From positions 1 through 64,000 of the forward strand of contig JAFYYR010000016.1 of assembly GCA_017557435.1 (NCBI GenBank): a DNA stretch of 64,000 bases, read 5' to 3'. This DNA comes from Pseudobutyrivibrio sp. (GTDB lineage Bacteria > Bacillota > Clostridia > Lachnospirales > Lachnospiraceae). Both the position numbers and the translations under genes were made by a program. The notes under the pieces are model-generated. The model had not been told where the DNA came from. It ran no database searches and worked only from the letters and a program-made list of their open reading frames with translations. Of this stretch, positions 1 to 64,000 are shown piece after piece. The stretch's first letter is position 1. Each line of letters begins with the position of its first letter.

Positions 1-81
1 GCCAGCCTTAGCACAGTTTCTCTTAAATCTACGAAGAGCGCTGTCTAATGACTCGTTTTCTTTAACTGTAACATATGACAT
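1..81 (-). CDS. rpsU: 30S ribosomal protein S21, cut by the window edge
   Basis: The reverse strand from 81 gives a 27-residue start, MSYVTVKENESLDSALRRF and onward, which is the typical N-terminus of small-subunit protein S21. The 3' half lies beyond base 1. A strong GGGAGG ribosome site sits about 10 nt before the ATG, and a good promoter lies upstream. It is transcribed away from the rest of the window, in the same direction as most genes here. Confidence 0.93.
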   Translation of the reverse strand, partial: MSYVTVKENESLDSALRRFKRNCAKAG

Positions 82-145
82 AGTCTAATCCTAACCTCCC
101 TCCATTTGGGGACTTGTACTCATTAATCTAAAAGCACTAACGTGT

Positions 146-173
146 ATTTTAGCATATAATCAATATTTGTCAA
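146..173 (-). promoter_or_regulatory. Sigma-70 type promoter of rpsU
   Basis: On the minus strand TTGACA (168-173) and TAAAAT (146-151) are separated by 16 nt. Transcription would start near 139, giving a leader of about 60 nt before rpsU. The nitroreductase gene ends at 189, so this promoter serves rpsU independently. Confidence 0.75.
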
Positions 174-188
174 CCATTTTCTATTGAT

Positions 189-1007
189 TTAAAATTCATA
201 GCTGGCGATATATTCGTAATTATCACCTGGTAAAACAATATTAGGATCAGAAATCTTAAATGTCAATGTCTTTCCATTGTCTCTAGATTCAAAATCAAAA
301 TGATTAATAGCTATACCCAGGTCTACCTTCTGTAAATCATAGGTACCATTATCATATCCTCTATCCTTTTTCTCATAGAAATGAACAGCGTTATCCTTAA
401 CAACCACTCTCCAAGGCTGCTTATTTACAGCTGATGGAGCAAGACGAACAGCCTCAAGTGCTGAGTAGATACCCATCTCACTAGCCTCATTCTCTGTTAA
501 TGGTGTGTTGAAATCATTCTTAAAGAAAAGCTCGGTAAAGTCATATCTTGAATCAGCCTTAACGCCCTTTCTCATAAGAACTTCTTTTACACCGATTTTC
601 TCAGCAGCAAAACCAATAGGGCTAACGCAAGGCATAATCTCATCTTCCTTTAAGCCACACGCCTTCTCGAACTTATCTCTTGGCATTGTTCCGCCGATCC
701 AAACAGTTCCAAGTCCCTTATTAACAGCATGCATCAAAAGTGACTCAAAGCTATAACCATATGCCACATCAGCATTCTCTACTTTTTTCACCTTTGCTGT
801 AACATACAGCTCTTCTCCCTTTAATACAGGGCTTGAAAGCTCATTCTCCTTAGCATCTAAAAAGTCAAAAGTCACTGGGATTCCATAAGGATTCTCAATA
901 GTAGCTGCATAAGCCTTTAAATCATCTAATAATTTATCAGTAATTCCTAATCCATCAAAAGTTCTAACACTTCTTCTGCTTTTTACATCATCAAAATACA
1001 TAGCCAT
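189..1007 (-). CDS. Nitroreductase family protein (TM1586-like, two half-domains)
   Basis: A 272-residue protein likely to bind FMN and reduce an unknown substrate with NAD(P)H. The start SRRSVRTFDG is the usual N-terminal motif of the nitroreductase fold. A second FMN-site-like segment (about 188-200, RLAPSAVNKQPWR) sits in the C-terminal half. This layout, with a long insertion and FMN contacts at both ends, fits the TM1586-type subfamily common in Clostridia. It appears monocistronic, between the alaS terminator and the rpsU promoter. The substrate cannot be told from sequence. Confidence 0.8.
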   Translation of the reverse strand: MAMYFDDVKSRRSVRTFDGLGITDKLLDDLKAYAATIENPYGIPVTFDFLDAKENELSSPVLKGEELYVTAKVKKVENADVAYGYSFESLLMHAVNKGLGTVWIGGTMPRDKFEKACGLKEDEIMPCVSPIGFAAEKIGVKEVLMRKGVKADSRYDFTELFFKNDFNTPLTENEASEMGIYSALEAVRLAPSAVNKQPWRVVVKDNAVHFYEKKDRGYDNGTYDLQKVDLGIAINHFDFESRDNGKTLTFKISDPNIVLPGDNYEYIASYEF

Positions 1008-1066
1008 ACCTCCATAATAATTTTAAATTATACATCATTTAATTGTGCGAAATCAATATAGTGAAT

Positions 1067-1099
1067 AAAAAAGCCTTAACACTTTATGTATTAAGGCTT
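1067..1099 (-). terminator. Rho-independent terminator of alaS
   Basis: On the minus strand AAGCCTTAA pairs with TTAAGGCTT across a short loop and is followed by a run of T. It lies just after the alaS stop codon. Confidence 0.8.
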
Positions 1100-1106
1100 A
1101 AATATC

Positions 1107-3758
1107 TTATAACATTCCTTCGAGAACTGTCTTAGCTTCTGCTAAAGCATCAGCAATACCAGCTGGGTTCTTACCGCCGGCCTGTGCCATATTAGGACGA
1201 CCGCCGCCGCCACCGCCAACCTTTGGTGCAATAGCCTTAACAAGGTTACCAGCGTGTGCGCCCTTAGACTGAGCATCATCTGTAGCCATAACTACAAGAT
1301 TAACCTTACCATCGCAGTCAGATGCAAGAACGATAACGCCCTCGCCAAGCTTGCCCTTAAGGTCATCTCCAAGATCACGAAGACCATTCATATCAACACC
1401 AGAAACAGATGTTGCAAGAAGCTTAACTCCCTTAACCTCTACTACTGAATCCATTACATCACCAACGGCTGCCTGTGCTGCCTTAGCCTTTAATGAATCA
1501 AGCTCAGAGTTAGCTTCCTTAAGCTGCTTCTGAAGATGTGCGATTTTCTCTTCTACATCAGCTGGCTGACACTTAAGAGCTGAAGCTGCAGCATTAAGCT
1601 TAGCCTCGATATCTGCATAATACTCAAATACAGCCTGTCCTGTAATAGCCTCGATACGACGTGTACCAGCAGCTACACCAGACTCTGATAATATCTTGAA
1701 TGCAGAAATCTCAGATGTGTTAGATACGTGAGTACCACCACAAAGCTCTATTGAGAAATCTCCCATCTTAACAACGCGAACTGTCTCGCCATACTTCTCA
1801 CCAAAGAGAGCCATGGCACCAGACTTCTTAGCCTCATCAATTGACATAATAGCTGTCTCAACTGCAAGTCCCTCAGCAATCTTGTCGTTAACCATCTTCT
1901 CAACCTTAGCAATTTCCTCTGCTGTCATAGCTGAGAAATGAGAGAAGTCAAAACGTGTTCTATCAGCATCCTGATATGAACCCTTCTGCTCTACGTGTGT
2001 TCCAAGAACCTCACGAAGTGCCTTCTGCATAAGGTGAGTAGCTGAGTGGTTCTTGCAAATGCGGCTTCTGCGAGCTGCATCAACAGTAAGAGTAACTTTC
2101 TCTCCTACCTTAATCATGCCAGAAACCATCTGTCCTACATGACCAATTTTGCAGCCCTTGAGCTTGATTGTGTTCTTAACCTCAAACTGACCATTAGCAG
2201 TAGAGATAACACCTGTGTCACCAATCTGACCACCCATAGTAGCGTAGAATGGAGTCTCCGGAACGATGATTGTACCAATCATGCCCTCAGCAAGTGTATC
2301 AACAATCTCAGTCTCTGTAGTAAGTACAGTAACAGTAGACTCAGATGTAGTCTTGTCGTAGCCTACGAACTCAGATGTAACAGCTAAATCAATATCATCA
2401 TAAACAGATGCATCTGCACCCATGTAGTTAGTCTCTTTACGAGCTGCACGTGCTGTCTGACGCTGCTTCTCCATGCAGGCCTCAAAGCCCTCAGCATCAT
2501 AACCGAATCCCTTTTCCTCAAGGATTTCAGCTGTAAGGTCTACAGGGAAACCATATGTATCGTAAAGCTTGAATGTATTCTCGCCTGAAAGCTCCTTAGC
2601 ACCTGAAGCTACAAGCTCCTCTTCCATCTTAGCAAGAATCTCAAGACCCTTATCGATTGTCTTATTGAACTGCTCTTCCTCTGCTGTAAGAGTCTTAAAG
2701 ATAAACTCTCTCTTCTCCCAAAGCTCTGGGTAACCGTCCTTACACTCGTTAATAACTGTCTCAGAAAGCTTAGCCATAAATGTGCCCTTAATTCCAAGTG
2801 CACGACCATGCTTAGCAGCACGACGAATAAGACGACGAAGAACATAACCTCTACCCTCATTTGAAGGTGTAACACCATCAGATACAAGGAAAGTAGATGA
2901 ACGAATATGATCAGTGATAAGACGAATTGAAACATCATCAAGAGCATCAACCTGATACTGCTTTCCTGACATCTCGCAAATCTTGTCACGAATAGCCTTC
3001 ATAGTATCAATATCAAATACAGAGTCTACATCCTGCATAACTACTGCAAGACGCTCAAGTCCCATTCCTGTATCGATATTCTTCTGAGCAAGCTCCTCAT
3101 AACCGCCATGGCCATCACCATTAAACTGAGTGAATACGTTGTTCCAAACCTCCATGTAACGGTCGCAATCGCAGCCTACCTTACAATCTGGCTTACCACA
3201 GCCATATTTCTCACCACGGTCATAATAAATCTCTGAGCAAGGACCGCAAGGACCTGCGCCGTGCTCCCAGAAGTTATCACACTCACCTGTCTCTGGATCT
3301 CTGTAGAATCTGGTAATACGCTCTGGAGCTACTCCAACTTCCTTAGTCCAGATTTCAAATGCTTCTTCATCCTCACCATAGATAGATGGATAAAGACGAT
3401 CAGGATCTAATTTGAGAACTTCTGTTAAGAACTCCCAAGACCATGCAATTGCTTCATGCTTGAAATAGTCACCAAATGAGAAGTTACCTAACATCTCAAA
3501 GAATGTAAGATGACGAGCTGTCTTACCTACATTATCAATATCACCTGTTCTAACACATTTTTGACATGTAGTAACGCGCTTTCTTGGTGGAATCTCCTGA
3601 CCTGTGAAGTATGGCTTCAATGGTGCCATACCAGCATTGATAAGCAATAAGCTGTTATCATTGTGTGGTACAAGAGAAAAACTGTTGAGGCAAAGGTGAT
3701 CCTTGCTCTCAAAGAACTCCAAGTAGGCGCGTCTTAAATCATTAACACCGTTATTCAA
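1107..3758 (-). CDS. alaS: Alanine--tRNA ligase
   Basis: Full-length 883-residue AlaRS, charging tRNA-Ala in the cytosol. The class II catalytic core is at the N-terminus (AGMAPLKPYFTG, then the RHLTFFEMLGNFSFGDYFK signature near residue 85). The tRNA-recognition region follows, then the editing domain with its zinc-site residues (NHSATHLMQ and CGGTHV). The C-terminal oligomerisation/DHHA1 part ends in GGGGGGRPNMAQAGG. The start codon is TTG, placed by a GGAGG ribosome site 9 nt upstream. A small membrane-protein gene ends 19 nt before it, so the two are probably co-transcribed. No T-box leader is visible upstream. Confidence 0.97.
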   Translation of the reverse strand: MNNGVNDLRRAYLEFFESKDHLCLNSFSLVPHNDNSLLLINAGMAPLKPYFTGQEIPPRKRVTTCQKCVRTGDIDNVGKTARHLTFFEMLGNFSFGDYFKHEAIAWSWEFLTEVLKLDPDRLYPSIYGEDEEAFEIWTKEVGVAPERITRFYRDPETGECDNFWEHGAGPCGPCSEIYYDRGEKYGCGKPDCKVGCDCDRYMEVWNNVFTQFNGDGHGGYEELAQKNIDTGMGLERLAVVMQDVDSVFDIDTMKAIRDKICEMSGKQYQVDALDDVSIRLITDHIRSSTFLVSDGVTPSNEGRGYVLRRLIRRAAKHGRALGIKGTFMAKLSETVINECKDGYPELWEKREFIFKTLTAEEEQFNKTIDKGLEILAKMEEELVASGAKELSGENTFKLYDTYGFPVDLTAEILEEKGFGYDAEGFEACMEKQRQTARAARKETNYMGADASVYDDIDLAVTSEFVGYDKTTSESTVTVLTTETEIVDTLAEGMIGTIIVPETPFYATMGGQIGDTGVISTANGQFEVKNTIKLKGCKIGHVGQMVSGMIKVGEKVTLTVDAARRSRICKNHSATHLMQKALREVLGTHVEQKGSYQDADRTRFDFSHFSAMTAEEIAKVEKMVNDKIAEGLAVETAIMSIDEAKKSGAMALFGEKYGETVRVVKMGDFSIELCGGTHVSNTSEISAFKILSESGVAAGTRRIEAITGQAVFEYYADIEAKLNAAASALKCQPADVEEKIAHLQKQLKEANSELDSLKAKAAQAAVGDVMDSVVEVKGVKLLATSVSGVDMNGLRDLGDDLKGKLGEGVIVLASDCDGKVNLVVMATDDAQSKGAHAGNLVKAIAPKVGGGGGGRPNMAQAGGKNPAGIADALAEAKTVLEGML

Positions 3759-3777
3759 AACAAAATTCCTCCAAAAA

Positions 3778-3933
3778 TTATTCCTCGGAAGAAACCTCTG
3801 ATACAGAATCAGCTTCTTTTCTGTTCTTAGACTGACGAAGCTTAACTCCGATGAAGCCTCCCATGATGCCTAAAGCAACGAGTATGATCATCTTTACTAA
3901 ATAACTTGCAAAACTAGATAAAAATGCAGACAT
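3778..3933 (-). CDS. Small single-pass membrane protein ahead of alaS
   Basis: A 51-residue ORF starting MSAFLSSFASYLVKMIIL. One hydrophobic helix (about 8-30, ending GIMGGFIGVKL) is followed by a charged tail rich in K, R, S and E. An excellent AGGAGG ribosome site lies 7 nt before the ATG, which is the main reason to believe it. It ends 19 nt before the TTG start of alaS, suggesting one transcript. The topology is probably an extracytoplasmic N-terminus with a cytosolic tail. I do not recognise the family. Confidence 0.72.
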   Translation of the reverse strand: MSAFLSSFASYLVKMIILVALGIMGGFIGVKLRQSKNRKEADSVSEVSSEE

Positions 3934-4015
3934 GGCAATTCCTCCTAATTTTCAAATTTTTATTGCATACTTGTCTAAATTATAATCCAAAGCACTCCCA
4001 AATTCCACCAGTATT

Positions 4016-4939
4016 TCAGAAAAATACTAATAAAATAATGAAAATAATTTGGCAAGTTATGAACATATTTCTATGAAGAGAAGCAGCCTTTCTAATATCC
4101 TTAGGCTCGATAGTCTTGTCCTCATCTCCAATTGTTCCATTTTTAAGAGTTACTTCTAAAGCGCCAGCAAAAGCCGATACCGATTTATACTTGTCTCTCA
4201 AGTGAATAAATCTGGCATTTTTCCCGTTAAATCCACCAAAAGTATGTCTCGCACAAAACAGAGCCACAATTCCAGAAAATCTACCAGGAATATAGTCAAC
4301 TATCTGATTTAATCTGGCTGGATAATAACCAAAATATTCATATCGATTGTCATGATGGCCTACCATGGAATCCATCAAGTCGATTGTCTTATAAAGGAAT
4401 CCCCCGATAGGGCCAAATAAAAACATAACAAAAAGTGGAGAAACAGATGAATCTGCTGCCTCATTTGCAGTCTTTGTAACAACAAGCTGGATAAGCTCCT
4501 GCTCTCCCATCTCATCAGTATCTACTCCTGTAAAAGTAGCAGCCTCTTTTCTGGCCTCCTCTATTCCATCGCCGTAGTAGGTGCTAACTATCTCCTTTGA
4601 AGTAAAATAGTTATAATTGGCATCCAGGCATATATAGCTACAAATCGCCTCAAAAACAACTCCTAAAACAGGAGCAATATCGTATGCTAAAACTGTAAAA
4701 AATACTATAAGGACAAAAACCGGCGCAAGCACAAGAATCACAAGCCACATTCCAAAGCTTTTTTGCTTGGCAGGTTCTAAGAGAATCAGCTCATCCCCAA
4801 GTAATGCCCTGTCCAAATACTTTATCCACTTTTTAATAGTGTCAAAAGGACTCCAAACTCCGTATACACGTCCTAAAAACACTTCTAAAATTGTCCCTAT
4901 GAAAAGGGCAATAATATGATATCTAAACATTATTCTCAA
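4016..4939 (-). CDS. CbiB/CobD-like membrane protein, catalytic-region motifs degenerate
   Basis: A 307-residue polytopic protein resembling adenosylcobinamide-phosphate synthase. The best match is the middle part: a serine followed by SPLFVMFLFGPIGGFLYKTI, then a DSMVGHHDNRYEYFG stretch and a DYIPGRF stretch, all close to family motifs. The N-terminal signature, normally of the D-x-x-x-GDP...PHP type, is here EVFLGRVYGVWSPFD and has lost it. Activity as a true cobalamin enzyme is therefore doubtful. The start is TTG at 4939, or possibly ATG at 4930. The ribosome site overlaps the stop of the CobS-like gene 9 nt upstream, so translation is probably coupled. Confidence 0.65.
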   Translation of the reverse strand: MRIMFRYHIIALFIGTILEVFLGRVYGVWSPFDTIKKWIKYLDRALLGDELILLEPAKQKSFGMWLVILVLAPVFVLIVFFTVLAYDIAPVLGVVFEAICSYICLDANYNYFTSKEIVSTYYGDGIEEARKEAATFTGVDTDEMGEQELIQLVVTKTANEAADSSVSPLFVMFLFGPIGGFLYKTIDLMDSMVGHHDNRYEYFGYYPARLNQIVDYIPGRFSGIVALFCARHTFGGFNGKNARFIHLRDKYKSVSAFAGALEVTLKNGTIGDEDKTIEPKDIRKAASLHRNMFITCQIIFIILLVFF

Positions 4940-4947
4940 ACGCTCCC

Positions 4948-5667
4948 TTATCCAATAGACCTAACAAGACTTACTAAAGCTACCGAAATAATCCAAGCTG
5001 TCTCAAAAGAAACAACATAATCATCTTCTAACAATTCAAGATTCTCAGCTGTACTTCTTCTGAAACTATTAATGAACAATAAAAATAATATCACTGATAC
5101 TAAAATCGGACAAATAGTCAGATTCTCATATTCATCAACCACGTAATAAATTAAATAGGCTAGTTCAGCTATCAAAATGACAATTGTAACCCGCGATTGA
5201 TTTGAGTTTTCATTGAAAATAGATGTAATAAGGCCAAGTGTAATTCTAGATGCAATGAACCCAAGCAAAACAAGAGGGAAAATATAGTCGTAGGTGTTAG
5301 CCATAGCTATAGTCCAAAAAATCATAACCAGCAAAAATCTAAGAACACCTCTGTCTCGACTCTCACTCCAGCTTCTAAATCTATATTTGTAGGTAGGAAT
5401 GCTGTCTATATAAGCTATAAAACCAAGGGCCTGTCTGCCGCCGGTAACAATTATTACAATAAGAATCATCCCCAAGGCTTCAACAACGTCATTGTAAAGT
5501 CTATACCAGCTCAACATTGACCACCAATAGAGCAAATGATAAATAATCACCCCTATTAGAGGCACGAATGCCATCTTGTATCTATCTCCCTCATCCTCAT
5601 AGTAAGGAAGTGGCAGAAATGAATGGGCTGAAAAAGCATTTACAAATGACTTAAAAAAATTAATCAT
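4948..5667 (-). CDS. CobS-like (cobalamin synthase family) membrane protein, acidic motif degenerate
   Basis: A 239-residue protein with about six membrane segments. The N-terminus (NAFSAHSFLPLPY, then a FVPLIGVIIYHLLYW stretch) matches the start of adenosylcobinamide-GDP ribazoletransferase. In true CobS the next loop carries a metal-binding run of the type TGxxHxDGxxDTxDA. Here it reads TGGRQALGFIAYIDSI, so most of the acidic residues are gone. It is followed directly by the CbiB-like gene. Either the pair has taken another role or both are decaying, though the ORFs are intact. It starts 2 nt after the ogg stop. Confidence 0.6.
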   Translation of the reverse strand: MINFFKSFVNAFSAHSFLPLPYYEDEGDRYKMAFVPLIGVIIYHLLYWWSMLSWYRLYNDVVEALGMILIVIIVTGGRQALGFIAYIDSIPTYKYRFRSWSESRDRGVLRFLLVMIFWTIAMANTYDYIFPLVLLGFIASRITLGLITSIFNENSNQSRVTIVILIAELAYLIYYVVDEYENLTICPILVSVILFLLFINSFRRSTAENLELLEDDYVVSFETAWIISVALVSLVRSIG

Positions 5668-5669
5668 AC

Positions 5670-6509
5670 CTATTTCTTCTTTCTCTTATGATAGAATTGA
5701 AGCTGTTGAATGTATCCCTGAAAGCCGCTATAGCTTTCATTTATATAGTTCAAATACTCATCTTTAGAGTATGAACTATAGTCTTCTGTTATTATCTTTT
5801 TCATCCATGTATCAATTGGATAGCTTTCCATAAAATGAAATCCATAGAGCATAATGCAATTGGCTACCTTTGGTCCGATTCCCTTTATCTTAATCAATGA
5901 ATCGTAGGCCTCATCATAAGAAAGGGACGCCATCTGCTCTAGATTTATAGAACCATCAAGCACACCTTTTGATACACCTATAATATAATCTGCCCTATAG
6001 CCAAGTGCCGTACCATCCATTAATTCAGCCTCAGGTATAAAGGCCAACACCTCAGGCTTAGGAAAATGAATACCATCAGAATATCTATCACAAAGTACCT
6101 GAATGGACTTTTTAATCTTTGGAATATTATTATTCTGGGAAATAATATAAGAGATAAATACTTCCCACAAATCCTGCCTCAATATTCTCATCCCAAAGGA
6201 ATCCATAAGTGATTCCTTAAGAAACTTATCTGAGCTGGCTCTCACACTGTCATTAAATGCCACATAGTCAGTGTCAAAATCAAAATATCTCTGCCAAAAA
6301 TCCCACTGATTCTCTTCACATACAAAGTCCCAGGTATCATTTTCTTTATTCAAATAAAAATAAACATCATTGTCACCAGAGCATGCGCTGTAGGTATCTG
6401 GCATACCATCAGCTCCAGGCGTCTCTCTTTTCATTCGAAACACCTGACCAGAATTCATAATAACCTCTGGATTAAACTCTTCTGCCGAAAGGCTTTTACT
6501 AAAAACCAT
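5670..6509 (-). CDS. ogg: 8-oxoguanine DNA glycosylase / AP lyase (Ogg1 type)
   Basis: A 279-residue base-excision repair enzyme removing 8-oxoguanine. The N-terminal TBP-like domain contains the SGQVFRMKR segment. The helical domain has LRQDLWEVFISYIISQNNNI, typical of Ogg1 proteins. The helix-hairpin-helix IKGIGPKVANC supplies the catalytic lysine (about K214), and the following aspartate is in YPIDTWMKK (about D233). The length suits bacterial Ogg. It starts with ATG behind AGAGGA, 2 nt after the MBL-fold gene, within a tightly packed four-gene operon. Confidence 0.9.
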   Translation of the reverse strand: MVFSKSLSAEEFNPEVIMNSGQVFRMKRETPGADGMPDTYSACSGDNDVYFYLNKENDTWDFVCEENQWDFWQRYFDFDTDYVAFNDSVRASSDKFLKESLMDSFGMRILRQDLWEVFISYIISQNNNIPKIKKSIQVLCDRYSDGIHFPKPEVLAFIPEAELMDGTALGYRADYIIGVSKGVLDGSINLEQMASLSYDEAYDSLIKIKGIGPKVANCIMLYGFHFMESYPIDTWMKKIITEDYSSYSKDEYLNYINESYSGFQGYIQQLQFYHKRKKK

Positions 6510-6510
6510 T

Positions 6511-7272
6511 TTAGTCCTCTATTTCAAAAATAACATTTTCTCTATCAATATCTATGATTCTATCTCTTAGATTGGCAATGCCTGGACGCTTTTTGAATCT
6601 CTCAATCCACTGATACTGTCCCCACATATGCATTGGGAAAATGTGGTCGCACTCAATATTTTTAACGAAATATTCCATACCAAGGAAATAGCCATCCTCG
6701 CCCATTCTGGCATCCATCACTACAAATCCCAAATCAAAATGACGATTCAAAATAGGCTTAAGCATTCTCTTGTACTCTCTGCCATATACCTCGCCATAGA
6801 GTTCGCCTTTGCCCTCTGCATTCCACCAGTTCAAATCCCCGGCATAGTAAATATTAAGGCCATTTACCTGAATAATAAAAGCAACACCTGCATCAGTAGA
6901 ACGAAGAGTCTCAATCACCATATCATCCACCTTGTAAGTCTTCATTGAACCTACAAATTGGATTTTATTTTTTATAGATAAGTCAAATCCATTTCTAAGG
7001 AGATAATTCCTGCCAAGGCGAATATCCTTGGATAAAATGTATTTAATATTATCTCTATAATCAGCCCATCTGAGATTCTCTAGCCACCAATGATCCTTGT
7101 GACTGTGGCTGGCAAAAAAATATAAATATTTATTAGGATCAAGCTCTGGCAAACTTCCGGAAAACTCTACCACATCACTCACCACACTCTTATCAAAGTA
7201 GTCAAATAGCAAGTATCTATCATCCAGCTCCACCAAGAAGCAACTATGCATTATGTAATATACTTTGGTCAT
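6511..7272 (-). CDS. MBL-fold metallohydrolase, function unknown
   Basis: A 253-residue protein of the metallo-beta-lactamase fold. The zinc motif HSHKDHW (H56, H58, D60, H61) is intact. Further metal ligands are plausible in AGDLNWWN and near FPMHMWGQ. It resembles the YycJ/UlaG-like group of small intracellular hydrolases and has no signal peptide. It is the first gene of the operon continuing into ogg and the CobS/CbiB-like genes. The substrate is not predictable. Confidence 0.82.
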   Translation of the reverse strand: MTKVYYIMHSCFLVELDDRYLLFDYFDKSVVSDVVEFSGSLPELDPNKYLYFFASHSHKDHWWLENLRWADYRDNIKYILSKDIRLGRNYLLRNGFDLSIKNKIQFVGSMKTYKVDDMVIETLRSTDAGVAFIIQVNGLNIYYAGDLNWWNAEGKGELYGEVYGREYKRMLKPILNRHFDLGFVVMDARMGEDGYFLGMEYFVKNIECDHIFPMHMWGQYQWIERFKKRPGIANLRDRIIDIDRENVIFEIED

Positions 7273-7314
7273 TATTCTATCCCCATACTATATATTGTAT
7301 ATTTCTAGTTTAAC

Positions 7315-7345
7315 AAAAAAGCCCAGGCAGTTAAACTGCCTGAGC
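7315..7345 (-). terminator. Rho-independent terminator of the DUF5692-like gene
   Basis: On the minus strand GCTCAGGCAG pairs with CTGCCTGGGC around a short loop, followed by six T. It lies 19 nt after the stop at 7365. Confidence 0.85.
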
Positions 7346-7364
7346 AATAAAAATCTAATATAGA

Positions 7365-8477
7365 TTATTTAGCTGCACGTGCAAGTGCCTCTTCGTAATC
7401 TCTAGTACCAACGAATACTTCATTAGAGTATGGGTTGCCACCGATTCTGATTGCATTTCTGATAATAACTGAAATACAAATTACATTAGCTGCAAGAGCT
7501 GCCATAGCTACAAAGCCCTGCATTGTAGGATCAGCTGTGATACCCATTGCTGCAATTGCTTCGCCTGCTGCTGCGGTCTTGCCCTGTCCAGCATTGTAGA
7601 TTGCGATAGCCTTCTCATAAAGATCCATTGTTGTAACACCAGCCTCTGTTGCTCCACCGTATACACGAGGAAGAACAGCTGCGAATGTACCCTTTAACTG
7701 GAAAAGAGGTACTACCTGTGCCCACATACACCAGATTGCAAGTGTGTTAGCACGGTTCTGAATCCATGCACCCTTGTTCCAAAGTGCGTTAGCAAATGTA
7801 GGAGCAAGAAGAAGTGCAACACCACAGTACCATGTGTGTGTTGGAAGGTTAAGGTATGTGTACTCAAAGTTCCATACGTCGTATGCAATGATGAACCAGA
7901 TTGTCATATCTGGCCAGAGCATATCTGACTGGTTCTTGTCCTTTGATGTGTAAAGATGTACACAACCTGTCATACAGAAGATGTTAATCATACCAGCGAT
8001 AGCGTTAACTACGTTCCACCATCCACCGTAGATGAATACACCCTCATTTGAGCACCACCAAGCACCTGAGAAGTCGCCTGTGATTGAGTAAGCTGCAAGA
8101 GCTGACTCCATGTCAGAAACGTTTGCAATCATGATATTGGCTGCAACGATGAACCATGGCCACCAAGCGAACCATTTCTCCTTACCAATGCCCCACTTGT
8201 ACTTAATCATCATGAAACCTACGCATCCGATATCAGCTGCGTAAAGCTTGAAGTAGTGGAACCATCCATCCATGTATGCAACAGTTGGGTTAGCGCTTCC
8301 GCCGAACATGCCAACATGAGCAAGGATAAAATAAAGAGTAAGAATAGCTGGAATGATTACAAAAATAATCATACCACCGACCTTAGTGCGACGACCAAGC
8401 TCGTTCATAAGAATTAACCCAGCAAATACAAGGCACCAGCCTAGAATCTGCCACAAGTTAGTAATTTGGAACAACAT
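7365..8477 (-). CDS. Polytopic membrane protein, DUF5692-like
   Basis: A 370-residue integral membrane protein with roughly nine or ten hydrophobic helices. It is unusually rich in Trp (for example WWPWFIVAANIM and a GGWWNVVNA stretch). From memory it fits the DUF5692 family of clostridial membrane proteins of unknown role; this was not checked. It is monocistronic, with its own promoter and terminator. I infer no transport substrate. Confidence 0.7.
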   Translation of the reverse strand: MLFQITNLWQILGWCLVFAGLILMNELGRRTKVGGMIIFVIIPAILTLYFILAHVGMFGGSANPTVAYMDGWFHYFKLYAADIGCVGFMMIKYKWGIGKEKWFAWWPWFIVAANIMIANVSDMESALAAYSITGDFSGAWWCSNEGVFIYGGWWNVVNAIAGMINIFCMTGCVHLYTSKDKNQSDMLWPDMTIWFIIAYDVWNFEYTYLNLPTHTWYCGVALLLAPTFANALWNKGAWIQNRANTLAIWCMWAQVVPLFQLKGTFAAVLPRVYGGATEAGVTTMDLYEKAIAIYNAGQGKTAAAGEAIAAMGITADPTMQGFVAMAALAANVICISVIIRNAIRIGGNPYSNEVFVGTRDYEEALARAAK

Positions 8478-8541
8478 AACGTGTCCTCCTTATTAAATTA
8501 TTTATACTTTTGAGAAACTAAATTCTCTCACCTCAGTTTTT

Positions 8542-8570
8542 ATTATATCCTTGTGTGGCATTAATAACAA
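8542..8570 (-). promoter_or_regulatory. Sigma-70 type promoter of the DUF5692-like gene
   Basis: TTGTTA (8565-8570) and a perfect TATAAT (8542-8547) are 17 nt apart on the minus strand, about 65 nt before the start codon. Confidence 0.7.
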
Positions 8571-8619
8571 TGTTTCAATTGTGAAATTTTTTATATTTTT
8601 TTAATAATTTGTAGTCGCA

Positions 8620-9546
8620 TCAGCCTCTAATCTTAAGCGCATGTGGTATACATTCAAAGGTAATATCATTGAAAAATCCTACATGTTCACCGTCTACATG
8701 GACGCACATTTTATCTTTCATTTGAATACGTATTTTATCAAAATTTAATAAATCAAATCCGCCCTTGCCCTCATGCTTGCCTGCTACTAACACAGGCAAA
8801 AGAGTAAGACACTTAAGTCTGCTAATATCATGTGCATAAAAAGCAGTCAAAAAACCAGAGTCAGGTTTAGCACTAGGTGCCATAGGAATTCCGCCTCCCT
8901 CTGCTCTACAATTCATGGCGGCTGCAAAAATTGTACCCTTTACATCCTTCTCTTCTATTTCATCTCTAAACCATCTTGTAATATGGGCATCTGAAAATGG
9001 CATTGTAAAAATATCACCAACTGTAAGAATTCCATAGGTAGCAGAGCCAAGTCCAAATTTATTAAGGAATTTCTTTAGCTTGCTGGTAAGAGCCTGCAGA
9101 CACACATAAGCATCTACACCAATACCAGAGCTTACGCCAAACAATCTCTCACCCTCTGGATAGATAACCTTTCCCATATCAAATATTTTATAGGCATCTG
9201 TTGACAAGGCTCTTTTTAATATATCAAGAGCATCTCCCTCTAGTCCGATTCCACTGACAAAATCATTGGCTGAGCCAGAAGGAAGAGGTGTATATAAGGT
9301 ATTTTCAAAGTCAACTATTCCATTTAAGGCTTCATTTAATGTGCCATCCCCACCCATTACAAAAAGTGCCACTTTCTCACCATTTCCAGTGGCAGCCTTG
9401 GCAAATTCAGTGGCATCCCCTGGTCCTGTAGTAAAATGAGCCTCATACTCTATTTTTTCCTCTTTTAAATAGTTTTCTACCTGTTCCCAAACCTCTGCAG
9501 CTCGACCCGTTCGTGATGCTTTATTGACAATAAAAAAATTTTTCAT
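8620..9546 (-). CDS. Diacylglycerol kinase family lipid kinase (YegS/DagK type)
   Basis: About 308 residues, a cytosolic enzyme phosphorylating a membrane lipid, probably diacylglycerol. The N-terminus NFFIVNKASRTGRA and the nucleotide motif VMGGDGTLNEALNG are diagnostic, followed by PSGSANDF. An upstream in-frame ATG at 9558 overlaps the GAGG ribosome site. The ATG at 9546, 6 nt after GAGG, is the better start. Head-to-head with the ClC gene on the plus strand, 80 nt apart. Confidence 0.88.
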   Translation of the reverse strand: MKNFFIVNKASRTGRAAEVWEQVENYLKEEKIEYEAHFTTGPGDATEFAKAATGNGEKVALFVMGGDGTLNEALNGIVDFENTLYTPLPSGSANDFVSGIGLEGDALDILKRALSTDAYKIFDMGKVIYPEGERLFGVSSGIGVDAYVCLQALTSKLKKFLNKFGLGSATYGILTVGDIFTMPFSDAHITRWFRDEIEEKDVKGTIFAAAMNCRAEGGGIPMAPSAKPDSGFLTAFYAHDISRLKCLTLLPVLVAGKHEGKGGFDLLNFDKIRIQMKDKMCVHVDGEHVGFFNDITFECIPHALKIRG

Positions 9547-9626
9547 ATTTATCCTCATTAATTCTTTTATATTTCATATTTAAATGATAGCATAAGAGCG
9601 AAAATAAATGAAAGGTACTAAAACAA

Positions 9627-10904
9627 ATGATTACTCAAGAAAAGAAACAATATTACACCCACAAAATACAGCACAATGGAAACCGCGCTCTTTCAGTTGT
9701 TAATTGGACTCTAGGAGCAGTTATAGTTGGAATAATTGTGGGTTTATTTGCCAGCTCTTTCGGCCTTTCTATGAGATATATAATAAAGACACGCGAAACA
9801 TATCCATGGCTTATCTATCTACTACCCGTAGGTGCTATAGCCATCACTTTCATTTACAAAAAGATTCTTAAGGTTAAGGACAGTGGTACTAATACTGTTA
9901 TCGCAGCTATTCAGTCTGACGAGGTACTTCCACTGAGACTTGCCCCATTAATTTATATTTCTACACTTATCACACATCTTGTAGGTGGTTCTGCCGGTCG
10001 AGAAGGTGCTGCCCTTCAAATGGGAGGTGCCATCGGAAATGGTATTGGACGAGCTTTCAAGCTCAACTCTACCGATAAGAAGACTATGATAATGTGTGGC
10101 ATGAGTGCTGCTTTCTCTGCACTATTTGGCACACCAATGGCCGCTGCTATTTTTTCTATGGAAGTTATCTCCGTAGGTATTATGCACTATGCAGCATTAG
10201 TTCCTTGTGTTGTCTCATCTCTTGTAGCAAGAGCCATCGCCTCATATTTAGGACTCCACGCAGAACAGTATGTAATTGGAGCCATTCCTAAATTTGGAAT
10301 CAAAAATGCAGTACTAATATGTCTATTCGCAGTTATCTGCGGTATTGTCTCTATATTGTTTTGCGTGTTTATGCACAAATACGAAGAGTTCTTAGCAAGC
10401 AAGGTTCCAAATCCATATTTAAAGGGATTAATTGGTGGCTGCTCAGTACTTCTTCTAACTTTAATCGTAGGCTCACAGACATACAACAGCACAGGCTCAG
10501 CCATAATAGATTCATGCTTTAAGGGTGCATCTATAGGACTTGAATATTTCTTACTAAAGATACTTTTCACAACACTCACATTATCCTGCGGATACAAGGG
10601 TGGTGAAATCGTCCCTACACTTTTCATAGGAGCCACACTTGGTGCTGCCATGGGACCAATCCTTGGTCTATCTCCTGCACTACTTGCTGCAGTAGGTATG
10701 GGCGCCCTCTTCTGTGGTGTAACCAACTGCCCTATAGCCAGTCTTCTAATCTGCTTCGAGCTATTTGGATATGAACCAATGCCATACTTCTTGTTGGGTG
10801 TATCTTTCAGCTACTGGGTTTCCGGATATTCAGGACTCTACCGTGCCCAGAAAATCGTATACAGCAAATACAAGAGCAATTATATCGACAAACACGTACA
10901 ATAA
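9627..10904 (+). CDS. ClC family chloride channel/antiporter
   Basis: A 425-residue ClC protein with about ten membrane helices. The selectivity motifs are present: GSAGREGAALQ (GREG with the gating glutamate), then SMEVIS, then YKGGEIVPTLFIGA corresponding to GxFxP. It may be a channel or a Cl-/H+ or fluoride-related antiporter, which sequence alone does not settle. There is no C-terminal CBS domain. It is one of only two plus-strand genes and is convergent with the leuC-like gene. A 38-bp inverted repeat unit lies 100 nt past its stop. Confidence 0.92.
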   Translation: MITQEKKQYYTHKIQHNGNRALSVVNWTLGAVIVGIIVGLFASSFGLSMRYIIKTRETYPWLIYLLPVGAIAITFIYKKILKVKDSGTNTVIAAIQSDEVLPLRLAPLIYISTLITHLVGGSAGREGAALQMGGAIGNGIGRAFKLNSTDKKTMIMCGMSAAFSALFGTPMAAAIFSMEVISVGIMHYAALVPCVVSSLVARAIASYLGLHAEQYVIGAIPKFGIKNAVLICLFAVICGIVSILFCVFMHKYEEFLASKVPNPYLKGLIGGCSVLLLTLIVGSQTYNSTGSAIIDSCFKGASIGLEYFLLKILFTTLTLSCGYKGGEIVPTLFIGATLGAAMGPILGLSPALLAAVGMGALFCGVTNCPIASLLICFELFGYEPMPYFLLGVSFSYWVSGYSGLYRAQKIVYSKYKSNYIDKHVQ

Positions 10905-10998
10905 TGGCCCTAGGGGACGGGGTCAGTGGTCCATTGTGGCATTAGAGAAAAGTCTATTATTCCAGGAAAGATAATACACACTAAGTCCAAAAAATAAA

Positions 10999-11048
10999 AA
11001 ACCCTACGTGTAAAGATAAGAAAAATTACTTATTTACACGTAGGGTTT
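10999..11048. repeat. Sixth copy of the 38-bp inverted repeat, acting as a bidirectional hairpin
   Basis: The core 11005-11042 is TACGTGTAAA, 18 nt, TTTACACGTA, the same size as the five units at 21984-22299. Here the stem extends to 16 bp (AAACCCTACGTGTAAA and its complement), bordered by A and T runs. An inner TAAG/CTTA pairing can extend it further. Between the convergent ClC and leuC-like genes it would make a good two-way terminator. Confidence 0.8.
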
Positions 11049-11162
11049 AATAATTTAGTGATTTGGAATAGAAATTAATTCCCAATAATAATTTACAATT
11101 GCTCTTCTGTCATACACGGAGTCCCGTCGAATTGCAAATTCGATATCAAGAATCCCCACGTT

Positions 11163-12416
11163 TTAAGCTTCAGTAATGTAACCTGCCACGGCAGTTGCTG
11201 CGGCAGTTGCTGGGCTAGCAAGGTAGATTTGTACTTTGCTTGTACCCATACGACCTAGGAAATTACGATTATTGGTAGCTACTACTACTTCATCATCAGA
11301 GAGGATTCCGCCGCCACGTCCGCAGCAAAGGCCACATCCTGGTGTAGTAATAATTGCTCCAGCATCTGAAAGAATCTCTAAAGTGCCATCAGCAAGAGCC
11401 TCACGGTAAATCTTGCGGCTAGCTGGTGTAACAATCATCTTTACATATGGAGCCACATGCTTACCCTTCATATAGGCAGCAGCAGTTCTTAAATCTTCTA
11501 GTCTTCCATTAGTACAAGAGCCAAGGAATACCTGATTAACCTTTGTACCCTTAATTTCAGAAACTGGCTTAATATTATCAACAAGTGATGGGCAAGCGCA
11601 TACAGGAACAAAGTCCTCTGCTCTATATCTCATAACTTTTGTATATGTAGCATCACCGTCTGGCTGAAGTGCCTTAACAGAATCATCATAAGGGATTCTG
11701 CAGTAATCGCATGTCTTCTCATCTGGAACAAATACGCCACACTTAGCGCCTGCCTCCACTGACATATTAGACATAGTCATACGACTAGCAACACTCATAG
11801 CGTCTACTGTTGAACCACCAAACTCAAGCGCCTGATATGTAGCACCTGATGCTGTAAGGTCTCCTATAATTCTAAGGATTACATCCTTTGATGTAACATT
11901 GCCAGGAAGTGTACCATCGATTTCTACTCTGATCGTCTCTGGCACCTTTATCCAAAGCTGACCTGTGCCAAGGATACCTGCCATCTCGGTATATCCGATA
12001 CCAGTAGAAAATGCTCCTACACATCCATAAGTTACAGTATGGCTATCTGTACCAAAAGCTATATCTCCAGGCTTAACATATCCAGCCTCTGTCATAAGCT
12101 GATGGCAAATACCATCGGTACGATGAACTCTCTTAACACCATATTTTTCAGCAAATTCATCGCCAGCTCTAAAGTGTCTACTGTCATCTACCTGTGTTGC
12201 AGGAAGAAAATGATCATAAATCAAAACAACACTATCAGGATTTGCCACCTTATCAAATCCCATTTCCTCGAATTTCTGAACTGCAAATGGAACCATAATG
12301 TCATCAATCATGCACCAATCCACATCTACAGTAACTATATCTCCAGGCTTAACCTCATGGCCTACCTTGTTTCCAATTATCTTCTCAATAAGTGTATGTC
12401 CCATTGTACTCTCCAA
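11163..12416 (-). CDS. LeuC-type aconitase-family dehydratase, large subunit (copy 1)
   Basis: A 417-residue 4Fe-4S hydro-lyase subunit. The cluster cysteines are in FLGSCTNGR and PGCGLCCGRGG. The substrate/Fe motif GTDSHTVTYG is intact. It resembles archaeal-type 3-isopropylmalate dehydratase or 2,3-dimethylmalate dehydratase. The usual CGPCLG motif is altered to CGLCCG, so specificity is open. Its small subunit lies 2 nt upstream (12419), and a second large/small pair precedes that. No leuA or leuB is nearby. Confidence 0.82.
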   Translation of the reverse strand: MESTMGHTLIEKIIGNKVGHEVKPGDIVTVDVDWCMIDDIMVPFAVQKFEEMGFDKVANPDSVVLIYDHFLPATQVDDSRHFRAGDEFAEKYGVKRVHRTDGICHQLMTEAGYVKPGDIAFGTDSHTVTYGCVGAFSTGIGYTEMAGILGTGQLWIKVPETIRVEIDGTLPGNVTSKDVILRIIGDLTASGATYQALEFGGSTVDAMSVASRMTMSNMSVEAGAKCGVFVPDEKTCDYCRIPYDDSVKALQPDGDATYTKVMRYRAEDFVPVCACPSLVDNIKPVSEIKGTKVNQVFLGSCTNGRLEDLRTAAAYMKGKHVAPYVKMIVTPASRKIYREALADGTLEILSDAGAIITTPGCGLCCGRGGGILSDDEVVVATNNRNFLGRMGTSKVQIYLASPATAAATAVAGYITEA

Positions 12417-12418
12417 AA

Positions 12419-12898
12419 TTAATCTAATCCGTTGCGCTTTCTCATTGCCTTTACAAGGCCACCGGCCTCAAGAATCTCAGTAAGATTCTCAGGTAAACTA
12501 GCGATAGGATAAGATTTACCATTTACTTTTATTTCCTTGCCAGGAATTACTTCTGCCTCGTCTCCTTCATTAACCTCATCATATAAGTCAGGCTGCTCAA
12601 TAAGAAGTAGTCCATTGTTGATTGCATTTCTAAAGAAAATTCTGGCAAATGACTTTGCAACTATGCAAGAAATTCCAAGAGCCTTAACCACCTCTGGAGC
12701 CTGCTCTCTAGATGAACCGCATCCAAAATTGTTACCAGCCACAATCATGTCACCTGGCTGAATCTTGCCTGCTAGCTCAGGTCTAAGAGGAGAAAATGCA
12801 TAAGGCTTCATCTGCTCTACTGTCTCAAATGCTAAATACTCTGTAGGCAAAATAATATCTGTATCTATATCATTGTCTAATTTCCAAATTTTGCTCAT
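12419..12898 (-). CDS. LeuD-type dehydratase, small subunit (copy 1)
   Basis: A 159-residue swivelling-domain subunit that partners the large subunit. It has DNDIDTDIILPTEYL, GNNFGCGSSREQAP and AKSFARIFFRNAINNG, all family hallmarks. The substrate-specificity loop reads LPTEYL where isopropylmalate isomerases usually have P-A-R-Y-L. Loss of this arginine hints at a different 2-hydroxy-diacid. It starts 2 nt after the preceding large subunit's stop, so translation is tightly coupled. Confidence 0.82.
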   Translation of the reverse strand: MSKIWKLDNDIDTDIILPTEYLAFETVEQMKPYAFSPLRPELAGKIQPGDMIVAGNNFGCGSSREQAPEVVKALGISCIVAKSFARIFFRNAINNGLLLIEQPDLYDEVNEGDEAEVIPGKEIKVNGKSYPIASLPENLTEILEAGGLVKAMRKRNGLD

Positions 12899-12899
12899 T

Positions 12900-14144
12900 T
12901 TACACCTCCGCAGATGTGATATAGCCTGCTATAGCAGATGCTGTAACTGTAGCAGCACTAGCCAAGTATACGAATGAATCCTTGTGACCAGCACGTCCCT
13001 TAAAGTTTCTAGTACCAGTTGAGATGAGAGTCTCCCCCTCACCGATAACACCCTGGCATGCGCCCCAACATACAGAACAATTAGGATTCATAACCATTGC
13101 ACCTGCTTCCATGAATATATCAAGAAGTCCCTCCTTGAGAGCCTGCTTGTATACACTTCGGCTAGCTGGAACTACAAGGAATCTAACCTTTGGTGCTACC
13201 TTTTTGCCCTTAATAACAGCTGCACCTACACGTAAATCCTCGATACGACCGTTGTTACAGCTGCCAAGGAAAGCCTCGTCAATTTTAGTTCCCTCACATT
13301 CCTTAACAGGAACAATATTATCAACAAAATGAGGCTTAGCAACAATTGGCTCTATTTCATCTAAATTAATGTCAAATACATCTGAGAATACTGCATCGTC
13401 ATCTGACTTAAATATCTCCTTAGGCTCACGACCGTGCTCCTTAAGATAATCAAGTGCCACCTGATCAACTTCCATTAATGCTGTCTTAGCACCGGCCTCA
13501 ACGCAAAGATTACAAATAGCAATTCTATCTGCGATAGATAAATCCTTAAGGCCTTCCCCTGCAAATTCCATAGCCTTATAATTAGCTCCATTTGCAGAAA
13601 TCTTACCAATAATGCTAAGGATTAAATCTCTAGCATATACGCCCTTTTTAAGCTTACCATGTAAATTAAAACGGATAGTCTCTGGTACTAAAAGCCAAGA
13701 AGTACCTGTAACCATGGCATAGAGATAATCAGTACAGCCTACACCTGTACCAAATGCGCCGAGAGCTCCATAAGCACATGTATGAGAATCAGCTCCAAAA
13801 ATAAGCTCACCTGGACGTACATGATTCTCCATCATAACCTGATGACACACACCCTCTCCCTCATAGAAAGTGATGCCATGCTCTCTTGCAAAATCACGCA
13901 TCTTCTTATGAGATGCTGCAGTCTTTGGACTATCTGCTGGAATATTGTGATCGATAATCCAAACTAGCTTATCCACATCTGCAATGTGTGGATTTTTCAA
14001 ATTATTGTACATATCAATAGTAAGATGTGTTGTACCATCATTACTCATTAATCTATCTAAAGTAACTGTCTCAATATCGCCAGCTTTACATGCTGATTTA
14101 CCAGCAGCTGAGGCAATAATCTTTTCAGCCATTGTCATTCCCAT
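12900..14144 (-). CDS. LeuC-type aconitase-family dehydratase, large subunit (copy 2)
   Basis: A 414-residue paralogue of the large subunit at 11163. Fe-S cysteines are in FLGSCNNGR and PNCSVCWGACQ; the latter differs both from copy 1 and from the usual CGPCLG. GADSHTCAYG is the substrate-site motif. It starts MGMTMAEKI behind an AAGGAGA ribosome site. Between it and its partner small subunit is a structured element (14169-14253) ending just before this ribosome site. The two copies are far apart in sequence, so the duplication is old. Confidence 0.8.
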   Translation of the reverse strand: MGMTMAEKIIASAAGKSACKAGDIETVTLDRLMSNDGTTHLTIDMYNNLKNPHIADVDKLVWIIDHNIPADSPKTAASHKKMRDFAREHGITFYEGEGVCHQVMMENHVRPGELIFGADSHTCAYGALGAFGTGVGCTDYLYAMVTGTSWLLVPETIRFNLHGKLKKGVYARDLILSIIGKISANGANYKAMEFAGEGLKDLSIADRIAICNLCVEAGAKTALMEVDQVALDYLKEHGREPKEIFKSDDDAVFSDVFDINLDEIEPIVAKPHFVDNIVPVKECEGTKIDEAFLGSCNNGRIEDLRVGAAVIKGKKVAPKVRFLVVPASRSVYKQALKEGLLDIFMEAGAMVMNPNCSVCWGACQGVIGEGETLISTGTRNFKGRAGHKDSFVYLASAATVTASAIAGYITSAEV

Positions 14145-14168
14145 AATTTATTATCTCCTTGTAGTCCG

Positions 14169-14253
14169 CCTTGTTACGTATACAAGCCTTAGAGTTTCTT
14201 CTCTCGGCAAACACGCCTCGAGCCAGAAACCTAAGAGCTTGTCTACTACAAAG
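14169..14253 (-). repeat. Structured palindromic element, copy A
   Basis: The minus strand folds as an outer helix CUUUGU/ACAAGG, an internal loop (AG-UA-GA opposite UA-UA-CGUA), then CAAGC-U-CUUAG pairing with CUAAG-GCUUG. Next come GUUUCU/AGAAAC and an inner 3-bp hairpin GGC/GCC with loop GUGUUU, flanked by CGA and GAG. The same framework with compensatory changes recurs at 36730-36824 and 49715-49801. It lies in an operon gap, ending about 10 nt before the leuC-like ribosome site. It may be a cis-acting RNA or a small mobile repeat. Confidence 0.7.
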
Positions 14254-14286
14254 CTCATCTATACATTAAATATTCTATATAATCAA

Positions 14287-14754
14287 TTACTGATTTAACG
14301 ATGCGATGAGGCCGCCCTGGTCTAGAATCTCCTGCATCTTCGCTGGAAGCTTAGTGCATGAGTATGTCTTGCCATCTACAGTAATCACGCCTGCCTGCAA
14401 ATCAAGCTCCATCTCATCTCCATCTTTTACCACATCATAGAGTTCCTTACTAACTATAACAGGCATTCCTATATTGATAGAGTTTCTATAGAAAATACGA
14501 GCAAAGGACTTTGCGATAACAGCCTTAACTCCAAGTGCCTTTAGTACGCTAGGCGCCTGCTCACGAGATGAACCGCAGCCAAAATTCTCATCGGCTACAA
14601 CAAAATCACCAGGCTTCACCTGTGATGCAAAATCTGAGTTTAGGGACTCAAATGTATGAACCTTCATTTCATCTATTGTTGGGAATAGTAGATACTGAGA
14701 AGCGATGATTTGGTCTGTATCTACATCTTTGTGAAATCGAAATACCTTACCCAT
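14287..14754 (-). CDS. LeuD-type dehydratase, small subunit (copy 2)
   Basis: A 155-residue small subunit, first gene of the four-gene dehydratase operon. Motifs are FHKDVDTDQIIASQYL, ENFGCGSSREQAPS and AKSFARIFYRNSINIG. As in copy 1 the arginine expected before YL is replaced (SQYL), suggesting a substrate other than isopropylmalate. The start is behind AGGAGG, and a dyad operator-like site lies 54 nt upstream. Confidence 0.82.
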   Translation of the reverse strand: MGKVFRFHKDVDTDQIIASQYLLFPTIDEMKVHTFESLNSDFASQVKPGDFVVADENFGCGSSREQAPSVLKALGVKAVIAKSFARIFYRNSINIGMPVIVSKELYDVVKDGDEMELDLQAGVITVDGKTYSCTKLPAKMQEILDQGGLIASLNQ

Positions 14755-14807
14755 AATTCCTCCTATTACATAACTAATAATCCAAATTATTTTACCCTAA
14801 GTCTTTA

Positions 14808-14829
14808 GTGATTTAAAGGGGTAAATCAC
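14808..14829. promoter_or_regulatory. Dyad operator-like site between leuD-like and ygjV-like genes
   Basis: A perfect inverted repeat of GTGATTTA and TAAATCAC with a 6-nt centre sits in the 155-nt divergent gap. Its position suits a transcription factor acting on one or both genes. The regulator is unknown. Confidence 0.45.
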
Positions 14830-14909
14830 ACTGTATTCATTTTTAAACTTTAAAATGAGAAATAATTGTCTTATTATAGTGTTCTGCAAAGATAATAGGA
14901 GTATTAAAT

Positions 14910-15422
14910 ATGAATTATATTTTAATTGGAAGAATTTTTTCAGTGTTGGCATGTATCCTTATGGTTATAATCGGATACATTCGCCATAAAAGAACTGTGC
15001 TTTTAGCTCAGAATGTACAGCTAATATTATTTACAATTTCTTATGCCTTTTTAGGTGGTATGGCCGCTGTTGTCAGCAACATAGTCAGCCTCATAAGAAA
15101 TCTCATTTGCTTAAAATGGAATTTGAATACACCACTTAAAATCTTTTTCATCGGATTCCAGGGTGTATTTACCTATTTCACTACTCAAAACACCTGGGTA
15201 GACTGGCTTCCATTTTTAGCAGCCACCGCTTTAACTATAACCTTAAGTTCTAAGAAAGACTTAGTTATCAAGCTAGGCTGCATTGGAAGTACCCTTTGCT
15301 TTGGTCTTTATGATTTTAATTTACGTAACTGGCTTGTATTCGCCTTTGACGTATTTACATTTGTATCAAGCTGGATCGGTGTCTACAGGATCCTTAGTAG
15401 TTCTAGACATGCCAATCATTAG
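14910..15422 (+). CDS. YgjV family inner-membrane protein
   Basis: A 170-residue protein with about five hydrophobic helices, starting MNYILIGRIFSVLACILMV. The pattern (IGYIRHKR, LGGMAAVVSNIVSLIRN) resembles the YgjV/Imp-YgjV family of small membrane proteins of unknown role. Its last 57 nt overlap, tail to tail, the 3' end of the EAL gene on the other strand. It is divergent from the dehydratase operon. Confidence 0.75.
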   Translation: MNYILIGRIFSVLACILMVIIGYIRHKRTVLLAQNVQLILFTISYAFLGGMAAVVSNIVSLIRNLICLKWNLNTPLKIFFIGFQGVFTYFTTQNTWVDWLPFLAATALTITLSSKKDLVIKLGCIGSTLCFGLYDFNLRNWLVFAFDVFTFVSSWIGVYRILSSSRHANH

Positions 15423-16580
15423 AATGTCCTCTCTATAAGGATGTTTCATCAAGTGAACAACAGTCACAAATTCATGTACTCCATGATCAGTCTTAATATT
15501 CACTTCACATTCAACTCTCGTCTTGCCTTCGTTAAATGCTTTAATTAAGGCAGGGCGAGCTAAAGTATCTCTATATTTCCTGCCACTTTCATAATCAGCA
15601 CTACGTGTTATGGTGGCTTCTGTCATATCATCTATAACACCAGCAGTAGCAGCTTCAAACTTCACTCCATCCTTTTGATGCATAAGATAATAGCTATTCT
15701 TGTAGAGATTTCCAAAGATGATCATGTCATACTCATCTCTAATAGCCTTCAATAGTAAGCTATGAGTACTGAATGTACCCTGCTTCTTAAGAAAATCATC
15801 CTCTTCTACTGTAGGCTGTGTATCCATAAGTGCAATTACAAGGAAATCTTCTTTCTTAAGTGGCTTAGAGAAAAGATAGCCCTGCACTCTGTCACAATCC
15901 ATATTCTGCATGAATTTTAACTGTTCAATTGTCTCTACACCCTCAGCAATAGTGCTTAGGTTAAGCTTGTTGGCAAAAAAGAAAACTGTCTCAAGTGTGC
16001 CTCGACCTCTGTCATCCTGACAGTTATCTGCAAGAAAAGCCTTGTCAATCTTAAGGAAATTAACAGGTAAATCCTTAACGAACTGCAGAGATGTGAAACC
16101 TGCACCAAAGTCATCGATTGCAATGCTAACGCCTAAGTCGGCCACATTATAGGCCCACTCCTGGATAACGCTAAACTCAACTGCAGCCATAGCAGATTCA
16201 GTAATCTCCACCTCAAACATCCTAGGCTTTATTCCATATGTAGAAAGTAAAGAATTGAGCTTTCGACTAAAGTCTCGCTCCTTGATATGCCATCTAGAAA
16301 AATTAACGGCGATAGGTATTGCTGCTTCACCAAGTTCATGTATAGTCCTGCATACTTCTTCTGCCATGAACCAATCCAAAAGGTTGATAGCCTCTGTCTT
16401 TTCAAGCTCAGGAATAAACTTATCTGGGCTCACAATTTCCCCATCAGCTTTCTCCCATCGAACTAAAGCCTCTGCGCTCACAAGTCTCCCAGTATTAGCG
16501 TCATACTGTGGCTGATAATAGGCCTTAATCTCACGGCTCTCTATAGCAGCTATGACCTCGTTGATAAATGATGAATTCAT
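15366..16580 (-). CDS. EAL-domain cyclic-di-GMP phosphodiesterase with C-terminal PAS-like domain
   Basis: A 404-residue cytosolic protein predicted to hydrolyse c-di-GMP. The EAL domain (about 10-250) keeps its catalytic set: SAEALVRW, VNFSR, EVEITES, IDDFGAGF, LKIDKAFL, AEGVET and RVQGYLFSKPL. The remaining ~140 residues look like a PAS-type sensor, which is unusual after rather than before EAL. There is no GGDEF and no membrane segment. The start ATG follows a weak ribosome site. The 3' end overlaps the convergent YgjV-like gene by 57 bp. Confidence 0.9.
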   Translation of the reverse strand: MNSSFINEVIAAIESREIKAYYQPQYDANTGRLVSAEALVRWEKADGEIVSPDKFIPELEKTEAINLLDWFMAEEVCRTIHELGEAAIPIAVNFSRWHIKERDFSRKLNSLLSTYGIKPRMFEVEITESAMAAVEFSVIQEWAYNVADLGVSIAIDDFGAGFTSLQFVKDLPVNFLKIDKAFLADNCQDDRGRGTLETVFFFANKLNLSTIAEGVETIEQLKFMQNMDCDRVQGYLFSKPLKKEDFLVIALMDTQPTVEEDDFLKKQGTFSTHSLLLKAIRDEYDMIIFGNLYKNSYYLMHQKDGVKFEAATAGVIDDMTEATITRSADYESGRKYRDTLARPALIKAFNEGKTRVECEVNIKTDHGVHEFVTVVHLMKHPYREDILMIGMSRTTKDPVDTDPA

Positions 16581-16607
16581 ATACTCCTCGTTCTAAAAAA
16601 ACAAACA

Positions 16608-17777
16608 TCACATACGTAACATTAATTCTTTTTCAATAATCTGTCCGTCTCTGTAGTAAACACGTGGAACACGCTTACTAACTGCGCAAGTTAATTCATA
16701 AGGTATTGTGCCAGCTATACTTGCAAGCTCATCAATGGAATTCTTTTCTCCAAAAATCTCTACCTCACTGCCTACATCAACTGTAGGCATATCTGTAATA
16801 TCAATCATACACATATCCATACAAATCTTACCACGAAGCTTTGCTGGACCTTCTTTTGTGTAAAGACTGCATTTGTTAGAAAGGCTACGTAAGAAACCAT
16901 CTGCATAGCCATAAGGCAATACGCCAATTCGAGTGGTCTTATCAGTAACATACACACCACCGTAGCTTATTGCTGTACCCTTTGGGTATATCTTAATAGT
17001 GCTGACTGTAGTCTTCATAGTCATAGCTGGCTTAAGCCCCATCTCTCTAGCGAACTCACCATAACCGTAAAGTAAAAGACCTGGGCGCACCATATCAAGA
17101 TATGTATCCTTAAATCTAGCTACTGCACCTGTATTTGCACAGTGTCGAATAGCAAATTTACGACCAAGCTTTTCTTCAACAGAAGAAATCACACCTTTAA
17201 ACAATTCAAATTGATGCTTAGTGTATGCGTCATTTTCTTCGCCAAACTCATCTGCCTCTGCAAAATGAGTAAATATACCCTCAGCATCAAGTCCTGGCAT
17301 ATTGCAAGCCTCTACTATTCCATCAACGCCTGTATCAAAGTAATCATTATCACAGAGATATCCAAGGCGAGACATACCAGTATCAACCTTAATGTGGACC
17401 TTTAGCTTGCCGCCACATTTCACGGCTTCCTCACTATATTCATCTGCCTTAGCCTTGCAAGTGATAGCCTGAGTAATATTGTACTCAATCAATCGGCCAA
17501 CCTGTTCCTTAGGTGTATGACCAAGAATCAAAATCGGCATATTAATACCATTAACTCTAAGCTCAAGAGCCTCATCTGCAGAGCTAACAGCTAAATAATC
17601 TGCTCCTAAATCCTGAAGTAACTTGCTAACCTGAATACTGCCATGACCGTAAGCATCAGCCTTAACAACTCCAAGAAACTTCACATCTGGTCCAATTTTT
17701 TCACGAATCTTTTTATAGTTATAGGCAATGGAGTCCAATTTTATCTCGGCCCATGTCCTTCTCAATGTTGATTCCAT
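16608..17777 (-). CDS. alr: Alanine racemase
   Basis: A 389-residue PLP enzyme making D-alanine for peptidoglycan. The N-terminal barrel carries the PLP lysine in VVKADAYGHG (K39), and the substrate motif HIKVDTGMSRLGY is present. The C-terminal beta domain begins near ISYGGVYVTDKTTRIGVLPYG, where the second catalytic tyrosine would lie, with ICMDMCMIDIT beyond. The EAL gene follows 27 nt downstream on the same strand. Confidence 0.96.
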   Translation of the reverse strand: MESTLRRTWAEIKLDSIAYNYKKIREKIGPDVKFLGVVKADAYGHGSIQVSKLLQDLGADYLAVSSADEALELRVNGINMPILILGHTPKEQVGRLIEYNITQAITCKAKADEYSEEAVKCGGKLKVHIKVDTGMSRLGYLCDNDYFDTGVDGIVEACNMPGLDAEGIFTHFAEADEFGEENDAYTKHQFELFKGVISSVEEKLGRKFAIRHCANTGAVARFKDTYLDMVRPGLLLYGYGEFAREMGLKPAMTMKTTVSTIKIYPKGTAISYGGVYVTDKTTRIGVLPYGYADGFLRSLSNKCSLYTKEGPAKLRGKICMDMCMIDITDMPTVDVGSEVEIFGEKNSIDELASIAGTIPYELTCAVSKRVPRVYYRDGQIIEKELMLRM

Positions 17778-17827
17778 TATAAATCATCTCCTAACAAATT
17801 GTAACAATACTTATTATAATCATTTAT

Positions 17828-17865
17828 AAAAAAAACGAAACCCTCTAATGCAACCATAGAGGGTT
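17828..17865 (-). terminator. Rho-independent terminator of the amino-acid ABC operon
   Basis: On the minus strand AACCCTCTA pairs with TAGAGGGTT across a short loop, followed by a T run. It lies 16 nt after the ATPase gene stop. Confidence 0.85.
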
Positions 17866-17881
17866 AGTTTTAAGCATATTA

Positions 17882-18619
17882 TTACAATACCTTTGAAAGG
17901 AAATCTTTTAAGCGCTGACTCTGTGGAAAATTAAAGATTTCAGCAGGTGTTCCCTCTTCTTTGATACCCTTTTCATCAAAGAACATCACTCTGTCAGCTA
18001 CTTCTTTTGCAAATCCCATCTCGTGTGTAACAACAACCATAGTCATGCCATCATCAGCAAGCTCCTTCATAAGAGAAAGAACCTCACCTACCATCTCTGG
18101 ATCAAGAGCTGAAGTTGGCTCGTCAAATAAAATAACTTCTGGATTCATTGCAAGTGTACGAGCAATTGCTATACGCTGCTTCTGTCCACCTGAAAGGCTA
18201 TCTGGATATGCATCAGCCTTATCGGAAAGACCAACTCTTGCTAAGAGCTCAACTGCCTTAGCATCTGCCTCTTCCTGGTTCATGATTCCAAGCTTAACAG
18301 GAGCAAGAGTTAAATTCTTTTTGATAGTTAAATGTGGAAACAGATTAAAATGCTGGAAAACCATTCCCACGCGACGGCGAACATCGTTTATATCAACTCC
18401 CTTTGCTGTTATATCCTCGCCATCAACATATATAGCTCCGCTGATTGCATCTTCAAGCTGGTTAAGTGTACGGATAAATGTAGACTTACCACATCCAGAA
18501 GGTCCGATAATTGCAATAACCTCGCCCTTCTCAATTTGCATATTTACATTTGAAAGAACCTCATTGTCGCCAAATGACTTAGAAAGATTCTCAACTTTTA
18601 TTAAAACTTCGTTACCCAT
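17882..18619 (-). CDS. Polar amino-acid ABC transporter ATPase (GlnQ type)
   Basis: A 245-residue ATPase energising the adjacent receptor-permease. Walker [11 protein letters not shown]-loop [11 protein letters not shown], signature LSGGQKQR, Walker [16 protein letters not shown] and switch histidine VVTHEM are all present. It follows the fusion gene by 23 nt and ends the operon at a strong terminator. The family imports glutamine, glutamate, arginine or cystine; the actual solute is unknown. Confidence 0.93.
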
Positions 18620-18642
18620 TCTTTTATCCTCTCTTCTCTTAA

Positions 18643-20148
18643 TTATCGTTCGCTCTTTCTAAGGTTTTTCTCAAGTCGTCCAACACCCATTGTAAGAAGC
18701 TGAACAATAATAAGATAGATAATTGCTACTGCGATAAGTGGCAAGAATGCCTCGTATGTAATACTTCTGATAATATCGCCGCCTCGAGTAAGGTCCATAA
18801 GACCTATGTAACCACAGATTGATGTCTCCTTAATCAATGAAATAAACTCATTTAAAAGAGAAGGAAGTGTTGTCTTAATAGCCTGTGGAAGAATAATAGA
18901 AATCATTGTCTGTCTGTATGAAAGTCCAAGGCTTCGACCTGCTTCCATCTGACCTGCATCAATTGACATGATACCACCACGCATAATTTCAGCTACGTAT
19001 GCACCAGAGTTTATCGCAAATGCGATAATTGCAACTAAAACCTTTGGAACATTTACTGATTTAAATACTACATAGTAAATAATCAAAAGCTGAATCATCA
19101 TTGGCGTTCCACGGATGATTGTGATATAAGCCTTGCAAATTAAGTTTGCTAATTTCCATCCACCAGTTTTGTCATATGTAACACGAACAATAGCTACAAT
19201 GAAACCAAGTAACACACCCACAAGTACAGCGCAAAGAGCAATGATAAGTGTATTTACAAGACCCTTTGTAAGGTACTTCCATCTCTTATCCTGAAGGAAG
19301 TTACGCTTGAAATTTTCTATAAAGCTAAGTCCTTCTCCAGTAGCATTTGGATCAGGAGCAATGATAACCTGAGTAGCTGTTGTATATGGAATTGAGAAAT
19401 TAATAGACTTAAGACGCTCTTCTGTCATAGTCATACCAGCAATACCCACATCAGCCTTGTGGGAATCAACAGCATTGATAATACTGTCAAACTCAATATC
19501 TTCAACCTCTACTTCCATACCAAGCTTGTCGCCAATAGCTTTGATAATATCCATATCAATACCTACAGGAGTAGCATCTTCATAGTATTCATATGGAGGG
19601 AAGGCTACGTTTGTAGCAACTACCAATGTACCATTCTCATATGTTGTTCCCTCTGGAGTCACATATGGACATGTTCCCTTAGTATCATCACCAATGTAAT
19701 TTGCAATAATCTGATCGATAACACCCTCTGCTTTAAGTTCAGTTAAAGCTTCATCAATCTTAGCTGTAAGCTCATCGTTATCCTTTGCAATACAAATTGC
19801 ATATTCTTCAAGAGCAAATGGCTCATCGAGAATCATGAGTGTAGGCTCATCTTTTGTAGTAGCAATAGCAGGCTGCTCATCAACAATTACACAGTCGAGC
19901 TTTCCTTGCTTTAACGCCTGAACCGCATCAGTAATCTTGTTATAACGCTCAATTACAGTGCCCGCTTTATCACCTTCGTAATCTGATGCATAAATGTCAC
20001 CAGTTGTACCAAGCTGAACACCTATTGTTGCTCCCTCTAAATCATCAATTGTACTAACCTGTTTGCCTGTGTCCTCAGCCTTTTTCCCGCAGCCAATCAT
20101 AAGTGCCGCTGTAAGACCAAGAAGTAATAACGATAATTTCTTCTTCAT
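18643..20148 (-). CDS. Amino-acid ABC receptor-permease fusion with rearranged receptor domain
   Basis: A 501-residue lipoprotein-permease. A signal peptide ends in the lipobox LMIGC (C20). Residues about 32-153 match the second half of a type II solute receptor ([14 protein letters not shown] through to the end at IIANYIGDD). Residues about 172-265 match the first half ([15 protein letters not shown], then [17 protein letters not shown]). The two halves are therefore in swapped order before the permease (about 285-495). The permease has the EAA-loop [21 protein letters not shown] typical GlnP has two whole receptors. The ATPase partner is the next gene. Confidence 0.85.
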
Positions 20149-20274
20149 GTATATTTATTCCCTTTACTGAATTTTTATGCATAGATAATAACACATCAAT
20201 TCACAAATGAAAAGCAAAAATTAAAAGATTATTTATCTTTTTAATAAACTAGCATTATGCCCTTTATTTGTAGA

Positions 20275-21018
20275 CTATGTACTCTTATTTCTTCTCCGAA
20301 CTCTTCTTACACTTGTAGACTTTTTAGGGCCACGCTTTCTAGGATTCTTGGCCTTTCTAAATTCAGCAATTTGTGATAAAAGCTGCTGCTCATCTCTCTC
20401 AAACAAAATCTCACTTATAGCAGCAGACAATTCATTTTCGTCCAATCTGCTTTCAGGTATAACTGGCTCTACCCCCTCTAGCTTTGCAGCTCTTTTTATT
20501 CGAGTTATCTCTGCATTGGAAAGAGGCATCTTAGTAAACTCTATAAGTTTTTTCCTGACAAATGGCTTACTTTGATTTGCATATTTAGGCAATCCAAACT
20601 TTTCTAAAATTATCCCTAGCTCTGGTCTCCAAAGTAACTCAAGCTTTCTTTGAAGCTTTGCCTTTTTATTTGGCTCTGGCCTTCTTAAAAAGTAAAAATC
20701 AGGTTCTCCATCTACCTCGTCAACTGTTATGATCCCCCAGTGTTCTGGCACATGCTCTGACACATGAAGTCCATGGCTTCCACCAGCAACCACTATGTTG
20801 TAATCAAAGTATCTATCATAATCCTTTATCTGACTCTCCAGTCTTGCATATGTGTCAGCGTCTGATTTAATCTCTATACCAACTAAAGCGGATGTAATTA
20901 CCATAACCACATCCGCTCTTGATTTGCCAATCATTTTCTCCTGGAAAAATCTTGCCTTTTTATATTCTCTTTCAAGATAGTCAAAAAGTGACTCTCTAAT
21001 GTCCTTATCTTTTAGCAT
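20275..21018 (-). CDS. sce7726-like protein with PD-(D/E)XK nuclease-type core
   Basis: A 247-residue soluble protein. The segment SRADVVMV, then ALVGIEIKSD, looks like the D...ExK active site of restriction-type folds, followed by LESQIKDYDRYFDYNIVV. This combination matches the sce7726/MmcB-like group as I remember it. The C-terminus is strongly basic (RKRGPKKSTSVRRVRRRN), suggesting nucleic-acid binding. No methylase or defence partner is adjacent. Its function is unknown, possibly repair or an orphan nuclease. Confidence 0.65.
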   Translation of the reverse strand: MLKDKDIRESLFDYLEREYKKARFFQEKMIGKSRADVVMVITSALVGIEIKSDADTYARLESQIKDYDRYFDYNIVVAGGSHGLHVSEHVPEHWGIITVDEVDGEPDFYFLRRPEPNKKAKLQRKLELLWRPELGIILEKFGLPKYANQSKPFVRKKLIEFTKMPLSNAEITRIKRAAKLEGVEPVIPESRLDENELSAAISEILFERDEQQLLSQIAEFRKAKNPRKRGPKKSTSVRRVRRRNKST

Positions 21019-21052
21019 AAATCCAACCTATAGGTGTATCTGACATAGCCTA

Positions 21053-21841
21053 TTACTGCAATCCGTCAATCTCAGTTGTAATCTCGTCTTTTGATACATA
21101 TTTATCCACTGACTTTGCCACATCTGCAGAATAATACAGCTCTAACACAGAATTATAGTCAGCATCATTTTTAAGATAGTCGTCATCCCATGTCCAGGTA
21201 TCTACAATAGGCTCACCATTTTCATCAAAGCTATCCTCTGCCCATGGATCAGAAGTTCCCTTCTCTCCGTATCCAAGAAGTACCCACTGCCCATCTCTTA
21301 TAGCAAGAAGATTATCGTAATATGCTCCAAGTACTACGCCTGTATTGTCCACAATATTCTGCTTCTCAATATAGGTAAACTCTGTTCCGCTAGTAAGTGC
21401 ATAGTTAAGGCTTCCCTCATGATAAGAAATCAAATAGACGCCAAATGTCTCATCATTAGAGTTACAAACTAGTTCTGGAATATCGTCTTCGTTAACAAAG
21501 ATAAGTGAATATGTGAAACTATACTGAGGAGAATTAGCCTCCACATCTGCTATAGCTGCAGTATAAGCACTCTTTACATCATCATAGGTCTTACCATCTG
21601 TTCCGCCGTAAACATCTGCATTTGAAAGGGCCTCATCGTACTCTGGTGTATGACTATATCCCTCAATTACTTCTACAACAGCATCTGCTTCCTCTTCCAC
21701 CTCTTCTTCCTTAGCCTGGCTAGAAGTCTCTATAGATGCATCTGATGATTCCTGCTCTGTCTTCTTGCCCTTCTCACCGCAAGCAGCAAATGATAAGCAA
21801 ATAGTTCCTACTAATATAATTGATAATAATTTCTTCTTCAT
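21053..21841 (-). CDS. Secreted lipoprotein of unknown function
   Basis: About 262 residues from the ATG at 21841, chosen because GGAG lies 8 nt upstream and MKKKLLSIILVG starts a clean signal peptide; an ATG 45 nt further out lacks this. The lipobox LSFAAC marks the mature end. A low-complexity acidic linker (rich in E, S, A, to about residue 60) precedes a globular domain rich in D, Y and W. No recognised domain. Probably anchored on the outer face of the membrane. Confidence 0.75.
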   Translation of the reverse strand: MKKKLLSIILVGTICLSFAACGEKGKKTEQESSDASIETSSQAKEEEVEEEADAVVEVIEGYSHTPEYDEALSNADVYGGTDGKTYDDVKSAYTAAIADVEANSPQYSFTYSLIFVNEDDIPELVCNSNDETFGVYLISYHEGSLNYALTSGTEFTYIEKQNIVDNTGVVLGAYYDNLLAIRDGQWVLLGYGEKGTSDPWAEDSFDENGEPIVDTWTWDDDYLKNDADYNSVLELYYSADVAKSVDKYVSKDEITTEIDGLQ

Positions 21842-21983
21842 AATAAATCTCCAATCCCCTTTATATACCTGTATAGTATACCTCATTCCGTAAGATTGGG
21901 AAAGATATTGAAGAATTATATATATCCTGCAGATACTATTTAAATACCCAATAAATAGGTATTCTGGAGATTCTTTTGGGATT

Positions 21984-22299
21984 TACGTGTAATTAGCTAA
22001 TAAATCTGAATATCTCACGTAATTCCAATGAAGGGATTAGCTCGTTATACGTGTAAATTAGATAAAAATCTACATTTTACACGTAGGTTTTCACTAGTAA
22101 AATAATTACTTCTACGTGAAAATTTAATTAAAATCTATCATATACACGTAATTTTAGCGTCCTAAACTATATAAATCGATTGTTTATCCATTATTTCTAC
22201 GTGTAAATAAGGTATTATTACGAATATTACACGTAACTAACCGAAAAAGCACTCTAATTCCTACGTGTAAAATGATTAAAAAACGACTTAATTCACGTA
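21984..22299. repeat. Array of five 38-bp inverted-repeat units in helical phase
   Basis: Units lie at 21984-22021, 22048-22085, 22113-22150, 22198-22235 and 22262-22299. Each is 38 bp: an arm close to TACGTGTAAA, an 18-nt variable AT-rich centre (often with AAAAATC), and an arm close to TTTACACGTA. The invariant core is ACGTG...CACGT. Starts are 64, 65, 85 and 64 bp apart, near 6, 6, 8 and 6 helical turns. There is no ORF. A sixth unit is at 11005-11042. It lies downstream of the tRNA cluster and upstream of the lipoprotein gene. The stretch 22300-22446 shows nothing I recognise. Confidence 0.85.
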
Positions 22300-22446
22300 A
22301 ACTAACCTGATTTAAAGTGATATCACCAAAATAGATACCATCTACTCTTAGGTTATCTCTTCAAATCAACTGAAAACCATTTAATATCTAAATAAAATTG
22401 AAGATAATCGGAAAATGATTCGAATTATTCGCTTCGCTCTGACCGG

Positions 22447-22560
22447 CTAAACGGGGGGATTCGAATTCTCACCTGCCGGCTCGGTCGGCTCGCAACCATG
22501 TGGTCCACTGGACCACGCTCGCCCCTCGACATCACGGGAAACCCATGGTTTGATTAAGTA
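22447..22560 (-). other. Rearranged tRNA-derived remnant
   Basis: Two fragments match tRNA-Met in the same orientation: GGGGGATTCGAA (near 22455-22466) and CCCTCGACATCACGGG (near 22523-22539, one mismatch). They are separated by about 57 unrelated GC-rich bases containing the palindrome TGGTCCA-G-TGGACCA. I could not fold the segment into a cloverleaf: the T-stem beside TTCGAAT does not pair. It is therefore not called a functional tRNA. Confidence 0.4.
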
Positions 22561-22562
22561 TA

Positions 22563-22638
22563 GAATCCCCCTCGCTACGCAACAAAAAAAGGAATCCTTT
22601 TGGATTCCTTTTTTTGTTGCGTAGCGAGAGGGGGATTC
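22563..22638 (-). repeat. Long inverted repeat containing the tRNA operon terminator
   Basis: Arms of 35 and 37 nt, identical except for a 2-nt indel, meet at a TTTT tetraloop (22598-22601). The inner part, GGAATCC/GGATTCC followed by seven T on the minus strand, is a normal terminator after tRNA-Met. The outer part is an inverted copy of the tRNA-Met 3' end (T-arm edge and acceptor strand), so the gene's own tail is mirrored. Confidence 0.8.
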
Positions 22639-22695
22639 GAACCCTCGACACCACGGGTATGAACCGTGTGCTCTAGCCAACTGAGCTATCTCGCC
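22622..22695 (-). tRNA. tRNA-Met (CAT anticodon)
   Basis: A 74-nt cloverleaf: acceptor GGCGAGA/TCTCGCT, D-arm with AGCTCAGTTGG, anticodon loop TTCATAC giving CAT, and T-arm GAGGG-TTCGAAT-CCCCC type. The first pair is G-U, and CCA is not encoded. The A-box and T-loop fit elongator rather than initiator tRNA-Met. It is transcribed after tRNA-Val. Confidence 0.93.
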
Positions 22696-22721
22696 TCAAT
22701 AACTAAATATTTGATTTTGAA

Positions 22722-22794
22722 TGGGACCTACAGGGCTCGAACCTGTGACCCTCTGCTTGTAAGGCAGATGCTCTCCCAGCTGAGCTAAGATCCC
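22722..22794 (-). tRNA. tRNA-Val (TAC anticodon)
   Basis: A 73-nt cloverleaf: acceptor GGGATCT/AGGTCCC, D-arm TAGCTCAGCTGGGAGAGC, anticodon stem-loop CTGCC-TTACAAG-CAG with TAC, T-arm CACAGG-TTCGAGC-CCTGT. It is the first gene after a strong promoter, with tRNA-Met following 26 nt later. Confidence 0.95.
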
Positions 22795-22834
22795 AGAGCT
22801 TTTCGCGATTGTTACCGCTTCAAGCGACTAGATA

Positions 22835-22863
22835 AATATAACAAAGGACCCCCGTATTGTCAA
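22835..22863 (-). promoter_or_regulatory. Strong sigma-70 promoter of the tRNA operon
   Basis: A perfect TTGACA (22858-22863) and TATATT (22835-22840) are 17 nt apart. The spacer carries GGGGG. Transcription would start near 22828, about 34 nt before tRNA-Val. Confidence 0.85.
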
Positions 22864-22940
22864 CCAAATATTTAATATTCGCAATACTTTTTTTAAATTG
22901 TATAATTGGCTGAAAATCCCGCAGCATTTTTAGATTATAA

Positions 22941-22965
22941 AGGGCCCAGGATAACCTGCGCCCCC
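22941..22965 (-). terminator. Probable terminator after the TPM-domain gene
   Basis: A GC-rich imperfect hairpin (GGGCGCAGG opposite CCTGGGCCC) is followed by a weak TTTATAAT tail, 28 nt past the stop codon. Confidence 0.5.
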
Positions 22966-22993
22966 ATAAAAAATCATAATAATTAATTGGTAA

Positions 22994-23764
22994 CTAGAAG
23001 CTGTGTCCACCTCCGGAGTGACCACCTCCACCGCTGAAGCCTCCGCCGCCACCGCCGAAGCCACCGCCTCCACCAAAGCCTCCGGAGCTTCCTCCGCTAT
23101 CACTGCTTCGATGTCTGCGAATAGTGTCATAAACCATAACTGTGCCCGCTATAGGTGCACCTACTGTAACTACAGTGGATGCAATATCACCATAAGGCTC
23201 GAATTTGGCACGCTGTCTCATGGCTTTCCTAAATACAAGGAAGTATCCTAAGATAATTGAAATAAGGAATGAAACAATGAATCTCATTGGTCGTAAGATA
23301 AATCCCTTATTTACAATGGTATCAGCCTGTGTAAAAGCAGTTTTGATACAGTCAAAATACTCTTCTCTAGAGGCATAGCGATATACGTTATCAGTGATAT
23401 CTGTACAATCATCACTTCTCAACTGATACTGTACGTCTCCATATCCCTGAATATATACCTCACGATGATACATATCGATAATAAAAGCAATTCCATTATC
23501 GAATTTAGAAAAAGTATTTGAATAGTAATACTCTAATGTAGAATCAGCATCATTATAATCTGAGTCTTCCGCTGTAACAGCAATGTAGTTTATTCCATCA
23601 TCTAAAGATGAAAGATAATCATATAATTCCTGCTCCTGCGAATCTGTAAGAAGCTGGGCATCATCTTGAATAGAAACATTGTCAGATGCAGCCTTTACAG
23701 ATAATGGCATCATAAATGTAATGACAAATGCCACCAACATAATGATTCTTTTAATTTCTCGCAT
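22994..23764 (-). CDS. TPM-domain membrane protein (YdjH/YgcG-like)
   Basis: About 256 residues. It has a signal peptide (IIMLVAFVITFMMPLSVKA), then an extracytoplasmic TPM domain (about 30-150: DDAQLLTDSQEQELYDYLSS, then GIAFIIDMYHREVYIQGYG). One membrane helix follows (about 170-190), then a glycine-rich tail ending GGGGHSGGGHSF. The start is ATG at 23764, or TTG at 23770 closer to AGGAGG. It overlaps the zinc-ribbon gene by 14 bp. It is the last gene of a YdjI-YdjG-YdjH-like operon linked to envelope stress in Bacillus. Confidence 0.82.
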   Translation of the reverse strand: MREIKRIIMLVAFVITFMMPLSVKAASDNVSIQDDAQLLTDSQEQELYDYLSSLDDGINYIAVTAEDSDYNDADSTLEYYYSNTFSKFDNGIAFIIDMYHREVYIQGYGDVQYQLRSDDCTDITDNVYRYASREEYFDCIKTAFTQADTIVNKGFILRPMRFIVSFLISIILGYFLVFRKAMRQRAKFEPYGDIASTVVTVGAPIAGTVMVYDTIRRHRSSDSGGSSGGFGGGGGFGGGGGGFSGGGGHSGGGHSF

Positions 23765-25418
23765 TTTCAAGGCCACCTCCTTTTCTCTCAAAATGAGGAG
23801 ATGGATGAGTCGCTGATCTATTGTACTCATCTACAATGGCGTTTATAGAAATAACCAGTATCGTAAATACGATAATCAACGCTCCATAATAGAATAAATC
23901 ATTTGGATTATTTATTATTCTAATGGCAACAGCTAGAATCCAACTTAAACCGCCAAGAAACAGAACTGTCTTTTTACCTTTTCCAACTTTACATAGGGCC
24001 ACAATCAGGATTACACCGGTTATTATATAGCCAATAATCCCAAGATATTTGCTTCCACTAAAACTGAGATTTGACATTCCATAAAATATCCAATCTATAA
24101 TTTCATAATTTCCTGTAGAAAGTTGAAAAACTAAAAAAATAGCTAATGCAGAAAAAACTATACCTAAAATCTGCGCTGGATGTCCAAAAACCTTTGACTT
24201 TCTCATTTTGTCTGCATAGTACTCTTTTTTACCATGTACTCTATGCTCTTCATCCAGATTCTCATTTTTCATGTAAAATCCCTTATCATCCAAATGATTG
24301 TCAGCTCGGTAGGCCTTGTTAGCAAGTCCAGCACCAATATATGCAATCACAGATGACATGAAGGCACTAAATAAACAAAGAGTCTTAACCTTGAAACTAA
24401 AGTTAAAAAGAAAACTAAGGCAAACAAGTAAAGCAAATATACCAAGGGATGCAAATGCACCTGCTACGAACATTTTTTTCTTTTCAATAGGCATATCTAA
24501 ATATGTCTGCCCAGTAGCTCCATTGATAATAGAATAGGCCACTCTATCACCGTATCTTGTAGTCATGAAATAAAGTGGTAAATAAGCTCCCTCAGTTTCA
24601 TTGTATTTAATACCTGCAGCAATATCGTTCTTTAATGAGTCTTTAGTACCAAACTCAGGACTGTAATTATTGCTATTATCTAGAGACTTATATGTGAGAT
24701 AATCAACCGCCTTGTGCTCAGAATCGTCCTTGTACAATTCCTTATCAACGGTTGAATTTTCAACGAAAAATCCTGCCAAATAATTAGGATTAAAAGGCTT
24801 TAGCTTCTCCATTGGAAATGGTTCTAGCAATTCTGATATCTCATCTTCTAGAGCCTGTGAGGCATCAAAAGGAACTTTTAAATGATCCAGGTCCATATCT
24901 ACTTTTATGTTAGCCTTATAGGTAACATAGTACTGAGAAGTGGTCTCAAATCTCTCAGCTTTATAACTTATTTTGTCGTGAATATTGTAATCATAGAGAT
25001 AATATGGAGTATAAAGAGGAACCAATTTCTCTACATTAGCATCATCATTTAGCCCTGTAGGAGCAAAAGATATATCAGCTGTCTTTCTAACATAACTCTG
25101 CTTAGCTTCCTGTTTATCAATCATAAAAGGTAACACATACTTAGGAGCACCCTCTGTAGAGAAATGCTCCTGCATTGTCACCTGATTGCCACAAAACGGG
25201 CAAAATTCCATACCATCATTATCAATCAACTGAATCTCGCCATTACATGTAGGACAAGTGTATATTTTAGTGTTAACAGAATCAACGTTGATTCTGTCGT
25301 CTGGCTTGTACTGCTCAATGTCAGTAAGCTCACCACATGACATACATTTTAATTGCTTATCCTTGATTGAATATCTAAGCTGCCCTCCGCAATTAGGGCA
25401 AGGAAACATTGTAGCCAT
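23751..25418 (-). CDS. Zinc-ribbon multipass membrane protein (YdjG-like)
   Basis: A 555-residue protein. Two N-terminal zinc ribbons have CPNCGG...CMSCGE and CPTCNG...CPFCGN. A soluble beta-rich part (about 90-290) includes LVPLYTPYYLYDY, and several membrane helices follow (about 325-370 and 420-520). The Bacillus counterpart YdjG helps recruit a PspA protein to the membrane with YdjH; I infer a related anchoring role. The start ATG follows GGGGAG. It lies 21 nt after the SPFH gene. Confidence 0.75.
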   Translation of the reverse strand: MATMFPCPNCGGQLRYSIKDKQLKCMSCGELTDIEQYKPDDRINVDSVNTKIYTCPTCNGEIQLIDNDGMEFCPFCGNQVTMQEHFSTEGAPKYVLPFMIDKQEAKQSYVRKTADISFAPTGLNDDANVEKLVPLYTPYYLYDYNIHDKISYKAERFETTSQYYVTYKANIKVDMDLDHLKVPFDASQALEDEISELLEPFPMEKLKPFNPNYLAGFFVENSTVDKELYKDDSEHKAVDYLTYKSLDNSNNYSPEFGTKDSLKNDIAAGIKYNETEGAYLPLYFMTTRYGDRVAYSIINGATGQTYLDMPIEKKKMFVAGAFASLGIFALLVCLSFLFNFSFKVKTLCLFSAFMSSVIAYIGAGLANKAYRADNHLDDKGFYMKNENLDEEHRVHGKKEYYADKMRKSKVFGHPAQILGIVFSALAIFLVFQLSTGNYEIIDWIFYGMSNLSFSGSKYLGIIGYIITGVILIVALCKVGKGKKTVLFLGGLSWILAVAIRIINNPNDLFYYGALIIVFTILVISINAIVDEYNRSATHPSPHFERKGGGLENARN

Positions 25419-25439
25419 AAATTAATCTCCCCGAACAAC

Positions 25440-26597
25440 CTATGGTCTCTTTGTTCCACAATTCACACAGAAATTGCCAAAGTTCTCATTACCGCAGTTT
25501 GGACAGAACCATCTACCTGCTGGCGCCTGACCCTGAGACTGAACCTCATTGAACTGTCCTGGCTGAGCCTGTGGCACAGGCTGTCCCTGTGGCTGAGCCT
25601 GCTGGGCACCTGAGTTTAATAAATCAGCTGCATTAGCGCCGCCTGCCTGCATAGCCATGTTCATTCCGAAGAATCCCATTGCTGCACCATTTTCATTAGA
25701 AGCTGCAGCCTTCATAGCCTCAGCCTGAGCCTGTACAAGTGTAGCACCTGCCATTGCCTGAGAACGAAGTGCTCCTGTCTTCTGAAGCTCCTTAAGTGTA
25801 GCAGCATCCTCCTCTGGAATTGTTGTAGAAAGAATCTGAACAGATGTAATAGCAAGACCGTATTTCTCTGTCCAATCGTGATCAAGCTCATCTGCCATCG
25901 CCTCAGAGATTTCCTTTGTGTAGCTAGGAATTCCTGAAGGTCTGATTCCCATAGCTGAAAGCTTACCAAGAGCTGGCTGAAGCGCCTGGATAAATGTAGC
26001 TCTAAGCTGGTCCTGAACATCCTCGATTGTATACTCGTCCTTAACATTACCAGCAAGTGTAGAATAAAGCTGTGTAGGATCTGTAACCTGAAGACTGTAG
26101 TTACCATTACACTTAAGGTTAGTATCCATATCAAGACCGATGTTCTGATCTAAAATTCTAAAAAGGATTGGGCTTGGTGTACCGAATTTAAGTCCAATAA
26201 TATCCTTTGTATTAACAAAATATACTCGCTGCTGCACTGGCTTCTCACCGCCAAAAGTAAATCTTCTACCGAACTCCTTAAATACTGCTGCAAAATTGCC
26301 TGCAAAAATAGAAGCTGAACCATTGTCTTCCCACTCGTAAGCGCCTGGCTCTGCAGCTAAATCAATAATCTTACCGCTGTCTACCAAGATAGCGCACTGT
26401 CCCTCGTTAACGATAACAACAGAACCCTTTGTAATAACATCCTGGTCTCCCTTAGTATTTGTACTACGACCAGATACCTTATGCTCTGCTCTCTTTAATA
26501 ACACACTGTTGTCCATAGAGTCGCATACAAAAAGCTCCTTCCACTGGTTGGCTAGTTCACCTGAAACTGAGCCTGTAAAAGCCTTAATTAATCCCAT
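25440..26597 (-). CDS. SPFH-domain protein with C-terminal zinc ribbon (YdjI-like)
   Basis: A 385-residue soluble SPFH/flotillin-type scaffold. It starts MGLIKAFTGSVSGELANQWKE, common to this 'virion core protein-like' group. The SPFH core spans about 60-260. A helical, alanine-rich stretch (TGALRSQAMAGATLVQAQAEA) is followed by a Q/P-rich linker and a zinc ribbon with CPNCGNENFGNFCVNCGTK. It is the first gene of the operon with the zinc-ribbon and TPM-domain proteins. No PspA homologue lies within the window. Confidence 0.85.
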   Translation of the reverse strand: MGLIKAFTGSVSGELANQWKELFVCDSMDNSVLLKRAEHKVSGRSTNTKGDQDVITKGSVVIVNEGQCAILVDSGKIIDLAAEPGAYEWEDNGSASIFAGNFAAVFKEFGRRFTFGGEKPVQQRVYFVNTKDIIGLKFGTPSPILFRILDQNIGLDMDTNLKCNGNYSLQVTDPTQLYSTLAGNVKDEYTIEDVQDQLRATFIQALQPALGKLSAMGIRPSGIPSYTKEISEAMADELDHDWTEKYGLAITSVQILSTTIPEEDAATLKELQKTGALRSQAMAGATLVQAQAEAMKAAASNENGAAMGFFGMNMAMQAGGANAADLLNSGAQQAQPQGQPVPQAQPGQFNEVQSQGQAPAGRWFCPNCGNENFGNFCVNCGTKRP

Positions 26598-26671
26598 GAC
26601 TTTTCCTCCCTCACATATAAATTATTAATTTTATTATTATTGGGTATTTACATAACCTTTATTATTTTAAC

Positions 26672-26701
26672 AAAAAAGGCCTGCACATTAAAGTGCAAGC
26701 C
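26672..26701 (-). terminator. Rho-independent terminator after rsmH
   Basis: On the minus strand GGCTTGCAC pairs with GTGCAGGCC, followed by six T. It is 55 nt past the rsmH stop. Confidence 0.85.
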
Positions 26702-26755
26702 GTAATATTTTTGTAATTTTTTAAAGAAAAATGTATCCCCATTTAAAAACCCTAA

Positions 26756-27799
26756 TTATTTCTTAATCGCCCAACGCATTTTAGTAGACTTACTACGTGG
26801 ATTAATTCTACACTCCTCCGCAGATGGACGAATCACATCCGATGATACTTCAGAATATACTCCCTGTTTAGCCAATTCTTTAAAGGACTTTTTCACAAGT
26901 CTGTCCTCACCAGAATGGAATGTAAGGATTGCTGCTCTTCCTCCTGGCTTAAGCACACCAGGGAGCTTCTCCAAAAATGAATAAAGAACTTCGAACTCAC
27001 TATTAACGTCTATACGAAGTGCCTGAAAAACTCTGGCACAGCTTTTCTTAATAGCCTGGTCCTTTTCCTCCTTTGGCACCTTCCAAAGAGCCTCTGTTAT
27101 TGCCTCACGAAGGGCTGTAGTGGTATCCATTGGATTGCCCTTAGCCATAAGAGTAAATACCTTGTGGGCTATCTCCTCTGCGTAAGGCTCATCAGAGTTT
27201 TCAATCAACATCCCTACGAACTCTTCCTCAGTAATACTGTGAAGACGCTCAGCTGCGCTCTCACCATGGTCAGGGTCAAGACGCAAATCAAGAGGTCCAT
27301 CTATCTTGAATGAAAAGCCTCTCTCTGGATTATCTATCTGCATAGATGATACTCCGAGGTCTGCCAAGACAAAATCAAATTGACCTGCTTCCTCTGCCAC
27401 CTTATCTATATTGGCAAAATTAATAAGCCTAAACTGAAAATTATCCTCACTAAAGCCGGCATTCCTAAGTCTCTCTACAGTCTTTTTTGACTCAATAGGA
27501 TCCACATCAAGTCCATAGATACACCCATTGCCTTCAAGCTGCTCTAGCATCTTTCTCGTATGGCCACCGTATCCTAATGTACAGTCAAGACCCTGCTGTC
27601 CTGGCTTAATCTGTAAAAAATCAAGTATCTCATTTACCATAATGGAAATGTGCATACCAGCAGGTGTTGAGCCCTTGCTAATAACATGCTCTATTGTGTC
27701 CTTGTATTTTTCAGGATTGTGCTCTTTATACTTTTCCTCAAATTTCTTTGGATATTTTCCAGAGTACCTGACTCTTCTTTTGTGTTTAACTTCTTCCAT
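26756..27799 (-). CDS. rsmH: 16S rRNA m4C1402 methyltransferase RsmH, extended paralogue
   Basis: A 347-residue SAM-dependent methyltransferase. The SAM motif LDCTLGYGGHTRKML, VLADLGVSSMQID, RGFSFKIDGPLDLRLD and AILTFHSGEDRLVKK are family hallmarks. About 45 basic extra residues precede the core (RRVRYSGKYPKKFEEKY). It is not in a division/cell-wall cluster, so it is probably the second, stand-alone copy seen in some Clostridia. The metH gene ends 54 nt upstream. Confidence 0.88.
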   Translation of the reverse strand: MEEVKHKRRVRYSGKYPKKFEEKYKEHNPEKYKDTIEHVISKGSTPAGMHISIMVNEILDFLQIKPGQQGLDCTLGYGGHTRKMLEQLEGNGCIYGLDVDPIESKKTVERLRNAGFSEDNFQFRLINFANIDKVAEEAGQFDFVLADLGVSSMQIDNPERGFSFKIDGPLDLRLDPDHGESAAERLHSITEEEFVGMLIENSDEPYAEEIAHKVFTLMAKGNPMDTTTALREAITEALWKVPKEEKDQAIKKSCARVFQALRIDVNSEFEVLYSFLEKLPGVLKPGGRAAILTFHSGEDRLVKKSFKELAKQGVYSEVSSDVIRPSAEECRINPRSKSTKMRWAIKK

Positions 27800-27853
27800 T
27801 AAGTCTCCTAATAATATACGTACTAGCTCTATCTATACCAAATCATAAACATA

Positions 27854-30298
27854 CTAAGCAAATTTACTCATAAGATTCTGCACAAGCTTTACCGCCTCTG
27901 CTGCATCTGCAGAGTAACCATCTGCATTAATTTCATCCTTAAATGATTCATTAATACAAGCTCCACCTATGATGATTTGAGCACGACAGCCCTTATCCTT
28001 AGCAAGCTTAACCACATCGTCCATACGCATCATAGTGGTAGTCATAAGAGCGGATAGTCCAATAATGTCAGCATTTACCTCTACTGCCTTATCAATGATT
28101 GTCTCAGCAGGTACATCCTTACCTAAGTCAATAACATTGTATCCGTAGTTCTTAAGCATAAGTGCTACAAGATTCTTTCCAATATCGTGGATATCACCCT
28201 CTACAGTAGCTATTACGATTGTAGCCTTAGACTCGCCATCTGCACTGGCAAGAAGAGGTTCAATGTGCTTCATACCAAGCTCCATTGCATTAGCTCCCGC
28301 AATAAGCTGAGGTAGGAAATATTTCTTTTTGTCATAGAGCTCACCTACCACATTGATACCCTTAATTAAGTGTTCCTCTATAATAACCTGAGGGTCCATT
28401 CCCTCATCTAAAGCCTTTTGAATCTCTGTTACTATCTGATCCTTTTTACCCTTAATAACGCATTCTGCAATTGGGCCCACACCATCACAAGCATTTGCAA
28501 CAGAAAGTCCACCGCCTGAGGTCTTAGCACCTGCTCCAGCAGAAGCTGCGGCTGCCTTAGTTTCAACAACCGGAAGTGATGAATACTTTTCAAGTGCCCC
28601 TGCCTTATTCATAAGTGTATCTGCAGCTGCCGCGCAGTACATAAGCATCTCCTGGTTAGGGTTGGCAATTGCCATAGTAAGTCCCTTACTTACAGCTATA
28701 GTAAGATAAGTGGTATTAACGAACTGACGATTAGGCATACCAAATGAAATATTAGAAAGTCCACAAACAGTTGGAAGCCCTAATTCGTATTTACAATATT
28801 CTATTGTCTCAAAACACTGTAAGCCTGCTGTACCCTCAGCACCTACTGTCTGAACAAGCACATCTACAACAGCATCCTCTTTTTTAAGACCCAACTCAAC
28901 AGCATTAGTTAAAACTGTATTAATATGCTGCTTCTTCTCCTCTATATCCTTTGGAAGACCTGCTCCTGAAAGAGGAAGTGTAATAAACATGGCCCCGTAT
29001 TTCTTAGCCAGTTTAAGCATAGGAATCATTTTTTCTTCCTCTGCTGAAATGGAATTAATAAGAGCTCGTCCAGGATATATACGAAGGGCTGCTTCCATAA
29101 CATCCACATGGCTTGTATCAAGACATAGTGGTAAATCAACAGCTGATGTAACCTCATATATACTGTCTAGCATCATCTGCTTCTCGTCGATACCATTCAT
29201 TCCCATGTTCACATCGAGAATGTTAGCTCCTTTTTCTTCCTGCTCTCTGGCAAAATCAACTACCATAGAAAGAGAACCGTTCTTGAGAGTCTCCTGGAAT
29301 TTCTTCTTACCAGTAGGATTAATTCTCTCTCCAATAACCATAAATGGACCATCTAAATCAATCCATGTGTTCTTTCTCTCTGATGTAACAACTCGAAGTG
29401 GTCTATCAATAATTTGATGAGCAGGCTTATCCTTAAGAGCACGAACTAATGCTCTGATATGATCCGGTGTAGAACCACAGCATCCACCAAAAAGTGATGC
29501 ACCTGCTTCATATAACTTTTTGCTTGCCTCTGTAAACTCCTCTGGAGTCATCTTATATACAGTCTTACCATTTTCAAGCTCTGGAAGACCTGCATTTGGC
29601 TTTACAATAATAGGAACTGTGGCAACTTTCGCCATCTGCTCCACTAGCTCAAGCATAGCATCAGGTCCTGTACTACAATTCATTCCAACACAATCAACAC
29701 CCATTGATTGAAGAACAATAGTTGCTGTATCAGGTGATGTTCCATATAAAGTCTTACCGTCTGGATTATATGTAAGAGATACAATAATAGGTAAATCGCA
29801 TAACTCCTTAATTGCAAGAACTGCAGCACGACACTCCTGGAGACTCATCATTGTCTCCACAACAAAAAGATCAACTCCCTCTAAAAGAATCGCCTCAACC
29901 TGTGCCTTATAGCAATCAACCAAATCCTCAAACATCAAGTCTCCAAGAGGATATAGCTGCTTACCTGTCATAGAAATATCAGCAGCCACAAATTTACCTT
30001 CTGGAGCTACCTGTCTTGTAAGACGAATAAGTCCCCTATTCATCTCAACCATATTATCTTCAAGACCATACTCAGCTAGCTTAATAGGTGAAGCTGTAAA
30101 TGTTGGCGCAAGAACTATATCTGAACCAGCCTCATAATATGCCTTTTGAACCTCCTGAATAGCCCATGGATTATCTAGAATCCATTTCTCTGGACATACT
30201 CCTGCAGGCATTCCCCTTTTTTGAAGCTCCGTACCTGTTGCTCCATCAATAAATACTGTTCTCTTTTCAAGTAACTGTCTAAAATCATTCCTCGTCAT
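27854..30298 (-). CDS. metH: Cobalamin-dependent methionine synthase, short form without activation domain
   Basis: 814 residues. The homocysteine-binding domain is at about 1-290 (FIDGATGTELQKRGMP, with zinc cysteines in GMNCSTG and FGGCCGSTP). The methyl-H4folate-binding domain is at about 320-570 (GERINPTGKKKFQ). A cap region follows, then the B12-binding domain with EGDIHDIGKNLVALML. The C-terminal AdoMet reactivation domain of classical MetH is missing, so a separate reactivase would be needed. It starts 7 nt after the LysR gene's stop. Confidence 0.93.
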   Translation of the reverse strand: MTRNDFRQLLEKRTVFIDGATGTELQKRGMPAGVCPEKWILDNPWAIQEVQKAYYEAGSDIVLAPTFTASPIKLAEYGLEDNMVEMNRGLIRLTRQVAPEGKFVAADISMTGKQLYPLGDLMFEDLVDCYKAQVEAILLEGVDLFVVETMMSLQECRAAVLAIKELCDLPIIVSLTYNPDGKTLYGTSPDTATIVLQSMGVDCVGMNCSTGPDAMLELVEQMAKVATVPIIVKPNAGLPELENGKTVYKMTPEEFTEASKKLYEAGASLFGGCCGSTPDHIRALVRALKDKPAHQIIDRPLRVVTSERKNTWIDLDGPFMVIGERINPTGKKKFQETLKNGSLSMVVDFAREQEEKGANILDVNMGMNGIDEKQMMLDSIYEVTSAVDLPLCLDTSHVDVMEAALRIYPGRALINSISAEEEKMIPMLKLAKKYGAMFITLPLSGAGLPKDIEEKKQHINTVLTNAVELGLKKEDAVVDVLVQTVGAEGTAGLQCFETIEYCKYELGLPTVCGLSNISFGMPNRQFVNTTYLTIAVSKGLTMAIANPNQEMLMYCAAAADTLMNKAGALEKYSSLPVVETKAAAASAGAGAKTSGGGLSVANACDGVGPIAECVIKGKKDQIVTEIQKALDEGMDPQVIIEEHLIKGINVVGELYDKKKYFLPQLIAGANAMELGMKHIEPLLASADGESKATIVIATVEGDIHDIGKNLVALMLKNYGYNVIDLGKDVPAETIIDKAVEVNADIIGLSALMTTTMMRMDDVVKLAKDKGCRAQIIIGGACINESFKDEINADGYSADAAEAVKLVQNLMSKFA

Positions 30299-30304
30299 TA
30301 AAAA

Positions 30305-31207
30305 TTACTCCTCAATCGCGTGTCTAACGTAATCTAAAAATTCAAGAGCCAATGGCCCTGGTGTATATTCTCTGTTAATCAAATAACCAAATTCTATCTG
30401 ACCACCCTCATTAAAAAGCTCAAGCCCAGGCAAATATCCACTTTCGTAGTTATTAAATGATGCTGCGCTAAGATTTGCCAGATGGTTCTTCTCAAGCATA
30501 TTGTGCATGACATAATCACTATTGGTTACAACTGATATATCCTGACTTATATCAATAAGATTTCCATCTGAGGTAGTCCATTTTCCATATCTTAGGTATT
30601 CATCATTTTCAGACTGGATAAACTTAAGCCCCTTAAGACTTTTATCCTGTGGTAAATTCGTATTTATCATATCCTCAGGTTGCAAATAAACCATGCCATT
30701 CATGGCCTTTAAGCTGACAAATCTAAGATTATATTTCTTAATCATATATTCAATCTGAGGTCTAGAATCTGGAAAGACATATATAAAGCTAATTTCATCA
30801 TCATCTAGTCGAATACGCTCTATTAAATTAAGTGTGCTATCTGCATGAATGTAAAAACAAGCATCCTCATCCCTATGATTGTCATAAAACTGAGAAAAAC
30901 AATTTGAAAGCCAAGAGCTGTGATTCATACCGATTCTAACCACATTATCATGTAAATTGGAATTCTCGCTCTCCAATCTATCAAAATCAAGAACTATATG
31001 ACTGGCCTTCTGATAAAATGCTTTTCCTTTTTCAGTAAGAGATATTCCTCTGCTCTCCCTCTTAAACAGTGGATACTCCAATTCAGTCTCTAGAGAAGAC
31101 ACAACTTTACTAACACTTGATTGTGTTGTAAACAGTACCTTCGCTGCCTCACTAAATGAACCCACATCTGCAGAGACCACAAAATACTTTAATTGCTTAA
31201 TCTCCAT
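30305..31207 (-). CDS. LysR-family transcriptional regulator
   Basis: A 300-residue regulator. The N-terminal winged helix begins MEIKQLKYFVVSADVGSFSEAAK, followed by TTQSSVSKVVSSLETELE as recognition helix. The rest is a substrate-sensing domain (about 90-295). It is co-oriented with metH 7 nt downstream, so it may be co-transcribed and control methionine synthesis; LysR regulators of met genes are known in other bacteria. The effector is unknown. Confidence 0.88.
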   Translation of the reverse strand: MEIKQLKYFVVSADVGSFSEAAKVLFTTQSSVSKVVSSLETELEYPLFKRESRGISLTEKGKAFYQKASHIVLDFDRLESENSNLHDNVVRIGMNHSSWLSNCFSQFYDNHRDEDACFYIHADSTLNLIERIRLDDDEISFIYVFPDSRPQIEYMIKKYNLRFVSLKAMNGMVYLQPEDMINTNLPQDKSLKGLKFIQSENDEYLRYGKWTTSDGNLIDISQDISVVTNSDYVMHNMLEKNHLANLSAASFNNYESGYLPGLELFNEGGQIEFGYLINREYTPGPLALEFLDYVRHAIEE

Positions 31208-31275
31208 TTATACTCTCCTAGTTGATATACACATATATCCTCACTTTACTCTGCTAAAGATTTTAACATAATAAT

Positions 31276-31302
31276 AAAGGCAGTCCAAGATGAACCGCCC
31301 TT
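31276..31302 (-). terminator. Possible terminator after the surface-protein gene
   Basis: A hairpin with AAGGGCGGT opposite ACTGCCTTT (including G-U pairs) precedes a TTTATTATT tail. It is about 50 nt past the stop at 31351. Confidence 0.5.
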
Positions 31303-31350
31303 AAAAATACTAATATCAATTTATTATTTTCTTTATTAGAATTTATCAAA

Positions 31351-32979
31351 TTATCCTTTGCCCTGGTTCTTTATATTTCTCATCACAAAATATGTACCTG
31401 CAACAATAACTATTAAGATTAATGGAAGGAACCCTATAAAATCATTGTCATCTTCAACTGTTTCCTTAGCGGCTAAAGGAACCTCATTCTCCTCAATCTT
31501 TGTTTTTTCCTTTGTATTAGAGACAGCTTTTTTAGTCTCTTTCTTCGGAGATTCATTAGTTACGGTATTTGCAACCTCTTGCTGTGTATTTCCATGGGCT
31601 ACATGAGGCACCTGCTTAGTATTAGCTGTTTGTGTTGCTACTGGCTGTAAAACAACTGGACTCTGCTGAGTAATAGTTGCAGGCTGCTCTGTTGATGTAT
31701 TCTGTCCACCACCTGATGATGAATGTTCTGTGGATATACTCTCAGTGCCACCTGATGATGACTGCTCTGTTGTTAGGCTCTGCTGGCTTGCTGTAGGCTG
31801 TTCTTTAGTTTCAGTTGTATTATCTGCCTCTAAATCTTTATTATCAGTTGAAACATCGCCAGTATTTGTGTCATTTCCAACTTGTTCTTCTACTTTAGTA
31901 TCTTCCTTATCATTATCTTCTTTTACAGGCTCTTCCTTTACAGTATCTTCATGACGCTTTCTTGGAACTTCAAACACATCATAATCAGATGCAAAATAGA
32001 AAGTTGCGCTTGCCTCATCAAATACCTCTCTTGCTCTTATAGCATGCTGTCCTGAAGATAAACCGGTAAACTTCCCATCTGTTGGTGGAACCCAATTTCC
32101 AGAGCCAACAACTAGTGCTGCCTGATGCACTTCTCCTGTCCATATTTCATAATTGTAAGGAATATTAATAGCTTCTCCATCATTCTGATTTGGAGTCGCA
32201 CTTATAATCTGATTTGTATAAAGAACTAAACCTGTTCTATACTGTCGAACAAGATTTATCTCTTTACTTGTTACTACTCCAGAAAAGCCAGAATCAAGGG
32301 CAAATAGTGAGTTATAACTACTACGCCCACCTTCTTCTTCTCCAATACCATAGCTGTAAACAAATGTAGCTATGCCATCTCCATTTGTTTTTCTTGCTTG
32401 GACATATGAAACCTCAGTTTCATCGTCCTTGAAATAAACGGTTGTATCTGGAACTATATCACCATCATCATCAGTTACCTTTACGTTAACAGTAAACTGA
32501 ACAAAAAGATTATGCTCGCTATAGTTCTGACCATCAGAAACAGAAATACTATCTACCACAATGTTGGTAGGTGTAGTCTTTTTAGTCACTAAAGCTCTAA
32601 CACTTATATTGTCTCTAACATTAGTGATAGAAATTTCTCCGGTATTAGCATAAAAAGAATAATCTGCTCCATCAGCAGGCTCTATTTCAACGCCTGTTAC
32701 TGTATATTTATCCTTGTCTGCTGTTTTTGCATATAAAGTATATGTTCTTTTTGAATCAACAGGAATATTTTGGTGGGTTCTTCGACCTGACCATTTAACT
32801 CCTTCGCTTTCGATACCTGTAATAGAATATGTTACTGGCTCTGTATTTTCTTCTGCCTCTGGCACTGCCTGAGTTGCTACAGACTCAGTATTTTCTGCAT
32901 TCTCCTCTGCATAGACATTACTTGATAACAATATAAATGCAAACGCAATAATAAGTATTTCTCTGAAAAATTTCTTCAT
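31351..32979 (-). CDS. Membrane-anchored surface protein with Ig-like region
   Basis: About 542 residues from the ATG at 32979, 9 nt after AGGGG. The signal peptide ends near SSNVYAEE. Residues about 40-300 are beta-rich, including a bacterial Ig-like segment (TVYFKDDETEVSYV, then GDGIATFVYSY). A disordered S/T/E/Q-rich stalk (about 320-500) has short repeats of the form STEHSSSGG. One C-terminal helix (FLPLILIVIVAGTYFVM) and a basic tail anchor it. I see no LPxTG sortase motif. Perhaps adhesion or stalk function; its neighbours give no clue. Confidence 0.75.
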   Translation of the reverse strand: MKKFFREILIIAFAFILLSSNVYAEENAENTESVATQAVPEAEENTEPVTYSITGIESEGVKWSGRRTHQNIPVDSKRTYTLYAKTADKDKYTVTGVEIEPADGADYSFYANTGEISITNVRDNISVRALVTKKTTPTNIVVDSISVSDGQNYSEHNLFVQFTVNVKVTDDDGDIVPDTTVYFKDDETEVSYVQARKTNGDGIATFVYSYGIGEEEGGRSSYNSLFALDSGFSGVVTSKEINLVRQYRTGLVLYTNQIISATPNQNDGEAINIPYNYEIWTGEVHQAALVVGSGNWVPPTDGKFTGLSSGQHAIRAREVFDEASATFYFASDYDVFEVPRKRHEDTVKEEPVKEDNDKEDTKVEEQVGNDTNTGDVSTDNKDLEADNTTETKEQPTASQQSLTTEQSSSGGTESISTEHSSSGGGQNTSTEQPATITQQSPVVLQPVATQTANTKQVPHVAHGNTQQEVANTVTNESPKKETKKAVSNTKEKTKIEENEVPLAAKETVEDDNDFIGFLPLILIVIVAGTYFVMRNIKNQGKG

Positions 32980-32994
32980 ATTAATCATCCCCTA

Positions 32995-34080
32995 TTAAAT
33001 AAACAAGCTGATATCAGATTTTTCCCCTGCTCCGATAAATGTTGCTACTCCTCCAAGTTCAACTCCATCAATTAACTCTTCCTGTCTTATTCCCATAATG
33101 TCCATGGACATTTGACAAGCTACGATTCTTACTCCGTGAGCCTTTGCATCTTCAATTAATTGCTCCAATGAAGAAATCCCTTTTTTCTTCATAATCCAAC
33201 GAATCATTTTAGGACCTGCCCCAAACATGTTCATTCTTGAAAGCCCTAATTTCTTGGTGCCACGTGGCATCATTATTCCGAACATCTTTTCAATAAAGTT
33301 TTTTCTGACTTTAGCCTTTTTGACACTCCTAAGAATATTCAATCCCCAGAATGTGAAAAACATAGTAACGTTTCTTCCCATTGCAGCTGCACCATTAGCC
33401 ATAATAAATGATGCAATAGTCTTATCAAGATCACCGCTAAACACTATAAAAGTCTTGTCATTATTGGCCTCTGCAGTCTGTGTCGAAACTATTTTTTCTT
33501 CCTTCTTTGTTATCTTGGCTTTAATAATTCCTTCTGAGACAACCAAAGAATCCAGGCTATTTCCAGTGCGCTCACACCAAACCTTTATATCAGAAGCAAA
33601 AGCATCTTCTGTAGCCTCAACCTCTACAACTGAACCATTTGGTAAAGATCTAAGTGTATCAGCCACCTTAACAATAGGACCTGGGCATCTAAGACTCTTA
33701 GCATCTATAAAAATATTAGACTGCTTTTCTTTTTCCTGCCCCTTTAAAGGTTCACTGACCTGATTACTTCCAGAAATAACTTTTCTGTAAGCATCATAAC
33801 CGCCTATAACATTGGTAGCATCATAGCCTCTATCCACTAGTATTTCAGCAATTTCTCCACTTAAATCTCCCGTTCTGCAGATTACATATACGGGCTTATC
33901 TTTTGGAACCTTATTTAAATCTGTTCCAATTTTACTAAACGGAATATTCAGTGCCCCTTCAATTTCATGGATAAGAACTTCATCTGGTTCTCTGGCATCT
34001 ACAATTGTGATTTTATTAAAATCTAAATCAGAAAATTCCTGCGCTGAAATTTCTTTCACCTCTAATTCTTCAACACCCAT
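32995..34080 (-). CDS. Rhodanese-TusA-DsrE2 fusion, persulfide handling
   Basis: About 361 residues from the ATG at 34080 (8 nt after AAGGAG; an ATG 6 nt earlier is too close). The rhodanese domain (about 5-105) has catalytic cysteine in VICRTGDLS. The TusA-like domain (about 125-200) has DAKSLRCPGPIVKV. The DsrE2-like domain (about 210-360) has FIVFSGDLDKTIASF and a conserved cysteine in ACQMSMDIMG. All three pass persulfide sulfur between cysteines. The fusion resembles the C-terminal half of large CoA-disulfide reductase fusions but lacks the flavin part. Confidence 0.9.
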   Translation of the reverse strand: MGVEELEVKEISAQEFSDLDFNKITIVDAREPDEVLIHEIEGALNIPFSKIGTDLNKVPKDKPVYVICRTGDLSGEIAEILVDRGYDATNVIGGYDAYRKVISGSNQVSEPLKGQEKEKQSNIFIDAKSLRCPGPIVKVADTLRSLPNGSVVEVEATEDAFASDIKVWCERTGNSLDSLVVSEGIIKAKITKKEEKIVSTQTAEANNDKTFIVFSGDLDKTIASFIMANGAAAMGRNVTMFFTFWGLNILRSVKKAKVRKNFIEKMFGIMMPRGTKKLGLSRMNMFGAGPKMIRWIMKKKGISSLEQLIEDAKAHGVRIVACQMSMDIMGIRQEELIDGVELGGVATFIGAGEKSDISLFI

Positions 34081-34110
34081 AAACATTACTCCTTATAATG
34101 ATTTTTCAAA

Positions 34111-34139
34111 ATCATACTACTTTAGTAGGTGAATAACAA
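34111..34139 (-). promoter_or_regulatory. Promoter of the rhodanese fusion with dyad in the spacer
   Basis: TTGTTA (34134-34139) and TATGAT (34111-34116) are 17 nt apart. The spacer contains ACCTACTAAAGTAG, a dyad whose left half equals that of the sulfur-regulon sites at 45.0, 52.0 and 60.7 kb. Regulation by the same factor is possible but the right half differs. Confidence 0.5.
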
Positions 34140-34207
34140 TGAATAATGCTTAATTCATATATAGGTAATATTAATGGCTGGTTATCAATAAAATTGAAGA
34201 ATTAAAT

Positions 34208-34241
34208 AAAAAAATCCCCCAAGCACTAACATGCTTGGAGG
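34208..34241 (-). terminator. Rho-independent terminator of feoAB
   Basis: On the minus strand CCTCCAAGCA pairs with TGCTTGGGGG, followed by seven T, just after the feoAB stop. Confidence 0.88.
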
Positions 34242-34247
34242 TTGTTT

Positions 34248-36620
34248 TTAGTTAAATCCTAAGGCAAGTCCTGCTGCTCTAATGATAAAGGCTACTATCC
34301 AAGCTACTGCGCATTGGAAAAGAACCATCTTGAGTGCGGCCCTGCGTCCTGCTTCTCTTTTTTCTGCAGCTATTGCAGCCACACATGGAGTGTAAAGAAG
34401 ACAGAAAATCAAAAATACAAACGCTGTAAGTGGTGTAAGCTCTGCCTGCATTCCAGCTGTGCCACCATATAAAACAGTAAGCATAGACACAACGCTTTCC
34501 TTGGCCAAAAATCCGGAAATAAGTGATGTCACCATCTTCCAATTTCCAAATCCTAGAGGAATAAATATAGGTGCAAGCACACCTGATACAGCAGCTAAAA
34601 TACTATTTTCTGAAGAATCTACCATGTGGAAATAGAAGTTAAAATTCTGTAGGAACCATACTGCTATTGTTCCAAGAAAAATTACTGTAAAGGCTCTTTG
34701 GATAAAGTCCTTAGCCTTGTCCCACATAAGCATTAATACGCTTTTAAGTCCAGGTAAGCGGTAGTTTGGAAGCTCCATTACAAATGGTACAGCCTCGCCC
34801 TTAAATAGAGTGTTTTTGCTGCAAAGAGCCACTATCACTGCCACAATTATTCCTATAACATAGAGTAATACCATCACAAGAGCTGCTCTATCTGGGAAAA
34901 ATGCCGCCGCAAAAAATGCGTAAATAGGCATCTTTGCACTACAACTCATAAATGGAATCAGAAGCTGAGTCATTTTTCTATCTCTATCTGAAGGAAGCGT
35001 TCTTGTGGACATAATTGCAGGAACCGAGCATCCAAATCCAATAAGCATTGGCACAATACTTCTGCCTGAAAGACCAATTCGTCGTAAAAGCTTATCCATT
35101 ACAAAGGCAACTCTTGCCATATATCCGCTGTCTTCAAGCATTGATAGGAAGAAATAAAGCACCACGATAATAGGCACAAAACTAAGCACCGAACCAACAC
35201 CTGTAAATATGGCATCTATTACAAGGGAGTGAATTGGTGCAGCCACATCACCGGCAGCAAGCAATCTATCAACTGCCTCTGTAAGCACTCCTATTCCATC
35301 CTCTAAAAGCCCCTGGAAGAAAGCACCTATAACATTAAATGTAAGATAAAACACAAGAGCCATAATACCTATAAATGCAGGAATGGCTGTCCATTTACCT
35401 GTAAAAAATCTATCAAGATTTCTACTTCTAATATGCTCTCTACTTTCCTTTGGCTTAACAACAGTCTCTTCGCATATACGGTTTATAAATGTAAATCGCA
35501 TATCAGCCATGGCAGCTGCTCTATCAAGCCCACGTTCCTTTTCCATTTGAAGAACTATTTTTTCAAGGGTATCCTGCTCATTTTCATCTAAGTTAAGAGC
35601 CTTAGCCACAAGCTTATCTCCCTCAAGAAGCTTAGTTGCTGCAAATCTAATTGGAATATCTGCCTTTTCGGCATGATCCTCTATAAGGCTCATAACACCG
35701 TGGATAGCTCTATGAACCGCGCCATTGTGGTCTTCCTTACCACAGAAATCAGTGCGACCTGGTCTCTCATTGTACTTTGCTATATGAATGGCATGAGCCA
35801 CAAGCTCCTCTATACCCTCGTTTTTAGCAGCAGAAATAGGAACCACAGGAATCTGCAGCAAATCCTCTAGCTTATTAATCAAAACTGAGCCACCATTACC
35901 TGCCATCTCATCCATCATATTAAGGGCAAGAATAGTCGGAATCTCCAGCTCCAAAAGCTGCATTGTCAAATATAGATTTCGCTCCATATTGGTAGCATCA
36001 ACTATATTGATAATAGCTGTAGGCTTTTCTTCTAAAACAAATCTACGAGAAACAATCTCCTCGCTGGTATAAGGGCTCATAGAATAAATACCAGGTAAAT
36101 CCACCACCTCAGTATTAGGATGACCCTTTATTGAACCGCTTTTTCTATCAACTGTAACGCCAGGGAAATTACCTACATGCTGATTAGCACCAGTCAGTTG
36201 ATTGAAAAGTGTTGTCTTACCACAGTTTTGATTGCCCACAAGTGCAAAAGTAAGCATGCCAGTATTAACTGCCTTTGCCTTGTGTTCCACCTCATAATCA
36301 CGGGTACCAGCCTCTTCACCAAGGGCTGGATGAGGTATCTCTTTTATTTTTTTATCATGGTTATCACTAACCTGCTTCTGCCCAACTGAAAACTCTCTAA
36401 TGTTATCAATTTCGATTTGCTTAGCATCTGCCAGTCTGATGGTAAGCTCATATCCGGAAATACGAATTTCAATAGGGTCTCCCATTGGAGCATACTTAAT
36501 CATGGACACATCTGAACCGGGGATGATGCCCATATCGAGGAAATGTTGCCTTAGGGCACCACTCCCTCCAACTGCCTTAACCGTAGCAGTTTTGCCAATA
36601 TCCAGTTTACTTAAATCCAA
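34248..36620 (-). CDS. feoB: FeoA-FeoB fusion, ferrous iron transporter
   Basis: 790 residues importing Fe2+. Residues about 1-75 are FeoA (SH3-like, LRQHFLDMGIIPGSDVSM). A short linker leads to the FeoB GTPase (G1 GNQNCGKTTLFNQLTG, G3 DLPGIYSM, G4 LNMMDE). The membrane part has two gate repeats (for example MLIGFGCSVPAIMSTRTLPS and LYTPCVAAIAA). FeoA and FeoB are usually separate. The start is TTG, 7 nt after AGGAG. A 36-bp dyad overlaps its -10 region. Confidence 0.93.
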   Translation of the reverse strand: MDLSKLDIGKTATVKAVGGSGALRQHFLDMGIIPGSDVSMIKYAPMGDPIEIRISGYELTIRLADAKQIEIDNIREFSVGQKQVSDNHDKKIKEIPHPALGEEAGTRDYEVEHKAKAVNTGMLTFALVGNQNCGKTTLFNQLTGANQHVGNFPGVTVDRKSGSIKGHPNTEVVDLPGIYSMSPYTSEEIVSRRFVLEEKPTAIINIVDATNMERNLYLTMQLLELEIPTILALNMMDEMAGNGGSVLINKLEDLLQIPVVPISAAKNEGIEELVAHAIHIAKYNERPGRTDFCGKEDHNGAVHRAIHGVMSLIEDHAEKADIPIRFAATKLLEGDKLVAKALNLDENEQDTLEKIVLQMEKERGLDRAAAMADMRFTFINRICEETVVKPKESREHIRSRNLDRFFTGKWTAIPAFIGIMALVFYLTFNVIGAFFQGLLEDGIGVLTEAVDRLLAAGDVAAPIHSLVIDAIFTGVGSVLSFVPIIVVLYFFLSMLEDSGYMARVAFVMDKLLRRIGLSGRSIVPMLIGFGCSVPAIMSTRTLPSDRDRKMTQLLIPFMSCSAKMPIYAFFAAAFFPDRAALVMVLLYVIGIIVAVIVALCSKNTLFKGEAVPFVMELPNYRLPGLKSVLMLMWDKAKDFIQRAFTVIFLGTIAVWFLQNFNFYFHMVDSSENSILAAVSGVLAPIFIPLGFGNWKMVTSLISGFLAKESVVSMLTVLYGGTAGMQAELTPLTAFVFLIFCLLYTPCVAAIAAEKREAGRRAALKMVLFQCAVAWIVAFIIRAAGLALGFN

Positions 36621-36641
36621 ATTTTGACTCCTCTAATTATA

Positions 36642-36677
36642 GTTAGTGTAAAGCGCCTCTTATTATAACACACTAAC
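36642..36677. promoter_or_regulatory. Inverted repeat at the feoAB promoter
   Basis: GTTAGTGT and ACACTAAC form a perfect dyad with a 20-nt spacer that holds the TATAAT -10 box on the minus strand. The layout suits repression of iron uptake, for example by a Fur- or DtxR-type protein, but the sequence does not match a consensus I can name. Confidence 0.45.
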
Positions 36678-36692
36678 CGTGGTTTAGGGCAC

Positions 36693-36722
36693 AAAAAAAG
36701 CCCTCTCACTATCGTCTAGGGC
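36693..36722 (-). terminator. Rho-independent terminator, second after cysK
   Basis: On the minus strand GCCCTAGAC...GTGAGAGGGC forms a stem of about 5 strong pairs, followed by seven T. It backs up the larger hairpin at 36730-36824. Confidence 0.6.
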
Positions 36723-36729
36723 ATAAAAA

Positions 36730-36824
36730 GAGCCTCTAGTAGACATCAAGCTCTTAGATTTCTCAAACGAATCGTGTTTGATGAGCGGAGAAATACTAAG
36801 GCTTGTAGTCGTAACTAGAGGCTC
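36730..36824 (+). repeat. Structured palindromic element, copy B, also serving as cysK terminator
   Basis: On the plus strand it has the same framework as the elements at 14169 and 49715. An outer helix GAGCCUCUAGU pairs with its complement. The internal loop is AG-AC-AU opposite UA-GU-CGUA. CAAGC-U-CUUAG pairs with CUAAG-GCUUG. Then come AUUUCUC/GAGAAAU and the inner AUC-GUGUUU-GAU hairpin. Unlike the other copies it is antisense to its neighbours. Read on the minus strand it begins 10 nt after the cysK stop and ends in TTTTT, so it can terminate cysK. Confidence 0.7.
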
Positions 36825-36834
36825 GTATTATATT

Positions 36835-37767
36835 TTACTCTGTGAAGAGTGGTGTTGAGTAGTAACGATCGCCTGAATCTGGAAGAAGAGCTACGATTGT
36901 CTTGCCCTTATTCTCTGGCTTCTTAGCGTACTCGATAGCACCGTGAAGTGCAGCACCTGAAGAAATACCAACTGAGATACCTTCCTTCTTTGCAAGAAGC
37001 TTAGCAGCCTTAAATGCATCATCAGACTCTGCTACAAATACTTCATCATAAATCTTTGTGTTAAGAACATCTGGAACGAATCCAGCACCGATACCCTGAA
37101 TCTTGTGAGCACCAGCCTTGCCCTCTGAAAGAACTGGAGAATCCTTTGGCTCAAGAGCTACAACCTTAACATTTGGATTCTGGCTCTTTAAGTACTCGCC
37201 AACACCTGTTACAGTACCGCCTGTACCAACACCTGCGATGAAGAGATCAACCTGTCCATCTGTATCCTTCCAGATCTCTGGACCTGTTGTGCTGCGGTGA
37301 GCAGCTGAGTTAGCAGGGTTAACAAACTGTCCTGGAATGAAGCTGCCTTCGATTTCTGCAGCAAGCTCCTCAGCCTTAGCGATAGCGCCCTTCATACCCT
37401 TTGAGCCCTCTGTAAGAACGATTTCTGCACCGTATGCCTTAAGGATATTTCTACGCTCTACTGACATTGTCTCAGGCATTGTAAGGATAGCTCTATATCC
37501 CTTTGCTGCAGCGATTGCTGCAAGACCGATACCTGTGTTACCAGATGTAGGCTCGATGATAACTGAACCTTCCTTAAGCTGCCCCTTCTGCTCTGCATCC
37601 TCGATCATAGCAAGTGCTACTCTATCCTTAACTGATCCAGCTGGATTGAAGTACTCAAGCTTAACTAAAACCTTTGCCTCAAGGCCAAGTTCCTTCTCAA
37701 TATTTGTCACCTCTACAAGTGGTGTGTTGCCGATGAGCTCTGATGCGCTCTTGTAAATGTTTGCCAT
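36835..37767 (-). CDS. cysK: Cysteine synthase A (O-acetylserine sulfhydrylase)
   Basis: A 310-residue PLP enzyme making cysteine from O-acetylserine and sulfide. PLP lysine in NPAGSVKDRVA, the substrate loop PTSGNTGIGLA and the phosphate-binding GVGTGGTVTG are all intact. It follows metY by 66 nt in one operon with the Cys-rich leader. An intergenic hairpin element terminates it. It begins with ATG behind ACGGAGG. Confidence 0.97.
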   Translation of the reverse strand: MANIYKSASELIGNTPLVEVTNIEKELGLEAKVLVKLEYFNPAGSVKDRVALAMIEDAEQKGQLKEGSVIIEPTSGNTGIGLAAIAAAKGYRAILTMPETMSVERRNILKAYGAEIVLTEGSKGMKGAIAKAEELAAEIEGSFIPGQFVNPANSAAHRSTTGPEIWKDTDGQVDLFIAGVGTGGTVTGVGEYLKSQNPNVKVVALEPKDSPVLSEGKAGAHKIQGIGAGFVPDVLNTKIYDEVFVAESDDAFKAAKLLAKKEGISVGISSGAALHGAIEYAKKPENKGKTIVALLPDSGDRYYSTPLFTE

Positions 37768-37833
37768 AACATAACCTCCGTGTAAAAAAACTATTTTTAG
37801 TATACAACTTAATGTGTTTCTCCGCTATTTAAA

Positions 37834-39165
37834 TTAAACGGCTTTTGTGTTTGAATTTGAGTCTGAACCTACGCTGCTTACGCCGTCGATTGCTGCAAAT
37901 CCCTTTTCAAGATCCTCGATGATGTCATCGATATGCTCTGTACCAATTGAAAGTCTAATTGTAGACTGTGTAATACCCTGATCTAAAAGCTCTTCCTCTG
38001 TAAGCTGAGAATGAGTAGTTGTTGCTGGGTGAATAACAAGACTCTTAACATCAGCAACATTTGCAAGGATTGAGAAAATCTCAAGATTGTCAATGAACTT
38101 AAATGCTGCATCCTTGCCGCCCTTGATTTCGAATGTGAAGATGCTTCCACCATTCTTAGGGAAGTACTTCTTATAAAGCTCGTGATCTGGATGATCCTCA
38201 AGTGAAGGATGATTTACCTTAGCAACCTTTGGATGATTCTTAAGGAACTCTACAACCTTTGTTGTATTCTCTGCATGTCTATCGAGACGAAGTGGAAGTG
38301 TCTCAATTCCCTGAAGAAGAAGAAATGCATTAAATGGTGAAATTGTAGCTCCTGTATCACGAAGAAGGATTGCTCTGATATATGTTACAAATGCAGCTGG
38401 TGCTGTAGCATCTGCAAATGAAATACCATGGTAGCTTGGGTTTGGCTCTGCGATTGCAGGGAACTTACCGCTCTTCTTCCAATCATATGTACCAGCCTCA
38501 ACGATAACACCACCAAGTGTTGTTCCGTGACCACCAAAGAACTTTGTAGCTGAGTGAACTACGATGTCTGCACCGTGCTCAATTGGGCGAACCCAGTATG
38601 CTGCACCAAATGTGTTATCAACAACAAGTGGAAGATCATGACGGTGAGCGATTTCTGCAAGTGCGTCAATATCTGGAATATCTGAGTTTGGATTACCAAG
38701 TGTCTCGATGTAGATTGCCTTTGTATCTTCCTTGATAGCATCCTCAACTTCCTTAAGATTGTGAGCATCTACGAATGTAGCTGATACTCCGTACTGTGGA
38801 AGTGTGTGAGCTAAGAGGTTGTAGCTACCACCGTAGATTGTCTTCTGTGCTACGATGTGTCCGCCGCCTGCAGCAAGTGCCTCGATTGTATATGTGATAG
38901 CTGCTGCTCCAGATGCAACTGCAAGTGCTGCAGTACCTCCTTCGATTGCTGCTACTCTCTCTTCTAAAACACCCTGTGTTGAATTAGTAAGTCTTCCGTA
39001 AATGTTACCTGCATCTGCAAGACCAAATCTGTCAGCTGCATGCTGTGAATTTCTAAATACGTATGAAGTTGTCTGGTAAATAGGTACTGCTCTTGCATCA
39101 GATGCTGGATCTGGGTTTTCCTGTCCTACGTGAAGTGCTAATGTTTCAAATCTATAATTGCTCAT
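37834..39165 (-). CDS. metY: O-acetylhomoserine sulfhydrylase, long form
   Basis: 443 residues, a PLP enzyme of the Cys/Met metabolism family combining O-acetylhomoserine with sulfide to give homocysteine. It starts YRFETLALHVGQENPDPA, characteristic of MetY. The PLP lysine is in VVHSATKFFGGHGTTLGG, with DNTFGAAYWVRPIEHGAD before it. It is ~40 residues longer than the MetY paralogue at 50780. It is first in an operon with cysK. Upstream are a cysteine-rich leader ORF and an operator/promoter, so both transcriptional and translational control by cysteine are likely. Confidence 0.95.
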   Translation of the reverse strand: MSNYRFETLALHVGQENPDPASDARAVPIYQTTSYVFRNSQHAADRFGLADAGNIYGRLTNSTQGVLEERVAAIEGGTAALAVASGAAAITYTIEALAAGGGHIVAQKTIYGGSYNLLAHTLPQYGVSATFVDAHNLKEVEDAIKEDTKAIYIETLGNPNSDIPDIDALAEIAHRHDLPLVVDNTFGAAYWVRPIEHGADIVVHSATKFFGGHGTTLGGVIVEAGTYDWKKSGKFPAIAEPNPSYHGISFADATAPAAFVTYIRAILLRDTGATISPFNAFLLLQGIETLPLRLDRHAENTTKVVEFLKNHPKVAKVNHPSLEDHPDHELYKKYFPKNGGSIFTFEIKGGKDAAFKFIDNLEIFSILANVADVKSLVIHPATTTHSQLTEEELLDQGITQSTIRLSIGTEHIDDIIEDLEKGFAAIDGVSSVGSDSNSNTKAV

Positions 39166-39213
39166 AATATTTTCTCCTTTTCAAATCAATCAAATTTTAT
39201 TTTCTATAATTTA

Positions 39214-39297
39214 TTAACAACATCGACTACAGCAACAAAACTGCATTCGTTCTACTCTAAAATTATGTCTTACAAAATCAATTAATAACTGCTTCAT
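39214..39297 (-). CDS. Cysteine-rich leader peptide of the metY-cysK operon
   Basis: A 27-residue ORF starting MKQLLIDFVRHNF and ending QFCCCSRCC: five cysteine codons in the last seven. It lies between the promoter and metY, its stop 48 nt before the metY start codon. AGG sits 8 nt before its ATG. Runs of the regulated amino acid near the end are the hallmark of attenuation peptides, and poly-Cys leaders act this way in mycobacteria. No clear terminator hairpin follows, so the mechanism (ribosome stalling, Rho, or mRNA refolding) is open. Confidence 0.7.
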   Translation of the reverse strand: MKQLLIDFVRHNFRVERMQFCCCSRCC

Positions 39298-39345
39298 TTG
39301 TACTGCCTGCCTTTCTTTTGTTTGCTTTTGTTTTATGTTGATGTA

Positions 39346-39378
39346 ATCATAAACGTTATTACCTACTAGGTCAATAGG
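39346..39378 (-). promoter_or_regulatory. metY-cysK promoter with sulfur-regulon operator
   Basis: TTGACC (39369-39374) and TATGAT (39346-39351) are 17 nt apart. The plus strand at 39361-39378 reads ACCTACTAGGTCAATAGG, overlapping the -35 box. It matches the sites at 44999, 52033 and 60676. Transcription would start near 39339, giving a 174-nt leader. Confidence 0.65.
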
Positions 39379-39390
39379 TTTAACAATAAC

Positions 39391-39437
39391 AAAAAACTAT
39401 AGCCGGCTATCAATAGAATTTATAGCTGGCTATAGTT
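39391..39437 (-). terminator. Rho-independent terminator of the DUF975 gene
   Basis: On the minus strand AACTATAGCCAGCTA pairs with TAGCCGGCTATAGTT and is followed by six T. It abuts the metY operator region. Confidence 0.82.
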
Positions 39438-39472
39438 CTTATAAATTCCTATTTTGTTAATGTTTAGGTCTT

Positions 39473-40174
39473 CTACTGTGAGTCTTTTGAAAGTTCAATA
39501 TAAAGTGCTGCATCGGTGCTCTCCATATAAGGAGCAGTCCAAAAAACAAACACTATGCCACAGGTAATTAAACCTAAGATAATCCAACCAATGAATGATA
39601 AATCCAGTACAAAAGCCTTCCATTTATGGCCATTCATCATCTCACGTGATTTTGTAATAACTTCTGTTGCAGAAAGTTCTGGATTATCCTTTACAATATA
39701 TGGAACCATTCTGTAAGAGTAAATTTTGATTAATCCAGGAATTAAAAATAGCATCGACCATAGGCATAGGAAAATGTCTCTCAACAATAGAGTAACAAAT
39801 ACGCGACCATAATCTCCAAAGCCTTCACCAATAAGTCCTAGCTCAGCCTGTCCATCTTCTACATTTTTCTTGAAGAATCTATAACATCCAACCTGAAGTG
39901 GATTCTTAATAAAAATCTGAACTAAGAAACCTATTAAAATAACAAGTCCCATTAATCCAAGGATAAATGTAATTAACGCCCTGAATTCCTCAGAAGATAA
40001 TCCATAAACAATAGCTGTAGCAACTTCCTTAGGATTATAATCCCCATTGTCCTTAATAGAATAAGTTGCTGCACCTGATACAGCACCAAGAATTAATGCT
40101 ACCAATACACATCGCCAGTAGTTGGCTTTAAAGGCTGCCTTTCCTATACTTTTAACTTCCCCAATAGTCCACAT
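39473..40174 (-). CDS. DUF975 family membrane protein
   Basis: A 233-residue protein with about four to five membrane helices. The N-terminus MWTIGEVKSIGKAAFKANYW and the later IKIYSYRMVPYIVKDNPELSATEVITKS segments match DUF975 proteins. Their function is unknown. It lies 138 nt after the CODH-like gene with no clear promoter seen, and ends at its own terminator. Confidence 0.85.
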   Translation of the reverse strand: MWTIGEVKSIGKAAFKANYWRCVLVALILGAVSGAATYSIKDNGDYNPKEVATAIVYGLSSEEFRALITFILGLMGLVILIGFLVQIFIKNPLQVGCYRFFKKNVEDGQAELGLIGEGFGDYGRVFVTLLLRDIFLCLWSMLFLIPGLIKIYSYRMVPYIVKDNPELSATEVITKSREMMNGHKWKAFVLDLSFIGWIILGLITCGIVFVFWTAPYMESTDAALYIELSKDSQ

Positions 40175-40312
40175 AATCAGTCTCCTTCCAAAGCACTAAC
40201 ATTTCGTTATAAAAGAAATGTCAAAATCATTTTCACTGCCACTTATTATACCCCAATAAATAAGCAGCACTGATTATTTCACATTTCTTTTACAAAATTC
40301 ACTGATTTTTCA

Positions 40313-42445
40313 CTAATCCCAGCCCAATGCCTTTCGCTTTTCTTTCATATCTGCAACTATTTGCTTCGCAAGTTCAACTGGATCCGTATTTACGTTCATA
40401 GTAGAACCTAAAAGTTCTTTTGTTCCATGCTTTAAAAACTCTATTACATTCTGAGAACCATATATAGGAGCCTCAACACAATGGTATGAGTTAATTCCAT
40501 TAAGTCTAAATCCAAGAGCTGCATCGATACCCTTTTCATTGCCCCACTCTGGTGATGAGAATGCAAATGGAAGCTCATATAAATCCTTCTTAAGCTCGCC
40601 GGCTATACCTGCAAAAATACCAGTAGAACGAGTATTATCGATACACTCTCCAACATGCCATACTGGTGGTAAATCAGGCTCTAAGAATTCACGTAATGAC
40701 TCCCCTGCCTTTTCCTTGCCAGAAATAGCGCAGTATCCTAGCTTCATAAGAGGGAATGATGCACATCCATTTGTTATGATAAGCACATTGTTTTTAAGAA
40801 GCTCATCAGCCACATCCACAATACACTTCTCATATAAAACCTTTGGATTGTTACATCCAACCATGTTTACAACACCAAGAATCTGACCAGATTTAATAGC
40901 CTCAGCAAGTGGCTTCATGCTGCCAAATCTCTTGTGAATATATTCAACAGAAAATCCTACTTCTGCCTCTACCTCAAATGGTGGAATGAATACAGGAATT
41001 CCCTTTCTGTCCTCAAAGCTTTCAATAGCACGACGAACAATTCTCTCAGCAAGTGACTTAGTCTCTGAAAGATTGCTGTGGTGATGATCATATTCAAATC
41101 TCTCTGCACCTGGAAGTCTTGCAGACTCACTTGTGGTAATTACTGCAGTCTTAAAGCACTTTGCCACGTCCATAATAGATGGGAAAACATCCTGTACGTC
41201 AGCTACCCATAAATCAAGTGCTCCTGTTCCAAGAACAAGCTCTGCGGATACAGCATTAGAAAGAGGAATAACTCCACTATCTCTATACATAGCAGATAGA
41301 CCAGAACAGCAAATACCGTAAAAACGAATTCCCTTTGCGCCCTTAGATTTAGCAAGTTCGATTAAGTCATCACGCTTTCCTGCCTTAACAATCTCGCTTA
41401 CAAGAAGTGGTAAATGGCCGTGAACTGCAATATTAACATAGCCCTTCTTAAGTGCTCCAATATTAACCTTTGATGTAACTCTATCGCCCACACCAAACAA
41501 TGAATCAGTAGCGATAGATGCTCCTACTACTCCTGAGAATGTAAAAGCAAGACCGCACCGTAAGAATTGCTGCATAATGCTCTTCCAATCACCGTCAGTA
41601 GCACAGCCTGATTTATGATAAGCTTCAAATACCTCGTGGTAAGCACTGATAGGTAAAATATCAAGCTCCTTCCACACCTTTCTTCTCTCAGGAAGAGCAC
41701 AGGCCTCAATAGTCTTGTATTTAGCTGGAACTGTTCTTGATAAATCCTCTAAAAGAGCATCTGCAAGATCCTTTGCCACGTTTTTAATCTGTCTATTCTT
41801 TTGTCTAATACCAAAGGCTTCTGCAGTAGCTCTAATCTTCTGCTCACCTAAAATTGGAACATCAAGCTCACCCTCTGCTGCCTTTTTTAGCGCAAGCATT
41901 ACCTCTCTTGCATGCATTCCGTGCTGAGCCGCACCAGCTGCAGCTGAACGAAGAAGATTTCTTGCAACAATCAAGTCAGCATCTGCGCCGCAGACACCCT
42001 TAGATGCCTTTGGGGTAATACGGCAAGGTCCCATATTACAAATCTTACAGCAGGTACCGCAAAGACCAAAATTACACTGTGGCTTTTGAGCATCAAATCT
42101 ATCAAAAGCAGTATCAATACCAAGCTGCTCCATTCTAAGAAGCATCTCTCTAACTGCTGGGTCTGGAGTCTGCTCAATAACATCCTGCTTAGAAGGGAAT
42201 GTCTTTCTATACTCCTGCACAGCATTCATGTAATCCTTAGTAAAATCTGCCGGGTCACTTTCTCCGCCATGGTCACTGGCCTTTAAAGTAACTGTTGGAA
42301 TACCATGGGCATCAAAACCAATCAGGTTTCTATGAGAATGAATATGATCTACCCCTGATTTATGTGAATGTCCGTGATGCTCATGATGTTCGTGATGCTC
42401 ATGTGCATGGTTGTGACAGTGTTCCTTTGAATTTGTTTCACTCAT
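40313..42445 (-). CDS. CODH catalytic-subunit homologue (CooS-like) with one C-cluster ligand changed
   Basis: 710 residues against about 630 for usual CooS. The extra N-terminus is a histidine-rich, probable metal-binding tail (residues 9-38). D- and B-cluster cysteines are kept (C124, C132, C133, C136, C141, C152). C-cluster residues are present as H344, C379, C531, C561 and C601, with K638. The usual cysteine in DVQC is aspartate (D419 in VADVQDVFP). The Ni-Fe-S site may therefore be altered. The gene ends an operon with a NitT/TauT-type ABC transporter under the sulfur operator. No acetyl-CoA synthase or CooC is adjacent. Confidence 0.88.
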   Translation of the reverse strand: MSETNSKEHCHNHAHEHHEHHEHHGHSHKSGVDHIHSHRNLIGFDAHGIPTVTLKASDHGGESDPADFTKDYMNAVQEYRKTFPSKQDVIEQTPDPAVREMLLRMEQLGIDTAFDRFDAQKPQCNFGLCGTCCKICNMGPCRITPKASKGVCGADADLIVARNLLRSAAAGAAQHGMHAREVMLALKKAAEGELDVPILGEQKIRATAEAFGIRQKNRQIKNVAKDLADALLEDLSRTVPAKYKTIEACALPERRKVWKELDILPISAYHEVFEAYHKSGCATDGDWKSIMQQFLRCGLAFTFSGVVGASIATDSLFGVGDRVTSKVNIGALKKGYVNIAVHGHLPLLVSEIVKAGKRDDLIELAKSKGAKGIRFYGICCSGLSAMYRDSGVIPLSNAVSAELVLGTGALDLWVADVQDVFPSIMDVAKCFKTAVITTSESARLPGAERFEYDHHHSNLSETKSLAERIVRRAIESFEDRKGIPVFIPPFEVEAEVGFSVEYIHKRFGSMKPLAEAIKSGQILGVVNMVGCNNPKVLYEKCIVDVADELLKNNVLIITNGCASFPLMKLGYCAISGKEKAGESLREFLEPDLPPVWHVGECIDNTRSTGIFAGIAGELKKDLYELPFAFSSPEWGNEKGIDAALGFRLNGINSYHCVEAPIYGSQNVIEFLKHGTKELLGSTMNVNTDPVELAKQIVADMKEKRKALGWD

Positions 42446-42471
42446 TTTTCTATCTCCCTTTACAAAAACTC

Positions 42472-43245
42472 TTAGATTGTGTACTCAATATTGTCTTCCA
42501 TCTTCATGTTAAGTAAATCAAATATTTTATCTCTAACAAGAAGAAAATCGCCGCTAGTTCTATCTCTAAAATGATGAAGAGGAACTGTAAGAACACCCTT
42601 TACTTTGCCAGGATTAGGTGTCATAACTACAACTCTATCTGCAAGATATACTGCCTCTTCAATATCATGGGTGACAAAGATAATTGTCTTTTTCTCACTT
42701 TTGCAAATATCCAAAATATCATCCTGAAGCTTCATTCTAGTGATGGCATCCAAAGCACCAAATGGCTCGTCCATGAAAATAATATCTGGCTCAACTGCCA
42801 ATGCTCTTGCAATTGCCACACGCTGCTTCATACCACCTGATAATTGTCTAGGAAAACTGTTAGCAAAATTCTCTAGCTTTACAAGCTTTAAATATTTTAA
42901 AGCTATCTCTCTTCTAGTCTTTTTATCTATCCCCTTTGACTCAAGTCCAAGCTCAATATTCTTAATAACTGTTCTCCATGGAAGCAGTCCATAGTTTTGG
43001 AAAATGGTTACATTTTTAGTGCTAGGTGCCTTAACATCCTCGCCATCTATTTGCACCTTGCCCTGATTGGCAAGATCAAAACCTGCTATAGCATTTAAAA
43101 GTGTACTTTTGCCGCAGCCAGATGGTCCAAGAAGGCAAATAAACTCGCCCTTTTCAATATCAAGATTAACTCCAGAAAGAGCTGTAAACTCCTGTCCATT
43201 TTCTGTAAATGTCTTACCTGCATCTTCTATATGAATATATGACAT
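42472..43245 (-). CDS. NitT/TauT-type ABC transporter ATPase
   Basis: A 257-residue ATPase of the SsuB/TauB/NrtD group. Walker [10 protein letters not shown], signature LSGGMKQR, Walker B IIFMDEPFGALDAITR and switch FVTHDIEEA are present. The start ATG overlaps the last base of the permease stop, so translation is coupled. CooS follows 26 nt downstream. The family imports sulfonates, taurine, nitrate, thiamine precursors or bicarbonate. Confidence 0.9.
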   Translation of the reverse strand: MSYIHIEDAGKTFTENGQEFTALSGVNLDIEKGEFICLLGPSGCGKSTLLNAIAGFDLANQGKVQIDGEDVKAPSTKNVTIFQNYGLLPWRTVIKNIELGLESKGIDKKTRREIALKYLKLVKLENFANSFPRQLSGGMKQRVAIARALAVEPDIIFMDEPFGALDAITRMKLQDDILDICKSEKKTIIFVTHDIEEAVYLADRVVVMTPNPGKVKGVLTVPLHHFRDRTSGDFLLVRDKIFDLLNMKMEDNIEYTI

Positions 43246-44006
43246 TAGTTTTCACCTCCCCATGCTCTAAGGATTCTCTTTTCTAAAAGTCCAATTAAAA
43301 AATCAAGAAGCAATCCAATAAGTCCAATAACAAGAATAGTAGCAAGCAAAATATCTGCCCTAACATTATTTCTTGCATCAATAATCTGGTAACCAAGGCC
43401 TGACTGGGCTCCTACCATCTCACCAGCTACTAAGAAAATCCATGCACTTCCTAAAGCTAAGTGAATAGAGTTTGCAATCTGTGGAAATGCAGCTGGAAGA
43501 ATCACCTTCCACATAAGCTTTGGCTGCTTTATTCCAAAATTCTCAGATACTCTAAAATATATGTCATCTATCTTCATTACAGCTGAAACTGTAGAAAGAA
43601 GTACAGGGAAAAAAGCTGCAATAAAAATAATGACTATAGCTGGCAAATCGCCAATACCAAATAACAGAACTACGAATGGCATCCATGCTGTTGGAGATAT
43701 AGGTCTAAGTAGCTGAAGGGTTGGATTAATGTAATTGAAAACCTTTGGAAGACTTCCAAGTATAAGTCCAAGAACAACAGCAATAATTACTGACAGGCCA
43801 TAGCCTACAATGAATCGACCCATGCTGGTAACTATAGATTCAAAAAGCTGTCCCGATGTAATCATCTCTATTAAAGCTTCAAAAGCCATAAGTGGAGATG
43901 GAAACAAAGCCTCGCTATAATCACTTACTAAAAATAAGATCTGCCATATTACTATTAAAATTAGAATGGATACAATTACATATCTAACTGAAAGAATCTT
44001 TTTCAT
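43245..44006 (-). CDS. NitT/TauT-type ABC transporter permease
   Basis: A 253-residue permease with about six membrane helices of the SsuC/TauC group. The EAA-like loop is ENFGIKQPKLMWKVILPAAFP, and SPTAWMPFVVLLFGIG is a typical family segment. It lies between the solute-binding lipoprotein (28 nt upstream) and the ATPase (1-nt overlap). Confidence 0.9.
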   Translation of the reverse strand: MKKILSVRYVIVSILILIVIWQILFLVSDYSEALFPSPLMAFEALIEMITSGQLFESIVTSMGRFIVGYGLSVIIAVVLGLILGSLPKVFNYINPTLQLLRPISPTAWMPFVVLLFGIGDLPAIVIIFIAAFFPVLLSTVSAVMKIDDIYFRVSENFGIKQPKLMWKVILPAAFPQIANSIHLALGSAWIFLVAGEMVGAQSGLGYQIIDARNNVRADILLATILVIGLIGLLLDFLIGLLEKRILRAWGGEN

Positions 44007-44034
44007 TTTTGTTCTCCCTTTTTCTGATAATCCT

Positions 44035-44964
44035 CTAGAAGTCGCTTAATACAAAGTCATCATATGCTGGTGGATTATGACTCAAGCCATACTTCTTAAC
44101 CTTTTCCACAAGTGAATCATAAACTTCCTCTGTTATCACAAGGTCATCATATGAAATCCATTGAAGTGAAATATCAAGTACATCATCCTTTTGATTTAGA
44201 TACTCAGTTGCAACTGCCTTTGCCTCTTCCTCTGTCAAATTATTTCCAGCTACCTTGTACTGCTCAACATATTCCTTGGCAGCCTCTGGTCTTTCCTCAA
44301 TGAATTTGTCTGTAAGAACAAGTGCACAGCATGCGCTATCCTCCCAAAGTTCATTTGATTCATAGAGAACCTTGCCTGCGCCGATTGATACACCCATAGC
44401 ACCAAATGGCTCTGCAACACAGTAACCATCAATTGTACCTGCAGCCAGGGCTGAAGGCATCTCAGTAGGTGCAAGCTCTACCACATTGATATCATCAATT
44501 GTTAAGCCATTTTCCTCTAATGCAAGGTTAACTAAAATATTATGTGATGACTGTCTATGAGGGATTGCAATTGTGCGTCCCTTCAAATCAGCACCATCTT
44601 TTACGTCATTGGAAACTACAATTACATTTCCATCTTTATGTCCAAGGGCAACTGCTTTGATTCCTACACCCTCTGACTTTGATTTCATTGCAAGTTCTAT
44701 AAGTACTGACGCACCATCAACTTGGCCTGAATTTAATGCATCTAAAAGCTCTGGCCATGAGCCGTATTTAACAAGTTCAACCTGAACATTTCCATCTGCA
44801 CTGGCTTCAAGCTCCTTTGCTTCCTCAAGTGCAGCAAGTGAATGAGTTATTGGAAGATAAGCAATCTTCACAGTCTCTTTTGATTCACTGGCCTTAGATT
44901 TTCCGCAGCCAATTAGCACAAATGTTGAAATGATTAGTAACGTAAGTAGTAAGTATTTTTTCAT
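44035..44964 (-). CDS. NitT/TauT-type solute-binding lipoprotein
   Basis: 309 residues. Lipobox VLIGC closes the signal peptide. The mature start KIAYLPITHSLAALEEAKE and the segment AIPHRQSSHNILVNLALE resemble SsuA/NrtA receptors, with DGYCVAEPFG at the ligand cleft. It is the first gene of the operon ending in CooS and has the sulfur operator at its promoter. A sulfonate or other sulfur source would fit the regulation, but the CooS partner leaves bicarbonate or a metal chelate possible. Confidence 0.88.
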   Translation of the reverse strand: MKKYLLLTLLIISTFVLIGCGKSKASESKETVKIAYLPITHSLAALEEAKELEASADGNVQVELVKYGSWPELLDALNSGQVDGASVLIELAMKSKSEGVGIKAVALGHKDGNVIVVSNDVKDGADLKGRTIAIPHRQSSHNILVNLALEENGLTIDDINVVELAPTEMPSALAAGTIDGYCVAEPFGAMGVSIGAGKVLYESNELWEDSACCALVLTDKFIEERPEAAKEYVEQYKVAGNNLTEEEAKAVATEYLNQKDDVLDISLQWISYDDLVITEEVYDSLVEKVKKYGLSHNPPAYDDFVLSDF

Positions 44965-44998
44965 AAGTTGTTATCCTCCGCTTTCTTTAATTCCTTTT

Positions 44999-45045
44999 AC
45001 CCACTAGGTTGATAGGATTTTAGCAAAACAAAAGAACTAGGTCAA
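44999..45045 (-). promoter_or_regulatory. Promoter and sulfur-regulon operator of the ABC-CooS operon
   Basis: TTGACC (45040-45045) and TAAAAT (45017-45022) are 17 nt apart. The plus strand at 44999-45016 reads ACCCACTAGGTTGATAGG, immediately downstream of the -10 box, where a bound protein would block initiation. The -35 box lies inside the terminator of the cobA-hemD gene. Confidence 0.68.
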
Positions 45046-45057
45046 TAAACCTAGTTC
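45024..45057 (-). terminator. Terminator after cobA-hemD, overlapping the next promoter
   Basis: On the minus strand GAACTAGGT pairs with ACCTAGTTC around TTATTG, followed by CTTTTGTTTT. It shares its 3' arm with the -35 region of the ABC-CooS promoter. Confidence 0.7.
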
Positions 45058-45096
45058 CCAGTATTTATGATAGCGCGTTATCAACTAAATTTATAA

Positions 45097-46623
45097 CTAA
45101 CGTATATACGAATTAAATATACATTCAACTATTCCATCATATGAAGAAATTTCAGCCTCTGCTGCTACTTCAAGTCCTAATTCTCTTGTAATTCTCGAGC
45201 AGGCTGGACCGATGGAAATAACATCATTCGGAAGATAATCTTTGAAATTATTAATTGCAAATCTGGCATTACTACCGCTTGTAAATATTACACCGTCACA
45301 TTCTCTTATTTCTGCTAGCTGCTTATCGTCTAAAATGGTATCCACCTCTTGATTCTCATAGCAGATAATTTTTGTAATAGCATGGTCTTTTGAAACCGTA
45401 TTTTCGAAGTCCTCTGATGTGTTCTTTTGACAGAGCCAGAAAATATCAGCTTCCTTCTCCATTACTTGATTAAGTGTAATGGCCAAATCCTTGCCATTTT
45501 GTGCAGCTGAAATCACATCAGCATTTATTCCAAATTCTCCTAAGCTATCAGCAGTCTTCTTTCCTATACATGCAAATTTGAAATTTGCAATAGCCCTGAT
45601 ATCCTTTCCGGCCACCTCGTACAGGTTCCAGAAAAATGACTTAACTCCATTTGGACTGGTAAATACCAAATAGTCTCCCTTTTTAGCCTTTGTAATAAAA
45701 CTAAAATCACACTTAATTGGAGAAATGGCTCCTGACTTAACAGCCACTACTTCCGCTCCATTTTTAATAAGATTTTCCTTTAACTCATTAGGCTTAGTCT
45801 GACTAGTGCCATTTGAAAGTGTGTATTCAAATCTGTCTATAACTGGAAGGAAAAACTTTTTGCCAAACAAAGGTCTCTTCTCGAAAAAGTTAAGATCCTC
45901 AGAAAGTGTAACTACCTTACCAACTACTATTATTGCTGGGGAAAGTAATCCAGCTTCTATCACCAAATCATTAATTGTAGCAAGAACTCCCACAACCTTC
46001 TTTTGATGATTGGTAGTACCACTTGAAATAACAGCTGCTGGTGTATCTGAAGCTCTGCCAGCTGCCATCAGCCCATCAGCAATATCCTTTACATGGGAAA
46101 GTCCCATTAAAAATACGTAAGTGATATCCTCATCCAATAACTGGCTATAGTCGATATCTGAAATCTTGTCCTTTTTACTGTGGGCGGTAATAACCTGAAA
46201 TCCCTTTGAAAGTCCTCGATGAGTAATTGGAATACCTGCACTTGCTAGAGCTGCAATAGATGAGCTGATTCCTGGAACCACTTCTACCTCTACATTTCTA
46301 TCCCTAAGAAATAGTGCTTCCTCACCACCTCTACCAAACACATAAGGATCTCCACCCTTTAAGCGAACAACCAGCTTATGTTTTAATGCATTATCATAGA
46401 GCAACTGATTAATCTCATCCTGTGGAACAGTATGAAAGTGATTAGCTTTTCCCACATAAATCTTTTCACAGTTTGATGGAACAAGCTCTAAAAAATCTGT
46501 ATTTAAAAGCCTATCATATACAATGCAATCTGCCTGCTTAAGATATTCATAACCCTTTAATGTAAGAAGTCCCTTCTCACCAGGCCCGGCACCAATAAGT
46601 ACCACCTTTCCTAATTCACTCAT
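45097..46623 (-). CDS. cobA-hemD: Uroporphyrinogen-III methyltransferase / uroporphyrinogen-III synthase fusion
   Basis: 508 residues. The N-terminal SAM-dependent methyltransferase (about 1-245) has VVLIGAGPGEKGLLTLKG, VVRLKGGDPYVFGRGGEE and VVPGISSSIAA. The C-terminal HemD domain (about 255-505) closes hydroxymethylbilane to uroporphyrinogen III. Together they yield precorrin-2, here for siroheme needed by the sulfite reductase. The ATG overlaps the hemC stop (TAATG). This fusion is common in Clostridia. Confidence 0.95.
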   Translation of the reverse strand: MSELGKVVLIGAGPGEKGLLTLKGYEYLKQADCIVYDRLLNTDFLELVPSNCEKIYVGKANHFHTVPQDEINQLLYDNALKHKLVVRLKGGDPYVFGRGGEEALFLRDRNVEVEVVPGISSSIAALASAGIPITHRGLSKGFQVITAHSKKDKISDIDYSQLLDEDITYVFLMGLSHVKDIADGLMAAGRASDTPAAVISSGTTNHQKKVVGVLATINDLVIEAGLLSPAIIVVGKVVTLSEDLNFFEKRPLFGKKFFLPVIDRFEYTLSNGTSQTKPNELKENLIKNGAEVVAVKSGAISPIKCDFSFITKAKKGDYLVFTSPNGVKSFFWNLYEVAGKDIRAIANFKFACIGKKTADSLGEFGINADVISAAQNGKDLAITLNQVMEKEADIFWLCQKNTSEDFENTVSKDHAITKIICYENQEVDTILDDKQLAEIRECDGVIFTSGSNARFAINNFKDYLPNDVISIGPACSRITRELGLEVAAEAEISSYDGIVECIFNSYIR

Positions 46624-47531
46624 TAACTATTCTCCAGTTGCTCTTTTATTTCTCTGATTGCCAAATCAATAAGACTTTCATCTGCTTTTGCTCCGTTTAC
46701 TGAAACTTTTGCAAGATGCTTGCCCTCTTCATCTCCAAATAATGCCTTAAGGTTATAACCCGCATTAGTTTTTGAAGCGATAGCTCCAATTGGAAGATGA
46801 CAATCTCCATCTATTTTCTGTAAAAAGCCTCTCTCTAAAAATGCGAAATCCTCTGATTCATCACTGGAAAGTGAGTTGACCATCTCAAGAAGCTTTGTAT
46901 TTGATTTATTAAGCTCAAGTGCCAATGTACCCTGTGCTGGAGATGGAATCATCTCATCAAAATCAAAGAAATAGTAATTATCGCTTTCAATGTGAAGTCT
47001 CTTTAGACCTGCCGCAGCAAGTATAATGCCGTCTAGCTCAGTTCCATCAGCCAGGCCCTCATGTAGCTTTTTAATTCTTGTATCGATATTTCCTCTAATT
47101 GGGAAAATATTAATATCCGGTCGAAGAGCCAGAAGCTGATAGCTACGTCTCTTACTTCCTGTGGCAACATTGGCTCCCTGTGGAAGATCCGAAAGTTTAT
47201 TTCCATTTTTTAAAATCAAAACATCCCTAGGGTCCTCTCTATCCCAGGCCTTGGCAAACACAAGTCCCTCAGGCTGATCCGATGGCATGTCCTTCATAGA
47301 ATGAACTGCAAGCTGTATTTCATCAGCAAGCAGTGCTCTTTCTATCTCATCAACAAAAAGCCCCTTTGAACCTATCTGGTCTAATGGTCTAGTCTGATCC
47401 TTATCACCAGTTGTCTTGATGATAACTGCCTCATATTCATTTTCTGGAAAAGCCTGCTTTAATCTATCAATAACATAATTGGTCTGTGCCAAAGCAAGCT
47501 TAGAACCTCTAGTTCCTACTTTAATTATCAT
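46623..47531 (-). CDS. hemC: Hydroxymethylbilane synthase (porphobilinogen deaminase)
   Basis: About 302 residues. It starts MIIKVGTRGSKLALAQTNYV, the canonical HemC start; a TTG 6 nt upstream is possible. The dipyrromethane cofactor cysteine is in LQKIDGDCHLPIGA. The substrate-binding PIRGNIDTRIKKL is present. It is followed at once by cobA-hemD. It assembles four porphobilinogens in the tetrapyrrole route begun by hemA, hemB and hemL at the other end of the sulfur cluster. Confidence 0.96.
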   Translation of the reverse strand: MIIKVGTRGSKLALAQTNYVIDRLKQAFPENEYEAVIIKTTGDKDQTRPLDQIGSKGLFVDEIERALLADEIQLAVHSMKDMPSDQPEGLVFAKAWDREDPRDVLILKNGNKLSDLPQGANVATGSKRRSYQLLALRPDINIFPIRGNIDTRIKKLHEGLADGTELDGIILAAAGLKRLHIESDNYYFFDFDEMIPSPAQGTLALELNKSNTKLLEMVNSLSSDESEDFAFLERGFLQKIDGDCHLPIGAIASKTNAGYNLKALFGDEEGKHLAKVSVNGAKADESLIDLAIREIKEQLENS

Positions 47532-47591
47532 ATCCAAATTGTCCTTATAAAAATTATCTCTCTTAAACTATCATATCTATGGGTATTATAA

Positions 47592-47630
47592 AAGCCTTTT
47601 AACTTTTTGGTTTAAAAAATTAAAAGGCTT
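47592..47630 (-). terminator. Terminator after the JAMM peptidase gene
   Basis: AAGCCTTTTAA pairs with TTAAAAGGCTT around an AT loop, followed by TTATAA. It lies 9 nt past the stop codon and separates the thiocarboxylate operon from hemC. Confidence 0.7.
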
Positions 47631-47638
47631 AATAATGC

Positions 47639-48073
47639 TTAGTAAAAATATTCTTGAGAGATGATTCTTAAATCTTCTTTATCATAGTTGCCATTTTCAA
47701 CATGGTAACTGTTAAGAACTGGATTCTCTGCCATAAGAGAAAGAATCATGTAGCTTGCCTTTGAATCAAAGGAAAGTCTGATGTCCTCCTCAGATGGTCT
47801 AGATGGCGATTCTGGATGAGAATGCCAATTGCCAAGAGGCTTAAGTCCATTAGCACGCATGTCCTTTATAGCTTGCATCTGGTCCTTAGGGTCAAGAGTG
47901 AAATGGTCCTGAGCATGATCAATATTTTCAAGGAAATATACCTTTTTTATTAATCTAGTACCGTCCTCTTCTTCCTCTCCAGCAATAAGACCACAAGCTT
48001 CCTCAGGAAGATGCTCCTTAGCATATTTAACTATATCATCGTATATACGATAATCTAATCTTATTATTCTCAT
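47639..48073 (-). CDS. JAMM (Mov34/MPN) peptidase, HcyD/Mec-like
   Basis: About 144 residues from the ATG at 48073, which overlaps the stop of the E1-like gene (TAATG). The zinc-peptidase set is present: glutamate in EEACGLIAG, HSHP and the following S-x-x-D (NWHSHPESPSRPSEED). Relatives trim the tail of ThiS-like carriers (HcyD in Wolinella) or release cysteine from CysO (Mec in Mycobacterium). The adjacent carrier ends GGGR, needing one residue removed, which fits the HcyD role. Confidence 0.87.
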   Translation of the reverse strand: MRIIRLDYRIYDDIVKYAKEHLPEEACGLIAGEEEEDGTRLIKKVYFLENIDHAQDHFTLDPKDQMQAIKDMRANGLKPLGNWHSHPESPSRPSEEDIRLSFDSKASYMILSLMAENPVLNSYHVENGNYDKEDLRIISQEYFY

Positions 48074-48909
48074 TATTGATTTTCCTTTGTCTCGAAACGG
48101 CCTGCTGTCTCCTCGCAAACCTCCTGCTCATAATCTATAAGCTCTGTGATTGTAGGATGCTCACCACATACTGGACACTTGCTTGTGTCAGAAGGAAGCT
48201 TAACCTTTCTGAACTCCTGATTAACTGCATCATATGTAAGAAGATGTCCTGTGAGAAGCTTGCCAACTCCTACAATATATTTAACTGCCTCCATTGCCTG
48301 AAGTGAGCCAATAACACCACCCATAGCACCGATAACACCAGCCTGCTTACATGTAGGAACTGCATCCTTTGGTGGTGGATTTTTGAATACACATCTGTAA
48401 CATGGGCCCTCTCCTGGCACATATGTCATGAGCTGTCCCTTGAATCTGATAATACCAGCATGTGAAAATGGCTTCTTCTCCATTACACAGGCATCATTAA
48501 TTAAGAATTTTGCTGGGAAGTTATCAGTTCCATCGATTACGAAATCGTATTCACGTACTAACTCTCTAATATTTGTAGAATCCACAAACATGTGATAAGT
48601 CTTAACTTCCACATCTGGATTCATTGCATTCATTGTCTCCTTAGCTGACTTAACCTTTGGTTTTCCAATATCAGCTGTGCCATGAATAATCTGACGCTGA
48701 AGATTTGATAAATCAACCTCGTCCGCATCTACGATACCAATTGTACCTACGCCTGCCGCTGCTAAATACATAGCTGCTGGAGCTCCAAGTCCGCCGGCTC
48801 CGATAATAAGAACCTTAGCATTTAAAAGCTTCTTCTGGCCCTTAACACCAACTTCCTTTAAGATGATGTGACGGCTATAGCGCTCGATTTGCTCATCTGT
48901 CATTGCCAT
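48073..48909 (-). CDS. E1-like sulfur-carrier adenylyltransferase (ThiF/MoeB/HcyF type)
   Basis: 278 residues. The nucleotide loop is VLIIGAGGLGAPAAMYLAAAG, with SNLQRQIIHGTADIGKPK, a conserved VIDGTDNFPAKFLIND and zinc cysteines in CYRC and CPVC. It would adenylate the C-terminal glycine of the carrier at 48909 before sulfur transfer. The carrier's stop and this start share a base. Thiamine or molybdopterin roles are less likely, as no such genes are near. Confidence 0.92.
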   Translation of the reverse strand: MAMTDEQIERYSRHIILKEVGVKGQKKLLNAKVLIIGAGGLGAPAAMYLAAAGVGTIGIVDADEVDLSNLQRQIIHGTADIGKPKVKSAKETMNAMNPDVEVKTYHMFVDSTNIRELVREYDFVIDGTDNFPAKFLINDACVMEKKPFSHAGIIRFKGQLMTYVPGEGPCYRCVFKNPPPKDAVPTCKQAGVIGAMGGVIGSLQAMEAVKYIVGVGKLLTGHLLTYDAVNQEFRKVKLPSDTSKCPVCGEHPTITELIDYEQEVCEETAGRFETKENQ

Positions 48910-49115
48910 TATCTGCCGCCTCCCATGAAATAAAGGAATTCTACTGAGTCACCATCTTTAAGAACTGTCTTATCCTTATTCTCTGTCTCAATGAATTCAT
49001 CGTTGATAGAAACTGTTACATACTGAGGTGTCTCAACATTCTCAAGCTCAATAAGCTCTGGTAATGTTAATCCATCTTTGTACTCTTTTTTCTCTCCTGC
49101 AACTGTGATTGTCAT
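48909..49115 (-). CDS. ThiS/MoaD-like sulfur carrier with one extra C-terminal residue (HcyS-like)
   Basis: A 68-residue ubiquitin-like protein ending FLYFMGGGR. Mature carriers end in GG, which becomes a thiocarboxylate. Here an arginine caps it, as the alanine caps HcyS of Wolinella succinogenes, and a JAMM peptidase two genes on could remove it. ThiF-like partner adjacent. It should deliver sulfide to MetY for homocysteine. Confidence 0.88.
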   Translation of the reverse strand: MTITVAGEKKEYKDGLTLPELIELENVETPQYVTVSINDEFIETENKDKTVLKDGDSVEFLYFMGGGR

Positions 49116-49131
49116 TTCCTAGTCCTCCCTG

Positions 49132-49449
49132 TTAAATATTTGAATCAATCCAATCAGATAAATCGTCGTAATCCTTAGCACCGATTTGCTTATCAACATC
49201 CTTGCCACCCTTGAAAAGAACAAGTGTAGGATTTGATAAAACATTAAACTCCTTTGCAAGCTCTGCATCATAGTTAGTATTTACTTTGAAAATATTAAGC
49301 TTGCCCTCGTAGTCTTCCTCTAGCTCGCACAAAACTGGTGCCAGCTTTTTGCAAGCAACACAAGAGTCAGAATAGAAATCTACTAATACTGGGATCTGGC
49401 TATCTAAAACCTTTTCCTTGAAATCATTTGCGTAAATTCTAGCGGCCAT
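49132..49449 (-). CDS. Thioredoxin-like protein
   Basis: 105 residues with the thioredoxin fold. The active site reads DSCVACKKLAP, a C-V-A-C instead of the usual CGPC, which should shift its redox potential. The cis-proline is in LSNPTLVLF. It lies 2 nt after the TusA-like gene and 16 nt before the carrier. I infer that it reduces a persulfide or disulfide on TusA or the carrier system. Confidence 0.88.
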   Translation of the reverse strand: MAARIYANDFKEKVLDSQIPVLVDFYSDSCVACKKLAPVLCELEEDYEGKLNIFKVNTNYDAELAKEFNVLSNPTLVLFKGGKDVDKQIGAKDYDDLSDWIDSNI

Positions 49450-49450
49450 A

Positions 49451-49699
49451 TTACTCCTCCACTTTTCTTACATACAATGTGTATGTTCCATCTCCATTAT
49501 CATCTAACTTTAACACCTGATGACCATCCTCTTTAAATGAACGAGGAACATTCTGTACTGGCTCGCCGTCATTTAAACGAATAGCAAGTACCTGTCCGTC
49601 ATCAAGCTCCTCGATTGCTACCTTTGCAGTAACAAATGTCAAAGGGCAAACCTTATCTGTAATATCAATGCTCTCATCAAACTCTAAAATCTCTGCCAT
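49451..49699 (-). CDS. TusA-like sulfur-transfer protein
   Basis: 82 residues of the TusA/SirA/YedF family. The persulfide cysteine is in DKVCPLTFVTAKVAIEEL (C-P-x-T). It is slightly shortened at the end relative to TusA. Preceded by GAGGAGG and by structured element C. It probably shuttles sulfur between the sulfite reductase upstream and the carrier genes downstream. Confidence 0.88.
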   Translation of the reverse strand: MAEILEFDESIDITDKVCPLTFVTAKVAIEELDDGQVLAIRLNDGEPVQNVPRSFKEDGHQVLKLDDNGDGTYTLYVRKVEE

Positions 49700-49714
49700 A
49701 TTAATCCTCCTCTC

Positions 49715-49801
49715 GCTGATTACGGTTACAAGCCTTAAACTCTCCCAGACTCAGCATAAAAAGCTTCCCTTGGGAGAGCTAAGAGCTTGTTACCTATCAG
49801 C
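49715..49801 (-). repeat. Structured palindromic element, copy C
   Basis: The minus strand folds as outer helix GCUGAU/AUCAGC, internal loop AG-GU-AA opposite UA-AC-CGUA, CAAGC-U-CUUAG opposite UUAAG-GCUUG, then CUCUCCCA/UGGGAGAG. An inner AGC/GCU stem is flanked by GA and GAG. It sits in the operon gap between the sulfite reductase and tusA genes. It ends about 5 nt before the tusA ribosome site, the same placement as copy A. Confidence 0.7.
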
Positions 49802-49848
49802 TATCTTTAATTATTATTGTATGCCTTATTTAGAACCGCCTTTAAGCC

Positions 49849-50715
49849 TTATCCCTGATATGCCTTTTCTAAGGTTTCACGTAAGCCTTCATCGCCAAGA
49901 CGAGTAAGGGTTGCACGGAAACGCTCACTTGGATTAGCATGCTCCTGGAAATAATCGATTGCTGCATCTGTAATTCTAAATAATGTCTCCTTATCACGAA
50001 TGATTGGAAGATACTCTTCAGCCTTGTATATCTTATTTCCAAAAGTACCACCAAAGGATACGATATATCCTGGTGTACCTTCCCAAGCATCTGTTGGACA
50101 GCTCTTAACGCATCTAGCGCAGTTGTTACACTTAGCATTGTCGATTATTACCTTGCCATCCTCCATCTTGAGAGCGCCCTCACGACAAGCCTTTACGCAT
50201 ACGCCACAGGAAATACATGCGTCTTCCTTGTATTCAACTGTCATGCCGCCCTTGATTCCTACGTCATTTTCCTCTGCCTTTAAGCAGTTATTCTGACAGC
50301 CTGTTACACCAAACTTAAACTTGTGTGGAAGCTGTCTACCAAAATATCTATCATTTAATTCCTTAGCCAGAGTATATGTATCTATACAGCCTGAAGGACA
50401 AATCTCTGAGCCCTGACAGGCTGTGATTGTTCTAACTCTAGGACCACAGACACCAGTGTAAACTCCGCCTTCCTCAAGCTCCTTTTTTACCTGCTCCAAA
50501 TCATTAACATGAATGAATGGAATCTCGATACCCTGACGAGAAGTCATGTGAATATAACCATGTCCATACTTCTCAGCAACCTCAGCTACCACCTTAATCT
50601 GATTAGCATCAAGGTTACCACCTACTACAGCAAGTCTAAGTGAACCATAGCCTTTCTGTACCTGACTCATAAATCCGCCAGCTTTAAGAGCCTTATAATC
50701 AATTTTTTCTGCCAT
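49849..50715 (-). CDS. Anaerobic siroheme sulfite reductase with ferredoxin insert (AsrC-like)
   Basis: 288 residues. Siroheme-Fe4S4 ligands follow the C-x5-C...C-x3-C pattern (TACQGSEICPSG and GVTGCQNNCLKA). Two 4Fe-4S motifs follow (CISCGVCVKAC and CNNCARCVKSC), inserted into the reductase fold. It should reduce sulfite to sulfide. No NADH- or flavin-binding AsrB-type partner is nearby, so electrons probably come from ferredoxin. It follows metY by 64 nt. Nearby hem and cobA genes would supply siroheme. Confidence 0.9.
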   Translation of the reverse strand: MAEKIDYKALKAGGFMSQVQKGYGSLRLAVVGGNLDANQIKVVAEVAEKYGHGYIHMTSRQGIEIPFIHVNDLEQVKKELEEGGVYTGVCGPRVRTITACQGSEICPSGCIDTYTLAKELNDRYFGRQLPHKFKFGVTGCQNNCLKAEENDVGIKGGMTVEYKEDACISCGVCVKACREGALKMEDGKVIIDNAKCNNCARCVKSCPTDAWEGTPGYIVSFGGTFGNKIYKAEEYLPIIRDKETLFRITDAAIDYFQEHANPSERFRATLTRLGDEGLRETLEKAYQG

Positions 50716-50779
50716 TTCCTACTCCTTTTTCCTCACTGGATGTAGCTAAAAATCATAGCCCATGCCAATATAATAAAAA

Positions 50780-52000
50780 TTAATTTATTGCCTGTCTGAA
50801 ATCCTCTATCAAATCCTCTACATCCTCGATACCTACGGAAATACGAATTAAATCATCGTATACTCCTGAATCCTCCAGCTCTTTTTCAGTGCTGTGAAGA
50901 GAAATGGTGGATGATGGATGAACCACTAGAGTCTTGGTGTCTCCTATATTTGAAAGAATGAATGGTATCTGAAGCTTATTCATTATTTCAAATGCTCTCT
51001 CCTTTGAACCTACGCGGATAGTAAGTATTCCGCCAAAACCATTTTTAAGAATCTTTTTTGCGATTCCATTCCAGCTGCTAGATTCAAGTCCCGGGTAATT
51101 GACTTTTATATCATCGTAATTGTCCTCAAACCACTTTGCCAAAACATAAGCATTCTCTGACTGCTTAGCCATTCTAAGTCCCAGTGTCTCAAGACCTATA
51201 ATATTCAGATATGCATTAAGTGGTGAAAGACATACACCTACATTTCTATATAGTCCGTTTCTCAACTTACTGATGAATGCAAACTTTCCAAACTTAAGAT
51301 ATTCTCCTAAAACCGGATATCTCTCCTTGGTCCATTTAAAATTACCGCTGTCTGTAAGTATTCCACTGATTGAATTGCTGCTTCCATTAATATATTTAGA
51401 AGAAGAATTAACTACTATGTCAGCCCCATGCTCAATTGCCTTTACAAGATATGAAGTAGCTGTTGTGTTATCAAGAACAAGTGGTACTCCATGGCTGTGA
51501 GCTATCTCTGCCAACTTATCAATATCAGTTACGTCCAAACAGGGATTCCCGATGGTCTCTGCAAATACCACCTTGGTCTTCTCTGTGAAAGACTTCTCAA
51601 TTTCATCCCAATCGTTATTTTTCACATAGATGGTCTTTATTCCAAAGGCCTCAATATCTCTAAACAAATCGATTGAGCCGCCATATAAACTGGCGCTTGA
51701 TATAATCTCATCTCCTGCCTGTAATATGTTTAGAAGAGCCATGGAAATGGCTGCCATACCACTGGCGCAAGCAACTGATGCAAGTCCACCTTCCAGCTTA
51801 TTGATTCGCTCTTCAAAAGCAGAAACTGTTGGATTAGCTACTCTGGTGTAACAAAATCCCATCTTTCTCCCAGCGAATATGCCTGCCAAATCTTCAGAGG
51901 TTTCCTGTTCAAAAGCGCTGCTTTGATAGATAGGTGGCAATGTAGCACCTTTTATGTCTTTAATTTTTCCTGCATGTAAAAGATCTGTATTAAATCCCAC
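50780..52000 (-). CDS. metY: O-acetylhomoserine sulfhydrylase (MetY), short form in the thiocarboxylate operon
   Basis: 406 residues, PLP lysine in VVNSSSKYINGSSNSISG. The family segments TRVANPTVSAFEERIN and VFAETIGNPCLDV are intact. It starts with GTG, 6 nt after GAGGTGA. Distant from the metY at 37834. As first gene of the operon with sulfite reductase, TusA and HcyS/F/D-like genes, it probably accepts sulfur from the carrier thiocarboxylate, as in Wolinella. The operator site 33 nt upstream links it to the sulfur regulon. Confidence 0.92.
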   Translation of the reverse strand: MGFNTDLLHAGKIKDIKGATLPPIYQSSAFEQETSEDLAGIFAGRKMGFCYTRVANPTVSAFEERINKLEGGLASVACASGMAAISMALLNILQAGDEIISSASLYGGSIDLFRDIEAFGIKTIYVKNNDWDEIEKSFTEKTKVVFAETIGNPCLDVTDIDKLAEIAHSHGVPLVLDNTTATSYLVKAIEHGADIVVNSSSKYINGSSNSISGILTDSGNFKWTKERYPVLGEYLKFGKFAFISKLRNGLYRNVGVCLSPLNAYLNIIGLETLGLRMAKQSENAYVLAKWFEDNYDDIKVNYPGLESSSWNGIAKKILKNGFGGILTIRVGSKERAFEIMNKLQIPFILSNIGDTKTLVVHPSSTISLHSTEKELEDSGVYDDLIRISVGIEDVEDLIEDFRQAIN

Positions 52001-52032
52001 CCCTTGTCACCTCTTTTTCTTTTGAACTATTT

Positions 52033-52079
52033 ACCTATTGGGTTAGTAGGATATTATCAAAACATAGGTGCCGGGTCAA
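52033..52079 (-). promoter_or_regulatory. Promoter and sulfur-regulon operator of the metY-sulfite reductase operon
   Basis: TTGACC (52074-52079) and TAATAT (52051-52056) are 17 nt apart. The plus strand at 52033-52050 reads ACCTATTGGGTTAGTAGG immediately after the -10 box, the same arrangement as at 44999. Confidence 0.7.
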
Positions 52080-52103
52080 TAAATCCAGCTCCTACTATAA
52101 ATG

Positions 52104-52138
52104 ATAGCCAGTTATAAACTATTTTTATAACTGGCTAT
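52104..52138 (-). terminator. Hairpin after cysN, probable terminator or mRNA stabiliser
   Basis: ATAGCCAGTTATAAA pairs with its complement around a 4-5 nt loop right after the cysN stop. No long T run follows, so it may protect the 3' end rather than terminate fully. Confidence 0.55.
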
Positions 52139-52141
52139 TTA

Positions 52142-53776
52142 TTAGATATAATCACCTAAAATTGCCGTATCTCCGTGAATCGAAGATGCTCTGTAAATGA
52201 ATGAAGCCACCTCTTCAACTGTCATATTCTTATTGAACCAGTTAGAATAATAGCCTCTTGTTGTATCAAATACTGATGTATCTATACTGCTATTTGCTGC
52301 AAAAAGTACCAGGATACCAGCATCATTAAGATGTCTGATTACACCCTTTACTCCATGAGAACTCTCTGGTACATACAAGTATGTATGACGTCCCTGATTA
52401 GATAATTCTCTCTCAACCTTCTTGATGAATTCCAAATCAAATCCCTCCTCAGAAAGTGGCAGCTCTACAGTAATGGCTCTCTGGCTCTTCCACTGACTTC
52501 TGGTCTCTCTGTCGATTTCTGTAACCGTATTTGCGTTATCTGACTTATAAAGCTGTGTTACTACACCGCAGGCTGAAGTCATGTTAGATACTCTATCGAT
52601 GAGAATTAATTCTCCAAGAGTTCTATGCTTTTTAAACACGTCGATTACAATGCTATCAGCAAGCTTTAATTCACATACTGCGATTTCATTTTTATTTAAT
52701 GATGTAACCTCGCGCTTTTCTCCAGTATTAACATCTACTGCATATCTAATGTCTGTCACTACACCGGGGATTAATTTGGTGCCAAGCTTTACAAAGAAAT
52801 TCTTACCAAGCTCAAGCTTCTCATCATCCATCCACAAAAGTGTCACTTCAAATGAAGTGGCAGCCTGAAGAGCTGTATCCTTTGTAAGTACACAACCTCT
52901 AGATACATCTACCTCTCTATCAAACTGGATAGTAACAGGCTGTCCCAAGTCTGCTTCATCTACAGTCTTATCTAAAAGATGAATACTCTTAACATTTGCC
53001 TTTTCATTGCTAGGAAGGACTGTAATCTCATCGCCAACATTTACACTGCCAGCTTCGATCTGTCCCTGAAATCCTCTGAATGTATGATTAGGACGGCAAA
53101 CTCTTTGAACAGGCATGTAAAAGCCTTCTTCCTTTTCCTCATCAATAGGAACATTCTCAAGATAATCTAAAAGGACTTGACCCTTGTACCAAGATATGTT
53201 TGCAGAAGGCTCTGTAACATTGTCTCCTTCTGTTGCAGATACAGGGATTACGACCACATTGGAAAGACTAAGCTCATTTACCAATTCATCGATCTGACCT
53301 GTAATCTCATCAAATCGCTCCTTGCTGTAGCCAACCAAATCCATTTTGTTTACCGCAAATACGAAGTGCTTAATTCCCATAAGAGAACATATTCTAGCGT
53401 GACGCTTTGTCTGAACTAAAACTCCCTGCTTTGCATCAATAAGAATAATTGCAAGATCTGCAAATGAGGCACCTACCGCCATATTTCTTGTATACTCCTC
53501 ATGGCCTGGAGTATCAGCTACAATAAAGCTGCGCTTATCCGTTGTAAAATATCTATATGCCACATCAATAGTGATGCCCTGCTCGCGCTCTGCCATAAGT
53601 CCGTCTAGCAAAAGAGAGTAATCAATTTTGCCTTCACGGCTTCCTACTTTTGAATCAAGTTCAAGGGCCTTCTCCTGGTCAGCATACAAAAGCTTTGAGT
53701 CATATAAGATATGACCGATAAGTGTTGATTTACCATCATCTACACTACCGCAAGTAATAAATTTAAGTAATTGCAT
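52142..53776 (-). CDS. cysN: Sulfate adenylyltransferase large (GTPase) subunit
   Basis: 544 residues that drive APS formation by GTP hydrolysis. G1 GSVDDGKSTLIGHIL, G3 VADTPGHEEYTRNM and G4 NKMDLVGY are all intact, followed by EF-Tu-like beta domains. There is no fused APS kinase (CysC) domain, consistent with direct APS reduction by the AprAB-like enzyme upstream. It starts 1 nt past the cysD stop. Confidence 0.96.
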   Translation of the reverse strand: MQLLKFITCGSVDDGKSTLIGHILYDSKLLYADQEKALELDSKVGSREGKIDYSLLLDGLMAEREQGITIDVAYRYFTTDKRSFIVADTPGHEEYTRNMAVGASFADLAIILIDAKQGVLVQTKRHARICSLMGIKHFVFAVNKMDLVGYSKERFDEITGQIDELVNELSLSNVVVIPVSATEGDNVTEPSANISWYKGQVLLDYLENVPIDEEKEEGFYMPVQRVCRPNHTFRGFQGQIEAGSVNVGDEITVLPSNEKANVKSIHLLDKTVDEADLGQPVTIQFDREVDVSRGCVLTKDTALQAATSFEVTLLWMDDEKLELGKNFFVKLGTKLIPGVVTDIRYAVDVNTGEKREVTSLNKNEIAVCELKLADSIVIDVFKKHRTLGELILIDRVSNMTSACGVVTQLYKSDNANTVTEIDRETRSQWKSQRAITVELPLSEEGFDLEFIKKVERELSNQGRHTYLYVPESSHGVKGVIRHLNDAGILVLFAANSSIDTSVFDTTRGYYSNWFNKNMTVEEVASFIYRASSIHGDTAILGDYI

Positions 53777-54682
53777 TTAGAAATAGCCCTCCCTCTTTCT
53801 TCTTTCCATTGAGCCTGCTGCCTCGTTGTCAATAACACGGGTAGTACGCTCACTTGAGATGGCACTTAAAGTCTCATCAATAATCTCATCAAGAGTATCT
53901 GCATCAGATTCCACACCACCTGTAAGTGGATAACATCCAAGTGTTCTAAATCTTACCTTTTTATTTTCGATTTTCTCACCTGGTAAAAGTCTATCCTTCA
54001 ATCTGTCATCATCCACCATGATGATATTGCCGTCTCTGTAAATAACAGGACGTTCCTTAGCAAAATAAAGTGAAGGAATCTCTATATTTTCTCTTTTTAT
54101 GTACTGCCAAATATCCTTCTCAGTCCAGTTAGAAAGAGGGAATACTCTTACCTCTTCACCCTTGAATAGCTTTGTGTTATAAAGCTTCCACATCTCTGGA
54201 CGCTGATTCTTTGGATCCCATGCATGCTCAGTATTTCTAAAGGAGAAAATTCTCTCCTTAGCTCTTGATTTTTCCTCATCACGGCGACCGCCGCCAAAGG
54301 CTGCAGTAAAGCCATATTTATCAAGGGCTTGCTTAAGAGCCTGAGTCTTCATAATATCCGTATATGCGCTACCATGGTCGAAAGGATTAATACCAGCCTT
54401 CACACCTTCTTCGTTAATATATTCCAGCATGTTAAGACCATATTTTTCTGCTACATGATCTCTAAACTCAATCATTTCTCTAAATTTCCATGTAGTATTT
54501 ACATGTAAAAATGGAAATGGTGGCTTTTCAGGATAAAATGCCTTAAGAGCCAAATGAAGCATAACCGAACTGTCCTTGCCAATTGAGTAAAGCATAACTG
54601 GCTTTTCACATTCAGCTGCAACTTCCCTTATGATATAAATTGCTTCTGCTTCTAGTTTGTCTAAATGTGTCAATTTGCTCAT
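53777..54682 (-). CDS. cysD: Sulfate adenylyltransferase small subunit
   Basis: 301 residues from the ATG at 54682, 5 nt after AGAGAGGA; an upstream start lacks a site. The PP-loop is [19 protein letters not shown], with [19 protein letters not shown] and [14 protein letters not shown] typical of CysD. With CysN it makes adenylylsulfate from ATP and sulfate. Confidence 0.97.
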
Positions 54683-54695
54683 GTTAATCCTCTCT

Positions 54696-55007
54696 TTAAT
54701 ACTTATTTGATTCAAGGGAATTAATATCTATAGTCCTAATTTCCCTGTCCCCTGCAGAAAAAATCCAATGCTTAATTGGACCTTCTTCCTTGAAAGTAAG
54801 AATAGTACCTCTGCCTCCCACATCTGCTCCCAGGAAAAACTCAATAGCCTGAGTCTTGCATTCCTTAAGGCATGAGGTACATCCCCAGCAATCTCTATCC
54901 CTTTTTATAAAAGCTTTTTTGTTATCAAGCTTAATAAGATTACCCGGACAAGCCTCTATACATTTTCTACAGCCAATACACTTGTCCTGATTTATTTTGA
55001 TACTCAA
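54696..55007 (-). CDS. aprB: Adenylylsulfate reductase beta-like ferredoxin subunit (AprB)
   Basis: 103 residues. Two 4Fe-4S motifs: [15 protein letters not shown] and [15 protein letters not shown]. The tryptophan beside the second cluster and the C-terminal tail ([12 protein letters not shown]) fit AprB-type subunits but it is shorter than dissimilatory AprB. The start overlaps the end of aprA by 4 nt. Confidence 0.85.
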
Positions 55008-56737
55008 AGGACTACACCTCCTGCATAGTTAATACTGTTATCCTCATTAAAGGTAAATTTAAGTGGTTTATAATCATCTACCACAAGAGGTCTTTTTATA
55101 ATCTTGATTCCATCAGCCTCTTTAATTGAATTAATGTATAGCTTGTAATTATCGTCTTCCTCTTGATGAGTCATATTCTCTGCAAAACTATGCCATCTGG
55201 TTTCTTTTCTTGCATGTAAATGCTCTATCAAAGATAAACATACAATCAGTCTGTCCCTTAATTCGTATATCTGAAGCAACTCATCTACATCAGTTGCCTT
55301 TAGCTTTTCAAATACCTCAAATAACCCAAGAATTAGCTTTCTTGCTATCACAAGTCCTGTATCATTGAACTGATAATGCTTTGAAATGCCACCTGCATAC
55401 TCATCCATTATTTTCTGCATAGCTTCCTCAACCTGCTCTATTGAAATATTAGAATCAGAGTTGTTCAGATGCTTATTGTAGTTGTTAATGATTGGCTCAA
55501 AGGCTCCATCAAAATCAGATAAGCTGTTACCCTCATCTAATAACTTAAGAATTCCTTCTGCTGCTATCTTGCCTTCAACAAGTGCGCCGGTAACATACTT
55601 TTGAGGAGCACCGCCTGCCACATCTCCGGCTGCGTAAAGTCCCTTAACAGTTGTGGCTCTGTCATCATCAATCCAGAATCCACTGGCTGTGTGACCGCCT
55701 ACGATATATGGCTCAGTGCCTTCTATCTCCACATTTTGCTCAGCAGGTCCCTGACCACCTTCTATCCACTTTAATGTCTGAGAAGGAGCCATATTTAAAT
55801 ATGCCTTGTATAAATCCTCTTCCTGCTCCTTTGAAATAACATCTGTCTTAAGATAGCAAGGACCTCTTCCCTGAGTATTTTCAACAGTTGTACCATAAAC
55901 TCTCTCACAGGTAGCTACACCATATTTGGTCTCATAGATTTCGCCTACGCCATTCATCTGCTTAGCCTTAACACCCTGGGCAATTGTGCCTGTTGGTGCG
56001 ATAGTGTCCTTACATCTTAGGGCGATAAAACGCATCTCAAGAGTAGTCATCTCTGCTCCAACATTGATCCCCATGGCATAACCTGCTCCAGTGTTAAATG
56101 GTGGATACCACATCTTATGTCTTGAGAATCCCGGGTTGTTAGGCTTGTATAGTCCAGAAGCTCCGCCGGTAGCCATTAAAACTGACTTGGCATTAATCAC
56201 ATATGCCTTTTCTTCATTTACATCAAAACCAACTGCCCCATAGACTCTATTGTCCTTAACCAACAAATCAGTAATATTTACATGGTTGATTACAGAGACA
56301 TTTTTTGAATCATTGGCCATCTTTGCAAGGATAGGCTTAATATTCTCGCCGTTGATTTTTATATTTCTATTGCCACGGGTAACATACTCACCATTTTCAT
56401 CCTTTAAAATTACAAGGCCGTTATCCTCAAGATTCTTAGTTGCCTCATTAAGCCCCTCTGACATGGATAACAGCAAATCTTCTCTAACTATGCCCTTGGC
56501 ATCATTCTTACAATAATCCACATAGTCCTGTGGCACTCGCCCCTTTGTGATATAGGCGTTAATAGCATTAACACCTGCAGCAAGACAACCACTTCGCTTT
56601 ATATTAGCTTTCTCGGCAATCAGTACCTTATATCTTCCATCCTGGCCTAAAATATAGGCACCATAACAGCCGGCAGTACCACCACCGATTATAAGTACAT
56701 CAGTATTTAATTCTTCAACTGTAATGTTTTTACTCAT
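55004..56737 (-). CDS. aprA: Adenylylsulfate reductase alpha-like flavoprotein (AprA)
   Basis: 577 residues of the fumarate reductase/AprA flavoprotein family. FAD loop VLIIGGGTAGCYGAYILG, ATGGASGLYKPNN and AAGDVAGGAPQKYVTGALVEG are consistent with AprA. With the ferredoxin subunit it should reduce APS to sulfite and AMP. Placed between cysDN and the sulfate transporter, it takes the role usually played by CysH in assimilation. The substrate is inferred from context as well as sequence. Confidence 0.88.
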   Translation of the reverse strand: MSKNITVEELNTDVLIIGGGTAGCYGAYILGQDGRYKVLIAEKANIKRSGCLAAGVNAINAYITKGRVPQDYVDYCKNDAKGIVREDLLLSMSEGLNEATKNLEDNGLVILKDENGEYVTRGNRNIKINGENIKPILAKMANDSKNVSVINHVNITDLLVKDNRVYGAVGFDVNEEKAYVINAKSVLMATGGASGLYKPNNPGFSRHKMWYPPFNTGAGYAMGINVGAEMTTLEMRFIALRCKDTIAPTGTIAQGVKAKQMNGVGEIYETKYGVATCERVYGTTVENTQGRGPCYLKTDVISKEQEEDLYKAYLNMAPSQTLKWIEGGQGPAEQNVEIEGTEPYIVGGHTASGFWIDDDRATTVKGLYAAGDVAGGAPQKYVTGALVEGKIAAEGILKLLDEGNSLSDFDGAFEPIINNYNKHLNNSDSNISIEQVEEAMQKIMDEYAGGISKHYQFNDTGLVIARKLILGLFEVFEKLKATDVDELLQIYELRDRLIVCLSLIEHLHARKETRWHSFAENMTHQEEDDNYKLYINSIKEADGIKIIKRPLVVDDYKPLKFTFNEDNSINYAGGVVL

Positions 56738-56748
56738 TGAAACTCCTT

Positions 56749-57810
56749 TTAAATTACGATAGCCTCCTCAGCAATTGAGCTGTTAGTCAAAAGAGAAACA
56801 TCGTCATTTGTAACTACATACATTCTGTAGATAAATACAAATATTTCCTCGCCAATCTCCACAGCTGGCTCATTGATACTTCTAATTGCAGAAATAAGGT
56901 TTCCGTGAATTCTTGTTTTTATCTCTAGATTGCTTCCTCTAAAGATAATATCTTCAACAATTGCTTCCTCAGCAGATTTTTCAAACTGCACACTTTCGCC
57001 CTTTTTGAAAATGCTTACAAATTCTGGTCTGATGAAAGCAGTCTGATTAACATCTTCCTTCTCAAAGCATTTGAACTCATCAAAATTGCTAACCTCAGTT
57101 GACTGTCCAATGAACTGAGCTACAAATGGTGTAGCTGGGTTCTTATAAAGCTCCTGAGGTGTTCCTGTCTGCTCCACTCTACCCTGGTTAGTGACAATGA
57201 TTTCATCAGCCACCTCAATTGCCTCATCCTGATCATGGGTTACAAAAATGCTTGTGATATTAAGCTTTGTAATCATCTGTCTAAGCCATGAACGAAGCTC
57301 CATTCTTACCTTTGCATCGATTGCTGCAAATGGCTCATCCAAAAGGAGAATCTGAGGATTAGGAGCAAGTGCTCTGGCAAATGCAACTCTCTGTCTCTGA
57401 CCACCTGAAAGCTGGCTTGGAAATCTTTTTTCAAGTCCTGTACAACCTATTAACTCAAGCAGCTCCTCAACACGCTTTTTGATTTCACTTTCTGGAGTCT
57501 TTTTTACTCTAAGTCCAAAGGCAATATTGTCGTACACTGTCATATATCTAAAAAGTGCATAGCTTTGGAATACAAAACCAATTCCTCTCTCGCTGCCAGG
57601 TATGTTATTTACCACCTTGCCATCAATAACAATCTCTCCAGAATCTGGATTCTCAAGACCTGCTATCATTCTAAGAATTGTGGTCTTACCACTTCCTGAT
57701 GGTCCAAGCAATGCCACCAGTTTGCCCTTTTCGATAGAAATATTAATGTCCTTTGAAGCATGAAATTTTTTAAAATGCTTATTTATATCATGAAGCTCTA
57801 CGTATGCCAT
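56749..57810 (-). CDS. cysA: Sulfate ABC transporter ATPase
   Basis: 353 residues. Walker A GPSGSGKTT, signature LSGGQRQRVAFARAL, Walker B ILLLDEPFAAIDAKVR and switch VTHDQDEA. A C-terminal regulatory TOBE-like part (about 235-350) is present. It follows cysW by 14 nt and precedes aprA by 11 nt, so uptake and reduction genes share one transcript. Confidence 0.94.
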   Translation of the reverse strand: MAYVELHDINKHFKKFHASKDINISIEKGKLVALLGPSGSGKTTILRMIAGLENPDSGEIVIDGKVVNNIPGSERGIGFVFQSYALFRYMTVYDNIAFGLRVKKTPESEIKKRVEELLELIGCTGLEKRFPSQLSGGQRQRVAFARALAPNPQILLLDEPFAAIDAKVRMELRSWLRQMITKLNITSIFVTHDQDEAIEVADEIIVTNQGRVEQTGTPQELYKNPATPFVAQFIGQSTEVSNFDEFKCFEKEDVNQTAFIRPEFVSIFKKGESVQFEKSAEEAIVEDIIFRGSNLEIKTRIHGNLISAIRSINEPAVEIGEEIFVFIYRMYVVTNDDVSLLTNSSIAEEAIVI

Positions 57811-57824
57811 AATTTATCCACCCT

Positions 57825-58655
57825 TTACTTATTTAAATCCAATTCCTTTTTACCCTTCTTTTCAATTACAAGTCGTAGTATAAGAACTACAACTGCAAGT
57901 ACCACAAGAATCGATGAAGCAGCAAATGCTCCCGTGAAATCGTATCCCTGATACAAAAGCTCTATGTATAGTGGCAATGTATTGGTCTTTCCTCTCAAGT
58001 GACCAGAAAGAACAGATACTGCGCCAAACTCTCCCATGGCTCTAGCTGTACAAAGTACTACGCCATACAAAAGTGCCCATTTGATATGAGGGAAAGTTAC
58101 CTTTCTAAAAATATGAAAAGTGCCAGCACCCATAAGTGCAGCTGCCTCCTCTTCGTCACTTCCCTGTGCTGTAAGCACTGGAATCAATTCCCTTGAAATA
58201 AATGGAAATGTAACGAATATAGTGGCTAGTACAATTCCAGGAACTGCAAATATAATCTGTATTCCGTAGGAATCTAAAATAGGATATAAAAAGCTTTGTC
58301 TACCAAAAGTAAGAACGTATATAAGACCTGCAATGATCGGTGACACAGTCACAGGCAGATCAATAAATGTAGATAAAAGCTTCTTGCCCTTGAATGCATA
58401 TTTTGTAATAAGCCATGCTGCAGCAATTCCAAATACTGTGTTGATTACCACTGCAAAAAGTGTGGCCTCCAAGGTAAGCATGGCTGCCTTAACAGCGTAC
58501 TCATCAGTAACCGCATTGATATATTCAGAGATTCCATATCTAAAGGCAGTTACTAAAATATAGATAAGAGGCAAAATCAAAAAGATTCCTAAAAACAGAA
58601 AGCTTATAGTGACCAGTACCCCTTTTAATACTTTGTTTTCTTTTCTAAGCTCCAT
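57825..58655 (-). CDS. cysW: Sulfate ABC transporter permease CysW
   Basis: About 276 residues from the ATG at 58655, 6 nt after AGGAGG; an upstream in-frame start would overlap cysT and lacks a site. Six membrane helices, with the EAA loop EEEAAALMGAGTFHIFRKVTFP and DLPVTVSPIIAGLIYV. It pairs with CysT. Confidence 0.94.
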   Translation of the reverse strand: MELRKENKVLKGVLVTISFLFLGIFLILPLIYILVTAFRYGISEYINAVTDEYAVKAAMLTLEATLFAVVINTVFGIAAAWLITKYAFKGKKLLSTFIDLPVTVSPIIAGLIYVLTFGRQSFLYPILDSYGIQIIFAVPGIVLATIFVTFPFISRELIPVLTAQGSDEEEAAALMGAGTFHIFRKVTFPHIKWALLYGVVLCTARAMGEFGAVSVLSGHLRGKTNTLPLYIELLYQGYDFTGAFAASSILVVLAVVVLILRLVIEKKGKKELDLNK

Positions 58656-58665
58656 ATTCCACCTC

Positions 58666-59499
58666 CTATGCCAGTCCATTAACTCTTCTTGAAACAATGC
58701 TTTGTACAATAGCATTTACCGATAAAATAACTACTGCTATAGCAAGCATTACAAGAGCTATAGATGTGGCAGCTGAGTAATCATACTCCTGCAATTCAGA
58801 CATAATAAGAAGTGGTGCTATCTCTGTCTCATATGGTGTGTTTCCAGCAATAAATACAACGCTTCCATACTCACCAATACTTCTTGCAAATGCCAATGTA
58901 AATCCTGAAATAATCGCTGGTAAAATCTCAGGGAAAATTACTTTAAAAAATGTAGTTTTTGAATCAGCTCCTAAAATAAAAGCAGCCTCTTCATACTGAA
59001 TATCAATCTTCTCCAAAACTGGCTGAACGCTTCTTACTACAAAAGGTATGCCAATAAAAATAAGAGCTATGGTGATACCTATTCTTGTGTAAGCTATCTT
59101 AATTCCAAATAGGTTGTAAAATAGACTTCCAACCCATCCATTAGTAGTTGTAAGGTGTGTAAGGGAAATACCTGCCACCGCTGTAGGTAGAGCAAATGGA
59201 AGCTCTATAATTCCATCAATAAATCTCTTACCCTTAAAGTCATAACGCACCAATACAAATGCCAAAATAAGGCCCATAACCACATTAATCAAAGAAGCTA
59301 TAAATGCAGTTGAAATGCTGACAAAATAGCCTGATAAAACTCTAGGTCTTGTTACCGTATATACGAATTCCGAAAAGCTCAACTTTGCAGAAAAGACTAC
59401 AAGTGAACAAAGTGGAATTAACACTACTAAACTAAGTATTGTTATCGTTATTCCTAATGAAATTCCAAAACCAGGTATTACACTTCTTCTCTTTTTCAT
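58666..59499 (-). CDS. cysT: Sulfate ABC transporter permease CysT
   Basis: 277 residues with six membrane helices. The family segment ELPFALPTAVAGISL and the EAA loop YEEAAFILGADSKTTFFKVIFP are intact. It lies 62 nt after the sulfate receptor, separated by a hairpin. Confidence 0.94.
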   Translation of the reverse strand: MKKRRSVIPGFGISLGITITILSLVVLIPLCSLVVFSAKLSFSEFVYTVTRPRVLSGYFVSISTAFIASLINVVMGLILAFVLVRYDFKGKRFIDGIIELPFALPTAVAGISLTHLTTTNGWVGSLFYNLFGIKIAYTRIGITIALIFIGIPFVVRSVQPVLEKIDIQYEEAAFILGADSKTTFFKVIFPEILPAIISGFTLAFARSIGEYGSVVFIAGNTPYETEIAPLLIMSELQEYDYSAATSIALVMLAIAVVILSVNAIVQSIVSRRVNGLA

Positions 59500-59521
59500 T
59501 TTTCTAGTCCTCTCTACAAAA

Positions 59522-59550
59522 TTTTGGAATGGGCTAAACCCATTCCAAAA
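59522..59550 (-). terminator. Intra-operon hairpin between sbp and cysT
   Basis: On the minus strand TTTTGGAATGGG pairs perfectly with CCCATTCCAAAA around a TTTAG-type loop, with a weak TTTTG tail. It is likely a partial terminator giving more receptor than permease. Confidence 0.65.
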
Positions 59551-59561
59551 ACTTTTACTTT

Positions 59562-60641
59562 CTACTGTTCATAAATACTGTCAAAATTAGCTCCGTCAGC
59601 AAAGTGATCTGCTCTTGCCTGAGCCCATCCACCAAAGTGATTAATATCTGTTAATGAGATATTGTCATTAATCCACTTACCGTCTGCTGGAACCTCTGTA
59701 ATAGTATTTGATGTATCTGCTGATACATACTTGTCATAGATTGCTTTTGTGCTAGGTCTGTAGTAATTCTGAGCCTCAATCTCCTGAGCCTCATCAGAAT
59801 ATAAGTAGCTTAAGTACTCTGTAGCTGCATCTGTTGTTCCGTGCTTTTCAGCAACTTCATCAACTACTGCAACTGTAGGCTGGCAAAGAATTGAAACAGA
59901 AGGAACTACGATTTCATATTCTCCTGGATACTCCTGAAGTGAAAGGAATGCCTCATTCTCCCAAGCGATAAGAACATCTCCCTGCTTGTTCTCAACGAAT
60001 GATGTTGTTGCACCTCTTGCACCTGAATCAAGAACAACTACGTTTGCATATAACTGCTTGATAGACTCAAGGATTTCATCCTCGCTCTGGCCCTGCTGCT
60101 CGAAATAGTACCAAGCTGCAAGATAGTTCCACATAGCACCACCAGATGTCTTAGGATTTGGAGTGATAACTCCTACATCGCTTCTGATTAAGTCATCCCA
60201 GTCGTAAATCTCCTTTGGATTACCTGAACGAACTAAAAATACAATTGTTGATGTGTAAGGTGAACTATCTACATCGAACTCTGATGTAAATCCATCATCA
60301 ATAAGGCCTGCATCTGCTACTACCTGTACGTCTCCCTCAAGTGCAAGTGTAACTACATCTGCCTCAAGTCCATTTGCCACCTCAAGTGCCTGCTTACCTG
60401 AACCGCCGTGTGACTGTGTGATTTCTACTTTCTGTCCGAACTCTTCTTCATAGTGCTTTGCAAACAACTCATTGTATGATGCATAAAGCTCTCTTGTAGG
60501 ATCATAGGAAACATTTGTTAATTCAATAACTCCATTTGAAGAACTTCCCTCATTTTCCTTTGCAGAAGATGATTTACCACAACCAGTAACCACCGATGCC
60601 GCAAGTGTTAAGACCAACCCTAGTGTAATTACTTTCTTCAT
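59562..60641 (-). CDS. sbp: Sulfate-binding lipoprotein
   Basis: 359 residues. Lipobox SVVTGC in the signal peptide. ELTNVSYDPTRELYASYN, QSHGGSGKQALEVANGLEADVVTLA and the PNPKTSGGAMWNYLAAWYY run are hallmarks of Sbp/CysP sulfate receptors. It is the first gene of the uptake operon and has the sulfur operator 35 nt upstream. Confidence 0.95.
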   Translation of the reverse strand: MKKVITLGLVLTLAASVVTGCGKSSSAKENEGSSSNGVIELTNVSYDPTRELYASYNELFAKHYEEEFGQKVEITQSHGGSGKQALEVANGLEADVVTLALEGDVQVVADAGLIDDGFTSEFDVDSSPYTSTIVFLVRSGNPKEIYDWDDLIRSDVGVITPNPKTSGGAMWNYLAAWYYFEQQGQSEDEILESIKQLYANVVVLDSGARGATTSFVENKQGDVLIAWENEAFLSLQEYPGEYEIVVPSVSILCQPTVAVVDEVAEKHGTTDAATEYLSYLYSDEAQEIEAQNYYRPSTKAIYDKYVSADTSNTITEVPADGKWINDNISLTDINHFGGWAQARADHFADGANFDSIYEQ

Positions 60642-60675
60642 TTTCCATTACCTCCGTTAAATATAAAACATACAC

Positions 60676-60723
60676 ACCTATTAGGTTAGTAGGTATATTA
60701 ACAGAACTAATATCCCCGCACAA
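60676..60723 (-). promoter_or_regulatory. Promoter and sulfur-regulon operator of the sulfate uptake operon
   Basis: TTGTGC (60718-60723) and TAATAT (60695-60700) are 17 nt apart. The plus strand at 60676-60693 reads ACCTATTAGGTTAGTAGG, just downstream of the -10 box, as at 44999 and 52033. Confidence 0.7.
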
Positions 60724-60739
60724 TCCCCTACGTTCAAGG

Positions 60740-60781
60740 AAAAAATTAGTGCTAGCTATAGAGGAATTCTATAACTAGCAC
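60740..60781 (-). terminator. Rho-independent terminator after hemL
   Basis: On the minus strand GTGCTAGTTATA pairs with TATAGCTAGCAC (one G-U), followed by TAATTTTTT. It is 7 nt after the hemL stop. Confidence 0.8.
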
Positions 60782-60787
60782 CAATGC

Positions 60788-62044
60788 TTAAATACTATTT
60801 TCAATTGCTTTTATAGTCTTATCGAGATCTTCTTTTGAGTGGGCATCTGAAACAAACATTGCCTCAAATTGACTAGGAGCTACATAGATACCATTTTCAA
60901 GCATCTTTCTAAAGTATGCTGCGAACTTTTTGGTGTCACACCCTAGCACATCCTCATAAGAGGTTACCTGAGAGTCAGTAAAGAAAGGTGAAAGTAGAGA
61001 CCCCACTCTATTAACTGTCATTCCCAGTTTCTTATATGCAGCCTCAAGCTTAGAAGCATATTCGTCTATACGAATATATATGTCTCTGTCATTCTTAAGG
61101 GCCTTAAGCTGCTCAATACCTGCAGTAACTGCTATTGGATTACCCGAAAGGGTACCTGCCTGATAAACACTGCCTACAGGTGCTACCACATCCATAATCT
61201 CCGATGTAGCAACATAGGCTGCCAGTGGCATTCCACCTCCAACAATCTTACCGAATGTAATCATATCTGGCTTAATTCCATAGTACTCACTAGCGCCACC
61301 ATAAGCTAATCTAAATCCAGTGATTACCTCATCAAATATAAGTAAGCTGCCATTGTCCTTTGTTATCTGGCGAAGGAAGGCAAGGAATCCTTCCTTTGGT
61401 GGAACAACACCCATATTTGCGCTGACTGGCTCCACTATAACTGCAGCTATCTGGCCCTTATTGGCATTAAATAATGCCTCTACAGAAGCCTCATCATTGT
61501 AATCAGCTAAAAGTGTGGTGGCTGTATAGCCCTTTGGAACTCCTGCTGAGTCTGGGTTAGACTCTGTCAAAAGACCAGAGCCTGCTGTAACAAGCAGTCC
61601 ATCACTGTGACCATGATAGTTACCTCTGAATTTGATAATCTTATCCTTTTGAGTGTAGCCTCTTGCCACTCTGATGGCACTCATAACTGCCTCAGTACCA
61701 GAATTTACAAGACGTACCTTGTCCATAAAAGGCACAGCCTCAAGGATAAGCTTAGCAAGCACTGTCTCCTTTTCTGTAGGAGCGCCGTATGAAAGACCAT
61801 TATCACATGCTGCCTTTACCGCCTCAATCACAGCAGGATATGCATGACCTAAAATCATAGGTCCCCATGAACATACATAGTCAATATATTCACCGCCATC
61901 TTCATCAAAAATATGGCTTCCCTTTGCATGATTTATAAATAGAGGATTTCTATCTACAGCTCTAAAGGCTCTAACAGGCGAATTAACACCTCCCGGTATA
62001 ACTGTTTTCGCATCATCAAATAAAATCTCTGACTTGTTCCCCAT
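60788..62044 (-). CDS. hemL: Glutamate-1-semialdehyde 2,1-aminomutase
   Basis: 418 residues, PLP enzyme forming 5-aminolevulinate. The start has FDDAKTVIPGGVNSPVRAF. VNSGTEAVMSAIRVARGYT, LLIFDEVITGFRLAYGGA and the PLP lysine in ITFGKIVGGGMPLAAY are intact. It lies 2 nt after hemB. Last gene of the hemA-hemB-hemL transcript. Confidence 0.97.
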   Translation of the reverse strand: MGNKSEILFDDAKTVIPGGVNSPVRAFRAVDRNPLFINHAKGSHIFDEDGGEYIDYVCSWGPMILGHAYPAVIEAVKAACDNGLSYGAPTEKETVLAKLILEAVPFMDKVRLVNSGTEAVMSAIRVARGYTQKDKIIKFRGNYHGHSDGLLVTAGSGLLTESNPDSAGVPKGYTATTLLADYNDEASVEALFNANKGQIAAVIVEPVSANMGVVPPKEGFLAFLRQITKDNGSLLIFDEVITGFRLAYGGASEYYGIKPDMITFGKIVGGGMPLAAYVATSEIMDVVAPVGSVYQAGTLSGNPIAVTAGIEQLKALKNDRDIYIRIDEYASKLEAAYKKLGMTVNRVGSLLSPFFTDSQVTSYEDVLGCDTKKFAAYFRKMLENGIYVAPSQFEAMFVSDAHSKEDLDKTIKAIENSI

Positions 62045-62046
62045 TA

Positions 62047-63015
62047 TTAATCCTCTTCTTCCAAAAACTTAGCCACATCAAGAGCGTGGTAAGTGATAAT
62101 CCTATCTGCTCCTGCTCTTTTCATAGCTATCATATTTTCAAGCACGATTCTCTTTTCATCAATCCAGCCATTTGCTGCTGCAGCCTTAACCATAGAGTAT
62201 TCCCCACTTACATTGTAGGTGATAAAAGGAACATCAAAACACTCTCTTGCCTCTTTCATAATATCAAGATAAGCAAGAGCAGGCTTTACGATAATCATAT
62301 CTGCTCCTTCTTCCAAATCATCCTCTATCTCACGCATAGCCTCACGACCATTTGCTGGATCCATCTGATATGATTTTCTATCTCCAAAATGAGGTGCAGA
62401 ACCTGCTGCATCTCTAAATGGTCCATAATAACCTGATGCAAATTTAGCACTATAGCTAAGAATAGGTGTGTTGATAAATGAAGCCTCATCAAGAGCCTCT
62501 CTAATGGCAGCTACTCGTCCGTCCATCATATCAGATGGGGCTACAATATCAGCACCAGCCTTTGCCATAGATACAGCCATCTTCGCAAGTAGTGGAAGTG
62601 TCTCGTCATTTAAAATATGACCCTCGCATACAAGTCCGCAATGACCATGTGAAGTATATTCACAAAGACATACATCCGCAATTACGATTAATGTAGGATA
62701 CTTTTCCTTAATGTGTCTAATGCATCTTTGAGTGATACCATTGTCATCATAGGCACCTGTTCCCTTTTCGTCCTTGTGCTCTGGAATACCAAAAAGTAAA
62801 ACTGCTGGAATTTTAGCAGCCTGTACTCTATCTAGCTCCTCATCAATTCTATCTAGGGAATACTGATAAATTCCTGGCATAGAAGGAACCTCATTTTTAA
62901 TATCATCTCCCTCTGCCACAAACATTGGATAAATTAAGTCCTTAACGCTTACCTCGTGTTCTCTAACGAAGCTTCTCATTTCTTTTGTCTGTCTTAATCT
63001 TCTAAATCGTCTCAT
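62047..63015 (-). CDS. hemB: Delta-aminolevulinic acid dehydratase
   Basis: 322 residues forming porphobilinogen. Zinc-type cysteine motif DVCLCEYTSHGHCGLV, Schiff-base lysines in LSYSAKFASGYYGPFRDA and MIIVKPALAYLDI. It overlaps the 3' end of hemA by 14 nt. Confidence 0.97.
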   Translation of the reverse strand: MRRFRRLRQTKEMRSFVREHEVSVKDLIYPMFVAEGDDIKNEVPSMPGIYQYSLDRIDEELDRVQAAKIPAVLLFGIPEHKDEKGTGAYDDNGITQRCIRHIKEKYPTLIVIADVCLCEYTSHGHCGLVCEGHILNDETLPLLAKMAVSMAKAGADIVAPSDMMDGRVAAIREALDEASFINTPILSYSAKFASGYYGPFRDAAGSAPHFGDRKSYQMDPANGREAMREIEDDLEEGADMIIVKPALAYLDIMKEARECFDVPFITYNVSGEYSMVKAAAANGWIDEKRIVLENMIAMKRAGADRIITYHALDVAKFLEEED

Positions 63016-64000
63016 TTTCCACTTCCTGCATCTTATTTAAAACATTTATAAAACTCTCAAATTCCTCGGATGAAGCCACATCTCTAAACTTGTAAACAAA
63101 GTGCTCAAAGTCTTCCTTGCGAGATTGTTTCATTGTCTCAAAAGCCTCTCTATTTTTGTGAAAGGTAAGTTCCTTAAGTAGACAGTCCATCTCATCTTCT
63201 ATGATGGCCTCTCCACTTTCTTTTTCCTTGGATTTAAGTCTGTTGTTCTCTTTTGCTATAGCTGTAAAATCATCAATGGATATAAGCTCGGCACCATTTA
63301 TATTTACAACATCCTCATCTATGTCTCTTGGCACAGCCAAATCTATAAAAAGTCTCTTTTTCTCACCAAGTCCCAGATTCTTAAGCGCACCATAGGTAAT
63401 GGTATAGTGTGGTCCTCTAGTAGCTGACACTATCACATCCATATCATTTACATAACCATATCTATCAGAATAAGGAATAGACTTGGCATTAGAATTGCTA
63501 ATATGCTGAATATGCTTAGTGGCATATATCTCACAATCTCCGTAAGATAACAGATTCAAAAGGACCTTATTGCCTGTATCCCCTGTAGCTCCCATAATCA
63601 TGACCTTCTTCTTGCCACGCTTATAGTTATGTATTTTAGTTGCAGCAAGTGATGCTATAGATACGGAAGTCTTAGAAAGCTTAGTCTTAGTCTTGATTTT
63701 CTTAGCACAGCTGATAGCCGCCTGAAAAATAGTGTTCAGCTCGTAATTGGTATATCCCATATCCTTAGAAAAAGAATAGGCTGTCTTAATCTGACCAAGT
63801 ATCTCATCCTCACCAAGAACCATTGAATCAAATCCGGCTGTCACATGGAAAAGATGAGAAACCGCTCCATTGCCATCGAAAAACAAAAGCTGTTCCTTTA
63901 ACTCATCTATATCAACACCAGCCATATCTGCCCAAACAGATATAACTTTCGATGCCTTGCCCACACCGTATATCTCACATCTATTACAGGTGTTAAGATA
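63002..64000 (-). CDS. hemA: Glutamyl-tRNA reductase, 5' end beyond the window
   Basis: At least 333 residues; the frame stays open to base 64000 and encodes LNTCNRCEIYG, which contains the catalytic cysteine of GluTR, so the true start lies outside. HVTAGFDSMVLGEDEILGQIK and the NADPH loop VMIMGATGDTGNKVL follow; the latter is GATGDTG rather than the usual GAGEMG. The C-terminal dimerisation helix is rather short. It starts tetrapyrrole synthesis from glutamyl-tRNA, probably mainly for siroheme. Confidence 0.93.
   Translation of the reverse strand, partial: YLNTCNRCEIYGVGKASKVISVWADMAGVDIDELKEQLLFFDGNGAVSHLFHVTAGFDSMVLGEDEILGQIKTAYSFSKDMGYTNYELNTIFQAAISCAKKIKTKTKLSKTSVSIASLAATKIHNYKRGKKKVMIMGATGDTGNKVLLNLLSYGDCEIYATKHIQHISNSNAKSIPYSDRYGYVNDMDVIVSATRGPHYTITYGALKNLGLGEKKRLFIDLAVPRDIDEDVVNINGAELISIDDFTAIAKENNRLKSKEKESGEAIIEDEMDCLLKELTFHKNREAFETMKQSRKEDFEHFVYKFRDVASSEEFESFINVLNKMQEVENETI

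Follow-up and report, generated by a model that had tools for sequence, protein, structure and literature searches.

The locus analyzed here raises a plain question: what are five 38-bp inverted repeats doing in a gene-free stretch of a Pseudobutyrivibrio contig, and what might read them? The repeats lie in a window of 64,000 nucleotides, the whole stretch of DNA that was analyzed (Table 1). A sequence-only reading had described them, and their number, size and start-to-start distances of 64, 65, 85 and 64 bp across 21984-22299 were all reproduced. Taken with the comparisons presented below, the window array seems to be part of a partnership, so far undescribed, in which a family of proteins predicted to cut DNA is paired with matching arrays dispersed over their genomes.

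The window array and its flanks

Table 1. Positions of the array units and neighbouring features in the window
Feature	Coordinates	Strand	Size
Array unit 1, TACGTG-N26-CACGTA	21984..22021	.	38 bp
Array unit 2, exact 10+10 arms	22048..22085	.	38 bp
Array unit 3	22113..22150	.	38 bp
Array unit 4, 85 bp (~8 turns) past unit 3	22198..22235	.	
Array unit 5	22262..22299	.	38 bp
Single same-class unit, exact 10+10 arms, between two convergent ORFs	11005..11042	.	
ORF, lipoprotein-like signal (by eye), upstream side towards the array	21053..21886	-	277 aa
tRNA-Met, other flank of the array	22621..22695	-	

All five array units carry exact TACGTG...CACGTA ends. With up to three mismatches allowed in the full 10+10 arms, the window holds five matches (four array units and the single unit at 11005-11042) and 100 shuffles hold none; matches to the full arms are not expected by chance. 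Across the own genome the exact hexamer pattern has 15 matches against 1 for a reversed control, and 17 against 4 when one mismatch is allowed. The arms had been described as constrained, which is true of the hexamer; the four bases beyond it vary on one side without regard to the other, and this independence favours protein half-sites over RNA pairing. The centre, earlier thought to be free, turned out to be constrained, with A or T in 92 of 96 letters at positions 16-21 of 16 own-genome units, compared with 135 of 192 letters at the neighbouring inner positions of the same units. A CRISPR was rightly dismissed before: there is no constant direct repeat with variable spacers, and only the hexamer half-sites are constant while the centres differ. 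A MITE was also considered and rejected, as terminal inverted repeats flanking the array were not found in 21400-22800, where none of three inverted pairs flanks it.

The gene-free stretch is present, at about 730 bp rather than 780 bp between the start of the ORF (21886) and the tRNA-Met (22621), a figure that ignores one 77-aa ORF overlapping the tRNA. Loss of the array between intact flanks in a close relative, which the sequence-only reading had weighed against a binding array, was seen only in part. The relative G013 has an 84% identical counterpart of the ORF at 21053..21886 and 82% identical DNA to about 21904, with no array beyond; synteny breaks at that point, so G013 is not a clean empty site. 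The other flank has features of its own. At 22447-22540 lies a tRNA-like fragment that shares two short stretches with the adjacent tRNA-Met; it is not called as a tRNA and may be a remnant of one. A 31-nt inverted repeat (22567-22632, 97% complementary, 4-nt loop) overlaps the 3’ end of the tRNA-Met. Proximity to tRNAs is not general, as they occur at 3 of 54 scanned array loci besides the window.

Dispersed arrays and a candidate cognate nuclease

The search of the own genome and its relatives for the same units, proposed from the sequence alone, recovered further arrays on contigs C24 and C25 and in related Lachnospiraceae. On C24 there are four units at spacings of 65, 86 and 65 bp, of which the fourth has one mismatch, and C25 has four, one of them 37 bp long (65, 85 and 64); two units lie 158 bp apart on C29 and one on C23. 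The C11, C24 and C25 arrays have a common geometry and no clear similarity outside the half-sites. A two-unit pattern found 51 stretches in a genome collection, from Butyrivibrio, Pseudobutyrivibrio, other Lachnospiraceae and Treponema, with all named sources from the ruminant gut; the viral collection gave no two-unit arrays. Most collection arrays have 2-7 units (one run of 11 is counted with one mismatch), spaced mostly near 63-65 bp and sometimes 74-75 or 85 bp. Thirteen array-bearing genomes carry 3 to 51 exact units each, with a single match in the control total. Within the genus, 3 of 29 genomes contain exact TACGTG units. Two of them, with 15 and 5 units, have a TACGTG-class (38-bp) nuclease among their examined copies; the third has a single unit, which lies inside a mobile element. 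In G005, the units are on contig C1 and the nuclease is on C3. Arrays of TACGTG type are lineage-specific, and some are mobile.

The proposed helical phasing extends beyond the window. Across 109 distinct locus-spacings from 51 nuclease-upstream arrays, all clear calls (47 scoring at least 3, four scoring 2.5) with orthologs included, the best free period is 10.45 bp (R 0.89); spacings of at least 68 bp alone give R 0.866 (n=29). TACGTG loci taken alone do not fix the period (best free 11.75, R 0.932; R 0.928 at 10.5 bp), because their spacings are nearly all 62-65 bp. The window array is thus phased, one of several dispersed arrays and matched in relatives, which supports the earlier suggestion that it would be an array of protein sites. 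Two other de novo arrays, at L031 and L037 (half-sites GCACCG and TTACCA), lie upstream of other ORFs, and a 58-nt stretch is 98% identical between two differently named records, each time near an array (L032 5965-6022, L062 5681-5738).

On C24, the array sits in a gene leader, in the order promoter, array, ribosome site, ATG; the gene encodes a protein of ~265 aa, our candidate cognate protein (C24:27522-28313). The protein has no Pfam match above cut-off, nothing convincing in NCBIfam or PHROGs, and just two sequence matches in the PDB (E 0.42 and 1.3). Its predicted nuclease domain has a fold like that of I-Bth0305I, TnsA and Vsr, and E, D, E and H are kept in 79 of 79 family members; the predicted catalytic fold and conserved active-site-type residues are those of a PD-(D/E)XK / EDxHD-type nuclease. 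The family is multi-copy and patchy, and occurs in 28 of the 29 genus genomes searched and in Treponema. Relatives of the C-terminal half appear at 7 loci of the viral collection, and five plasmid records match the C-terminal part only; of two phage records, one, an unannotated 4.2-kb faecal contig, matches 83% of the query.

De novo arrays scoring at least 3 lie upstream of 59 of 82 nuclease genes and downstream of 3, with none in shuffles (0/82). Leaving out 12 loci chosen by their arrays and 2 duplicates, the counts are 46 and 1 for 68 copies found by protein, which are mostly the higher-scoring of 176 matches. Genomes chosen for TACGTG arrays gave 20 of 29 genes with an upstream array (11 of 19 without the ten genes counted before), and the one array among 89 other genes is the window array itself. 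Counting against the pairing, a wider sample had an upstream array at only 3 of 15 readable loci. Half-sites vary from lineage to lineage and mostly track the protein tree, and other paralogs have other half-sites. Sequence gives the pairing of array and nuclease good support. At L296, in a second family, ten TGGAGC units lie downstream of a nuclease copy instead of upstream.

Arrays away from a nuclease gene, which we call orphans, resemble the nuclease array of their own genome. This holds for 28 of 30 orphans in 9 genomes when compared with the mean of the others, and the own nuclease array is the best match for 20 of 30 (chance 1 in 9), a result equalled in 3 of 5000 permutations of the labels. 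Part of this likeness could stem from orphans having been copied from the nuclease array. The exceptions are in G072 and SIG341; three of the six SIG341 copies were examined, and none of the three is a TACGTG-class nuclease.

Leader position, module replacement and dispersal

Of 76 nucleases, 37 have a promoter-like site upstream, compared with 1 of 74 downstream and 1 of 100 other genes; at TACGTG loci, 3 of 13 nuclease arrays and 2 of 35 orphans have one no more than 250 bp away. Autoregulation of the nuclease by its leader array is likely. At L304, a possible hairpin seen by eye between promoter and array (AAGTGATATAGATTTATCACT) may add regulation. In eight ATGCATCC-class leaders, whose proteins are 70-83% identical, the half-sites are 0.896 identical (a value inflated by locating units through their half-sites), compared with 0.543 for the centre, 0.441 for the inner arms, 0.458 for the outside flanks and 0.274 at random.

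In two pairs of close relatives, leader and N-terminus differ together. At a locus containing what we recognize by eye as guaA, G019 (ATGCATCC) and G012 (TACAGT) have 93% identical DNA as far as roughly the guaA end, and similarity resumes within the nuclease gene at 91%; the stretch in between, with promoter, array and N-terminal codons, does not match. A like replacement separates G018 from G025 at the same kind of place. In the two cases identity stays below 0.7 for ~120 and 135 codons and is then at least 0.9 save for one block. Among 173 pairs with C-terminal identity of at least 0.65, N-terminal identity separates same from different half-site classes with an AUC of 0.999, and C-terminal identity with 0.817; linkage could be part of the cause. 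Nine of 11 enlarged loci have guaA and then the nuclease (in one of them a single ORF separates the two), and those that reach far enough continue with variable genes beyond the nuclease. Among L299-L309, the guaA-proximal gene set varies among species and has the nuclease as its first gene or close to it. Integration at the guaA 3’ end is known (PMC5704250).

The own module has a counterpart gap of 2.25 kb in G013, where array, nuclease and a 249-aa ORF are missing; this extra ORF blurs the ends of what might be an empty homing allele. An orphan element of ~400-440 bp sits at unrelated places in five genomes, and across four copies its half-sites are 0.922 identical, compared with 0.780 at other positions. 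SIG341 carries an array-bearing element of 275-277 bp at three loci with unrelated flanks, and YAB3001 a 307-bp MITE with 17-bp inverted ends at two loci. The MITE ends recur in L064, a 94% identical copy is found in G003, and the left end occurs at three more places in G003 (89% over ~33 bp). Over ~190 bp, the MITE array matches leader arrays of Butyrivibrio nucleases at 75-83% identity. Our genome comparisons, then, show the array, its phasing, the pairing of class and lineage, the leader position, joint replacement and dispersal.

A proposed reader for the window array, and known systems

We think it probable that the window array is an orphan cognate site of this solitary nuclease family, with the C24-encoded protein as its reader. 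Binding, dimer formation, bending, autorepression, cutting and a selfish benefit are what we infer. A protein dimer would contact the two TACGTG half-sites, which are 32 bp apart (3 turns) around an A/T centre, through its N-terminal arm, predicted as a helical hairpin with a beta-hairpin tip, and would probably bend the DNA; several dimers on one DNA face could then assemble into a single complex. At the nuclease’s own gene, the order of promoter, array and start codon would make the array an operator for autorepression or for a roadblock. The same protein may be recruited in trans to orphan arrays, the window’s included, and its conserved nuclease domain might there nick or cut DNA close by or tether one site to another.

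It is possible, though doubtful, that the nuclease-fold protein is mainly a regulator and that orphans, including the window array, are operators of other genes. Leader arrays with promoter-like sites, the position of the window array upstream of a lipoprotein-like ORF, and the location of 24 of 35 orphans between tandem and 7 between divergent ORFs would all suit a regulon. However, four orphans lie between convergent ORFs, promoter-like sites near orphans are scarce, the clustering of ORFs beside arrays gave no recurrent family except the nuclease, and the four active-site-type residues are intact throughout. No link between the ORF at 21053..21886 and the nuclease-array system was found. 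An antiphage effector restrained on its own leader array, with orphans as decoys or captured copies, is an unlikely reading. Its multi-copy, patchy distribution and the match of its C-terminal domain to the end of the candidate defence protein PDC-S68 (12 of 12 members, best 4.5e-28) favour defence, but the match is confined to that domain, the neighbours of the own C24 copy are housekeeping-like by eye, and the orphan arrays would have no obvious role.

Passive repeats spread by ordinary transposases would explain the 307-bp MITE and its relatives, one left end of which adjoins a PF01609 transposase ORF at the one G003 place checked. They are an improbable source for arrays whose half-sites, both in nuclease leaders and in an orphan element, are better kept than the DNA around them, and the window array lacks a flanking inverted repeat. 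We give very little weight to an RNA-level element (guide array, riboregulator or terminator): leader arrays follow promoter-like sites and are probably transcribed, and the predicted RNA fold of the window array beats 100 shuffles (z -4.4), but the period is that of B-DNA, half-sites vary independently, just two of the five window units form their own hairpin in that fold, and Rfam found only the two window tRNAs, with no match at the array. In general form, phased palindrome arrays are like partition sites, yet the centromere, nucleoid or replication site suggested earlier is scarcely credible for class-specific arrays that are tied to nuclease paralogs, with exact units missing from 26 of 29 genus genomes.

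Beyond the cognate-site reading of the window array, we regard as evenly poised the broader proposal of an undescribed system in rumen Lachnospiraceae and Treponema. In it, the N-terminal arm of a solitary nuclease and its phased leader array would be passed on and swapped as a unit; each genome would carry several specificities and keep cognate orphans in trans, the whole working as a selfish or domesticated nuclease-array drive. Our literature search found no account of this nuclease-array system. We know of no established kind of system in which a solitary nuclease comes with a helically phased leader array, swappable reading arms and cognate arrays elsewhere in the genome. Natural pairs of protein arms and DNA half-sites, with two module replacements, could make a recognition code learnable, and dispersed chromosomal arrays follow a strong helical-phasing rule. 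Unexplained intergenic repeats of common rumen bacteria gain a testable protein partner, and the family is a direct case in which to ask how a solitary nuclease persists in genomes.

Among known systems, PDC-S68 (PADLOC) is alike in its C-terminal nuclease domain, but its model spans ~1200 aa and the family protein ~265 aa with an arm domain. The ends of Tn7 carry multiple protein sites, and the predicted nuclease fold is TnsA-like; unlike in Tn7, no partner transposase or defined ends were noticed at the nuclease gene. The predicted catalytic fold is also common to I-Bth0305I and Vsr, and I-Bth0305I reportedly dimerizes on a target of nearly 60 bp (PMC3943268). In contrast to an EDxHD homing endonuclease, no intron host was seen, the site array lies in the nuclease’s own leader, and nuclease activity of the family is predicted. 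The RAYT enzyme (TnpA-REP) and its REPIN/REP repeats have co-evolved (PMC8266576); as in the present family, a single chromosomal enzyme gene goes with palindromic repeats of its own and with dispersed copies that may be non-autonomous. RAYT, however, is an HUH-family enzyme acting on single-stranded hairpins, whereas here a predicted PD-(D/E)XK-type nuclease accompanies double-stranded, phased, multi-unit arrays with several specificities per genome. Membership of REPIN/RAYT was rejected, as the Pfam results of five family members contained no HUH/Y1 match and the predicted fold is of nuclease type. The arrays and the nuclease may instead be partners in a way that resembles REPIN/RAYT or homing, with modules for reading DNA that can be exchanged.
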